A stretch of 64,000 bases of DNA from Phorcus lineatus. Its lineage: Eukaryota; Mollusca; Gastropoda; Trochida; Trochidae. The position numbers and the translations under genes are program-made. Below are positions 1 to 64,000 of this stretch, piece by piece. Under the pieces are notes generated by a model. The model ran no database searches. It saw only the letters and a program-made list of their open reading frames with translations, and had not been told where the DNA came from. The stretch is taken from contig OV121086.1 of assembly GCA_921293015.1 (NCBI GenBank), positions 31,123,194 through 31,187,193 of the forward strand, written 5' to 3'. Every line of letters starts with the position of its first letter. Position 1 is the first letter of the stretch.

Positions 1-1500
1 ATCAGTTCATCTCCTTCATAATTTCTCTCAGAAATTTATAAGTACTTATATGTGAAGTTTTCCACTACAACTACTACACTAATGTTTACGTTTTCTGTAT
101 TTACATTTTTTGTAAATATATAAGTTCAAGCTCATTTGCAAACAAATAGTAACATTCATATGTATTTTCCGTTTGGGATGGCACTTTGGTCACTATGGAT
201 TGCACCTGATTAAAGTTTCACAGTTAATCTCTCAAAGTGGTCCCATAGACTCATCACAGTGCCAGTCGCTGCAAAGAGCACTGAATTACCTCAAACAATA
301 ATTGACGTCTCAATAGGAAGCTGTGAAGCATATAAATTAAATTAAGGCTTCTATTTGTTTGATTAAGTTTTTGTTTTGCAGTTTTTTTTCAAAAGTCTCA
401 AAGGCGTTTTCTTATTTATTCATTTCCGTATTGGATTATTTAATATTTGATATATATAGTAACTGGATTAAAAAAGATGTACTTCGTTTTTCTATTCTTA
501 TATTTAAAAAAATCATATAGAATGTTGTAGCATATTTGAAACGTATTTCATAACAACAAAAGACTTGCTTCATCTTGTTGACTACGATGTAAATTAATAA
601 ACTGTTTGAGAAAATGAGTTTTATATTACTTATCGGGGATCAGTTTTATTAGCACTTGAGTGCAGTGATTTTCCAATGCCATCATTTGTTATATACTTTA
701 ACCCAGTAACGACCTTCATTTCATTGTTGTTTGCAAAGTTTTCTGTCTTGCATTTATTTGCGTGAGCCATTGCCATCCCGAACTAAATTTAGTGTTGTAT
801 ACATAATGTATACCAGAGGTTAGCTGAATGCATAAAAGATTAACTAACAGTTGAAGTTCAGTTTCGTCGAGATCTTGGTGGATGTGTGGCTTGATCTGCT
901 ATTGTGTTGTGTAGTGTTTCAGAAAGTTTGATTCCAAATACAACAATGACCTTTAGACGCCTTTTTTCCAAATATACACAAACAGCATATATAAAATATC
1001 TAGATAGCCTGCTTTTTTTTGCTGCCTGTCTGGTATGGATTCCAAATGCAAAGCCATAAAAGAGATATTCTTGGAAAATATATCTTTAAGGAGCATTTTA
1101 GGTAATATCCATAAACCGTATCTTAAATAATATACCTACTACTTTACAATGAAACGGTCGTTTGAGCATCGTTCCCAAAAAAATCACTTAATGCTTTGTA
1201 ACTTTGTAAAAATTCGTTTAATAAAAGATGATGTATCTTTGACGTTTCGTGTCTGAATGTAATTGTGAATATTCCTGAAATAAAACTTTTATCTCATACC
1301 AAAGAAAAATATTCATATTCCGTGACTAGCTGAAACAGTACTTAAACAGGAATGAATATTGTGTAAACTTGTAATGCGCGATCTCATTTTTTGAAAGTGT
1401 ACATATCACCTAAATCATTGATTTGAAATTTTCTATTCATCTTTGCGCATAACGAGTCGTATAGCAATTAGATACATAACAAGATTGTGAAGCATGTAAT
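1..1500. other. Non-coding, no feature recognised
   Basis: AT-rich sequence with no credible exon, tRNA or repeat end. Open frames are short. Confidence 0.6.
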
Positions 1501-1603
<103 letters not shown>

Positions 1604-1639
1604 TAAAAGGTGAAGAAGGTCTCACGTGAAGTAAAAAGA

Positions 1640-1787
1640 TATTTGAAAATAAGATACTTGAGACGACACATGCTTTAGATATCATTTTAATGATGACTGG
1701 ATGCGTCATCAAGTCGAAATGCGACGCATCCAGTCATCATTAAAATGATATCTACAGCAAGTGTCGTCTGAAGTATTTTATTTTCAA

Positions 1788-1790
<3 letters not shown>
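1640..1790. repeat. Foldback (inverted repeat) with 68-bp arms
   Basis: The left arm 1640-1707 and the right arm 1723-1790 are reverse complements with about four mismatches, separated by a 15-base spacer. The arms run from TATTTGAAAATAA to GACTGGATGCGTC. AT/CA microsatellites flank both sides (1501-1601 and 1788-1840). It could be a foldback or MITE, or two ends of an element with little between. Confidence 0.92.
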
Positions 1791-1821
<31 letters not shown>

Positions 1822-1840
1822 GCAAGCACGCACGCACACA
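1788..1840. repeat. (TA)n-(CA)n microsatellite
   Basis: About 11 TA units run into about 7 CA units and then degenerate CGCA repeats, directly against the right arm of the foldback. Confidence 0.9.
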
Positions 1841-3349
1841 TTATTAACAATCATGTCCAGGGATTTGTGTTACCCCTGAATTTTCTATATTTTAGGCCAA
1901 AAGGCCTTTTACTGAATAAATCTGTCTGTCATAACAAGTCGTTTCGAGAGGGCATTGAACAAAACCGAAAATATTCTCAAACTAGCTTGGAACGTGTTGC
2001 AAACCCAGTGACCTCCGGAGGAAAGAAATTGCAACCATTCCTGAGATATATACCGCATGATACACATTTCTCCTCCCGTTATCAAATGTGTTTTCAAGTG
2101 TGTTGTTTTTCAACTACGAATGATAAATCTCTCTTAGTTTCTGGTGCAATCCAAAAATACAACACATCATTGGAAGGTATTATTCTCTGGGTGGTCTTGG
2201 CCGGATAAAGCAGTCGGACTATTGGACAAAATTCGTATGATAATTATTTCTAAATATCTCTAACGCCGACAACACATTTATGATATTACACGTCGAATAC
2301 CTGATATCAAGCGTGAAAAAAGGAACTGCTTGGCGTAAAGAACCCGTATGTGATCATTCTCATTCCGCTCAAAGGGAGATAATGTATGATTGTTTCCAAG
2401 ACTGAAACCCTCTTGGCGTTTCTATTGTTGCTTGTCTAATTTGCTGCATATGACATTGTCATAAACCTGTCGCTATTAATGTCGTGCATCGTTCGTTGTC
2501 GCCATATTTTTGGTGCAGTTGCTTAAATAACTCATTCGGTTATGAATTTAACATGAACCAAGAGACACAGATTATAATCGGAAAGTTCACCCTATACGGG
2601 CATCAAAACTTTTGGTTTTTGTTTTTGGGGTGTGTTTTTTTGGCTCATTGAGTTCATTTGATATAACTTTCACCTTAACCTGAACCCGAACATGATAGCA
2701 TATTGAGCATTAAGTCTAGATTAGGGTCTAAATTGCATTCGCATTTCATCCAATACTTCTCAAACTAGTAATTTTTGATGAAATAATATTCAAAATTTTA
2801 TATTTTCAGAGTACATTATTAAAATAATTTGAATCCCCCTTTGATAAAATTCATTTGAATGTGTTGACGAGTCATATTTCCTTCACAATGCAAGCACGTT
2901 TCCATAAAATGAATCTTTTTCCTAAAATTTAAATGCTTTTGCATTAAACGAATAAGGTTCAATAAGTAGATAAATAAAGCTCATGGCACATTCCTGTAAT
3001 CTTAAACTCTGAAAGTTTACACTATTGATACATCAATTCAGTAAATGTATCCTTTTTTGTAAGATTAGGTTTCTTTTGTGATTTGTTATTTCTTTGCAGA
3101 AAGATCAGTGAATTGGTTTCATTAAATCTGCAATTTGTCAAGAATATCACGGGTAATACAAGTATACTGAGTTGATAATGCTTTCCTTTAGTTTTCTGCT
3201 TAGATTACAAAACGAAACAGACTTGTTTATGAGTAAAAATTTCTATGCAACATAGTAGAGGTACAAATGCATGAAGTGTTAATGATATCACAATTGATGA
3301 CCTGCAACTGGTGTTACATGACACACAAAAAATATTACACAGCTCAGTG
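1841..3349. other. Non-coding; possible protease-like relic at about 1909-2097
   Basis: Short frames only. A minus-strand stretch containing EWLQFLSSGGHWVC recalls the catalytic histidine region of Ulp1-like cysteine proteases found in some transposons, but it is too short to call. Confidence 0.4.
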
Positions 3350-3825
3350 TTAAAGAGCCACTTCGTGAGTTGTTGGAGTCATATATGCCAAACTTAATCA
3401 ATGTTGCCATTTCATCGCGAAGTATCGACTGTTACCCAAAAGACACACTTTAAACCTTATTGTTTTTATACAGTGACAATTTGAAGGTACATGTAGAACG
3501 TCGCAATTATGATGGAAAACCGGACAGTGGCGCGCGTCAAATAGTCAAACATAATTTTGGAGACTAATCTAAAACAACCAGGAGGGCAGTTAGGAGTTGA
3601 TAGCGTTTATTAGGTTATATATCTAGTATCCACGTATAATGGACGTGATATCCACACCTCTGTGCATTTATAAGGCTGTTTTTAGATTTCCATGGAAAAC
3701 CAGTATTTGTCATAAATATGTCTTTTGGACAGTTAAGATGTTTTGATTTTATATCAACACATATGCCATTAAGTTTCGTATCAAAGGTAAATAATATGTT
3801 ACGAAAATCACGAAGTGGCTCTTTA
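3350..3825. mobile_element. MITE family A, complete copy (476 bp)
   Basis: Terminal inverted repeats of 19 bp, TTAAAGAGCCACTTCGTGA, match perfectly at 3350-3368 and 3807-3825. There is no transposase inside. Internal marks include AAACCGGACAGTGGCGCGCG (about 3520-3540). Related copies lie at 7550-7830, 13334-13720, 38640-38742, 43467-43949 and 44383-44600. Confidence 0.88.
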
Positions 3826-3943
3826 AGCGGATGCTTGTCCAAAAAGGTAAAATTTCCTTTGTTTGATTAAGATGGTTTTGATTCACCTGTGCGCTTCTGA
3901 TCCACTCCTTCATCGTCCGATTTCTTCACTACCCTTTTTCTAT

Positions 3944-3960
3944 CCCCCCCCCCCCCCCCC
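3944..3960. repeat. Poly-C tract (17 bases)
   Basis: An uninterrupted run of 17 C in otherwise AT-rich DNA. A 188-codon frame across it (proline run) is judged spurious. Confidence 0.95.
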
Positions 3961-5479
3961 TCCCTCTACATGTACATACCCACCCCACCCTGTTTTCAAA
4001 ACCTTCACCCTTGCATCTCCCAATATTCGGTCTACGTCTCTCAGTAAGGACATCAAACTGTCCAGGGGTCGTACTTTATTACCCTCTTCCCTTGATGACC
4101 GGCGTGAACCCAGAATAACAAATATACAAATATGTAGCACGAGGTGTGTCAGTCTTAGTTTTAGTGTTCAATTTTTACATGAAAGATTTGTGTGCATTCC
4201 CTCAGGGCTTGTGCTACCGCTGGAGTCACACATTAAGACAGATCAACGTTCCTTGTTAGTCGTTAAAACAAAACGCCCTCTTAAACAATACTTTATGGGC
4301 AGTACTGAATATAAGCTAGGACCGAGAGAACACCTTTGTCGCGTCCCTTCGCACGTGTCAATTTTATTAGCGTTCAGCTTTTTATTTATCACTATGAGCA
4401 ATAACGTCGTTTTCGAAGGTTATGTTTAATATCTAAATCCAAAATTTTTTGCTATTTCAGTTATTCAAACGGCTTGTATTCAGCATTATTAATTATTTAT
4501 TCAATAGGTTATAAAATTGGTAACAACTAGAATATAATGATTTAACGAAAGTCACTGATTCATGCACTACTATGCACTACATTGTATGTTCATGTATAAA
4601 ATAACTGCCGAAATGTTTTCCGCGTGCTATTTCGTATTTCAGACTTTTCCTTCTTTCACATTGGAAGGTCAAACATAAAACATATATATATAAATTCAAA
4701 AATAAACGTCTATATTCATAGTAATTGTGTAACAGAAAAAAATAATTTCGAAAAATTCTTGGTATATCAATAACACTGTCTATTAGTATCAATAATATAT
4801 TCTATGAAACAAGAACCTTTTCTCAACCAAATACAGAAAGATTTAAGTTATCTATAATTGCAGTAAAACCTTCACAGAAATGTTTACTTTACAATATTTA
4901 ATTTAGGATGGATTGGTGATTCAGGTTTTGAAACTCAACAAGTCTCTATTGGAGAAATATTAATTTCCGAATCATGAGATAGTCTAGGTAGGTCATGAAA
5001 TTAAAACCTAAAGAAATTCACAATCTTCACTCACGTGTAAGTTCTTAGATAGGTCAAATGCCATATTCGATTTGGAAGTTAACCATTGTATAAAACGTCG
5101 GAATGACAGCTGCAGTCGTATTGTTTAGTTTTCATTCTTTCTTACCATCAAATCACTATCAGTGGCGTTCTATAGACCGATGGCAGTGGAGTTGAAATAA
5201 CATTCCCTTCCATCCTTCACTCCCTGCCATCATAAATTAGCACTTTGAGAATGACATCTTAACCATGTGAGTTGTTCTGGAGTACCTAGACTGACACCCA
5301 GTCTCTGATAAAAAAAAAATCTTCAAAAAGGTTTTTAAATTTGTTTGACGTATGAAACGAGCTTTAGAGAATTAGGATTTTCATGATGTTTATTCTAAAT
5401 CTAGACTTCTTAATAGGATCGGTTTCCGTGAAGGGGGACTTTAAGGTTGAAAAGACCTACAATCCGTTGGTTTGACTAT

Positions 5480-6080
5480 AGAGGACTTAGACTGCCTGTT
5501 GCACTACTATTGTCCTTTGCAGTCCGGTAGGACTGTCTATCTGTCAGCCAGAAACTTAAATAAAATAACAGCCTTAGCAAGTCTTTGATAAGATTTGAAA
5601 GCTTGATTTTCTGATTCTGTATAAATCTTTGTCTCCTTTTCATTATAATTTTGAATGATTTTAAATCATAGATTTATTGACCACAGTTTTATTTTAGTAT
5701 CTAATTGTTAGACTATGCAAAACTCTCTCGACTTAAAATTATAAAACAACAATTTCTGGGTTAAACATTTTGAGAGGACCGAGACTGCAATAATATTATC
5801 CTCTGCAGTCTGTTAAACTTAGTCTATGATTTGGAACATTATTATTTAACCTTCACCAAAGTGATAACGTCTTTTTAAAGAATATTTGTAGCAAAATTAT
5901 TTTGGATTTGTCACACATCTCGTAGTCTGTCAGCTAGACCCTAAAATATGGTAAAACTAAAGCAAGGTTATGAGAAGACTTTAGGGCTTGATTTCTTAAA
6001 TGAAGAATTTCAGTCTCCTTTTCAATATCTAATAGTTTTTCAAATGTTCGATTTATTGATCAAATGTTCATTTCAGAGTC
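5480..6080. repeat. Degenerate tandem duplication, unit about 300-400 bp
   Basis: Blocks at 5480-5700 and 5770-6080 share in order AGAGGACxxAGACTGC, CTCTGCAGTC-like, CTGTCAGCxAGA, GxxTTGATTTxxT, TCTCCTTTTCA and GATTTATTGA. Many indels separate them. No coding content seen. Confidence 0.6.
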
Positions 6081-6819
6081 TCGTTTAGGGGGAATAAACA
6101 GCCTTGCATTATACAATTACATGTTAGACTGTATCAAACACTCCTATATATATTATATATGATTCTGTTTAAAAGACTCGTCGATATGCGTCTAGTCATC
6201 ACTGAATTAATAATAACCGCATGAGTCGCATGAAGTACTGAGGGTATAAAATACTTAATAACTTATTGTTAGAATTATTCACCTTAACCATACATAGTAA
6301 TTAAGCAGAATCCCCATAAATATTATACTTCCTGAAAAATTAACATTATTTAGTCAAAGTGAGGCACACCACTCCCTCCGATTAAGTCCATTTTATATGA
6401 AGAACAACCGTTATCAAGGACATATAATCTTTTGCGTATTTTAATCAGTTAATATCTTCTTACGGGGCCTACTCTGCTTTGATTTTCATTGCGATTTTGA
6501 AACCCGATAGATTAGACGTTTATTTCGATGGATGTTAATTCGAATGTAAAGGAAAAAAACGTTAAAGTGAAGTTTAATATATACATGTTTTGAAAAAAGA
6601 ACTAGTCGATAGGAATTTTATGTTTTATCAAGATGGCCCAGTATATTTTCATACGACAATGTTTTGATAGTGTAATACCGCTGCACGTAACACGTTACAA
6701 TCGTTACAATTATGGCGTCACAATGTTAGTTCAACAAGCACGCAGCAGTCTGTCGGAAACTCTGATGAATTTAAAATCCACGAATGCTACATAGAATACT
6801 AAAGTTCCTACCATTCAAC

Positions 6820-7076
6820 ATTCTCTCCCCACAGAGGTAACTCCGTCATTAAATCCTATACAACCACTGTTCTAAAACGATCTCATCTCGAGCTTCCAGC
6901 AGGTTCCACTGGTGGTAATATATTGCTACGTAAACCACCTTGCAATTTGTCAGCCAATGAAAACATCGCATGAACAGATATGATATTTGTCATCACACAG
7001 GCCTGTGCAAAATAATCACTGATCACTGGTACAAATAAAGGCGAATTTTCTGGAGCTACCTCTGTTGGGAGAGTAT
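6820..7076. mobile_element. MITE family D, complete copy
   Basis: Inverted ends ATTCTCTCCCCACAGAGGTA at 6820 and the complement of ATACTCTCCCAACAGAGGTA at 7076 define a 257-bp element. The interior phrase CAGCCAATGAAAACA is shared with the copy at 48174-48400. No transposase. Confidence 0.8.
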
Positions 7077-7549
7077 GACCATTCAATATAATACTTTTAT
7101 AAAACTCGTGTATCTCCGGAAGGTCGTTTAGTTTCCTCTGCAGCTACAAAATGTTAACACATCTGTCTAAAAAGACTTTATCACGTCCATATCAAATTAT
7201 TCTCTGTAAACCACCATCGGTGTTACAAGAGCACATAAATATATATTATTATATATATTATTCGAATACAGACAGGGAAGGTCATTAAACAGCAGGATTT
7301 TCATATGCGATCGTGATATACATTGATTGCGATCAATTGAGCATCATTTCGAGAGCTTGATTAAAGAGCAATCACGTGATTCCTGGCATATGATTTGACT
7401 CTGGTTATTTGAATTGATTCAATATCGTATATTCTTCCAAAAATAACAATATATATCATAACTACTTTTTTTCCATGACAATCTAAGAGTAGTTTTATAT
7501 ATACACAGGAGGAAAAAACACAAGTGCGGTTAGTTTTCGTGAATACTAG

Positions 7550-7830
7550 TTATATAACCTACCAAACACTTTAACTCCTAAAACTGACATAAGGCTGCGT
7601 AGTTAAGTTTCCAAAAATACGTTCATTGCCCGGTTTTCAATCATAATCGGGACTAGATACTTTAATATTGTACCTGTGCAAAACCGATTAGCTTCAAAAG
7701 GAAAATATTCAGCAACATTCGGTTGTTCTCGATAGAATGATACCATTAAGAATATGTTGTTCCAAAAATACACGGAGCTAATGTCTCTGTGATACCATTT
7801 GAAATGGTTAGTAAACCAGCCGCGTTAACT
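7550..7830 (-). mobile_element. MITE family A, degraded copy (inverted)
   Basis: TATAACCTACCAAAC, AACTCCTAAAACTGAC, GTTTCCAAAA and TTGCCCGGTTTTCAATCAT align in order with the reverse complement of 3480-3620 in the complete copy. The ends are worn. Confidence 0.6.
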
Positions 7831-8568
7831 TTAAAAATACATGTACAATTTCATAGTCAATTCTTTATAATTTTTAAAAAATATTTCTTTAATCTTCCTA
7901 AATAAACTTTTATTCTACGGTAATTAAGAAGTAGATAATTTGCCATGAAATTATGAAAACAATTTTATGTCATGACCACACAATTCTTATTTTTTTTACA
8001 AATTAAATATCAATTTCATATATCTAATGTCAGTCTATAAAGCTAATTCATTTATTTTCAATAGCATTTCTTCGTTCTCTATGGCAATTTCCTTAAAAGC
8101 AAATCAAACAAGTCTATATACCTCTGACATTTCATCGCTTCTTTTATGCCGTTCTGAAAACGTTGAAGCTGTATTTATGCCACACATGACGACACGAGAC
8201 TTGTAGATTCCAGATAAAAATGCGCATGTGTTGACATGGAAATAAGACACCTTTGTAAATATGCAGTCGTAAAAGCAGATGGTTCTGTTTGGAAAGTGAT
8301 CCGTTCAAGCTGACATCCAAGTCATTAATATTCTTTTCCTTTTTTATAAATGCAATACTTACTCACGTTGGATAATTTAATCTAGTTAATATGTGTTTGA
8401 CAGATATCAAACGAACTGTTCTTTGTTTGAAGAAGTAAGTAAAAATACAAAAAATTATGTATAAACGAAAAATTATCAAAAAACTGATAATATCAAATTA
8501 TACATATCACAATCAAATGATAACACCATACGATTCCGTATAATCATACATATCATATTCATATGCTC

Positions 8569-8762
8569 ACACCCTTCAATTACATTTTACGTGATCACAC
8601 AAGATGTAAACATGAAATCATGTAAAACATAACCATATGATCCCAACAAATCATACATATAATAGACATAATGATAATGATAACACCATTAAATTAAATT
8701 TTACATGATGACTCGATATTGTAACATGAAACCATATACATCACAACCATGTGATCACACCA
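8569..8762. repeat. Two tandem units of about 115 bp
   Basis: 8569-8650 and 8684-8762 align through ACACCxTTxAATTA, TTTTACxTGAT, AACATGAAAxCAT and CATATGATC/CATGTGATC. A partial earlier unit may start near 8500. Confidence 0.65.
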
Positions 8763-9732
8763 ATTGACCACATCAAATCAAACCGTCGTATTAGAACTAA
8801 TTACATTTTAAATCATATTAATCTAAACGCTTCAGGTCAACGTATACGATCATTCTGTCATGTTCATAGTTTTCATAGTTTGTTGATATCACATAACCTC
8901 ATCTTGTGATGAACTAAATGTATTAATACAATGTGAGGAAACATATTAAGACAAAATAAGATCAGATGAGAGCAACTTGCACCTTATGAGCCACGCATAT
9001 GGATAAATAACACAAAATATAAAATCAGATATATGATTCAGAACAAGATATATCGTATTACAAACTTCGTTAAAAAGCTGTGGAAAAGTTTCTAGATTCT
9101 TTCATATTCAAACGATGTCTGTTCACATAAAAGAGCTAGCGTCATTTAAAAAAGGAAACAAACTCTCTTAACAACTGAATTATGAGTGGGAATATCCGCA
9201 ATATTTGTTAAGAAAGTTTGCAAAAGTATGAGAAATGTTAACATTTCCAACACGCATATACAACAGTCAGTTGCTTTACCGCAGGATTTATGACTGCACT
9301 ACAGTTATGGCAGACAAACTTCTTTCCACAGAGCTTGTATAAAAGTAGAGAAATAAATAAAGCTTTTAAAAAGTATAAATAAATACATCTGGTCACAGGG
9401 TAATTTAATGGATGATTCGACATACCTCTTTCACTTCAAAGAGGGCTCTCGACTTTACAATGACTTACAAGCTTCTATTTGTATAAATCTCAAAGACTGG
9501 ACTCATAGACAACCAAATCAGGAAGCATTGATTTACCATTCCCTTCATCTCGGAGGTTTTAGAATAATCAATTTAATTCTTTGATAAATCAAAATGGCAG
9601 TTATGGAGGCCCTTGGTCCGACTTTAAGTCGCTGGGTGGGTAATTTCAACAAGCTCAAGAAGATTAAAAGTGGTTTGCCCTTTGGCGAATATTGCTTATT
9701 GCTGTTTGGAGTTTTTAAGTGAGATGTTTTTC

Positions 9733-9753
9733 ATGTAAGAAATTCTTACATGT
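9733..9753. repeat. Near-perfect 21-bp palindrome
   Basis: CATGTAAGAA/TTCTTACATG with one central extra A. It may be a stray hairpin; no role assigned. Confidence 0.7.
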
Positions 9754-10524
9754 TTCTAACTTTGAGTGCAACAAAGAGCAAAAGGACTTCGCTTAAAACT
9801 GACGCCCGATGTTCAATTGTTAGGTTTTGATGTATATTTCAAAGGTTATGAGGGTCAATATAATGCACTTTTGTTAAATAGAAAGCATATTTTTCTCGAC
9901 ATTATCCTTAGGAAATACACATTTCCTGCTGGCATAGCACCACCTAAGTGGTTAGGAAGGGATCCGTTTCCAAAGCAGCCATGTTTCCTGTTAAATTGGT
10001 AAGTCGCCGATACACTAAAATTTAATCTATGAAATTTTAGATAATTACTTTTCCTTCTTCTTAGGCTTTTCGGTTAAATATAGATTTGCTGTACGAGGGC
10101 CTGGACTTATCAAAGACTCCTTTTATATATTCAGACATGACACAGGACTAAGCCAAGGATTATTTATTAGTTTTACTTTCAAATAACTTTAGTGAAGTAA
10201 GTATTTTATGGTCTTTAAATCTTAAAATCACGTATAAAGGGTTTGCCTTCTGAAAAATTTCTGTATATCTCATGTTAAACTGAGAGCAAAAATAAGGTTG
10301 TTATTTGTTTGTATATAAATAAATAAAAACGTTGTGTAGATAAAGTGTCTTTAAGACAAACATCAAAGCCAAAGCTTATCATCTGAAGAAAAGTTTCATT
10401 TCTCATTCATAAAAGTTAGCCAATATGTCTCTCGAACAAGGACAGGAAGACTAATTTCTTATAACAGTCAATAATCCTGAGAAATTCGGCGTATATTTCC
10501 TTAATCTTATGTTTTGTCAATGTA

Positions 10525-11122
10525 CAGCTGCATATCAAAAGTTTGTTCACATACCTGGGTATACTAGTGCATGTAATTTGGGATGCTTTTAAGGTATTGT
10601 AGCATTGCGATCAAGAAACCTATAGAGTCGAATTTTCAATACACACGTGCCGATCCATTCTTCTTTAGGGCAAATGTTTATCATACCCGACAATTCGCCG
10701 TTTTGGCAGTTCATTGAAATGACCAGAGGTAAAAATTTCGAAAACACTAATTTTAAATTTTCTCTACGAAATCCTTTTTAAGTTATCAACTGCTTTAAAA
10801 ATTAGTCATGTTTGTGCCTTTGGACTAAGTCGATGTGATTGTGCTGATTTTAGTCTGAGAGATTCGATATGGAACATTCTATTAGGAATTTAACAAAACC
10901 GAAATTTCGACAACATGACCCCTTATTTCTATTTCAATATGTAAATATTTGAATTTTTGCATGAGAGACCTAAATAAGTACAAGAATGGCTAATTCACAC
11001 ATGGAAATGGGTGAGGATCCTTTATCTGTTTTGCTGAAGTTATTTTATTGCCGTCCACACAAAACCAAAATTACATGCACTACGATTCGGTGGTAAGTGA
11101 ACAAACTTTTGGTATGCAGCTG
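10525..11122. mobile_element. MITE family B copy 1 (598 bp, TA-flanked)
   Basis: The ends CAGCTGCATATCAAAAGTTT and its inverted counterpart (AAACTTTTGGTATGCAGCTG) enclose a non-coding body related throughout to 12684-13274. A TA dinucleotide precedes the element; after it the site reads AA, so one TA has mutated. TA targeting and short inverted ends suit a Tc1/mariner-dependent MITE. Confidence 0.88.
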
Positions 11123-12151
11123 AATGGTATTCTGATTCAAATATTTTGTTTTGAAACTGATATTCAGATAAATATTAGATTTTTTGGTATTTGTTTTTAT
11201 TTGACAGAGATGTTTTTAAACATTATTTTACATTTGAATATCTTTACATTGAGTTGAAAATTTTATTTATTTCCATTTAAACTTTTTTTTGGGAGAAATA
11301 TCCCGTTATAATAAAAAATAATCCTTCAAAGAGATGTTCATTATTTTTTATTTGTTAAATATATTACTTTGATTGTTCTGCTAACATCGGAATGTATGGC
11401 TCTGGAAATGTAAAAATCAAAATGTTTTTTGATTAGTTTGTAAAAACTTTAAATCAATAAGCATGTACTGGCCAAATTTTCTTATCAAATCTTTATGATC
11501 TTTACTAAGATCTTGCAAAGACTTTTGCTGAATAATAGCTTACGCAGTTTTGATGTGATTAAATTAAATAACTAAAATGAAAGAATACTATGAAGATTTT
11601 GTTTTTTGTTTCAGTGTTTTCTTGTCATATTTTTGTATTTTTTGTTAAATGCGTTTATGTCTTATACAATAGACCTTAAGAACAAACTACATCACTTGGA
11701 ACATTCTGTAAATAGTCTATGAAATAATACTTTCGTTACATTTGCTTTATTTACATGGCAACATTTTGGTTAAATATATTCCTAACTTCCAAATTGAAAA
11801 TCGTATAAAAGTCTATCAAAATTTGCTTAAACAGATTTTTATATATGAAAATGAATAAGCAAAAAGGAAAAAATAAAAGCTTTAATTATATATCAAATCA
11901 TTGTCACTCCATTTATTTATAAATTTCAAAATATTTCGTCCATTGATTCCTATATGCTTCAACTGGGAGGTTCATTCAGTCATATATTGTAATACGTAAT
12001 ACGATTCTTCAGCGAAATGATATTCTTAGTGAACATTTTTATTATGACCCACTTAAATGACATAGTCTGATGAAAGCTAAACAGATAGAAGGCCCACAAA
12101 CTGACCGACGAAAACTTCCAAATATAAGAGCTTTTAAACCTAATGACTCAC

Positions 12152-12238
12152 ATTCAGGCTTATGCTCCCCCTTAGCATCGACACCTTTGCCTTCTCGGGT
12201 CCTTGGGGCAGTCATCACTTGACATGTACACTTACATC
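12152..12238 (-). CDS. Candidate internal coding exon (87 bp), gene unknown
   Basis: On the minus strand a good acceptor (CTTTGCTTTTTATCAG) precedes 12238 and a consensus donor (AAT|GTGAGT) follows 12152. The frame between encodes CKCTCQVMTAPRTREGKGVD and then AKGEHKPE; the flanking bases are AT-rich while the exon is not. Paired CxCxC cysteines suggest an extracellular protein, but I do not recognise the family. The frame stays open on both sides, so openness is weak support. No companion exon was found nearby. Confidence 0.35.
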
Positions 12239-12683
12239 CTGATAAAAAGCAAAGTACCTTCAGCATTGATATTTCAATTTCAATAGACACATTAAGAGCA
12301 TTTGATTAACGAGTATGATAAAACATAAGCCTTGGGAATTACTTAGATAAATTTGTTCTATTTGGAAAAGGCCTAAGAAGAAAACTAATATATGACGTAT
12401 CAATTCAAGGATAGTTTTCTTGAAAACGTATAACAATGGCTTATTTTTTTATGAAAGAAATGGTTTGAAATGGAACCGAGATAAACAATTATAAACAACA
12501 TTTATAATTGCATGAGAACTCCAGAATCTTCAGGTTCATCGAGCTCTCTCTCCACTATTTAAGAGAATTAATCATAACAGTTTGACACAGTGAATATGGC
12601 AACGTCCTGCATGACATATGACGTTTATATGACTTAGAAGTTGAACAGGACTTGAAACAGTAATCCACGCCTCGAGGATTATA

Positions 12684-13274
12684 CAGCTGCATACAAAAAG
12701 TTTGTTCACATACCTGCGTATTCTAGTGCAGATATCATGTAATTTGGCATGTCTTTGAGGCATCGTAGCATTGCGAAAAAGAAACGGATAATTATTGAAT
12801 TTTCAATACAGAAGTGGAGATACATTTCACCTTAACGCAATCGTATGCCGCACCCAACAGGTAACCGTGATAGTGTTTGGCAGGCCACTGAAGTGACCAG
12901 GGGTCAAAATTTCGAAAACAGGAAAATTTTATTTTTCACTACAAAATCCTATATAATGACCAACAGCTTAAAACACAAGTCATGTTTGTTCGTTTGCATC
13001 AAGTCAATATGATTTTGTTGATATTTTTCTCTGAGAGTTTAAATGGAATATTTTTGTCAAAATTGAAGGAAATCAAAAATTTTGTTCATTTAATGATGCC
13101 AAAATTCTAATTTTACCATGAGAGACTAGACAATACAACGATATGTTAAGAATGGCTATTTTACACATTGACAATGCGAGATCTTTTGTCAGTTCTTCTA
13201 AAGTTATTTTATAGACATTCAAACATTATATTTGCACTAGGATACATTAGAAAGTGAACAAACTTTTGCAGCTG
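12684..13274. mobile_element. MITE family B copy 2 (591 bp, TA-flanked)
   Basis: The same CAGCTGCAT ends and interior as the 10.5-kb copy, in the same orientation, with intact TA on both sides (ATTATA|CAGCTG and CAGCTG|TAGG). Shared interior marks include GTAGCATTGCGA and AATTTCGAAAACA. Its minus-strand frames are not genes. Confidence 0.9.
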
Positions 13275-13333
13275 TAGGTTAATGTATTCCGACATATACA
13301 CATATTCATTGTAAATTAATGAAACGCGTACGT

Positions 13334-13720
13334 TTTAAAGGGACAAACCGTGATTTACATGCCATTTTATTTGGCTTTGATACGTTCCAGAAAAAAACTA
13401 TCTATATGATTTGATTTTATCTAACACTTTCATCTTTAAACGGTGGAAATAAGGAATTTTAAGTTTGTTAATGGAAATCTTTAAATGTCTTTTTATTTTT
13501 AAAGTTGTGGTAATTTGCTTTCCATTGACATGAATATTACATGTATATACATAACCTATTAAACTTTATAACTGACATCACTGTCTACTTTGGATAAGTT
13601 TCTAAAACAACGTTTGTGTAAATTGAGAGCTCATGTAAGGGTACATTGTCCGGATTTTTAAAAATCAAAATCGCGATTTAATCATTCTATCATTATGCTT
13701 CAACGATATGCCTTATAAAT
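13334..13720 (-). mobile_element. MITE family A, degraded copy (inverted)
   Basis: It opens TTAAAGGGACAAACCGTGAT and TTTGGCTTTGATACG, matching the right end of the 3350-3825 copy in reverse, and later shows CATTGTCCGGATTTT. The far end merges with AT-rich sequence. Confidence 0.55.
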
Positions 13721-13729
13721 TATATATAC

Positions 13730-13730
<1 letters not shown>

Positions 13731-13767
<37 letters not shown>

Positions 13768-13800
13768 GTATTTACAGATACTGCAAGTAAATACATGTAC
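13731..13800. repeat. (ATATAC)n hexamer repeat and adjoining hairpin
   Basis: About six ATATAC units end at 13770. They run into a hairpin with 13-base arms (TACATGTATTTAC and GTAAATACATGTA) at 13764-13800. Confidence 0.85.
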
Positions 13801-14787
13801 TACTGTTTCACTCAATATATACAAATGTTTTCTTAAATTAAAGTACATTCATAAGGCAGATAAAATTATCTTATAAATTGACATAAATTTATAATGAAAT
13901 GATAAATGTGTGATGTATCTTCGGATAACATTATTATATTACCAATATCCTGATAACAATACGCCATTTCTCTTTCTGTTAGGTTGGGATACGTCTTGTT
14001 TTCAGGTTGCTTAACTGTTGAGAAGATATTCGTCGTATGGTTTCAATGGCCTTTTCTGCAATGATAAACCTTCCATCTTACATTGCTAAAGTAACCACCA
14101 TGTTTTAATACATCAATTTAATTCAAGCTCTATGTAACGAAAACATCAAAAATGTATAATATATATATGATTTTTTATAAATGTATTTATATTTATTTTG
14201 TATACGGACCTGTGGCCTATAGACAATAAAAACAGACTTGACTTGACTTAACCACTCAAGTCACAGGACTTTATGGTTTCATTAAGATATCATGTAAAGG
14301 TAAAAGTCTAAAAAATTCGAAAGTCCATATCCTTCTTCAAATACACTGAGCTATAAAAATTAATTTTCCGTTTCTTCACTTCTGAAATTCGTGCAACGGA
14401 GCTGTGTTCAGACCGCCTGAGAGTCACCACGATGACAGTAATGAATTCCGTGTGCATCCTTTTGAAAAATTTGGGCTTAGTTTAAAAATTTTAAAACTCT
14501 AAAATATTTCCCTGATTGTCAGACATAATGTGTGTAGCTTAGTAACTTGAGTGACATGATATGACAGAAGACTTTTCGCATTAATCACGATTTGAAACTG
14601 TATCGCCTCCCCTGAGGCATTGCCACAATGAATGTCATTTGTAATTTTATCAGAAATGTTAGCAATATTCAGAATATTAATCTAAATGTGGGAATATGAA
14701 ATAACGTCGTTCATTTGTTGTTCATTTGGTAAAACTCACTTGTAAAATTAGCGTACAATACCATTCAGTTGAAAGTTCTCACCTTAA

Positions 14788-15890
14788 CATTGCTCTGCAT
14801 GTACCTATGTACTCATGGAAAGTGATATCACCAGTACCACATGCATGTATCGTTGTACTCATGGCAAGTGATATCACCAGCACATGCATGTATCGTTGTA
14901 CTCATGGGAAGTGATATCACCAGCACGTGCATGTATCGTTGTACTCATGGGAAGTGATATCACCAGCACGTGCATGTATCTTTGTACTCATGGGAAATGA
15001 TATCACCAGCACATGCATGTATCGTTGTACTCATGGGAAGTGATATCACCAGCACGTGCATGTATCGTTGTACTCATGGCAAGTGATATCACCAGCACGT
15101 GCATGTATCGTTGTACTCATGGCAAGTGATATCACCAGCACGTGCATGTATCGTTGTACTCATGGCAAGTGATATCACCAGCACGTGCATGTATCGTTGT
15201 ACTCATGGCAAGTGATATCACCAGCACGTGCATGTATCGTTGTACTCATGGCAAGTGATATCACCAGCACGTGCATGTATCGTTGTACTCATGGCAAGTG
15301 ATATCACCAGCACGTGCATGTATCTTTGTACTCATGGGAAGTGATATCACCAGCACATGCATGTATCGTTGTACTCATGGGTTGTGATATCACCAGCACA
15401 TGCATGCATCTTTGTACCCATGGGAAGTGATATCACCAGTACCACATGCATGTACCTTTGTACTCATGGGAAGTGATATCACCAGTACCACATGCATGTA
15501 CCTTTGTACTCATGGGAAGTGATATCACCAGCACCACATGCATGTATCTTTGTACTCATGTGTTGTGATATCACCAGCACCACATGCATGTATCTTTGTA
15601 CTCATGGGAAGTGATATCACCAGTACCACATGCATGTACCTTTGTACTCATGGGAAGTGATATCACCAGTACCACATGCATGTATCGCTGTACTCATGGG
15701 AAGTGATATCACCAGTACCCCATGCATGTATATTTGTACTCATGGAAAGTGATATCACCAGTACCACATGCATCTATATTTGTACTCATGGGAAGTGATA
15801 TCACCAGTACCACATGCATGTATCTTTGTACTCATGGGAAGTGATATCAACAGTATCACATGCATGTATCCTTGTAATCATGTTATAAAT
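14788..15890. repeat. 43/46-bp minisatellite, about 25 units
   Basis: Each unit contains GTGATATCACCAGCAC, then GTGCATGTATCGTTG and TACTCATGG. Units in the first half are 43 bp (CAGCACGTGCATG); most later units are 46 bp (CAGTACCACATGCATG). The GTGATATCAC palindrome is nearly invariant. Neighbouring units share private variants, as expected from recent local expansion. Not CRISPR: there are no unique spacers. Confidence 0.97.
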
Positions 15891-16374
15891 ATAATAATAA
15901 TATAATATAACGATTAAGCAACTGTTTCTTTGGTCTACCTCAACTAAGAAAATCCTGTTTAATGATCTTTCAAATATTTTATTTCACCTGATAAGTTTAC
16001 ATCAAATCACATAACGATATGGTTTCAGTTAATGGTAGGTCTTCGTATTTGAGTCTTTAAAGTACAAACGTAATGAATTCGAATTTTAAACAAGCTAGTT
16101 CACAACCATATTTACACAAGTCACGTATGTACAGATTTTGAGCTAGATAAGATGCAATTGACTGAACTTCGTCCAAACGAAAAGGGAGCTAACGAAACTT
16201 ACCAACGTTTATATCAATTTTTCCGTTTACGTTCGATGTTTATAGAATTGAATTTTGAAACAATGTACGTTTATGTGACGATACGCTAAAGTCCAGGGGA
16301 CTGAGTGGTAACATTCAATCGGGACATTCACTGCTGATTGACTGTAAAGTCAAAAGCTGAATTAGACTTGAAGA

Positions 16375-16490
16375 AAAGGGAAATTTATGGATTTACAATT
16401 TCTATACTTGTTTGATAACGGTGTAAGTATCTATTCCAAAACGTCGCATTTCTGTGCAATTGAGAAGTTGTTTATCCAAAAATTTCCTTT
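16375..16490. repeat. Copy of the ACGTCGCA foldback repeat
   Basis: GATAACGGTGTAAGTATCTA, CAAAACGTCGCA, TTCTGTGCAAT and AGAAGTTGTTTATCC repeat the order seen at 51395-51460. A weak hairpin pairs TGGATTTACAATTTCT with AGAAGTTGTTTATCCA. Confidence 0.6.
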
Positions 16491-18305
16491 TTTTTTTCAT
16501 TATACCAACTGACACGAACTTATACCATGCATACCTTTGAATTATAAATAAGTTCTCATTCATTACAAGCAATATTTATAATAAAATGAATTATCTTTTT
16601 TAAAACAATATTTGCAATTTTGTTAACCAAACTCGAAAATCCAATCAAGTAAAATATGTTTGGGAAGGGAATATATATGTATAGATGAATTTGACAACCT
16701 TTGTGAGGAGGTTTATATCTAATTCGTGAAAAAGATCAACAAGGTTTTTCAAGTCAATTATCTGCTTTGGGGTCTAAATGGCGAGACAAATTTTAATGTA
16801 TCACGTCGAAAACAATTTCGAGTTAACAACAACTTCATTTAAAACATCGTTTGCTTTACCATTCATGATAAATGTTTTCTTTGGTTGTAAATTTCGTTGT
16901 TTTTATTAAATTAAATTTCTTTCTTGGGAAATAAATACACAGAATCGAAATCGATACACACGTACCTGTGAACTTTTCTGTGATGGACCTAAAGTGTGAT
17001 ATGTCATATTTGCAACAAAAAAACAGATTAAAGGAATATTTGACTAACTACCCTTTTTCAAATAGAAAACTAGCTTTTCGCCATTTTTCGGTTTTATGCA
17101 TGTTTCATGTGGCATATATATTAGATGAATAAAGTTTACAATTCATGGATATGTGTGATATGACTTTACGAAACAAGTGTAATTTTGAATAGCGACCGAG
17201 CGAGAACGAGGTTTATACGTAAACCGTCACGAGTTTTGTCAAACTTATTCTGTTTCTTCTATTTCTTAAATATCCAGTTATACTATTCTTATTTATGACA
17301 CCTGAATCTAAAAAATACCACCTGCTTCTCTTTCGACTGTGAAGGCACTGCCCGTTACATTGTGACGTCACAGACGTCGAAATACTGTAAACCTCACACA
17401 TGATGCATCCTCTTAGCTAGAGTTTCGAAATATGTCATGGTAACAGGGTTTTTTTCAGAACTTTAGTTCTGAACACTTTAAAATCATAAGATACGTTTCA
17501 CATGATATATTCTTACAAAACAAGTTGATGAAGAACCAAGAAAACCAAATTGTCATAGTTTGACTTTTTAAAGTAATACACTGTACTCTTCGCCTGAGGT
17601 AATATGATTTATGAATATTGTTCTTACAGAATGATTCATCTGAGGATCGCTTTTCGCCCTCTTTCAGATAAGAGAACGAGAATCACGAGGATAGTTGTTG
17701 TTTAACCTTGACTGAATAGTTTAGAATATCTTCACCTTTTTTATTTTATAGATCAGCAAAGTTAATTCATTTGACAAATATACTCATTTTAGTTTACACA
17801 TTAGTTCGATTTTTTTCAAAATTTTTAAACTTACAAAAAGTACAATTTGAAATTCTTAAGAGAATAAAATGTTGTTGAGTGTAAAGAATTTTAATTTACC
17901 TCTTAAAGCTCCCTAATCAGGGTTATGATTGCGCCTGCCTCTAGAATATTACACTGTCCATGTGGAAAGACTACATATTAATCCTAGTTTATGGTTATTT
18001 TCTTGAATATTTTCTTTTCTACTCCATCTTACAAGCTTGGTGTCGTTGATTTCTATATATTATTATAAATATTATTATATATGAACTTTGATAATAAAGA
18101 GGTTACTTTTACGGCAAAAAGTCGTACTTTTAAAAACCCTGTGTAATCACTGGAATTCAGAGAACGTAATAAGGACAGTAGAACGTCCTTTTTCTAGACA
18201 AAAGGGGTTTCTCAAATAGGAAAATAAAAGTCTCCAATTGCACGACAATGTATTTAAATCAACAGAATCCGTTTTAAAATGATCATTTAAAATATGCTAA
18301 TGCAT

Positions 18306-18515
18306 TTCTCTACCTCAAATGATTAAAAGATGTTCACGCAAAAATCGCAGCTGGAGGATTTTAGAAATTAATTTCTCTACTACTTAGTATGATCGGGTTG
18401 AGTAATGAGATGTCTTGACCTTCTGATGATCATATATTTGTCATGAACAAATGTTTATTTGGGATAATTTGGACAAATAATATTTTTTGGAAACGTGCTA
18501 CTGACCCTATTAAAG
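18306..18515 (+). mobile_element. Repeat family E copy 1
   Basis: It starts CTCTACCTCAAATGATTAAA, has GTAATGAGATGTCTTGACC in the middle and ends GTGCTACTGACCCTATTAAA. Sibling copies lie at 32643, 35952 (5' part), 50896 and, inverted, 58482. Confidence 0.78.
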
Positions 18516-19659
18516 AAATTGAATCAGTATCGACATAAAATTCCAAGGAATGTGATGTTTTTTCTGGATAGTTATTTGGCTTCTATTTGATTATACCAAA
18601 GTTTTATATGATGGTAGATTCAGAATATTAAAACCTCCAACATTTAAAGTTCTAATATTGAATTTCATAAGAGTACGTAAGATGTAAAGATAGAAATTCA
18701 GGTTACAATGACATAACCTGATTACATGTACCTGAGATTGCTTAAGGTGTATATCTCAGGTGTTTTAATACCTACAGCCTATGGGGTCATATGTCATGTA
18801 ATATACTTCACACGTAGAATGATGGATTGAGATTATTTGCATTAACGCCTTTAGGTATATGAACATGATTCCGAAAATTAAAGTATCCTTTCCTAAATCG
18901 AGTTATAAAAGTTATATAATATATGATAATGCGATGAAATTATTGTATTTTCATATTCATTTTTGTTAAATGCATTGTTCTATGTTATAAAAACCTCAGA
19001 ATAATGCAAATTAGTTGTAAACTCTTTAACATGGTATTAACATATTTAACCGATTTTTCCGCATTTACATAATGTTATGCAACATGAATGCTTTATCGCA
19101 AAATAATCTGAAAATCTGTGCATAAGACTTCAGTATTATGCATTTTGTTGTCATTTTAATGGAAAATGACACACGTAGTCTAAAATATGTAGAAATGTGT
19201 CGACTCAAAGGTCAATGTGACATTTTGTGACATTTTTAATATTAAAATCATTCAAATATTTTCCGTTTGTTGCATTATGCTGTCATACATTTAGATATCG
19301 TACCATATATCCCATTAATCTATGATTTATCCTACTATTTTACCATTTACTTAAGGGATATTCAACCTTGGGAATTCATTCGAAATTTCCACCATTTATT
19401 CCTATGCTCTTTAAGTCTTTACAATTGCAACAGTCTACCGTTGGTTGGAATATTTAGTCGATTATTCTTCGTTGTATCATCGTAATCTGCCACAACCTGT
19501 AATCATGGTATGGCCAAGTTCACCACAATTTTGCTTTGATGGCAAATAAATACTATTCGTACCAATTTAAGATGATAATTAGATTTGGAAACAGGGTTAT
19601 CATCTTCCAAATGTTTTACAATGTTTCTTTCCAAAACTTAACATTGATTACAAAATATT

Positions 19660-20795
19660 ATCACTCATCCCAATACTCTACCATTTTTTATAAAAAATCT
19701 ACAATTCCAATATTCTAACATTCATTCTTGTCCTGCCATTTATCTTATATTCTAGCGTTTATTCATTATATTCTACCTTTATTCTAATATCTACTAGCAC
19801 TCATTTATATATTCTACCATTCCAATATTCTAGCATTAATTCTTACACTACCATTCATTCCAATATTCTAGCATTAATTTTTACACTACCATTCATTCCA
19901 ATATTCTAGCATTAATTCTTACACTACCATTCATTCCAATATTCCTTCATTTATTCTTACACTACCATTCATTCCAATATTCCTTCATTTATTCTTACAC
20001 TACCATTCATTCCAATATTCCTTCATTTATTCTTACACTACCATTATTCTAATATTCTAGCACTCATTCATACACTCTACCATTATTCTAATATTCTAGC
20101 GGTTATTCATACACTCTACCATTATTCTAATAATCTAGCACTCATTCATACACTCTACCATTATTCTAATATTCTAGCACTCATTCATACACTCTACCAT
20201 TATTCTAATATTCTAGCACTCATTCATACACTCTACCATTATTCTAATATTCTAGCGTTTATTCATACACTCAACCATTATTCCAATATTCTAGTATTCA
20301 TTCGTATACTCTTCCATTCCAATTTTCTAGCTTTTATTCATACGTTCTACCAATATTCTAGTATTCAAATATTCAATTTTACTCTACCATGTATTCCAAT
20401 TTTGTAGCATTCACTTATATACTATGCCATTCCAATATTCTAGCATTAATTCTTACACTACCATTCATTCCAATATTCCTTCATTTATTCTTACACTACC
20501 ATTCATTCCAATATTCCTTCATTCATTCTTACACTACCATTCATTCCAATATTCCTTCATTTATTCTTACACTACCATTCATTTAAATATTCCTTCATTT
20601 ATTCTTACACTACCATTCATTCCAATATTCCTTCATTAATTCTTACACTACCATTCATTCCAATATTCCTTCATTCATTCTTACGCTACCATTCATTCCA
20701 ATATTCCTTCATTCAGTCCTACACTACCATTCATTCAAATATTCCTTCATTTATTCTTACACTACCATTCATTCCAATATTCTAGCATTTATACA
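19660..20795. repeat. 38/39-bp minisatellite rich in CATTCATTC and TATTC
   Basis: Typical units contain CCATTCATTCCAATATTCCT then TCATTTATTCTTACACTA (38 bp). A block at about 20040-20270 uses a 39-bp variant with CCATTATTCTAATATTCTAG. The ends are degenerate. Frames across it (HSFQYS-type repeats) are artefacts because 38 is not a multiple of three. Confidence 0.96.
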
Positions 20796-20982
20796 GGTGC
20801 ATAGGCATTACCGTTTATTCAAATATGGCAAGGCATATTATTTTTGTAATCTATGTTGATTTCATTATTGACATCACTATGATAATCCCAATGTTAATCA
20901 TGACGAATCACTATTAATCCGAAAAATCAATTCTTAATTATCTTTGCTATATTTACTGCCATCACAATGATTATTCACATCA

Positions 20983-21232
20983 GTCTTTGGGGCAGGTTAG
21001 GGCGGTCGTTAGGTCCGGGTCCAATCTCGCCAGTGGTTTGGCAATATGTCTGCAGTAGAGAACTGTTACATGAGGTAAGGTATGGGTACAATACAACACT
21101 GAGTTTCCGCGCAGTACCATACATGGTTCCATAGTTTCAGTCGATGCTCGCAGGTTTCCCCGCAATGCATAACCACAATAGTGTTGCGGGCTTTCTCCCT
21201 ACAACAATATCATAAGTGAAATACTCTTGGAA
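20983..21232 (+). mobile_element. Old tRNA-derived SINE copy
   Basis: It aligns with the young SINE at 53547-53793: a worn tRNA-like head with GGTCCGGGTCCAATCTCGCC in place of the B box, then TGTCTGCAGTAGAG, CGATGCTCGCAGGTTTCCCC, GCAATGCATAACCACAATAG and TGTTGCGGGCTTTCTCCCT. It carries a small insertion with GGTAAGGTATGGGTACAATA, and its A box is unrecognisable. Confidence 0.85.
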
Positions 21233-22814
21233 GTGACGTCAGAAACGTTTGCTTTATGAACTATGACTTAAACTATTGTAACCATGGCGCAAACTTTGGA
21301 CAAAGTCAGCAAAGTGGTATTATATCACATTAAGTTTAATCAAAATGACAACTTACTTAAGGTATTTTACGGTCTTTGTAAATCTGCTTATGAATTTATG
21401 TAGTGCATTAAGAGGCAATTACCAATGATGACGTATACCTAGGAACTTGATACATAATGTCTCTCATTTTGATTGTATCTTTGAACGTTTGTTGAATCTC
21501 TTCAAATATCTCAAACCTTACAGAAAATTTATGATTTACATCTGGCATTTCTATAAAATAGTCTTGAATTGCATTTGGATTGTTTCGCATTCAAACAGTG
21601 AAATTATAAACATATAAAAATATATGATTTCAAGATTTCAGTTTTTTCCTTATTTATCAACATATCGACTGTTGTCGATATCCATATTGGTCAGTTAATC
21701 TAATATCGTATTATGTACGTTTATATCAATCGACATTTTATAAACATTGATAAATTTTGTTGCTAAACATTTTATCAAAGCTACTCGATAAGTTTTTATG
21801 TGTATGTCATTATGATATACAGTTGGGGACAAACTCAAAAACTGACTATATGTCAGATATCTTCTGAAAATAATTCTTCTTTCCTAATGACTTAAATATA
21901 CACAATAAGTACAAGAAAGGAAATGTAACATTTCCCTAGATATGGTTAAATTACACAAATACATATATACAAATATACAATACCAAAAGTAGTCTCTGCG
22001 CTACTGTAAGAGGATCCCTAAGCCAGCTTGAAATCTATTTTCTAAGTGTTATTTACAAATTGTACGTAAAGCCAATTAAAAGTTTCAAACTTGACCACCG
22101 TCATTTACATAATTATTTCAATTTTTAAAACATCAACAATATTGTCTACATTTTGTTTTCAAAAATCAATTCCCAGTCATCAACATCTTTGATGACCCTT
22201 TCTTAAATGACGAGTGATGATGGAGAATGATGAAGGATCGTTTAAGAATATACTTCTTATACTTCTGAATTAAGATGTTGCATAGCCTTTATCTTGACTT
22301 CATCAACCATAATTCATTAAGCTCGTATGTGACTTCTGTGACAATCTCCATGCAAAGCGTCAGATGATATACGAGTTATATAATCTCAAATTACCCCCAG
22401 GTGAGTGTATGACTCACGATGACGTCAGAAGAAATATTGCATACAGAATTCCGACATTGTCGTGATGGCCTCGAGTGAACTAATCCTGTACAATCTTAAG
22501 GTGTCACGTTAATGTTATTATGCGATGTTATTCTTCAAGGCCATTATGCATGTCACACATTTACGTGGTAGAATAAGATTTTTAATATACACAACAAAAC
22601 TGAATTATCAGTATGTGTTGAAACCAAGTTTCTGGTATATTTGTGATAAAATAAGGTGTTTTGCTTTTTTGAAAATGTCTCATACAAAGGCAGTCACTTG
22701 CAAATGAATCCAGCCACCCATGTGTTGCACACACCATAGTTTCAAAAAAAGCATTGGATATTTTAGATAGGTTTCAACTTCAATAACGCTTCTGATTGAC
22801 AATGGCATAAAGAA

Positions 22815-23925
22815 GAATTTCAGATGCATTGAGATGGCAGATCATTAGACTTTCTTACAAAGTAAGAAGGACTCAGTTTCACTTCACCGTAACAAACCGT
22901 CTGGTGAGGGAGCATGAACAAACAAATTATGTTGAGGACCGTCTCCAGTCTGGAAGACCAAAAGCTATCACGCCTCGGGGTGTGTCGAGCTCTGTAACGG
23001 CATGTTAGACGCCAAACTTTTGGTTCAAGCACCCTTCTGAAACAGGTCTGGTTACCTCATCACCGCTTGTACAACCTGTGCATGACTTGAGAAACAGCCT
23101 CAAAGCTGCTGAATTAAGAGCCAGAAGGGTTTTCTTTGAGAGGCAACCTGTAAACACGCCATCAACAATACCCTTAGACCAAGAGAAAAACCACCTCGCC
23201 AACAGTAATCCCCCTTTTCATCAGTAGTCCCTTTATCCCTAAAGTCAGCCATCAGATCCTTAAAAGGCTAGCCAACATAGACGTGCTCTACCGGAAAGGC
23301 AGATCAATTCAAAACCATCTTCAAGCCAGTGGCAAGCCCCAATCATCATAAAAAATGTATCTTTCTATGAATCGAGATCAAGGCTATTACTTAACATAAG
23401 CCTATCACCATCTACTTTAAAACAATCAACACTAACTCACTTTGTCAATCTGGCTTCCTCAATGCAATTTATACTGTAAGAACAACCAATTACCCTGTAC
23501 ATCAACATAATCAAACTACGACTGAAGGCTGGATTTGGTATACTCACAGGCGTTCACTACTTTCAGGAAGTTCTGAATCCTGAAATTATTGATCATTTCG
23601 ATGACCACAGACTTGCCACAAGACCTTTGTTCATGGACGCAATGCACGACCTCATTGTTCACGTGCTGTAAACCAACATCTGTCAAATAATGCTGTGATA
23701 TGAATTCCATGTCTTTTGATTTGAACCCAATCGAAAGTGTTTTGGACATCATGACCAAAATTCCAGGGAACTGGAGGCAACTCTTAACAAGGAGTGGCAG
23801 CGGAAACTGATGGAACAATTGAGGAACCTGGTTAGGGGTATGCCAATAGGAGTTGCTGCAGTTATTCGTGGTGGCAGCACCCACTTTACTTAAGCTGATT
23901 TTACCCGGTGGCAAACTACAAGACC
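22815..23925 (+). pseudogene. Decayed Tc1-like (Tc1/mariner) transposase
   Basis: Reading all three plus frames gives Tc1 transposase landmarks in the right order. The N-terminal helix-turn-helix region reads WQIIRLSYK then RLVREHEQTN and VEDRLQSGRPK (22830-22965), followed by LKAAELRARRVFF (about 23097-23137). The catalytic half gives EVLNPEIIDHFDDHRLATRP in pieces (23567-23625), then SFDLNPIES around the last catalytic residue (23711-23745), and EWQRKLMEQLRNLVRGMP (about 23793-23850). The tail GGSTHFT closes it near 23890. Numerous stops and frameshifts and poorly conserved central catalytic segments show it is long dead. Family length is about 340 residues, so the copy is close to full span. 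Terminal inverted repeats were not found with confidence. Confidence 0.85.
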
Positions 23926-26020
23926 TTGAACTGACAATACTTAAACATCGATGTCTTTTGGAAGAAATTCCATTTCAATTTCAGTCCGTGTTTTCATGTA
24001 CTTTTAGTGCTCCTGCCGTTACAAAACTTCTCTTCTAAATGACCAATTATTGTTCGTTTAATTTGATTTGCTTATCTTCTTTTTTCAGTTAATCCAAACT
24101 ACCATGAAGTTCAGTTCTGTGGAAAAATCAAGGGGATTTTTAAAATTTTTTTGCTGTGTATAGTTTTCATTTTTGTTTGAACTCACGCAATAATTGAGGA
24201 AATTGCAGAAACTAGATAAAAATTTTAACGTATATTGCTTAAAATGTAGTATACATAATTAAGCAGTGACGAAAGATAGATATGAAATTTTAGTTCAATC
24301 ATCTATTCACACTTTTGTCATTTTGTTTGTCAAATGAAACCTTTATACTTTAAATGATTCAAAATATTTGAGATATAAAAGTATATCCTTCATTTTTCAT
24401 GATCGCTACAAAAAAGCATTTTCTACCGATTGTTCAATTAATTCCCAAAAACCTTTACCTCAAGAGATAAAATTGATTACTAGTAGCAGGAACGATAAAA
24501 TATGACATATTTATACGATGCAACGTTTCACATTCTGCAACGTTTCACATTCGTTGAAGCTGACCTAAACCAAACGTTTTATCTATTACTATAGCACTGT
24601 CCGATTATATACCAATATCAAGAAGCAGTGTCAAGTTCATTTGGTCGTTTTTGACCAGACGTTCCATGAAATGATGTTTAAGTGTCCATTAACCATTTAT
24701 ATGTGGTCTTAAAATACAATAATTTTGATCATTTATATATGACATTTAACATATCCTGTTGGGTTTATTAACATGATAATTATTCTCTCTTAAATACAGT
24801 TACTTTATATCGTTTTAATATTCTAAAATAATTTATTCACCATGCTGTTAGTACCCAAGATAAATGTTGTTTTTAATTTTTAAAAAACCTTTCAGAAATG
24901 ACATTTATTTTGGAAATCTGAAAAGTAAAAAGTTACCAGCCACAAATCACTACATCAAAACCACTTTACCATAAGTTTAAGTTTAATGATAATTACTAAA
25001 ACAATCTCACAAATAATTATCCCATTTGATATAATTCAGTATCAGCGATCTTTCAGCAATCAATCAAAACCAAAAGTCTGATGTACATGTGTGATAAGAT
25101 CTTTCTAAAGTTTTTTTTAAAAGCGAATACTATAAATAATTTGGATCATGCATAAATCATGTCAAAATTACAAGATTGATATGTCAAATATGAAACCCAA
25201 AAATCTAAACTTAAAGTACTGTTATCATACATGTTATCATTATTGTACGTCCTAAATGTCATTTTGAAATAAACAAAATGTTTTATCATCCCAAAGATTT
25301 TGCTCTGAGCTATAAATCAAACTTGAAAAGGAAAAAGAAAAACGTTTATTGCATAAAGGTTGTTACTATATGATTAATTTAAAGACGTTAACCATAACCT
25401 TAAACGCATTATTCATACTTGATACATCATCTGTAAGGCCATATTTACCGCTCAAAAACGTCCAGCTCAAGTGTGAGCTGAAGAACAGTTACTTGTGAGC
25501 GAATGCAATATTTCAAATATGAATTCAAGGAAATTTGATAAACTATGTGTGTATCTATAGTATTTTTTAATTCAAGCAGCATGGCGGCCACTTGTTTCTG
25601 AACTGAACTGATAGCGGTACTGATAATCGTGCTATACACAGGTCCAGAAAACACCTCGCAACGTCATAGCCAAAACATGATGTCATCAAAATTTAAATTG
25701 CACAAATTGCATGAAAATATTATTATCGACTCTAATACTTGCATAGTTAAATTTGTTGTTGTAGTACAAGTTACGTTTACTACTTAAGTTTTACTTTTGC
25801 ATTTTCAATTACTAGTAATATCACGTTTAAGTCATCCTCATAGAAATAATGAAAGCTAAATAGTTTCCATATTTTGATATTTCTAATTTCATATTTATTA
25901 TATTTTTTTATTTCAGGTGAATGTCAATTTAAATGTTACAATTCGTCCAAATAAATTCATACAGATACTAACATTTCTAATTGATGTCATTTGAATTCAA
26001 AAGCAAATATAAAGTAATGA
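23926..26020. other. Non-coding spacer before the gene cluster
   Basis: An acceptor-like TTTTTTTATTTCAG at about 25905-25918 stands about 200 bp before the broken family copy and could mark an upstream 5' UTR intron. Nothing else is seen. Confidence 0.4.
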
Positions 26021-26121
26021 CAGTCGCTCCAGTGGAAAAAGGAAATCAATCTTTAGTGAAATGAATCGTTCAATAAACCAACTCACTTGCACAAACAGAA
26101 GTTACATTTACAGACTCAGTC

Positions 26122-27042
26122 AAGCTTTTGAACATTGTGTTCCTACTGTTCTTGTCTATACAAGTTGTGGTCACGAAGACATCTCACTTCACACGCAAGA
26201 AACATGAACCTCTCAAACTGACACATCACCTTACCTGTCCACATCTACCTGTAAAACAGCTGTGCAGTGCTCTGTAGCGGGTATGTCCACAACTGGATGT
26301 GACCTTGCTTATGTTGATTCTGGAAATTTGTACGAAAAGTCTGATACACCTGCCATCAAGACTCAGGTAATACGAAATTACGTTTAGTCTCTGGAGAACA
26401 ATTTTGATAAACCAAGAATTGGAAAGAATTGGTTTTGGACCGTCCATAAAACACTTTATTTTGCTCTCAACCAGAGATATATATGGTATATATAAGCAAC
26501 TTATGGTATCTGACTCGAAAGGGCAACGAATTTCGAAACATAAATGTATTGATTACTTACATAATATATACAATAACAGAATGATCTATTCCTTGAAGAA
26601 ATGTGTAAATAAGTACTGAGCACAAAATAAAGGCTTACTGTCAATAAAACTTCCATTTCCAATCTTTCGGTTGATGGCAACATGGCTTGCTGGATTACAC
26701 GTGTAGAGAGGAAATACAGTTCGATGAAATGTGTTGTGATATCAGTCAAAAGGGAAATCTATACTAAAACAATGACTTTGGTATGCTTGGCTTTGTTGAG
26801 ACCGATTATCGAGGGAAAAGTGACATCGAAGCATTGGAATATGCTTCAAGAACACTGCACATGGAACTAGATATGGGAAAGAGGAAAGTGGTTTTGGTCC
26901 ACGGCCATGTGTTCTTAACATTCGAATACGACAACAAAGTGCAAGTTCGAATTCTAGGGTTGCAGGCCAATTTTACCTCGCTTTTACGTCAATGCTCTTC
27001 AGTACTCGGGAAATGTATATTTACAACTGTTTCTGAATGTTG
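26122..27042 (+). pseudogene. Broken third copy of the secreted PAN-like / YWTD-like family
   Basis: The sequence follows the two intact paralogues from the signal peptide (LNIVFLLFLSIQVV) to near the C-terminus (VVLVHGHVFLTFEYDNKVQV), but is clearly inactivated. A T is missing at about 26230 (ACCTTACC against ACCTTTACC in both intact copies), shifting frame inside the cassette. The third cassette cysteine codon has become GGT. An in-frame TAG follows the RNYV motif near 26384. A large stretch is missing between there and the FWSQPDG region, and further shifts break the blade-like motif and the GNMACWIT region. The start ATGs of paralogue 2 are not preserved, although homologous leader sequence lies upstream from about 26020. 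The cysteine-cassette DNA is nonetheless almost identical to the intact genes. Confidence 0.85.
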
Positions 27043-28633
27043 AGCTGCCTAAATATTTATATTTAAATGTATTTTACTTTGCTTTAAATTTAATGGCAAA
27101 ATATGAACTTATTTTTTATATAGCAATCTCTGCTCACATCAACGTCATGTTTCAACGGACGGGACCAATCCAAGTTCATATTTCTGGAAACAGATTTGTT
27201 GAATAAACATTTCGCCTTTTAATTTATAATTTTCGTTGAATATTGTTTTAATTCTTGAAAAGAAATAACCATAAACATGCTGATATAAAATGAACACAAA
27301 ACAGACACAAAAACCAATAAGAGGTTTCTTGTTATTTATATATTAGTCATATTTGGAGTATATATGCCATTGAGATCGAACCTTCTCCGTCAAAACCTGA
27401 GATACCATAATCGATTCTGTCCATTATCATTGAGTTAAGGAACATATACAAATTACTTCAACTTGTTCTTAGAAAAATGGAAAGATTGTACGAGTTACAA
27501 TTTCAATTTATGAACATACTTGTTATCTTATTAATGGCCTTCGAGAGACTCGCATTTTGATTGCTTGAATTATCTGCGTCAGGCCTATGCGATCGAGAGG
27601 TCAAAGAGGAACCTGCCAGTTTGTGTTAATGGTGCCTTGTCAGATCTATAATTTGCATAACGTTGTACAGCAATATTTGATTTATTTTAATGAGATTGAT
27701 TTTCAACTATGCCAAGTAATCCATGGTTTGCGCTGTTTAAAAACAGAACAATATTATTATTCATGCAACGTTTTCTTTTCTATAACACTAACCTGAAATT
27801 TGATGAAATCATCCTTTGCTTGACAAACTCATTAAAAGCTACATGTGTGTCGAAAACTCACGGATTTAAAAAGTTTTAAATTCATTTACTTTTCTTGATA
27901 CTCTCACTATTTGATTGATATTGACGCAACAAGACATACCCTAGCTTGACATTTGATGAATACATATTTTGAAAATAAAATAATGGACGATACCAGGCTT
28001 ACCGTTATTTGATTTATAATGAAATTGATAAATTCATAATCCTCTTATTTGCAAAAGAGAAAACACTTAATTAATCTCTTTCATTTTCTTATGTAACTAT
28101 GGACATATTGGGAGAGGACTGAAAAAAGTAACAATTGATTCCAATCAATTTAACGTTTTATCACAATTAATCAAATCTATTGCGGCTATCATTCAGAATA
28201 AAAAATTGATTATGATTTTTTTATATTTAGACATATCATGTAGTCCTAATGGCATTGATAAGCAATAAGTTCATAAGTTTATGACTTGGCAAACCAAACA
28301 ATGCAAGATTTTGATGTAAGTTGTGATTTCCAAATAGTCAAATTTCTATGTATATGACAATGAACATAATCTACTAGGTTAATTAACATCGTTCTCATTA
28401 TTTCCTTTTAATTCACATTTTAAGAACATTTAATTGATGCATTGTAAGATTGTGTATTTAATGCTATATAATCAAAAACTTTTCAACTAGTAGTTAAGCA
28501 TGAGCAATAACTTACATTCAACAGCTAAAAGTAGAGAACGTAAAACACATGACAGTCATCGTAGGATCTTATAATACAAGTCATCAATCTGATTGATTGC
28601 ACAACTGATTTTCGATTGCATCCCATTAGACTT

Positions 28634-29001
28634 CATCCTGCTTCCTCAGCGTAATTGAATACGCTGATCAGAGTAATTGAATACGCTGATCGAGCTCCTT
28701 CGATATACCCTGATCTCTTTCGAGCCAAATCCCTCGTATGGCTGGCGCGGCTTGATGTTCGTGGCTGTGCTCACCTGTTATTATTTCAGCCAATGAAATG
28801 TTGTTATCCAATTGCAAGGAGCTTGAAGCTACTCTTTTGAACTTAACGGAATTTTACATCCGGGTTGTGCCGCTGTTGCTGGATGCGAGTCGTCTCATTG
28901 GCTGGTTATATAGCTAGCGATACGAGGCTTTTGGCCTAAAGGTTACCAGGGTATATGGAAGGAGCTGGATCAGCGGATTCGATTACGCTGATGTAGAAGG
29001 A
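28634..29001. mobile_element. MITE family C copy 1, with long inverted ends
   Basis: The left end TCATCCTGCTTCCTCAGCGT pairs with the complement of the right end (TCATCCTTCTACATCAGCGT). Pairing continues through GCTCCTTCxATATACCCTGG-like sequence for about 60 bp. The left side carries an extra tandem of GTAATTGAATACGCTGATC. The body shares TGCCGCTGTTGCTG and GAGTCGTCTCATTGGCT with 60637-60959. No transposase. Confidence 0.85.
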
Positions 29002-29698
29002 TGATTGCTGTAGACTTCTACATTTCTAGATTAGATGTAACATTTCATTGTGTGTTCAGTTTACTTATCATTTATGAACTTATATTTATTGAAATTCCCG
29101 AAATGAGTTCTAATAATATAATCATCTTTTCCCATAGATTAAAAACTACAACTTTTATAGATTATAAACTTTCCCTGTCACCTTGGAAAAATTCTGGCAA
29201 CAGCATTTTTTGACTGATTGAAATCAACAAGTCGAAGATTTTGAGGCAAATATAAGTAAGCTATTTCAGTAGACTAGCTTTGACATGTCCAATGACAGAA
29301 CGATAATAGTGGAGAATTATGCTGATAGATTTTTTCTGTATTTATAATTTTCGAAGTTGAAAAATGGTTACTTTAAAAAAGTTCTTCAGGTGATTTGTCA
29401 TCTACTGAACTCAAGGATCATGGATGACACCTGTATATTTCTGCAGAAGATACAATGGGGCTTGTTGATTTCTCTCTGTATTAAAAAAAAGAACCATTTA
29501 CTTGAAAGCATGATAATCTATAATAGGATTCCCGAATCTAATGACTAAAAGATCATTTGATTTCAAATTGATAACAAACATCATTTTGGAAAAAAACATT
29601 TAATTAAAATCCTTTTCCTCTAATGGAAAAGGGACATTAATGTTTTGACGAATACATTATTCAAATGGACCAACTACTATACCGTACTGACAGATGTT

Positions 29699-30880
29699 AT
29701 GTTATTCGTGTACGTGATGGGTTCCCACTCGCTCATGCTTTGGACACATAATTTCTTTTTGATTTTGTCTATACATACGGTGCTCACCAGGATATCTCAC
29801 TTCAAACACAAGAAACATGAACCTCTCAAACTGACCCATCACCTTTACCTGTCCACATCTACCTGTAAAACAGCTGTGCAGTGCTCTGCAGCGTGTATGT
29901 CCACACCTGGATGTGACCTTACTAATGTTGATTCTGGAAAATTGTACAAAAAGTATGAAACACGAGCCATTAACACGCAGGTAATAAGGAATTATGTTGA
30001 GCTTCTCGGGAACACTGTTGCCGAATTCAGAGCTGAAGAAAAGGAGATTGAGTATGTTCTTATGATTTCAAAGTATGGGCAAAAGAACACTACTAGACAC
30101 GTTTACAAAGTGTCGATGGCAACTGGAATAAGGGAAAAAACAAGAATCACTATGACCCAAACAGTGTTATCAATGGTTTATGACCATACATCCAACATTA
30201 TATTCTGGTCTCAGCCTGACGGAATATATGAACAAGTATTTGAATCTAGCTCCAAAAAGAAACTTACTTGTAAAAATGAATGGGTCAAGTATTTGAATAT
30301 ATATAAAAACAATATGTTTTATGTCCTGAAAGAAAGAAACAGTTGCATTTATACTCAATCGCTCTGTAAAAGCAAAGAGATGAAAATTTGGCTCTGTGTT
30401 AATAACACTTCCATTACTAATTTTGTGGTTGATGGCAACATAGCATGCATATCAGTCCATGGAAAGAGTAAATACAGTTCAATCAATTGTTTTGAAATGT
30501 CCTTCAAACGGAAAATCTATGCTCTATCACTCCCATCGAAGAAACGTGATTTCGAAAGTCTCGCCCTTCTGAAGGAACCCAACATTGGTATGCTTGTGTT
30601 TACCGAGAAATATTATCGAGGAAAACGTGACACTAAAATGGTTGAAATATCTGCAGAAGGGGTGTTTGGAAAGCCCAGAGAAATGCCTTCAAGGAGAAAC
30701 AAGAAAAAGGTGTATCTGATTCACGGCTATTTGATCTACACATTTAAACACTACAACAAAGTGGAACTTTGGGAGATATCTAAAAATGGCAAAATTGGAA
30801 AGAACACTTACAACTTTGAATATCCTTTCAGTAAAGGTTTCTCAACAGCAAGCAAGATAGTCAATTTAGCTTTTCTCTGA
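29699..30880 (+). CDS. Secreted PAN-like / YWTD-like repeat protein, paralogue 1
   Basis: An uninterrupted 393-codon frame; I do not recognise a named gene. The ATG at 29699 is chosen because it gives exactly the length of the downstream paralogue; ATGs at 29717 and 29735 are alternatives, and the frame also extends upstream without an ATG. Residues about 13-30 (LWTHNFFLILSIHTVLT) look like a signal peptide core. A cassette with cysteines at 56, 62, 66 and 72 (C-x5-C-x3-C-x5-C) resembles the centre of a PAN/apple module. From about 119 onward the protein is beta-rich, with FWSQPDG at 169-175 resembling one YWTD (LDL-receptor class B) blade; a whole beta-propeller is inferred, not shown. NTT and NTS sequons fit secretion. 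No transmembrane anchor is seen after the signal peptide. It lies between a broken copy and paralogue 2, all on the plus strand. A binding, adhesion or immune role is speculation. Confidence 0.8.
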   Translation: MLFVYVMGSHSLMLWTHNFFLILSIHTVLTRISHFKHKKHEPLKLTHHLYLSTSTCKTAVQCSAACMSTPGCDLTNVDSGKLYKKYETRAINTQVIRNYVELLGNTVAEFRAEEKEIEYVLMISKYGQKNTTRHVYKVSMATGIREKTRITMTQTVLSMVYDHTSNIIFWSQPDGIYEQVFESSSKKKLTCKNEWVKYLNIYKNNMFYVLKERNSCIYTQSLCKSKEMKIWLCVNNTSITNFVVDGNIACISVHGKSKYSSINCFEMSFKRKIYALSLPSKKRDFESLALLKEPNIGMLVFTEKYYRGKRDTKMVEISAEGVFGKPREMPSRRNKKKVYLIHGYLIYTFKHYNKVELWEISKNGKIGKNTYNFEYPFSKGFSTASKIVNLAFL

Positions 30881-32642
30881 AGAGATATCTAATATGGACT
30901 AATATGAAAAAGAATTATTCATCCAATTTATACATGAAGTATATGCTCGGTTTACAACTTATGAGTTGGAGACATGTTTAAGATCAGTTAACTGATTATC
31001 TTTTATCCAGCATGTGTGCAAACCACCTCAATGTTCTGCAGAAACTTTTATAGTGTTAGGGTTTTCTACAATGAATCGTTGAATAGTAAAAATGTCTTCT
31101 ATGAATTTGTAAAACTTTCAAAAGTCAATTTACTTGCTTTAGATTGGTATGAATAATATGATTCAATAGAACTTATGAACTTAAAAGGCGAAATAATAAT
31201 TTTTTTAAATGAATGAGATTTCTTTAATGATTCACAGAAAATGTCCACTGTCCACTGTTAAGGTAACCTAAATCAAACATTCTCAGCCATCTTTGCTCAT
31301 GTTTGGTTGTAAAATGGTCGTTTTTATCTCCTTCCTGCTATCCAAAATGAAACCAAAGAAAATATATGTCAAGCAGTCTATTCAAAACAATGTTGTGAGG
31401 ATGTTCAAGAACAATAAAAATGTGGACTAATTAAGATGAAAATAATAACGGCAATTGTGCTGAGAAGAGTAATCGTTTTTTTAAAAAGGTGTAGTTTATT
31501 CTGTTATTATATCAAAGTATTCGCCTTGCATTGTTACCCAAAGTTTGTATTAATTGAACATTCACTTTTATTCTTTGAACTACAAAGTTATTTCCATTTC
31601 AATCTATACTTACATGAGCATAGATTATATAATATATGTCTGCCATTGCATTTTTCCATTTGTCTTTAGGCTTATTACTATTTATTTTAAGATCTGAGGT
31701 TTTATTTCTAAGATCCCTTAATTAGTGTGTTCATGGCCGTCCTGACACTATCTTCACTTCCATTCAGATAATGCTGAGTTTACTACTGACTATATTTGTT
31801 TTCATTAACATGAAGTATGATGCGCTTAATATTTGGATTACACCGAATCATATTAGTAAATTTTTCTGTGTTAACAATGAATAAATAAGTTGAGATAATA
31901 TTCCTTGTTGGCTCACTATCTCAATTATGAACATTAAAGAAAGATGTCCCACAAAATACGTTTAAGACGTTGTAGAGAAATGATAAATAACTCATATGGA
32001 TAGTCAACTCTTATACATTGCATAAACAAAACATTTTGTTAAAGATACCTTAACCAATATCAAGCATGTGATTGGTAATTTATTTACACAAACAATATAC
32101 AATCATGGCTTCAGGGAGTATGTATTGCCATTAAGAGGTAAAAAAGCAAGAGCACTTAGGTTTTTGCCTTTCAGGTATTGTGACTCTCATAACTGGTGCA
32201 TATGATGCATATCTGCTACTAGACTGTATCATTATCAACGTCAGTTCTGTTTCCTAAAAACGCAGCGTGAATCATGATTTGAATACGTTTAAGAATTCCG
32301 GCATCAGTTTTTTGGGTTTTTTTATTATGCGAACAATGATGAATGTACCTGGGAGAGTCAAGTTGGCAACAGATCTGATGTTTTTGTTCACGTTACCTTA
32401 AATGATCATGAATCATGTAGCTTCAGCCAGGAAAGCCATTTGGGGGGAAATAATTATTGTTACTTTTTTCTATTCATAATTTCGAAAATTGTCAAATTAA
32501 TCATATATTTCTATCTTTAAGTGTCTTTTCATTCAACCAAGCTGAATTATCCTGATCGCCCTACAAAATCAAGTTTTACTTGACAAAAACATGTTCCTTA
32601 ACTCATCACTAAGCCATGATAGGTTAATCTTTTTGAGTCCAT

Positions 32643-32847
32643 TTCTCTACCTCAAATGATTAAAAAGGTTCACAAACAAATGACTGCCAGTGGTTTTGAC
32701 ATGATAGTTTCTCTAACCCTAAAGATGATCATGATTAGTAATAAGATGTTTAGACCCTCTGAAATAATGCAATTGACTCAACTATTTATAAATCGAGGAA
32801 CACATTTGAAGAAATAAAATCCAATAACAGTGCTACTGCGCCTTAAA
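32643..32847 (+). mobile_element. Repeat family E copy 2
   Basis: TCTCTACCTCAAATGATTAA, then TAATAAGATGTTTAGACCCT and GTGCTACTGCGCCTTAA. Same orientation and order as 18306-18515. Confidence 0.75.
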
Positions 32848-34189
32848 TGTTCGTGTATACAAAACAAAAGATCTTTAAGATAACATTTGACTTTCATAAA
32901 TATTTCACACAATGACAGCAAAAATAAATTTGTTTATTCATTTGAAATAAAAAAAATTGTAAAGGTATGATGTAGAAAAATGCAAAATGTGAAAATTGCT
33001 ACTTGTGAAAAGGCACGTGATCCAGGGGTAGAAAAACTGCTAATAATCGACTATTAATCGTTCATGATTGAAAAAATACTTAATACGTGCTAAAACTTAG
33101 ATAATTATGTAAACACAAGTATTGTCTGAAAAATGAAAGTTGACATCAAATTCCCTTTTTTCTTGCATGTTCATTGTCACGATGCTTTGACCATAGATAC
33201 TGGTTTGTAGAATATTGCAAGATCCCAGGTGAGGAGAAAACATTACAAAATGTAGTTCTTAGTCGCTTTAGATTAACGTTAACACTTTATCTGAGAGGCC
33301 TTATAGTTGACAAATTCCGTTGCTTTACACTCATGAAAAAGAACACCATATTCAGGAGAAATTAAGAGCTATTGGACTGCTCAGTGAATATATGCTGACA
33401 ACTTTCACGTGTTGCCAATAACATTGGACTATGAGAAGGTCGAAATTGTATCGGATATAAATCATTACAGTGATTGTTAGGACCGCAAGGTTCGTCACTG
33501 ATTGAACAAGTCATCAAAAGTTATCAATTTCGAACAGACACTTCCTTTTGGGATATGTTGAAGCCCGATTTTAAGCTTTGAAGAATCAAAATGAGCACCT
33601 GAAAATATTTTTTTACTCAACCTGAGTTTTGATTGTCAAAATGTAAATATCGTTTCATCAACGTAAATTTGAGAGGAATAGTGTATCTATTGCAGATAAT
33701 TCATCTAAAGCTTCTATTTTCATTCGTTCTTAAAAACAAATTACGAAATCTTCCTTTTGATCTTCAGTTTATTCAAAAGAAAAATGTAAAAATGCTTAGA
33801 AATAGCATTTGGATACCTCGTGAGTCATAACTTTTCCGTTATAATCTGAAAATATCTGAAAATACACTAAAACATTACAGATTAATGTATATTGCTAAGA
33901 CTATCGACAGACAATTATGACATTTCAAACATTTAAGATTATACATTCTCTTTGATTTGTCAGCTCAAAAGCAATTGTTCAATTGTTTAAAATCCAAAAG
34001 TAATGATAAATAACATATATACCTTATTAGTTGTTTTGTTTCCATATAATGTTTGAAGCTTTGGATGTGTATAAAATCAATTCTCACAATTTATTATACC
34101 TTATCAAAATATATTCACATAGAAAATGACATTTCTGATGAATGTATATATATGATAAAAAGTATGATTAATATACAAACTGTTATCGA

Positions 34190-34293
34190 AAATGAAAAGC
34201 ATTTTGCTCTAATGGCAAAAGCAAATAATTCTTTGGTGAAAAGTTGTTCAATACGACAAGAGCTTCACTTGGACTAACAGAAAAAATATTCTA
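34190..34293 (+). promoter_or_regulatory. Leader block shared by the three family members
   Basis: The bases before paralogue 2 (CTCTAATGGCAAAAGC, then TTCTTTGGTGAAAAG and TTGTTCAATA) recur before the broken copy (26025-26075: CTCCAGTGGAAAAAGG, TCTTTAGTGAAATG, GTTCAATA) and in part before paralogue 1 (29612-29635: CTCTAATGGAAAAGG). This is probably part of the duplicated unit holding the 5' untranslated leader or proximal promoter. I cannot place a transcription start or a TATA box with confidence. Confidence 0.4.
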
Positions 34294-35475
34294 ATGATGT
34301 TAATGATGGATGCATACTCAGCCATACTTTTGAACATTGTTGTCCTTCTGTTCTTGTCAATACACTTGGTGGACACTCGGACATCTCACTTCACACACAA
34401 GAAACATGAACCTTTCAAACTGACCAATCACCTTTACCTGTCCACATCTACCTGTAAAACAGCTGTGCAGTGCTCTGCAGCGTGTATGTCCATATCTGGC
34501 TGCTTCCTTGTTGATGTTGAATCTGGGAAATTGTACAAAGAGGTTGAGACACTTGCCACCAAGACTCAGGTGGTAAGGAACTTTGTTAAGTATCTCGAGA
34601 ACAATTTTTATGAATTAAGAAATGAAAGGAAGAAGGTTGAGTATATACTGATAGTCTCAAAGTATGGGACAACGAAAAAAGCAAGGTCTGTTTACAAAGT
34701 GTCCTTGAAAACAAAACTGATGGAACGGACAAGAATCACTATGACAAAAACAGTGCTATCAGTAGTTTTTGACCGTCCATCAAACACTTTCTTTTGGGCT
34801 CAGCCAGACGGAATGTATAAACAAGTCATGGGATCTAACTCGAAAGGAAAAAGAATTTCGAATCAAACTTGGGTTAATGATTTGAATATATACAATGATA
34901 AAATGATTTATTACTCGAACAAAGGTAATGATAATTTTATTTTCACTTGCTCACTAAGCAAAAGTTATGACCCCAAAATATGGCTTACCTTATATAATAC
35001 TTCCATTTCCAATCTTGTGGTTGATGGCAACATTGCATGCTGGATTACACACGAAAAAGGAGAATTAAACATTTCGATTAAATGTGTTGAGCTGTCAACG
35101 AAAAAGGAAATCTACATGAAAACAACCTTGCTGGTAGATGGTGATTTTCGAAGTTTGGCCCTTCTCAAGGAAGATGACTATGGTATGCTTGTCTTTGTTG
35201 AGACCAATTATCGAGGTACATATCTCACCAAAGCAGTGGAATTTATTTCAGGAAGACTATTCAGAAAACCAAGAGAACTTGTTATTGAAAAGACTAACAG
35301 GCGTGTGTTTTTGGTCCGGGGTCATTTGATCTTCACATTCGAATGCAACAACAAAGTGGAAGTTTGGGAAATATCTAAACAAGGCATTCTTGGAAAGAAA
35401 ACTTTGTCAACACACTATCCTATTGTTAAAGGTTTATCAAAACCATTCAAGACGGTACATGTGGCTTTTCTCTGA
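34294..35475 (+). CDS. Secreted PAN-like / YWTD-like repeat protein, paralogue 2
   Basis: An intact 393-codon frame from ATG 34294, with further in-frame ATGs at 34297, 34303 and 34306. Residues about 9-28 are a strong hydrophobic signal peptide (SAILLNIVVLLFLSIHLVDT). The cysteine cassette has C54, C60, C64 and C70. Over the 36 residues beginning HKKHEP it matches paralogue 1 at 32 positions by my count. The region after about residue 115 matches only around half as well, but keeps RITMT, the FWAQPDG blade-like motif, NIACWIT, SLALLKE, GMLVF and VWEIS. Both proteins end in VAFL or LAFL, and the DNA around the stop is shared (GCTTTTCTCTGAAGAGATAT). Sequons NQT, NTS and NIS are present. A polyadenylation signal (AATAAA near 35714) lies about 240 bases past the stop. 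No coding introns. Function is unknown; tandem duplication with divergence suggests a diversifying extracellular family. Confidence 0.82.
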   Translation: MMLMMDAYSAILLNIVVLLFLSIHLVDTRTSHFTHKKHEPFKLTNHLYLSTSTCKTAVQCSAACMSISGCFLVDVESGKLYKEVETLATKTQVVRNFVKYLENNFYELRNERKKVEYILIVSKYGTTKKARSVYKVSLKTKLMERTRITMTKTVLSVVFDRPSNTFFWAQPDGMYKQVMGSNSKGKRISNQTWVNDLNIYNDKMIYYSNKGNDNFIFTCSLSKSYDPKIWLTLYNTSISNLVVDGNIACWITHEKGELNISIKCVELSTKKEIYMKTTLLVDGDFRSLALLKEDDYGMLVFVETNYRGTYLTKAVEFISGRLFRKPRELVIEKTNRRVFLVRGHLIFTFECNNKVEVWEISKQGILGKKTLSTHYPIVKGLSKPFKTVHVAFL

Positions 35476-35710
35476 AGAGATATCTGATATTCACTGTTTT
35501 CAAATTGATTTGAATCTGTTGTCTGATTGATATTTTCTTTGAAAGCAATTACTTATTTGAAAAATTACCTCCATATAACCAACTTCTTTGTGATGTCTTG
35601 TTTTCAGAATTTAATTTATTATGTTTTGAAAGAAAAACTAGAAAGTAACTTTAAACTTAAACTTTCACAGAAACTCTTCTATGCTTCTATATTTCTTCTA
35701 CATAATTTGC

Positions 35711-35716
35711 GTGAAT
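35711..35716 (+). terminator. Candidate polyadenylation signal of paralogue 2
   Basis: AATAAA in the context GTGAATAAACATT. A matching GTTGAATAAACATTTC lies at about 27200 after the broken copy, so the signal seems to belong to the duplicated unit. In paralogue 1 the matching place has GAATCGTTGAATAG (about 31075), so that gene may use a later AATAAA at about 31410. Confidence 0.5.
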
Positions 35717-35951
35717 AAACATTGTGCATTAGCCATTTTGCCTGTTTTTAAGATGGTTGACATTGGAGTTTAAGATACAACTTACCTAGAGTTATGACAA
35801 ATATATCTTATAACTTATAATAAGATTCCGTAGCTCTTCATAATACACTGAAGTGGATATCCCCGATAAAAAAAATTTTTATTTCACTTCTATTTCTCCT
35901 ATTGCATTTCTCAAACAAACGAAGATTTGTTCGGTTAAGCTACGCAAATCA

Positions 35952-36010
35952 ATTTCCTTACCTGAAATGATTAAAAGGTCTTCACACATAGATTCCCGAT
36001 AATTGTTTTT
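35952..36010 (+). mobile_element. Repeat family E, 5' fragment
   Basis: CCTTACCTGAAATGATTAAA then GGTCTTCACACA matches the first 60 bases of the family; the remainder is absent. Confidence 0.55.
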
Positions 36011-36235
36011 ACTTCATAAATGATAACTTATTCAACGTTTTTTAGTCTGGTTTTACAATAACAACGTCATTTGTCATAATTTCAAAAAAGTTCATAATCA
36101 TAGATCATAAACGCAAAGCTTAGATATATCCATATATAATTTAGATATATATAAGTGTCACTCGAATGTCAACATTATTGTTACACTCTTGAGGATAAAT
36201 CATCTGTATGCTAAGTCATAACCTATTAAAGGGGC

Positions 36236-36479
36236 AGTCTTAACATTTTCCAAAATAGACTTTAGTATGTCTTGTATGAATGTATTACATTTCGCGGTTC
36301 AAACATCCATTTCTCATCCAGCTTTATAGAAGAAATAGAATAAGCTTAACTGAACACGGTACTTTCGCTAAAGGACTGCTTCTTTTGATTAAGAAATGTT
36401 CTTGAAATTGATGTCATTTATTTTTCATTTAAATGAGGTCTCTTTATTGAAATAAAAAAACTTGCCACTGCCCCATTAA
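36236..36479. mobile_element. Short TTAA-ended MITE (244 bp)
   Basis: TTAAAGGGGCAGT at the left and ACTGCCCCATTAA at the right form near-perfect 13-bp inverted ends. The interior is non-coding and distinct from family A. Confidence 0.7.
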
Positions 36480-36562
36480 CTTTACACACAAAAAATGTTT
36501 GCTGATAATTAACTTAATCAAAAAAGTTAGATGGTTTAAACTAACTATGAATTAACTTTTTA

Positions 36563-36676
36563 AAATATTTGATAATATTTGATGAAATTTGATTAAATGT
36601 GATAATATTTGATGATATTTGATAATATTTGATAATATTTGATGATATTTGATAATATTTGATGATATTTGATAAT
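36563..36676. repeat. Decamer tandem repeat (AATATTTGAT / GATATTTGAT)
   Basis: About 11 ten-base units alternate between the two variants. Confidence 0.93.
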
Positions 36677-36724
36677 GAATTGCTTGATGACATCTGTTTT
36701 CACCTAGATTTTCAAATATTTTCG

Positions 36725-36925
36725 AGGTTTGAATACAAAACTGCCGTGTTCAAGTTATGTTAAATTTATGACGCAGTATGGGCGTTAATATAACATTTCG
36801 CCGAGAACGTCATATGTAATAAATTTAAGAGTTCATGCTTGAGGGGTTACCATTGTTGAATTTCTTGAAAGATATAAATTGAAGGCCGCTTAATTATTCA
36901 GAAGCATAGGATAAGTGAACATTTA
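36725..36925 (+). mobile_element. Repeat family F copy 1
   Basis: ATTTATGACG, CATTTCGCCGAGAACGTCAT, TTTAAGAGTTCATGCTTGAG and CATTGTTGA align with 48560-48735 in direct orientation. No inverted ends seen. Confidence 0.75.
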
Positions 36926-38639
36926 TGTATTTCCCACGTAACAGGAAAATATTACATAAACTTTGATAAATACAAGTAATAACTAAATAATAAACTTTGA
37001 ACGTATTTGAAGCTTTTGTTTAAGTTGTTTGTTTGAAAGATTTTATTTCTTTTATCTATATTTTATTTTGGTATGCAGGTTTTACAATATAAAATTGGTT
37101 TGCATAAAGGACAAATGAACAATATCGTGAAAAATATTTTCGTTTTATTATTTCAATTAAATGTAAGTATGAATATACATATCTTGTATATCTTGAATAC
37201 ATGTTTTGTATGATACCTTTTCATAATGAAAACTAATGCTGATGTGAGCTAAGAGATCGCCTTAACATCTAAAAAAAATCAAAATCTTTTTCGATATGTG
37301 ACGCCATTGGCATTTTTTTAAAATGTATATTTTGATAAAACATTTGACTTTTTATTGAATGATTTACACTATTATCATCTTTGCCATTAACTCTGATATT
37401 CAATTATTTCAGCGTGAAAATCATTGTTCATATGTTGCTAGAACGGGTTTTCATGATAGTTAAGCAAAGGCCTACGTGTGTACATGTAGTCAACAGTCAT
37501 TATCTATTCATCATACATGATATATAACTATAGAAAGCCCAGTAATAGACAGGTATCAGTGGATCAATCAATACTAAAAGCCAAATGTAAAAATTATGAC
37601 ATTTCAAATATATTTTGAGACAAAAATCGCAAATCATTTTGGAAAGTTCAGTTTAAACGCCAATATTTCAAATGTTGGATATTAAAACCAAAAAAATTCA
37701 TAAAAACAAAATTTGGAAATAAAGTCTAGGATAACATTATCTTTGTTTCTTTAAAGATATAAACAATAAATGTATATTCAGCATCTACTTTAAATGATCT
37801 AATATTATGTGTCAAATACGGTTTTAAGAATTCATAAAGTAAATCATGCATTATTGTAAAGAATTACAAGATGACAAAGCATACAAACAAAACACTAATC
37901 ACAAGAAAGATCACACAGAGTTTCATCACTGAACTGTATGATTGGGTACAAACAAAAAGTTCGATTGCAAAATATATTGCGTAATATATGAACTGGTTAT
38001 ATTTGACGTAAAAGGGATATTCAAATATGAGACTAACAATAAAATTTCTCAAATGTCGAGCTTGAAAATTCATGTTTGAAATCGTTGTTACTTAATAGAC
38101 ATTTCAAACGTAAAAATATTTTAGAAATCATTAAAAACCTTTCTATGTACATTTTGCTTATTGTGCATATTTGGTATTCATCATAAGTCATCATTGACGA
38201 GAGAGAAGTTGACGTGTGGAACATTTAAAGCCGTTGACATCTAAGTGATTAGACAAGATTTAGCCTTAGGTGAAGTCTGCACTCCTTCGCTTAGACAGTT
38301 TAATAGCACCTGGATTTGTGATACTATAATGCACCTTTTTAAAATTTCTGAATTTACGTAATATTTAACTAAAAAGTGCATAGAAATCACGATTTTGTAA
38401 TTTTGCATGAAGTAATTCTTTTCTGTTGATGTTTGAATGACAGACTGCAATTCAATTTATTATTATTATTTTTTACTTTTTTGATAATTAAAAGATGTTT
38501 TTTCAATGCTGTTGATCTATTCGAAATACCCGGCAAAGAATCAAAGTAACTTACCTGTTCCCTCAGAAGTTATTGAGAGTGTTTCTAGTCAACAACATCT
38601 GGCATCATTTGAAGCTACATAAATCATCATTGTATAAAT

Positions 38640-38742
38640 TAAAGAGTCACTCCGTAATTTTCATCACATATTATTTACCTTTGATACGAACCTAAATGTC
38701 ATATGTGGTGATATAAAATCAAAACATCTTACAGTACACCCA
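38640..38742 (-). mobile_element. MITE family A, half copy
   Basis: TTAAAGAGTCACTCCGTAAT, then ATATTATTTACCTTTGATAC and TGATATAAAATCAAAACATC match the right half of 3350-3825 in reverse. The match stops where the TTCTAGAA array region begins. Confidence 0.75.
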
Positions 38743-38759
38743 TAAATAAACATACCCCG

Positions 38760-38905
38760 TATCTAGAAACACACTAGAAACACACTAGATACGCACTAGA
38801 TACGCACTAGAAACTTTCTAGAACGTATCTAGAAACTTTCTAGAACGTATCTAGAAACTTTCTAGAACGTATCTAGAAACTTTCTAGAAATTTCTAGAAA
38901 TTTCG
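38760..38905. repeat. TTCTAGAA (heat-shock-element-like) array, left
   Basis: About four units of 22 bp (GAACGTATCTAGAAACTTTC-type), preceded by divergent CACACTAGAAA units. At 38882-38904 five alternating TTC/GAA triplets stand in perfect 5-bp phase, the HSF-binding consensus. Orientation is opposite to 46297-46440. Confidence 0.9.
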
Positions 38906-39531
38906 AGTTTTCACTCTTTTCAAAATATTCAAAAATTATAATCTTAATTAAAATCCTCATGTTTTCTTTGCCTGTTGTGAAATTTTGAACAAGATTGCAT
39001 CAATAGAAAGAGAGATAATTAATATTGAACTTTAAATCTTCCTCGTTTTAACGCGTCTCTTTCCGCGGCACAAGAAGCAGTCTATTTATAGCGCACGTCC
39101 TTTATTAGCTTCACAGCGACAGGCGTTAATTAGATCGCTCGTCTTCAAGATGTTCCGACGCATGTAGTTTGTTTTTGTTGTCGTTATATTATAACAATTA
39201 TATGTAATATAAAACTTTGCAATAAAGCAGTAATAAAAGAAGTAATTATAGTTGACATAACGTATATACATTGAGATTGCCTTTTTATAGATAATTTATG
39301 CAAGCTTATGAACAAAGAGGCTTTGGGGACATGTATTAATCTGTCACTACATGAATTATATTGTAGTTTAAACATATTTTATTTCATTATATAGCGCTTC
39401 TTAACAAATATACTATTACATACAAAGTGACGTACATATGGACGAATGAACACATACATACAGTAAACAGGACGGAATAGATGCATGATTATGTTGGACA
39501 CTTTTCAATGAAACAATTAATGTTTACAAAC

Positions 39532-39885
39532 TTATTTCATACCGCTGATAACTACATGTTCTTTGATATGTGCAGGGCACATTGGACAACGATTGATGAA
39601 TTCCGAAAATCTCTTTGATAAAGTGATAAAATTATTAACAGATTTCAGTAGTCCTTGGTTAGCCTCTTGTGATGAGCCCGGGTGACAAAATTGAATTGAC
39701 GACGGATTAAACCTTTTTTGAAAGAAATATGCCTTAAGTCTTATGTCATTAACATTTGGACAGGTGATGAAGGAATTTAAGGCGTCTTCAAAGTGATAGC
39801 CACTATCACATGCAGGTCTATTAGATATAAATCTAGTGAACCGATCTCTATCAAGATCAATACACCCAACTCGAATATGAAAAGA
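39532..39885 (-). pseudogene. Non-LTR retrotransposon (LINE) C-terminal fragment, minus strand
   Basis: The minus strand is open for 118 codons including the stop and has no early ATG. It reads HIRVGCIDLDRDRFTRFI, then RPACDSGYHFEDALNSFITC and PNVNDIR, and later KSVNNFITLSKRFSEFI. This is the typical end of a Jockey/CR1-type reverse transcriptase ORF: an R-G-C motif, a C-x-C-G-like pair (here C-x-S-G), an E-D-x-x-H/N-x-F-x-x-C segment and a helix ending in KRF. The second cysteine of the CxC pair is lost. No reverse transcriptase domain is seen upstream (above 39885), so this is a fragment. Confidence 0.72.
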
Positions 39886-41476
39886 TTATATAGTGAAAGA
39901 GAATACTAGTTGTTATTACGTCTATGCAATCCTTTTGAAGTCCTAAAGCCTTAAGAAAACTGCTTAACATATGATGTTTTGATCATTCAATACTAAAAGG
40001 AAAATGCTGACGCTTACCAACTTATAAATGCGACGTTTTGTAAAAGAAGCATGAAATGCAAGTGTGCTTACAAAAATCGTTTTTTTATGCGAAGTAGAAC
40101 AATCGTTCCTCAATATAACATTATCACTTGATGGATAAACATTTTATTACATATAAAAACGGCATCGGAATGGTGAACAAGCTTGTTATATATCAATACA
40201 TCTCTCAAGACAATGTACTGCAAGTGGTCAAATCAAAATAGTGACGCAAATGATGTTAGCTATTACGCTAAATTAATAATGTTTATGTTATGTCAACAAC
40301 ATTAAGGCGTACATATATACAAAGTTATCTTTAACATGTTTTAAAGACAGGTGTTATGAAAGGTCTGGTTCAGTGTGTTTTACAACGCAGTGTATAAAAT
40401 CGCATTTAAGTTGAATATTTGTCTGTGAAATTTTAAGGATGAAATTATGATGATACAATCGGAGATTGATTTAAAATTTTCATTATTTCATTACTTTCGA
40501 CAGGGGATTCACCTCGCACGACATGCGTTCCGATATGGGTTTCTGATCATCAATGGATAGGAATCAGAATGACTTGAAAAATGATATTTACAAACCTGGT
40601 AGTGTCGGTTAACGAAATTACCACTCTTACAGAGAAAGGGACATCAACGGTCTGTGCCATCATTAATGATAGATTCACTTCAGTAAAAGTACAATAAAAA
40701 TTATCTCGTCCTAATGCTGGATTGATATCGTTATTTTTTTCTCGTCAATTCAGAGTAGATGGATACATACTATTGACATTAAAAGATAATGAAATTAAAA
40801 TATATAGTTGGATTAAGATTGAACATAATGAAAACAGCATGCTTTACATTTTGTCATAGATATTATATCATATTCCACCCAGTGATTCAGACACTCTACC
40901 CCTGCATGAACGAACCGGTTAAGCTTCATTCAACAATGACGTTATCTAATTAATCAACCAGTCAGCGAGGCATACAGCAATAAAACACAGCTGTCTCGGA
41001 ACAGGAAATGATAATAAAGATATTATGTAAGAGATCGCCGACATACGTAGTTTATAGCACTTCAAGGAAGTTATTTAGTACTTGGAAAGTCTGGTCGAAA
41101 TAGTAACTGTAATCTCGCTCTTCTCCTGTGTCATCAGTCAGAGATCGTATAGACATGTGCGGTGGAGCTTGACCTGCTAATGAGCGAGACGAGTTGTGTA
41201 ACCCCCGGGTAGCAGTAATGTAGTACAGTCAGTTATTTGTTTCATATCCCTGTCTATACGATCCCTGCTTCAGTTGACGAGCTGGAATAAACATTGTCAA
41301 TACACTTCCTCTCTAAGTCTGTTTAATTTGTTTATGAGTGTATGAGGAAAACCTTTAGGTGCCCAGTTAAAAAATAACGTCTTCTCACAACCCGCTTACC
41401 GCTCGTTATTGAACTAAGCTTTTCCCAGTGTTTATATATTCCACCGATCGGCACAAAATCACACAAGTGCAATTCG

Positions 41477-41911
41477 ATGGATCGCCAAACAGTATTTATA
41501 ACCAAACTTATTAAAACCTGTCGGAACGTAGATACATGTATGTCTAAATTGACAACGTTCTTTAAAAGTAAGAATAATCGCGCGCCTGAATATCAATGTA
41601 ACCTTCTACCTACAACAACTAACAATAACGACAGAGAAAATTCATCTGTTCGAACAGTAAAATGTAGGACAGCGTTAAATGCAAGAACGTTTTTCCTGAC
41701 ACAATAAAACTATGGAATTATTTAACTCCTGGCAATAAAATCGTTAATTCAAATGAATTAGCTAGATTATCAACTTTCGCCCGCTGTGGTGACTTGAACG
41801 CTGAACAGTTAAACAGACATATCATAGAAAGCTAGACCTGTTCCTGCATGTGGTCATCCAGTCGATAACGCTGTTCACTATTTCTTCACATGCCAAAAGT
41901 ACGATCCAGGT
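41477..41911 (+). pseudogene. LINE reverse-transcriptase C-terminal fragment, plus strand
   Basis: The plus strand reads NRAPEYQCNLLPTTTNNND, RTVKCRTALNARTFFLT, then after a one-base shift at about 41702 TIKLWNYLTP, FARCGDLNAEQLNRHIIES, and after a second shift near 41845 CGHPVDNAVHYFFTCQKYDP. The last block is the C-G-H-x3-(D/E)-x4-H-Y-F-F-x-C zinc-binding-like end common to animal LINE ORF2 proteins. Two frameshifts make it inactive. It abuts an opposite-strand LINE fragment near 41900-41915. Confidence 0.72.
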
Positions 41912-42316
41912 TACAGATGACATAATTATCTGCTTGCAACACATTCTTAAAACGACGGTAAGTCCGCAATTTGTTACCATTGATCAAACCTTTATCATTC
42001 CATAATTCAGCATGCCAACTGTCATTGTCTAAGAGTAACAACCACTGTTTTGCAACCTCAAAGTCAACATTTGAGACATTTAAAATATCTACAAGTGGTA
42101 AATTCCAATTTGAAATCAAATTGAAAACATGATTATACTAGGAAGTTCTAAAATTGCGTGACCATGCATTAATGATTGATACAATGTTACACTGCGACGT
42201 TTGTATACGACGCCAGAATCTTAGTATTTCGATATTCTGTTTTTGTCAGACAAGATGCCCAGCCCATTTCACCACGGACTGCTATACTGCATATGTAATT
42301 GCTTCGGAGTGGCCTT
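41912..42316 (-). pseudogene. Second LINE ORF fragment, minus strand, abutting the plus-strand one
   Basis: On the minus strand from about 42316 downwards the frames give NYICSIAVRGEMGW, ILRFWRRIQ, SIINAWSRNF, then one open frame from 42119 with NWNLPLVDILNV, WLLLLDNDSWHAELWND and GNKLRTYRRFKNV. This matches the linker after the reverse transcriptase domain in many invertebrate LINEs (x-G-D/E-M-G-W, LR-x-W-x-R, then KLRTY-x-x-F). It is a different family or region from the neighbour on the plus strand. Stops at about 42240 and 42140 break it. The open frame continues to 41886, but its last residues read through the other fragment. Confidence 0.6.
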
Positions 42317-43466
42317 AAAATAAGCACCTTGGAGCTTGTTGGACAATCATTTCATGAATTGAACATTATCATGAATAAAAATGTTTCAATTAAAACAAGC
42401 ATCTCAACACAGTCGGTACAGTTAAAACACTCTCTCATTAATCGAGAAGATTTTCATAACGCTAACGTTGTTTCAAGTGAAACACCGCTTATGATCATAA
42501 CTAACGATCGTCTTTATTGGTAACGGCTTTTGGATACATATTTCCATGCTGTAGTCTTTCATGACTTTGTTTAGGCAACATTTATCAACTCCCCTGCCAC
42601 TCACGCTGACACCCTCTGATATCGTCCACACCGTTATATGCAACACCATTTGACGCTGGATACACTGAACGGAGTCTTGTCCGTAGTGAACCTACACGGT
42701 TATAAGAACATTATTCATTTGATGTATTTGTATGTTTCGATATTAATAACCGTTTTAAAAATGTCGAAGATAGACATGACAGCTATGAAAGTTCAACAAC
42801 TGTTCATTCTTCGTTCCAAGTAACTTTGTATGGTTTGATTTTGTAGAGAGTCAAATACACCGTGCGTTCATTAATTTTGATTTCTTATAGCATAAAAGTA
42901 GTGAAAATAGTAACCGTATATGTATATTTCGAGGCGAGATATAACATTCATATTTATATATAGCGAATTTCAATACTTTGAATATGATAAATGTGTTTAA
43001 AACTGTGACCTCTACCGTCCCACGGTAATAAATATGTCCCATTTCGTTGACTGAATTGCGTAACACAGTCGCAGTCGTCTTCAGCAAAAGATGAGCATTC
43101 TTCCGTCTATGTCTGGACAGCCCGGTTGTGTATTGTAGAATACACAGTTAATTCACTTTGAAATTTCGACATGTTCTTTCCAGGTTACGGTTCTCCGTAC
43201 ACTTGCCTGTTCGGGAGATACGGTTCACTGAGTAAATTGCACGTAAAACAGTAATTATTATTGCAGTTACTCGTCATCATTCCTTTAAAAACCTTTCGTA
43301 TTTGAAAGAGTGAAAGAGATAGTAAGCCTTGATAAATCCCGTTAAGCATTTTATGACTTTACATGTTTGTTTTTCTCCATAACTTACACAGTCGAACAAA
43401 CTTCAACTTAAACTCACAAGTTACATGATAGTACTGACGCTATGTCTTGTTGATTTCTTTTTTTGG

Positions 43467-43949
43467 TTAAAGGGGCAAAAAAAATGTTGTTGGGGTCAAG
43501 TATGTAAAACTTTATGAATGGTGTTATTTTTATCGATAAGTAGTGGTGGTTTATGAAATTCAGCATCCCGATTTTTACCAGTTAAGTATAGCGACAATAA
43601 GCAATTTTCAGTCGCAATGTGTGATAAAAAAACGGACAATGACTTGCGGCATTGAGCAAAACGTTATTTTGGAAACTTAATTACAGCAGACAAAAATATA
43701 AATATGGTTTTGTAGTGTTTAATAAGTGTTGAGTAATGAACATGTAAATGTGACCAAATAGTTTAAACTCTTAAAAATACATTTCCGTTTCCAAATTTAG
43801 AACACAGGAAAACATGTCTTGATTTTGGCATTTTAGAGATAAAACTGAATGTTTAGGGAGACAATTAGAACCTCACTAAGGACCCATGGTCTTTGAGCTA
43901 TTATCTGTGTAATATGAAAAATCAGAATGCATACTCTGTGTCACTTTAA
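43467..43949 (+). mobile_element. MITE family A-related copy
   Basis: TTAAAGGGGC at the left and GTGTCACTTTAA at the right. The interior keeps the family order (TAxAACTTxATxxxTG, ACAATAA, CGGACAATGACTTGCG). Confidence 0.65.
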
Positions 43950-44382
43950 AATGACTGCAAACTTATAAAACATTGATGTTGATTACTAACACCGACGTTA
44001 CCAGTAAAGTGGGCAACAAAGGTTATATTTATATATATTATAATTAGGTTATCAAAATTACATTTCAGACTGATTGCAGGTTAAACTTACTTTACTAAAT
44101 TTCAAAACTCATTAAACACTGGACTATTTTCACGACTCAACGCCTGGTCACTCACAGGGTCGCACTCACAGGCGGTGTCGAACCAGAAGCCAATTAGCCA
44201 ATTAACACCACTCAGGCTGTGGGGATGAGGAACGAACCTTCATCGTTTTATTGTTTCATTGGGTCAAATAGGAAATGAAGTTGAACGATAAGGATCATTT
44301 ACAGTACGTTACATAAGTGATTTGTTTGACTCAGTTTTGTATCTCTCTGTTTGGTATCGTTCCAAAAAAAGTTAAGTTACAG

Positions 44383-44600
44383 TTAAAGGGCCACAGAGTA
44401 TGTTGTTAGAGTGAAATATGCCAAACTTCTTTATAGTGCTATTTTCTCAAGAAGGGATGGTTGTTTAGAAAACTTAAGACCTTCGTGCTTATGAGTTCAG
44501 TATAGTGACAATAAAACAGGTTAAAGTCTCGGTTGGTGTTCGAAAACCGGACAGTGACGCGCGTCAATGACTCAAACGTGATTTTTAAAACCTATTTACA
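44383..44600 (+). mobile_element. MITE family A, 5' half
   Basis: TTAAAGGGCCACAGAGTATG, GAAATATGCCAAACTT and AAAACCGGACAGTGACGCGC match the left half of the complete copy. No right end was found. Confidence 0.72.
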
Positions 44601-46296
44601 TCAAGCACAAATGTAAATATTGATTAGCAGGATAAATTAGGACTTTTAACTTTTAACATGTAAAATGTATGCAGATTTTCGACGTCCTTACACTTATATG
44701 GCCGTTTTTCATGTATCAATGAAAAATAAAAATAGCAAAATTTGGGAATTTGGGAGATTTACTGCATTCATAGAATATGAACACCTCAAATATGATGTAC
44801 TTAAAACAGCGAAATATATTGTTCGCTATTTAGACTAGTTTGATCATTTATAAAAGTTTACACATAAATATATAGTTTTCATACTAAAGATCAATTGTTT
44901 TATTCAAATGTATGTTGTTCCAATCCGTTACTACTCAGTATTACTAACAAACATGTACAGCATGGAGGAAATCTAATATACCGTCTCTCAAGAAAAAGTT
45001 TATGAAGCAAACACAGTTCTGGAATAAAAATATTTTAAACCTTTAAACCATACCATGGATAATGAAACAATTCTACATAATTTTGATCGAATATTGAATA
45101 TGTTGTCACAGTGTTTCACTACTCAGTATATAAACATACACCTTGGAGAATTACTGTGACGCTCTACTCACTGTGTGAGTGGACATCGGCATGGCTCTTA
45201 TAATTATGTTGTCAGATAATACGACGCGACAAGGATGAGCGTACCTTCATCTTCCACAAATTAAAAGATACTTCCTAAGATTATCCGTAGAAAGACATGC
45301 ACATAATTTGTTTGAACAAATTAGTAACGGTGTTTCAACAGTCTGAATATAGTTCGAGTTTACTATTGTCAGGCCCAAAGCATTGTAGTTGTACATGTAT
45401 AGTAAGCGCGCACACTATAAAAAAAGATGACGGCGAGGGAAAATAAAAGCTTAAGACAAACTAGAACGGCGACAAGTTGATGTGACCGACGACAATTGCT
45501 TGGTTAAAACTGCGAATGCTTTCATGATTGAATAAAACGTCAAAAGCGCATGCTTGCTTAGACCTAGAAAACCCTTTTTTCTCAACATTCAGATAAGTCA
45601 TTATAACGTGAAAATGTTGCCTTCATATTTTCATGTAGAGACAGAGAACTAACTCTCACAATCTTTTCATTTCCTGAAGCGCAAGCAGAGGTCCTTTGCA
45701 TTAATCAATCCCCCTATAACCAATTCAATTATAATATGTAAGTCTTTGAAGAAACGAGGGTATTTTTTATTTGCATATTTACTTCAAATATGTCCTTATT
45801 AAACCAACAAGAATGGGATTTTCTTTTTTTTTATCTCATTCACCTATTTATTTAAAACGTTATTTTGCACGCATGTTTAGTTTACAGATTGAATATTACG
45901 AACTGAGAGAGAAACGTAATTTACTAATTCCTTTTGCATATAAGAAAGATCAATGCATTTGACGTACATGAAATAAAAATAGAAGACTTAGATAGATAGT
46001 ACGTACGTTTTCTCTGAGGTGATAAAGGGCTTTGATTATAAACCTAATCAAAATCATTTTGAAGGCAAAGCTGTACGCTGACTTAAGTTGTTGACCAGAC
46101 GCGTTACAGCTCATTAGCGCGTTAGCAATGCGTAGCGTTATAATGAGGATGCGTTGTAGAGGAGGGAAACTTTAACATTGAATATCTTCTTTCCTAATTA
46201 ACATAAGCAGTTCATCTTTTCAAATTGTGCAAAAGATAACATACAGTTTCAGAAAAAAATAAAATTATTTGAATATCTCTCAAAAAATAAAAACTC
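44601..46296. other. Non-coding, TE-derived in part
   Basis: No coding match. The stretch 46080-46190 (ACGCGTTACAGC, TTAGCGCGTTAGC, GAGGATGCGTTG) looks loosely like the reverse complement of 39040-39130, supporting an inverted arrangement around the arrays. Confidence 0.4.
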
Positions 46297-46440
46297 GAAA
46301 TTTCTAGAAATTTCTAGAAAGTTTCTAGATACGTTCTAGAAAGTTTCTAGAAAGTTTCTAGATCCGTTCTAGAAAGTTTCTAGATCCGTTCTAGAAAGTT
46401 TCTAGATACGTTCTAGATACGTTCTAGAAATTTCTAGAAA
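46297..46440. repeat. TTCTAGAA (heat-shock-element-like) array, right
   Basis: Eight TTCTAGAA cores, several inside AAAGTTTCTAGATACGTTC or ATCCGTTC units. It is the reverse complement of the left array in unit order, and flanking bases on both sides also look related (ACCATAAACAAAC-like outside; TTTCGAGTTTT inside). Five phased pentamers lie at 46297-46319. Confidence 0.9.
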
Positions 46441-48173
46441 GGGGGTAGTTTGTTTATGGTTGTAGTGTAACTTTTCATGTCCAAAATTTGGGAACTGAAG
46501 TTGATGTGTGTTGCAGGTGACACCCAATGGCCGAGGGAAAATAAAGCGCAGCTGAGAAGCATAGCAGAATTATGGAGGAATACAAATGTTTCAATGAATG
46601 AATGAAAAAAATTGAGGTATTTAATGACTGCGTGAATGTTGATGTGATTCAATCTTTTTTTAACATTCAATAGCTAATATTTGAAATTGTCATCTAATCA
46701 ACGCGCTTTACTGGGTGATCATTTAACTATAAACCCAAATCGTCATTGGTTGACTAGCAATGGTTCGAGGTCACGGGTCAGGTTGACACAGCGTTGACAC
46801 AAAGACACGTAACTGCACTGTGAGGAGTTTAATATAAAGTAATCTTGTTACCATAGAATTGGCTCTTAGTATCTTATTATTCGCTATAATTTTCGTACAT
46901 TCGTGAATAAAAAGATTATAAGGGATCCACTTATGGTTTGATTCAGTCCAAGAAAGTAACGCCAATTATCATGATTTTAAAATAATTGATTAATATAAAA
47001 TCATAAATGTCAAACTTTCAAATTCTTCCACAAATATATAATAATAAATTCAAACTTTACGTGCCAATATCATAAAACTGTCTCTCAATACTTCACATAA
47101 ATGTCATACTCTGGAGATTAAGTTTCGGGTTTAAATAAGTCTGAAACTATATAATATTAGTTAATTTCCATATCTGCCAGTCATACCTTTCACAACAACA
47201 CTCGAGTTTTCTTCAACTAGCAATCAGACTGTTAACTGAGCATTTATAAAACCGCATCCCAAACTTTTGTTCACCACCTTGCTTATCTCACTTAAAATAT
47301 CGTGTTATTTATATTTCTATATAAGGTAAGTCTGCATGAAGTAAAGGGAACCTATATGCTGGGAGTTTTCATTTCAAACGAGGCGATTGAACGTCCAAAT
47401 TTTTAGAGACTAATGGCTAAAAATTTCGAAGACTCAAGGTTTTTATCTTTTACTTTTGAATCTCTCATGAGTGATCGACAGGATAAAAATGAGTCATGTG
47501 ACTTCTTCTATGCCCAATCAGCGCACTTATTGCAGATTCATGTAAAGTTTTTTATCCTCCAAACTGGATTTTCAAACTTGAAAAGATTTGTAAGCATGAA
47601 CAAATGATGATAATTAAGTAAGGGCATTTGAAGTGATAAAATTGACGACCATGCGAAATTGAAATAACATGATATTGTACTTCAGTTGGATAAATTATGT
47701 TAACTGGGTAAAACGCTTAAGGTTTTGTGGGTTTGTATCTCATAGTGTATGAATGTAGACTAAAATAGTTATGCATAATTTTAATAATTCACTTTTCCTT
47801 CATCCATTATGTTCTTTTCTTCGGGCTCTTAAATTCATGTGTATTCCGTCAACTCTAGACTTTCTGAATGAGGACCTAGACTGTATTAAGGCTCCAATTT
47901 GTACACAGTCGTGAAGCAGGGTGGAGCGAGAGCGAATGCGTTCCCCCCTGTGACAGGATGTGTTTAGTTGATCATATGACAAGTTATATGCAAAAAGAAC
48001 GTAAAATTTCGACTTATGATTGCACTGCCGTTTATCGATAATCATTGAAAACAAATTATTATGATACTTTTGGTACTTCGAGGATGAACATGCAAGATTA
48101 TGCGATGTGATTTGAAATGAACTCTGAATCTATGGTACCACTGGCCCCTATCTATGCAGAAGCAAAGTTTAGC

Positions 48174-48400
48174 GCATTCTCTCCCAAAAGAGGTAGCTCC
48201 GTCATAAATTCCTATACAACCTCTGTCTTAATACGAAGGTTTCTCGGGCTTCAGGCACCCCCTGCCGGCGCAATATTGCAACTTAAACTACCTCGCATTA
48301 TTTCAGCCAATGAAAACACCGAATGCATGAATAACATATTTGTTGTCACATAGGCCTATATGCAATGATGCTGTCGCAAAATGAGGCGTGTCTATTCTGT
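48174..48400 (+). mobile_element. MITE family D copy 2
   Basis: CATTCTCTCCCAAAAGAGGT, CCTATACAACC and CAGCCAATGAAAACA match 6820-7076. The right end is unclear. Confidence 0.72.
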
Positions 48401-48559
48401 AAAGACGACTCCAAGTGCAAGATGCATATGAAATATCATGCTCTGTGTTACTTTAAATACATAAATAGGTGAACAAGCTTTTGGGATGCAGTTACATTCC
48501 TACGTGTCATTTTCTTTTCGCCAAGATATTAAATATTGCTAGTGTATGATTCACCAGGC

Positions 48560-48735
48560 TTCTGTGTTCACCTTAAATTACTTCAATTTATGACGTCAAG
48601 GTGTTTATTCTATCATTTCGCCGAGCATGTCATATGTATTATATTTAAGAGTTCATGCTTGAGGGGTTGTCATTGTTGAGTTGCTCGCAACCAGAAAGAT
48701 ACAAATTGAAATTCCCTTTAGTTATTCATAAACAT
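48560..48735 (+). mobile_element. Repeat family F copy 2
   Basis: It shares TTCGCCGAGCATGTCATATG and AAGAGTTCATGCTTGAGGGG with the 36.7-kb copy. It differs by an insertion after CATTGTTGAG. Confidence 0.75.
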
Positions 48736-50895
48736 CTGGTAGGTGGAAATTAATGCACTAGACACGTCGACGGGAAGACATTAAAAAGCTTAAATCTATA
48801 TGTGACTGGGGGTTGATAATATATATCTGCTGCATAATTTTATATATTTTAATATTTTATGTACAGGTTTAAGCATTTTCAAGATATGAAATCTAATATG
48901 ATAATTTTTTAGATGTTTCCGAATATATTTTTTTAAAAACTGATAAAAGCAGGGAATTTGGGGATTAATAACATAGAACGGTAAAGTTAAATTCACTGTT
49001 TAAAATAACGACATCGACAACATGAAACAATAAGGTGACGTCATAAGATGATTTTGACGATCTAGAAATTCCATTGTTCAAATTAGCATAAATTTATCTT
49101 AGTTTTATTATTCTAGACCTCCTTGCAGGTTTACTTTTTATCTGATTCTTCTTTTGTAATGTTTTCAGCATTTATGCGAATTTTTATTTTCTTCTATATT
49201 CTTTACCTACTTTTTTCCCTCATCATTCATCGTCCTTTTTATACAGCCTGTTCGTTCTTCTAACTTTTCTCATGTTCTTTATCTATTTAGCTTTAAGCCA
49301 TCATTAAATCATTTGAACAGAGGTGTTCAAATTTAAATCAACGCTTTACAACCATCCGCCCCTCCATCCGTCCCCTTTTCTTAACGCCACAGGTGATGTT
49401 AATTAAGAAAGTAAGTAGGTAGGTCCGCCAGGTAAATTATAACGTACTATCATTCTCGTGTTTTTGCCTCCCCTGTCCTTACCTATCACCCCTAGAGTAT
49501 ATAAATCTTCCTCAACAAGCCCCAACAGCTCGCGTCCGTCCTCTAACCCACCCCAGACAAATTCAAGTATGGGGATTAGGTCTGTTTGAGTTATTGCTCC
49601 ACTTCACTCAGAGAGCGGGTTCGAATCTGATTGTGAAACACTTGACGCTAATTGTTAGTGGGAAAAGACAGGGCTCCGTTTTCTGCCCGGTGATTTATTT
49701 CATTGTAAAGGTGTAGATAACTTGAGGACTTTGAATGAGCAACTAGGCTTTGGTCCGTGGTTGTATTTCACTTTGAAATCTTACCAGTTTATACATCGTG
49801 ACAATGTGGAGCTTTTTCTAAGACGGGTGTCGAATTTTCTTGTTTTTTAGGTAAAGTATATGTTAAAAGAGTAATAAAGTACTTGTATATTATGTATAAT
49901 GCATCTGGTTAGATTAAAAACGAAATTGCAGGTTTTTTCCTTTTCGTGATTGATACAGTTTAAAAAGGGATTTTGTTTTTAGAAAATGATGATTGAAGAG
50001 AAAACATCACAATGACACATGTTATGGTAGCCAATATGCCATTGACAGGAATAAGGTGTTTTATTAATTCGAACCATTATCATAAATTCAATAGAGTAGA
50101 GTTCTAAATCAACTGTAAAATTTGTACAAATACAAAAAATATTTAACTAATTCACGTTTTCGAAAGCAAAAAGAAAAAGAAAAGACTTTATTTTCTATGT
50201 ATCAGAAATATTTTATAAACATGATTTGAAAAAGAAGACGGAAAGGTTAGCTCTATAAAGAGTATTAAAATGATTCGATCTTATATACTCAAAATGCAAC
50301 TGTAAATCATTACAAAGTCAAATCTGAAGACAGAATTGTAGAACATATATCACCATTAACTAAAACAGTCAGAGATTGATGAAACATCTGCGCTTTATAT
50401 GCACAGTGTTCATACATATTGTAATAACAAGATATTAGAATACATTTCGTCTCGCTGCAAGTGACAGCATTATGAATCATTACTTAATCATACACAGTGC
50501 GGCGTCGAAAACAGGAGATGTAAGCCACCGGGGAAATCATTATTAACTGTTTTTCCCGAGAAACAAATTATTCCAAAATAACTCACACACGTAACGAAAT
50601 TATATAAACCTCGCAGGAGGTAAGCGACCAACACTGATAGTATATGGAAATGATAATGTTAGCACCGTTTATTCAATATGCCCAATTGCATAACAGCCTC
50701 TTCGTTTATCATGAATTATGTATATCACTTCACATGTACATAGGCCCGCAGTCTACTTTCAATTAAAGAGACAATAGCTCGGAGATTTTTTTAATAAACA
50801 AAGTCATCTAACGGAAACGAATTTTTTAAAATGTTTTTTTATTTTAAAGAAGTTATAAAACTAACGTGCCGTGATTGGTAATCTATGCAATCTAC
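48736..50895. other. Non-coding
   Basis: No gene seen. A perfect B-box-like GGGTTCGAATC at about 49618 has no convincing A box or tRNA fold. A C-rich patch occurs at 49340-49560. Confidence 0.45.
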
Positions 50896-51079
50896 TTCCC
50901 TACCTCAAATGATTAAAAGGTGTTCGCACAGAAATTATAGCCTGTAGTTTTTGCATGAAACTTTTTTGAGTAATGAGATGTTTTGACCCTCTGCAGATAA
51001 TAAGTTTGCCATAAACTTTTGTTTATTGGAGAAATATTTAAGAAATAAATCTTCAAGAAAACGTGCACTGTCCCTTTAA
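50896..51079 (+). mobile_element. Repeat family E copy 3
   Basis: TCCCTACCTCAAATGATTAA, AATGAGATGTTTTGACCCTC and GTGCACTGTCCCTTTAA. The end best preserves the family's right terminus. Confidence 0.78.
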
Positions 51080-51337
51080 TATACAGTTGCGGATCCAGGG
51101 GGGAGTTCGGGGGGCTCAGTTCGCCAACCCGAGGGTGAACCTCCCTTTCATAATCGCTTGATCGCCACTGATATCATTTTAAATGGATTTCACTTTACTT
51201 GTCCACATTGTAATCGTAGAATAGATAGATTGGCTTCGAACCCACTTTGGTAGAAACATTATCATATAGAGAAATATCGATTTTATTAACTGTAGGTTTA
51301 TGTGCTGCTTACCTTTATTTCAAACTGAGTTTGAATT

Positions 51338-51460
51338 GTAGATACTAATACCGTTATCTTGATAACTACGCCGAAACGTCGCAATCCTGCAATAGATAAC
51401 GGTTTTAGTATCTACACCAAAACGTCGCAATCCTGCAATAAAGAAGTTGTAAATCCATAA
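51338..51460. repeat. Hairpin repeat with duplicated ACGTCGCAATCCTGCAAT
   Basis: 21-bp arms at 51338-51358 and 51395-51415 are reverse complements with one mismatch (GTAGATACTAATACCGTTAT). The phrase AACGTCGCAATCCTGCAATA occurs both in the loop and after the right arm. A relative lies at 16375-16490. Confidence 0.82.
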
Positions 51461-53546
51461 AACATGTTTTCCATCTTATACATAAGTGATTGATAAGATG
51501 AACATGTTATGAACAAACGATGCTAGCTTTTAACATTATGAACAATATTAACCTTAGATCAAAACGAGTTTTCGAACGATACGACATTTTAAAATAAGGT
51601 GCTTTACAACAATGTTCATCGTTGAAAATTCTTGAACAACACGAACCCTTAAATAATACACCCATTTGAACAACACGAGCCTTGTATCAATCCAAACTTT
51701 TAAACACGGGCGTCCATCATTTCAACTTTTCAAACACAATATTCATTTCTGAGCAAATAATACAGATAATATAATAGCAAATGTCATTTTCACAAAACAA
51801 CTCATCGATCGACATAATGAATTTAACCATGTTAGTTCTTAAGAGAATTCAAAAATATATCCTCTTTCTTTTAATGGACAGCTTTGGGAGTGATAATATT
51901 TCAATATTTTAACATTTATGCAAAACCACGAGTGTTAAGATATCTGGATAGTTTCAATATAGTAGATACTTCATCACGTGACAATGATCTCATAATGTTA
52001 TAAGCCTATTACTTTTTTTCTTCACGTAAATATACGAACGGTAATGCATTGTAATAAAGAGCTCAACGACCTTCATGATACAGAAAATCGTATTATAAAT
52101 TTCAAAACAAATATTCATCTATATGATTCATCACGTCAAACCAAATTATTCAGGCAGTAAGCACGTGACTTTTTATAAGTTTAATATAACTTTGATTATT
52201 TATAAGTTTGAGATAACTAAGACTAGATCAAACAATTCTAATGCATCATTTAATTATACGTGTACCTGTACCTATATATGTGTATATATTATTTACATAA
52301 ACGTATACTATTCACATGAATAGATTATATTTTCACACATACCGTATCATATTTATCATAATTTCAAATAATTTCATTAACAAAGAAAACCTCATGCAAC
52401 AATAAGATTGATTCAAATAACAAATAGTTTTAATTCAAGTCTTATCTGATAAATTTTCCTATAGTAATAAAGTCCTGAAGAGTATTATAGGGTAGAATTT
52501 ATCAAGAAACAAAAAAGCCTTTATTTATAACGTTAAGATATTGACAAAGTGTTGAAATCTTGGAAAACAACAGTTGATCAAACTGTTAAAGAGTTGAATG
52601 TCTCGGTTTTATTTGATTTCAAAAAAAGGATTGTTTGCCTTTTTTGATTAAATTGGATGACATGAGGTATAATTCAGATCGAAATACGAAATTGAGACAA
52701 TATTTCAGGTCTCGTGTCCAAGAGTCGGCAAAATTGAAAAGCTCTCCAGACAGGAAAAGGAATTGACATCTGTATTACTTTCTCATTGGGACTGAAACGG
52801 AACGAACTTTATCACAACTGAACAATCCTCCAAATTCATAGCTTTTAGTTGTGCAAATATGTTTGCATTAGGCTCGTTCTATCCTTTAAACAAACTGATC
52901 TTGAAAATCGAATTTCTGAAGCTAAAAAATCATGGATGAGTGTTTACTTAGCAAAAATGAAGTTAACGTTTATCAAGAATTGTGACAAACGGAAATTTAA
53001 CCCTGACGTGTCATATTTCACATTGTTTTTTAATCCTATTTCAAAGTTGCCTTTTGTAAGACTTCAAAGGAATGTACTAAAGTTTCACTGTTTATTGATG
53101 ACATTTCTCCCATCATCTTTTCACGCTGAAAGAATATTGATGTGCGACAAAATAATAAATCATATGATGTAACGGTCGCTTTTATATTTACCATAATCAT
53201 TTAAAAGACTTGTCAATATTTCAAAACCCCACTTTGTTCATTTCATAGAGTTTTTATTTGTTTTAATTCAACACATTTTTTTAATAATCCAATCTTTTAT
53301 CGAATAGGATTAATCAACAAAACAACTTTTGGGTAGGGTAATTACGTATTAAGACAGACGGACAGGAATGGTCACATGTGTATTTTTGCAAACTTAAACG
53401 CTTAATATGAAAAGTTAAAGCACCCAAACCATGTTTTCTTCATTAGAAATAAACCATTTACATCAAAATGACAGATGCATGTACTTTAGAAAAATATTGA
53501 TATCATTATTTCAAAACTGTATTGTATTTCTCTATGTACACAAATG

Positions 53547-53793
53547 AAGGGGCCGGGATAGCGCAGTGGTTAGCGCGTTCGGCTTCGGATCAAGAGGTCC
53601 GTGGTTTGAATCCCGCCAGGAGCTCGGCAACTTTGTCTGCAGTAGAGGGTGCAATGCTACACTGAATTTCGCGAGTTCCAACCGTTGCTCGCAAGTTTCA
53701 CCGCAATGCATAGCCACAATGGTGTTGCGGGTTTTCTCCCTGCAATAATACTAGCAGCCGTGAAATAATCTTGACCCTATATCACCTCACTTC
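53547..53793 (+). mobile_element. Young tRNA-derived SINE with target-site duplication
   Basis: The tRNA-like head has an RNA polymerase III A box TAGCGCAGTGG (53559-53569) and B box GGTTTGAATCC (53603-53613). A conserved body follows (TGTCTGCAGTAGAG, GCAATGCATAGCCACAATGG). ACACAAATG at 53538-53546 and again at 53794-53802 is a 9-bp target-site duplication. Long frames on both strands here are not genes. I do not name the SINE family. Confidence 0.93.
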
Positions 53794-53802
53794 ACACAAA
53801 TG

Positions 53803-56800
53803 TACTGCATCACTTTGATTAAGAAGGTAATGTACACGAAAAATGGAAATAAAATTCTTACCTTTTCCTCAAAGCCAGCCAAACTACGGAATTCATATCA
53901 ACTGATCATTGTCTACCGTGGCTGCGTTAATAGTAAAGCACCGCAGATAAAAACATACCATAATTAAAAACACCTGAAAAGCTTCTGAAACAACTTCATA
54001 CAATTTACAATGACAATTATGTGGATGGAGTCAAATTTGTCAAAGGTTGTAAATAAGTAAACAAACAGTACTGGCTCGTTATCATTTTAATATTATTTGC
54101 TTCACAATAGTATCAATAAAACGGTTTGAATCCTGATTTTTGATCGAAAACCGGTCTTATGATTAGTGCATGAGTAATCGGGACGTAACGTTTTGGGCTC
54201 TGAACATTAGGTAAGAAAGCTGTAGCCTATATTCATCATTGAACACACGTTTATAAATGTCTTTTTTCGGATTTTGGGATGAGAGAATAGATTTCAATTT
54301 AAATTACTACTTTTGGAATTTTTGAAAGATTATTATGAAAGATACCCATTGTCATTATAACAACAAATTATGCAATGTACACAGGTTTCACGAAACCATT
54401 TACAGACGCTTCAATAAAGCATTTTGATTGTTTTAAATTTGTTTATCTATTTTTATATAAATATATATATACATCCTTAACCTCTTCATATGTATTTGGT
54501 TGAACTTTGATGGAACTTCATACTTCAAGACGACGGTGCCATTTGCACAGAAAAAAACATTCGAAAATAGCAGACAAATCCGCCATGATTTGCACGGACA
54601 ACTGAAATAGACATGACATCCTTATCTCGTGCTTTCAACAAGGCTTTTGTAAAACATATACACACCCTTTCAAAGTCTCCTTTTAGATTGTTTTATCCAG
54701 GGGCTCGACCCGTGACAACGCGAGCCGTTTCCTTGAAAGCTAAACTAAACATACAACTGCTTTCTGATAGCGAAGGTTCCTATTCTTTCAAGACATGCAT
54801 GAACCGTTGGATAAAAGAGAATTTATTTGTGGGCGTAGTGTGATAAAACGACTTTTACAATGTGGTAATCATTTGGCATTTTCAAATTTAACAGTTGCAA
54901 GTTCGAGATTAGCATATCTACAAATTGCAGATCCGATTGTTTTGAAGTTAAACGTTTGAAGAGAACGTATCAAAACTGTTTATCTTTCAGAGGATAATAA
55001 TTAAACGAATAAACCATTAAATAGTTAAATGTTTAATTCATAAAGAATATTTTAGAATCTATTTCAAGTATTTTTGGATATTTTTAAACGAGAAGAAAGC
55101 GATCAGCATCCTTATTTAAGTAAATGATCTATTATGAAAGATAATTCAATGCAAATTTATCCGTCTGTGATAGTTGCTATACATCTATTTATGGATATAA
55201 TAATCATATATAAAAGGATATATTATGAAATAAAACATCAAGAACAAAACTAAAAAGTTGAGCGGTATTTCAAACAGAACTGAATCTATTGGGGTCATAA
55301 AAGCAGAAAGATGTCAAGACTGCCGATTCTTCTTCTCAAAATACATTTTAAGAACATGTCAGAAATATCCGAGTTACCGGAATTCAATTTAGAATATGAT
55401 ATTGTGCCATTAATCAAAAACATTACAAAATTGTTAAAAAATAAGATCAGAGTGAAATATCTCTTACGTTGATTGAATACATCGCGATTACTTAATAAAC
55501 AGATACAAAAACCTGAAACATGATGGTCAGAACTTAAATAAAAACTGTCTGCTAGTTTATCATAGAAACTAGTTACCATAATTTGACGTATGGTCGTACC
55601 CTACTCATCAGTCAACTTGCAACCGCGGCGACAAGCAATCTATATCAAATAGATTAGTTCCAATTAGGCACGTGTGTTTTTATGTGGCCATTGGGATGAC
55701 CAAGAGCTATTGCTAGGAGATCGGTTTGCTGTATAGAAATTTGAGGAGAAAATATCTTGTTAAAACAATTCTTCTCGCCAACGTGGATAGATAACAGTTA
55801 AAGATGATAAATTTGCAATTTATTTCTGATAAAAAATCAAACGAGTTCAGAAATATTATTTAACTGGCTGTACACTGTACTCGGAAGGCTCTTTCGATGC
55901 AAAGTAAAGGTCATGCGACAATATGGTGAATACCTCCCGTTTTTAGGTACCCATTTCACAACCTTGATGCACTTAGCATGAAGATCTATCTTCAAAAGAG
56001 ACGAAAAAGTAGGATATTATTGGTATTATATGATATATAACTATTTCACATATCATATTACATGTTAGCCATTCCTGATAGCTATAAGTTAATTATACTT
56101 GAAGGGAGGAATGGGTTTCTCAATGCTGATGTCTCTTGATGTTTCAACACACATCCAAAGAAGAGAATTCTAGCGGTGGAACTTAAGAGAAGGTCAAGGG
56201 AACCAAATCCCTTCCCCATTTTTCCAAATTTACACATAACTCCTTGCAAAGGGTGAATCCCATGGGTTGAACTGTTATTTTTTTCGACCGGTGTTTACGG
56301 ATTTTCAAATCAACTTGTATTATATATGTGTATATTTTGTAATATGCCTAACCCCTTATTTCCGTTATAGTGAAGGCAAAATTATGGTAATGAAATAGTA
56401 ATTTAAAGTTTCAATTGACGTTTATTTATAACTAGAGCATTATCTTTGTTCTCTTTTTGTTAAAGCGCATATAATTCAGACCATCAAATGATAAGGTAAT
56501 GTTACAACAGAGAACTAAAGTTTGACATTTAATTGTGAAGAAATGGATTAGATTTCAACTATTGTGTGACAATACGAGTATTCCAGGGATATCGTCAATT
56601 CCATCAAATTCGTGTTACATACACACCTGGTAACTCCAGTATTGAAAACGAACTTGGCAGGTGGTTATAGCGAAAACTAAATTGGGTAGAATTAGGTTCG
56701 TAGGTTGGTAGATTACCATTGACATCCCCGATGACAAATATTTTGTCAAGTGAGTACTTTTATTAACAATCAAATTTAATTAATAGTTGATATGTAAGAA

Positions 56801-57585
56801 ATTCCAAGGATGCTAATCAACGAGGGGGGTTGGGGGTTATGTTGGAGTTCATCCTTTATGCGGTCAATTTATCAAAACGTAGGGGGGTCGAACCCTTATA
56901 ATCAACCTCAGTCGATACGAATACGTTCCTTCGAATGTCAATGCTCTTTAAGTAGAATTGAGTTCATAAACGCAAAGTTTTCAGAGAACCCTTTTGTGAG
57001 AATAGTTCAGTAGTTGAGAAAATGTATCATTTTTCAAATGTAGTTGTGGCTACCGATATTATCAAATGCTCGTATTTTCTGCCAATGTGATCGATATCAA
57101 CATAATATTCGTTTAATGTTGCTATATATACCAAGGCGGGATGCAAACCCGCATATGTTCAAACATTGATGCTATATAGTGGAAACAGGGTTCAAGTTAT
57201 CTTTTGTCTACAAGGTATATATATAATCATATCCAAAGGTAAATGATTTCAAGAAATCAAAAAACATTTAATGAAGGCAACTGCAGACGTTTTCTTAATT
57301 TCTTTTGTATATGCACACGTCATGTCATGTACTGGTGAGGTATTCACATAAGCAAAGTTTTGCTTGTTTACCGAACCAGATTCTTTTAAATAAAAATATG
57401 TTTAAACCAAATCAAAGAAAATATGTTAACATACAGGAATTTGATGTTTAAACTATCAAACCTGTTATGCAGGTAGCTACAGGCGTACAGGTGTTGGTGA
57501 CAGGTGAGACCCGCCCTCATGTTCGGTAAAGATCACCTGGACAGGTAAGGTGAGCAGTTAATGAGACGTATATCCATGTACTTAC
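53803..57585. other. Non-coding
   Basis: Only short frames, none with family resemblance or good splice sites. Introns of the candidate gene starting at 57.6 kb could lie here. Confidence 0.4.
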
Positions 57586-57623
57586 CTGATGAGTCGAAGG
57601 GAGTTGTCGGAGTGGTTCGCCAT
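57586..57623 (-). CDS. Candidate first coding exon, gene unknown
   Basis: On the minus strand an ATG in good context (GACATGGCG) at 57623 starts MANHSDNSLRLI, and 38 bases later comes a consensus donor, ATCAG|GTAAGTAC. The remaining exons would lie at lower coordinates; I could not find them. A plus-strand donor-like GACAG|GTAAGGTGAG at about 57543-57557 is a competing explanation for signals in this patch. The product cannot be guessed from twelve residues. Confidence 0.3.
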
Positions 57624-57811
57624 GTCATGTTCAGTTTGGCGTTGAGATGTTCATTTGATGAATCTGACATGAAATTTTAAGGAAGTATTTACGTTGTAAT
57701 TTTGTTGTATACATCTTGTTTTTTCAATGGGGTTGGGAAAAAAAATTATGTTCTCAGGTCAAAGGTTAGGTTCCTCACGAAAGTGGTTGCAAAGAACAAG
57801 TTGCAATATTG

Positions 57812-57872
57812 TGCACGTAGGGGAAACCTTCGTATTAAGACAGAGGTTGTATAGGAGAGAAAATTTGGAATA
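57812..57872 (-). mobile_element. MITE family D fragment
   Basis: AAACCTTCGTATTAAGACAG then AGGTTGTATAGGA is the reverse complement of part of the 48.2-kb copy. Confidence 0.65.
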
Positions 57873-58481
57873 AAATGAAGCCTTTGCTCTTTGAGTTGCT
57901 ATGCCAAATAAATCTTTCTTCAGGTTAAATACGTTTCCACTAGAAATGGTTTTCTTGTTTGTTTCGCGTTCGCTTCGCTCAGTAGGCCTACACGTTACCT
58001 TGGTGTATATAACTTACTTAAAATCAAGGCCTTACATAGAATATATGTCTTAGCAAAGAAGCAAATTCTCTTGTCTCATGAATAACAGAAAGTATGTATA
58101 TTGTATATGTTTACACTTATAAAGTGTGTTATACGTAATAGAAGTCAGTTTCATACGATGATGACGTTATATCAAGGTGACAGCATGTTTCATTGTTAAA
58201 TGTATTCATCGTACAAAAAATACTTATTTAAATGGACAATCTCGTTGTCACGTTTATAAAGTGTTTAATTCGCTTTACATGTTTGCAATTTCGTGTTTAA
58301 TGCGCTGTCATGTTGAGACAAATTTATGCACTGTGCGGAGTTTATTGTGGATTTTACATATGAAACGTGAATACTCGACAACTTTAAGTCTCTCTAGAAC
58401 GGGGAAGTTTTATAGATATGCCAGTAATCTGTTATCCAGCCCCTAGAATACTACTCAAGTCAAGAAGAATTTGGCATATTT

Positions 58482-58780
58482 TAAAGGGAGTAGCACTGTT
58501 TTTTTTTTAAATTGGATTTCTTCAAAGTTTCACCAATAAATATGTGTTAATGTCAAATGCATGATTATATAAATATGTGTTCATGTCAAATTAATTAATT
58601 ATTATATAAATATGCGTTTATGTCAAATCCATTATTATATAGATATGTGTTTATGTCAAATGGTTTATTATATAAATATGTGTTTCTGTCAAATGAATTA
58701 AATATTATATAAATATATGTGTGTTTTTGTCAAATGCATTATTATATAAATATGTGTTTATGTCACAACGGTGATTTTCC
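58482..58780 (-). mobile_element. Family E copy containing a minisatellite
   Basis: It begins TTAAAGGGAGTAGCACTG then TTCTTCAAAGTTTCACCAAT, the reversed right end of family E. From 58546 about six units of 30-40 bp follow (ATAAATATGTGTTxATGTCA then AATxxATTATTAT). The unit derives from the family's own AAACAxxTGTTTAT/TGTCAT segment. Confidence 0.75.
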
Positions 58781-59159
58781 CCCGTATGGTCACTTAAACT
58801 AATACGTGGTATATCCTAAATGCCATAAAAGCCTTTAAATTTCTCCCAAAAAACATTGGACTAAACCTGTAGCTACTTACATTTCATTTTCATTATAAAA
58901 CGGTTGTTTTATACTTTATGAATTATGAACTTCAAAGTTATCTTGTCAAAATGTACAACAACATTAACTTATAGATTCCTTTTAGATCTTCTTTGATTTA
59001 AAAGATATTAAAGATTTCAAAAATCTATCCTTACTTATTTTGTTATCCTTTAGATATACAGTCACCAAAATGACAGTATTCTGAAGAAGCAAATTGAATT
59101 TTCACGATTAAATCCTACCAAAAAATGCTGAGCACGTTTTTCTTTAACTACCTTTTCAG

Positions 59160-59442
59160 GGTACAGATGCCTGTGGTGTCAGCGGAATTATCAGTTCTTC
59201 CACGAAAAGAATATATATCTATTTCAATGCCCACTGAAAGGTTATCTACTAGTCTCATTACAAAACACAAAGCTTATTGCATTAAAGGTGTCAAATTGAG
59301 AGACAGGATTATGTTGTTTCCGTCTTCAAGGACAGAAAGACACCAATTCCTCATGGGAGTCTTCATTCTCTGCACCAAACCTCCAAGACTATACACAGTT
59401 ATCGATATACCGATACCTCCCCTTACCATTCACGAAATATGA
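59160..59442 (+). CDS. Candidate 3'-terminal coding exon, gene unknown
   Basis: A polypyrimidine tract and acceptor (CTTTAACTACCTTTTCAG) end at 59159. The following frame runs about 94 codons to TGA at 59440-59442, with an AATAAA at about 59533. It begins VQMPVVSAELSVLPRKEY and includes YCIKGVKLRDRIMLFPSS; composition is protein-like, with few low-complexity runs. The frame also reaches back to an ATG at 59125, so a tiny single-exon gene is a weaker alternative. No family recognised and no partner exon found upstream. Confidence 0.33.
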
Positions 59443-60636
59443 ATGTCTTGCAATATTTAGCAATATATCGTGAAAATGTGTATATTAATCATAAAACAAT
59501 ATTTTCTTCATACCACTTGCATGAATTTTAAAAATAAATATTTAAAATTCATATTTTCCAAAACCGTTTTTCAAAGGCTATTACTGAATAATTTAAAGCT
59601 AATTCTGTGTCTATTAACTGATGGCAAAATACTTTAGTTTCTTATATGGTATACTCTAAAAATACATTTTTGGTTGCAATGTGCTTTCCTTAAAGGCAAT
59701 ATGAACATTCATCGTTTCAATCTCATTCCTATGGTATCCAATGGTCAACACGGGATTTAAATTATTATTCAGTTATTATGCTGACAGCCATGCGTTCAGT
59801 AACGAAGAATTTCCCGGGATGTTAGCGAGCGCTCGCGAACACTAAATGCTATAAGAATACCCGCCGCGAACAATGTGTTACTGAACACAACTCAGTACTA
59901 GTACTTCAACTTTAGTCTCCCGGATGTAATTAATTATCCCCGATGATGGAGATGCACACTACTAAATTTGGTACAATGCTGTAAGGCTTATGTTAGCCCG
60001 TTACAGAGATTGGCACGTCTTAAGCCTTGCAGCGGAAGTTGTCATTTCCAAAGAGCTTCCTCTATCCGATCAGTATCTCTCAGACCAAAGATGGCAGTGC
60101 CAAGGAGAGTTCTATTTATCTATTTGTACTTATATCATACTTTGAGATGTGATCATTTGGTGCCATCATTTCTGTCAAATAACTCTAAAATCCTTTAATG
60201 GTTGACAAAAAGGATTTTGTTCATGTTTTGGTCACACAGTTCCTAAAATAAGATATTCATGTTTCCAAGAAGATGACTCAAGTTCATCAGACAGTTATAA
60301 TGAGGTATGTATATATTCATTCATCATTTGGAAAATAGTGTTATTCTCGAAGATGAATGGTCTTGAGCACTGATAAGTTGACAACTATCTTAGAAGTTCA
60401 GCAACATTTGGTGCAGCTTGCTGGACAGCTGGGGTACCCTGTTCATTGCTTGATATACTGAATGGGTGATTCCCTAGCCCACAATAAACAGCGTACTTTG
60501 GGCAAGAGACCTTTAATAAAACATGTTCACCCAGCAGTACATTTTTGATAACCATAAAGTGCTAATTAAACATTATATTGTGCAGTGTAACCGAAACAAA
60601 TGACTAGTTTTGTTCCACCCTGCTAAATCAGCGTAC

Positions 60637-60959
60637 ATGAATCCACTCTCGCTCCTCCTTAATAACCTGATCACTTTCGAGCTAAATCCCTCGTAAGGCT
60701 GGCAGCTTGATATTCGTGGCTATGCTTACCTGGCAGCTTGATATTCGTGGCTATGCTTACCTGTTATCTTTTCAACCAATGAAATGTCATTAATCAAGGA
60801 GCTTGAAGCTACTAGCTTGAACTCAAAATTTTTTTCCATCTGCGTTGTGCCGCTGTTGCTGAATGTGAGTCGTCTCATTGGCTAGTTAGATAGCTAGCGA
60901 TACAAGGGTTTCAGCTTGAAAGAGATCAGGGTACTAAGAAGGAACCAGAATGGATTCAT
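60637..60959. mobile_element. MITE family C copy 2
   Basis: The ends TGAATCCACTCTCGCTCCTC and the complement of TGAATCCATTCTGGTTCCTT pair over about 35 bp. The interior matches the 28.6-kb copy. A 31-bp segment starting TGGCAGCTTGATATTCGTGG is duplicated in tandem at 60699-60760. Confidence 0.85.
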
Positions 60960-61095
60960 ATAAACTGAATTATCAAGATGGTTTTCTTCCCACAATGTTC
61001 ACAACGATCAAACCACAATGTTAACTCTAGATATTTTCTGTTTTTATTTCTGAGGTGTTGATAAATAAAACAGAGGCTCGATCATGTTCAAATAT

Positions 61096-61101
61096 TTTAT
61101 T
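61096..61101 (-). terminator. Candidate polyadenylation signal, minus strand
   Basis: AATAAA on the minus strand (GACAATAAAATATTTG). It is the natural end for a transcript carrying the 63.4-kb candidate exon, but AATAAA is frequent by chance in AT-rich DNA. Confidence 0.25.
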
Positions 61102-63232
61102 GTCACAACATGAGAAAGGCTAAGCTTACAGATATGTTTGTGTGACCATTTTTACAAAGAAGGCTGCCAAGGGGGACAACTTGCTTTCAAAGGGACCTAA
61201 CCCACCACCCAGGGGAGACAACTTATCACACTGCCAGGTCATCTTGGTCTGATTCATTTGTCACACCAGCTGAGCTTGTTTTCAAACTAATATTTTGTGT
61301 TTTCATTTAACAGCGCATCAGGTGGTTTTAGATGAAAATCGATACATAAGCAATTTAAAAAATTTTCAATTGTCAGAAAGGATTTCATCATTATAATTTG
61401 ATATCAAACTGTAAAAAATATTTTATATACCCACATATAATGCTGTGTTCATAATGAGATTCTTACAATAAAAATACTAACAGAAAACCATCCCCATCAA
61501 TATAAAGCCTAATTTTTCTGATTGAATTATTATTGATAAATTCTGGAATTGTAAGAATTTACTTTTAATTTCACATCAAAACTGGAAATTTGAAAAGTGA
61601 TGAATTAGACTTAGACATTTTCAACTTGTCTATTCAAATAATGAGATGAAATATTGAATCAATGACTAATCATAGTGGGCAACATAAACAATTTTGTGTC
61701 AAACTGCAAATATTGAACATATGTGCATCAAATTTATGTATATATTCCAGGTTAAATAATGATATTAGTAAACAAATAAACTTTTTAGCTTCAAGAATTT
61801 CAATCAACCCCAAACTGAAATTAATATTGTTTACCTAGGGCAGACGTCAAAACTGAGAGACACAATGATTTACACATGCAAAAACAACTGTCTGAAGAAG
61901 ACTAAATGTCATGAAATTTGTAACTTCCTTCTAGAAGAGACCTTAGACAGCTTGATTACACAATGCCCATCACATTATCCATTACACTTCTGTCTTCTGG
62001 CTGGTGAATAAGTGTCGTCTGCTTTGTGTTTGTCTGCTGGCAGATAATTCTTCCCACACTCGTTTGGTTATTAACTGCATTTTATTTCAACTGTTTCTAA
62101 GACAATGACTCCATTTTGTTGTTTCCTTGATAAAAAATGTTAGAGGAGCGTATTATGATTAAATAGGTTTCAACTTTAATGTTGTTATCTGTCCAAAATA
62201 TCATGCCTGATCATTTCTTTTGTTTTATGACATATCTCTTCAAGGTTAGATGACAAGAAAAGTTAGTTTTAATGTTTTTACAAGGTTATTTTCCACATGA
62301 AATGGAATGAAAAATAAAGGTTTATCTTATAATCTATGACATTTATCTAATAACCACTCGACTGAATTTATTTGTAAAGATACATTGGCTTTTAGTTGAC
62401 AAATCTTCTCTTCAAAAGATATGTACTTAGCATAGATACAAAAGCATGTTTTAAGTTTCGAAATTGGCATTTTCATACTTGATAAATAGAATCACTCAAA
62501 TTAATCATTAACAGAATATCTTTTTGTGTGAAATTATAATGTTTATAATTCAAGTGTAACAAAGCATAATTTATATTTTATTCAAACACTGATTAACTTA
62601 AAATGAAATCAGCAAATGTTAATCCTAACTATGCAAATATTTGCATAATTCTGTTAGTAAAGGGGATAGTGTATTATTTGAATGATACTAACATTATAAA
62701 GAACAAATGTTACCAGTAAATAAAAGCATTGAAAATATAAATGATATAAACACGAAACCTATAGATGAAGGTACGTTAATCATGTATTAGAATCTGATCT
62801 AATTCTACAGTTAAAATATCTATCTCCTTTGTTTTATCTGTTTAATAGGAAAATACAAAATTAAATGTAAAACTATTATCACTAGCTAATAGGTGTATTT
62901 CTGCACTGAAGTCAATGCAAAACTTATCTTGATAACCTGTTGTTTAATATATTCACAAAAATGTATTATATTCTATCATTTATCAAATAGGATACTGTTT
63001 AACATTACACCTGTAATAGGGAAGCACCCATCAGAAATGTAATACATTGGTGTTAGAAAACATCAAGATTTTTGCTCCATGATAAATTCCTTCCTTATCT
63101 TTCACTTATTCTACATGCTTAATTTTTTTTTTTTTCTAGCAAAGTTATAGTCTGCTTGTGCTTGTTGCATTTTTAGCAACAATTTCTCCAAAAAAAACCC
63201 ATTGATTTAAATTCTAAAATGTTTAATAAGTC
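61102..63232. other. Repeat-poor stretch, possible long 3' UTR
   Basis: No MITE or satellite recognised. It lies between a candidate minus-strand terminal exon and a minus-strand AATAAA. Confidence 0.35.
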
Positions 63233-63489
63233 TCATTTCATATAATTTATCATATTGATGTACTTCTGCAGTTGACAGTCTGATAAGGCTAACAAAAGTG
63301 TCGTCTGCTTCAAGAAAAATGGTTGTCTGCAGGTGTTTGCAGAGCGTCTGCTGCAGCTGACAGACTTCAAGACAGAGGAGATGACCTGACCAGGGCAGCC
63401 AACAGTCTGGCCAGGGCGCGACCTGTCTTCAGGTCCCGCTAGTTCTTCCCCGGGTCTTCCTTCAATGTCACTGTCCGGTTGAAGACAAT
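63233..63489 (-). CDS. Candidate 3'-terminal exon entering from beyond the window
   Basis: On the minus strand an acceptor (CTTATTGACTTTTTCAG) precedes 63489, and the downstream block to about 63300 is much more GC-rich than its surroundings. Two frames are possible. One reads IVFNRTVTLKEDPGKN and stops at TAG (63441-63439), which looks like a natural C-terminus; the other stays open to 63233 and begins CLQPDSDIEGRPGEEL. The first seems more protein-like, in which case the coding end is 63439 and the rest is 3' untranslated. A minus-strand AATAAA at 61096-61101 could end a long 3' UTR across the repeat-poor 61.1-63.2 kb stretch. Upstream exons would be to the right of the window. Family unknown. 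Confidence 0.4.
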
Positions 63490-64000
63490 CTGAAAAAGTC
63501 AATAAGATGCTCTCAGCTGTGCTGCAAACTAGAAATGATGACTCTCCTAAAACATGAATTGATACCCTTGATGGGCATTGCAACTCGTAATGGGCTCAGT
63601 GAATGTCCTGGAAGTTGTCAACACTGTAGGGAATCAAACGAGTTATGTAATGATCTGTCAACATATACATTTCTTCAAATATTTTGTGATTAAAGGTCGT
63701 TTTGTTTGGTTTATGTTGAGGACATTTTGACATTATCTTTCAAGCTCTTCGACCCTTCAGATCCATGGGTCAAAATCTTGAGCCTGCAAAAGATTTTCCA
63801 GCGATTCAAACTGACATTAGGCATTAAATGATGGAACCACAAAAATAACAACACAGAAATAACACTTTTGTTAGTAAGCAAGTGACTATGTATAACATTA
63901 TCGTGACTAGACAATTCACGACAATATCATCCTGAAATACTGCCTAACAAATAATGTCACGTATGAAGATGAGAATAAATCACTTATAACAACATGTTGC

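Follow-up and report, generated by a model that had tools for sequence, protein, structure and literature searches.

Copies and Layout of the Array

The stretch of Phorcus lineatus DNA analysed here (64,000 nucleotides of contig OV121086.1, hereafter the window) carries a small tandem gene family, real and young, with the following members:

26111..26947, + strand: copy 1, broken, recognised in pieces by homology to both intact copies
29699..30880, + strand: copy 2, intact 393-codon ORF with hydrophobic N terminus, four-cysteine cassette and beta-rich region
34294..35475, + strand: copy 3, intact 393-codon ORF, 54% identical to copy 2

The first-pass annotation had reported three same-strand copies, two of them intact with exactly 393 codons, and this was confirmed, the third copy being the broken one. 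Copy 1 has several stops and frameshifts as well as internal deletions, lacks the 3′ end of the gene, and its pieces match copies 2 and 3 in different frames. No further copies were found in the 64 kb window by tblastn with both proteins, all other hits having E-values of at least 2.7. The proteins of copies 2 and 3 are identical at 210 of 390 aligned residues, and the DNA similarity is 71.5% over 29715–30895 versus 34304–35490. The equal length of 393 codons was found to result from compensating indels (two residues at the N terminus and two internal); it is a coincidence and has no significance in itself. The lack of coding introns noted at first pass is judged from the frames of copies 2 and 3, which are open throughout. 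A retrocopy origin was considered; tandem DNA duplication is preferred because no poly(A) tail was seen by eye at the ends of the homology.

Coding Status and Selection

When 28 kb of the window were base-shuffled 20 times, the longest stop-free run per shuffle was 93–148 codons, which is exceeded by both 393-codon ORFs. Comparison of copies 2 and 3 over 391 aligned codons gave dN = 0.344 and dS = 0.662, with pN ≥ pS in none of 1000 bootstraps. The same was observed for codons 71–350 (dN = 0.378, dS = 0.917; 0/1000), while dN and dS did not differ for codons 1–30 (dN = 0.470, dS = 0.635; pN ≥ pS in 297/1000) or for codons 351–393 (dN = 0.364, dS = 0.292; 710/1000). Since copies 2 and 3 exceed chance ORFs in length and show purifying selection along most of the sequence, both probably encode proteins, the bulk of which appears to be under loose purifying selection. 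It is highly unlikely that all copies are decaying, that is, recently inactivated genes whose frames have stayed open by chance. This would suit the death of one copy out of three, the only weakly hydrophobic start of copy 2 and the lack of constraint on codons 1–30 and 351–393; against it stand two 393-codon frames that are 54% identical and for which pS exceeded pN in all 1000 bootstraps of the full-length comparison.

At 35344–35472 (codons 351–393 of copy 3), dN lies above dS in the comparison with copy 2, making this a second stretch of low dS. Perhaps it is another conversion tract or a site of positive selection, the stretch being too short to tell.

Upstream of the coding region, the alignment reveals by eye a weak likeness of the three copies over roughly 90 nt, which is taken, unproven, as promoter or 5′ UTR. 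Downstream of each copy there are poly(A)-signal words, the first at 27202, 31413 and 35714 for copies 1, 2 and 3, respectively; in AT-rich DNA these words are weak evidence.

N Terminus and Four-Cysteine Cassette

Both proteins follow the same order: a hydrophobic start, a basic histidine-containing linker, the cassette and approximately 285 beta-rich residues. For the putative signal peptide claimed at first pass, hydropathy shows a clearly hydrophobic N terminus in copy 3, where the best 15-residue Kyte–Doolittle mean is 2.7; the start of copy 2 is weaker with a mean of 1.6. A hydropathy scan found no second hydrophobic span that matches the strength of the copy 3 N terminus, and both proteins would be secreted. 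Each protein has three N-x-S/T sites, of which one pair coincides (N235 of copy 3 and N236 of copy 2).

The short four-cysteine cassette, also claimed at first pass, is present in both intact copies, and its spacing can now be defined as C-x5-C-x3-C-x5-C, with cysteines 56, 62, 66 and 72 in copy 2 and 54, 60, 64 and 70 in copy 3. In the PDB profile search, microneme antigen L2 (2yil), an apple-domain protein, aligned on the cassette at the chance level (E = 2). Pfam searches with the cassette segments gave no PAN match at E ≤ 10. The cassette of copy 2 shows a sub-threshold likeness to the KIAA0319 N-terminal domain (KIAA0319_N, PF23597; E = 0.015, 15.5 bits, where the curated cutoff is 27 bits), for which copy 3 gave no match. 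A piece of copy 1 aligned with DUF7361, again below the cutoff (E = 0.085, 13.6 bits against 29.5). According to PMC9249922, the PAN core has four to six cysteines, those in HGF being Cys 70, 74, 84 and 96. Compared with this core, the cassette is likewise a cysteine-rich N-terminal module with a C-x3-C element; it differs in having all four cysteines within 17 residues and in lacking the later core cysteine. By its spacing the cassette may be described as PAN/apple-like, resembling a shortened core, and not as a PAN member.

Beta-Rich Region and Family Identity

The remainder of each protein forms a candidate propeller region:

30017..30877, + strand: copy 2 beta-rich region, candidate beta-propeller (from the alignment row; modelled only via copy 3)
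34606..35472, + strand: copy 3 beta-rich region, candidate beta-propeller (the modelled sequence)

No Pfam family was obtained for the two full proteins at E ≤ 1, and none reached its cutoff for eight segments. Ldl_recept_b repeats in particular gave no profile match, either in the full proteins (E ≤ 1) or in the propeller segments (E ≤ 10), and the PDB sequence search returned no solved homolog. The best match in that search, Mid-cell-anchored protein Z (E = 0.061), was taken as chance. The earlier statement that the proteins were not matched to a named family thus stands for Pfam at cutoff and for solved homologs by sequence. Viral and prokaryotic contig collections contained nothing usable as a relative, a result of little weight for a family of animal genes. 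In the literature no title was recognised as describing the family; subscription papers lay outside this search, so the family is not claimed to be unpublished.

AlphaFold modelling of the C-terminal 289 residues of copy 3 gave a weak, beta-rich model (pLDDT 47.5, pTM 0.50). An earlier full-length model was of too low quality to be used; its Foldseek list likewise contained many propellers, with TM-scores below 0.2. Among the structural matches listed for the C-terminal model, most are beta-propellers and the matches are partial. The beta-propeller expected at first pass is in line with the kind of structures listed, though the model is weak. Taken together, a beta-propeller fold is favoured by the modelling, with support that is weak and short of proof.

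The assignment to a propeller class is more delicate. The YWTD propellers of LRP6, megalin and ApoER2 are among the matches listed but do not stand above other propellers: they occupy ranks 19, 20, 26, 41, 47 and 48 in one match list and 39 and 47 in the VIA-align list, whose best rows are prolyl-peptidase, Sec12, RbBP5 and DDB1 structures. It is a real possibility, though short of an even chance, that the region adopts some beta-rich fold that is not a propeller, or that it is a propeller outside the YWTD class (WD40-like, with seven blades), the likeness to YWTD proteins then being superficial. These top VIA-align rows speak for it, as do the missing match to a Pfam propeller family and the low confidence of the models, while the agreement of the listed matches mostly on propellers and a length that would suit six blades speak against it. 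Moreover, both models, full-length and C-terminal, place a C-terminal helix where the closing strand should be, which somewhat lowers our confidence in the scheme proposed below and raises that in another fold or class. The YWTD-like motif reported at first pass survives as a site, which reads IFWSQ or FFWAQ; there is no literal YWTD. Internal sequence repeats were not detected, as the observed scores were reached by 51 of 200 and 54 of 60 shuffles. Diverged propellers may have no detectable internal sequence repeats.

A propeller with six blades of the YWTD type would place these proteins beside the LDL-receptor class B proteins (LRP6, megalin, ApoER2), which they would resemble in being extracellular and in the length of the region. 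They differ in that Pfam recognises no class B repeat, EGF or class A module in them, that the coding region has no introns and that there is no second strong hydrophobic span. The family looks like a diverged member of a well-known kind, the extracellular binding proteins, and not like a fundamental novelty.

A Near-Identical Tract Common to All Three Copies

Two results go beyond the first-pass annotation, namely the PAN/apple-like spacing of the cassette and a near-identical tract that the intact copies have in common with the dead one. The coordinates of the tract were taken by hand from alignment columns:

26181..26340, + strand: tract in copy 1 (dead)
29794..29954, + strand: tract in copy 2, covering the linker and the four-cysteine cassette
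34383..34492, + strand: tract in copy 3

Between copies 2 and 3, only 3 of 110 positions are different inside the tract, against 33% outside it. The corresponding values are 10 of 160 and 37% for copies 1 and 2, and 6 of 112 (the first ~110 nt of the tract) and 27% for copies 1 and 3. For each of the three copy pairs, the likelihood ratio of the tract was reached by none of 40 shuffles. In codons 31–70, which correspond to the tract, dS between copies 2 and 3 is 0.076 against 0.917 for codons 71–350; dN is 0.056, and pN ≥ pS in 391 of 1000 bootstraps indicates no difference between the two rates. Among residues identical in copies 2 and 3, with Met and Trp left out, codons differ at 2 of 34 inside 31–70 and at 54 of 167 outside (Fisher p = 0.0013, with the boundaries 31–70 picked after the tract was seen).

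When informative sites are scored in 12 bins of 100 columns each, copy 1 groups with copy 3 in 9 bins, while in columns 200–299 it groups with copy 2 (15:5:5). Copies 2 and 3 are grouped in columns 100–199 (4/7) and in columns 1100–1199 (15/21), where copy 1 hardly aligns.

The tract of copy 1 carries a 1-nt deletion, and its presence in a dead copy despite this deletion means that selection on the protein alone is insufficient to explain it. The tract could instead have been kept by selection on the DNA or the cassette, for example as a regulatory or RNA element in the coding region. The coverage of a discrete protein part, residues 31–70, and the very low dN fit such selection. Nevertheless, it is distinctly unlikely: the dead copy has the tract although it has drifted elsewhere, conservation at synonymous sites is about equal to that at replacement sites, and copy 1 changes its closest relative beside the tract. 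The data point to short gene conversion as the simplest account. Apart from this tract, the unnamed family is an ordinary case of young duplicates.

Proposed Mechanism

Starting from the observed copies, selection pattern and common tract, we propose a small, fast-evolving tandem family of secreted proteins in which a PAN/apple-like hook is joined to an eroded YWTD-style propeller that binds a ligand, the hook being homogenised by conversion; we regard this scheme as an evenly balanced call. Behind its signal peptide, each protein would have a short basic linker that bears the four-cysteine PAN/apple-like hook, followed by a propeller of ~285 residues. This propeller would most likely have six blades of the YWTD (LDL-receptor class B) type whose sequence is heavily eroded. 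Its face would bind an extracellular ligand while the hook docks the propeller to a partner or surface. The propeller would diverge under loose purifying selection, and the hook region would be homogenised among neighbouring copies, including the dead one, by short gene-conversion tracts. The role of a secreted adaptor, with the propeller as ligand binder and the cysteine hook for partner docking, is what we infer from this arrangement. A tandem array under loose selection would be in keeping with secretions that serve immunity or reproduction or that come from glands, and no choice is made among them. A bolder version is unlikely: lineage-restricted, fast-evolving recognition propellers in which conversion keeps the docking cassette uniform even in the dead copy and the part that varies is the ligand-binding propeller, a modular constant/variable system that would serve an invertebrate in immune or gamete recognition.

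If true, the proposal brings in a secreted propeller family that has no name and whose cysteine hook is reduced. It would also illustrate, on a small scale, how conversion can act on one module as the module next to it diverges. If not, what is left is a young and unremarkable set of duplicates, likewise unnamed.

Surrounding DNA of the Window

The window is AT-rich, with a GC content of 0.27–0.39 in 2-kb steps. Besides the three copies, 10 of the 307 listed ORFs of the window were scanned and gave no Pfam match at E ≤ 0.1. ARAGORN found no tRNA, and no Rfam family reached its gathering score.

Several repeats were also observed. Two MITE-like elements that are related to each other (72% alike) and bear long inverted repeats lie at 28633–29004 (arms of 80 nt, 80% complementary) and 60615–60981 (89 nt, 76%). 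An element of ~590 nt occurs twice, at 10523–11111 and 12682–13268 (69% alike); the ends of the former match in inverted orientation (10525–10582 versus 11122–11065), and the element is probably a DNA transposon remnant. Two minisatellites comprise 24.5 copies of a 43-nt unit with 94% matches (14796–15882) and 28.5 copies of a 38-nt unit with 84% matches (19704–20789). Arrays of an 11-nt CTAGAAA-type unit are present in opposite orientations at 38761–38904 and 46297–46441, within a longer inverted similarity at 38729–38940 and 46260–46470.
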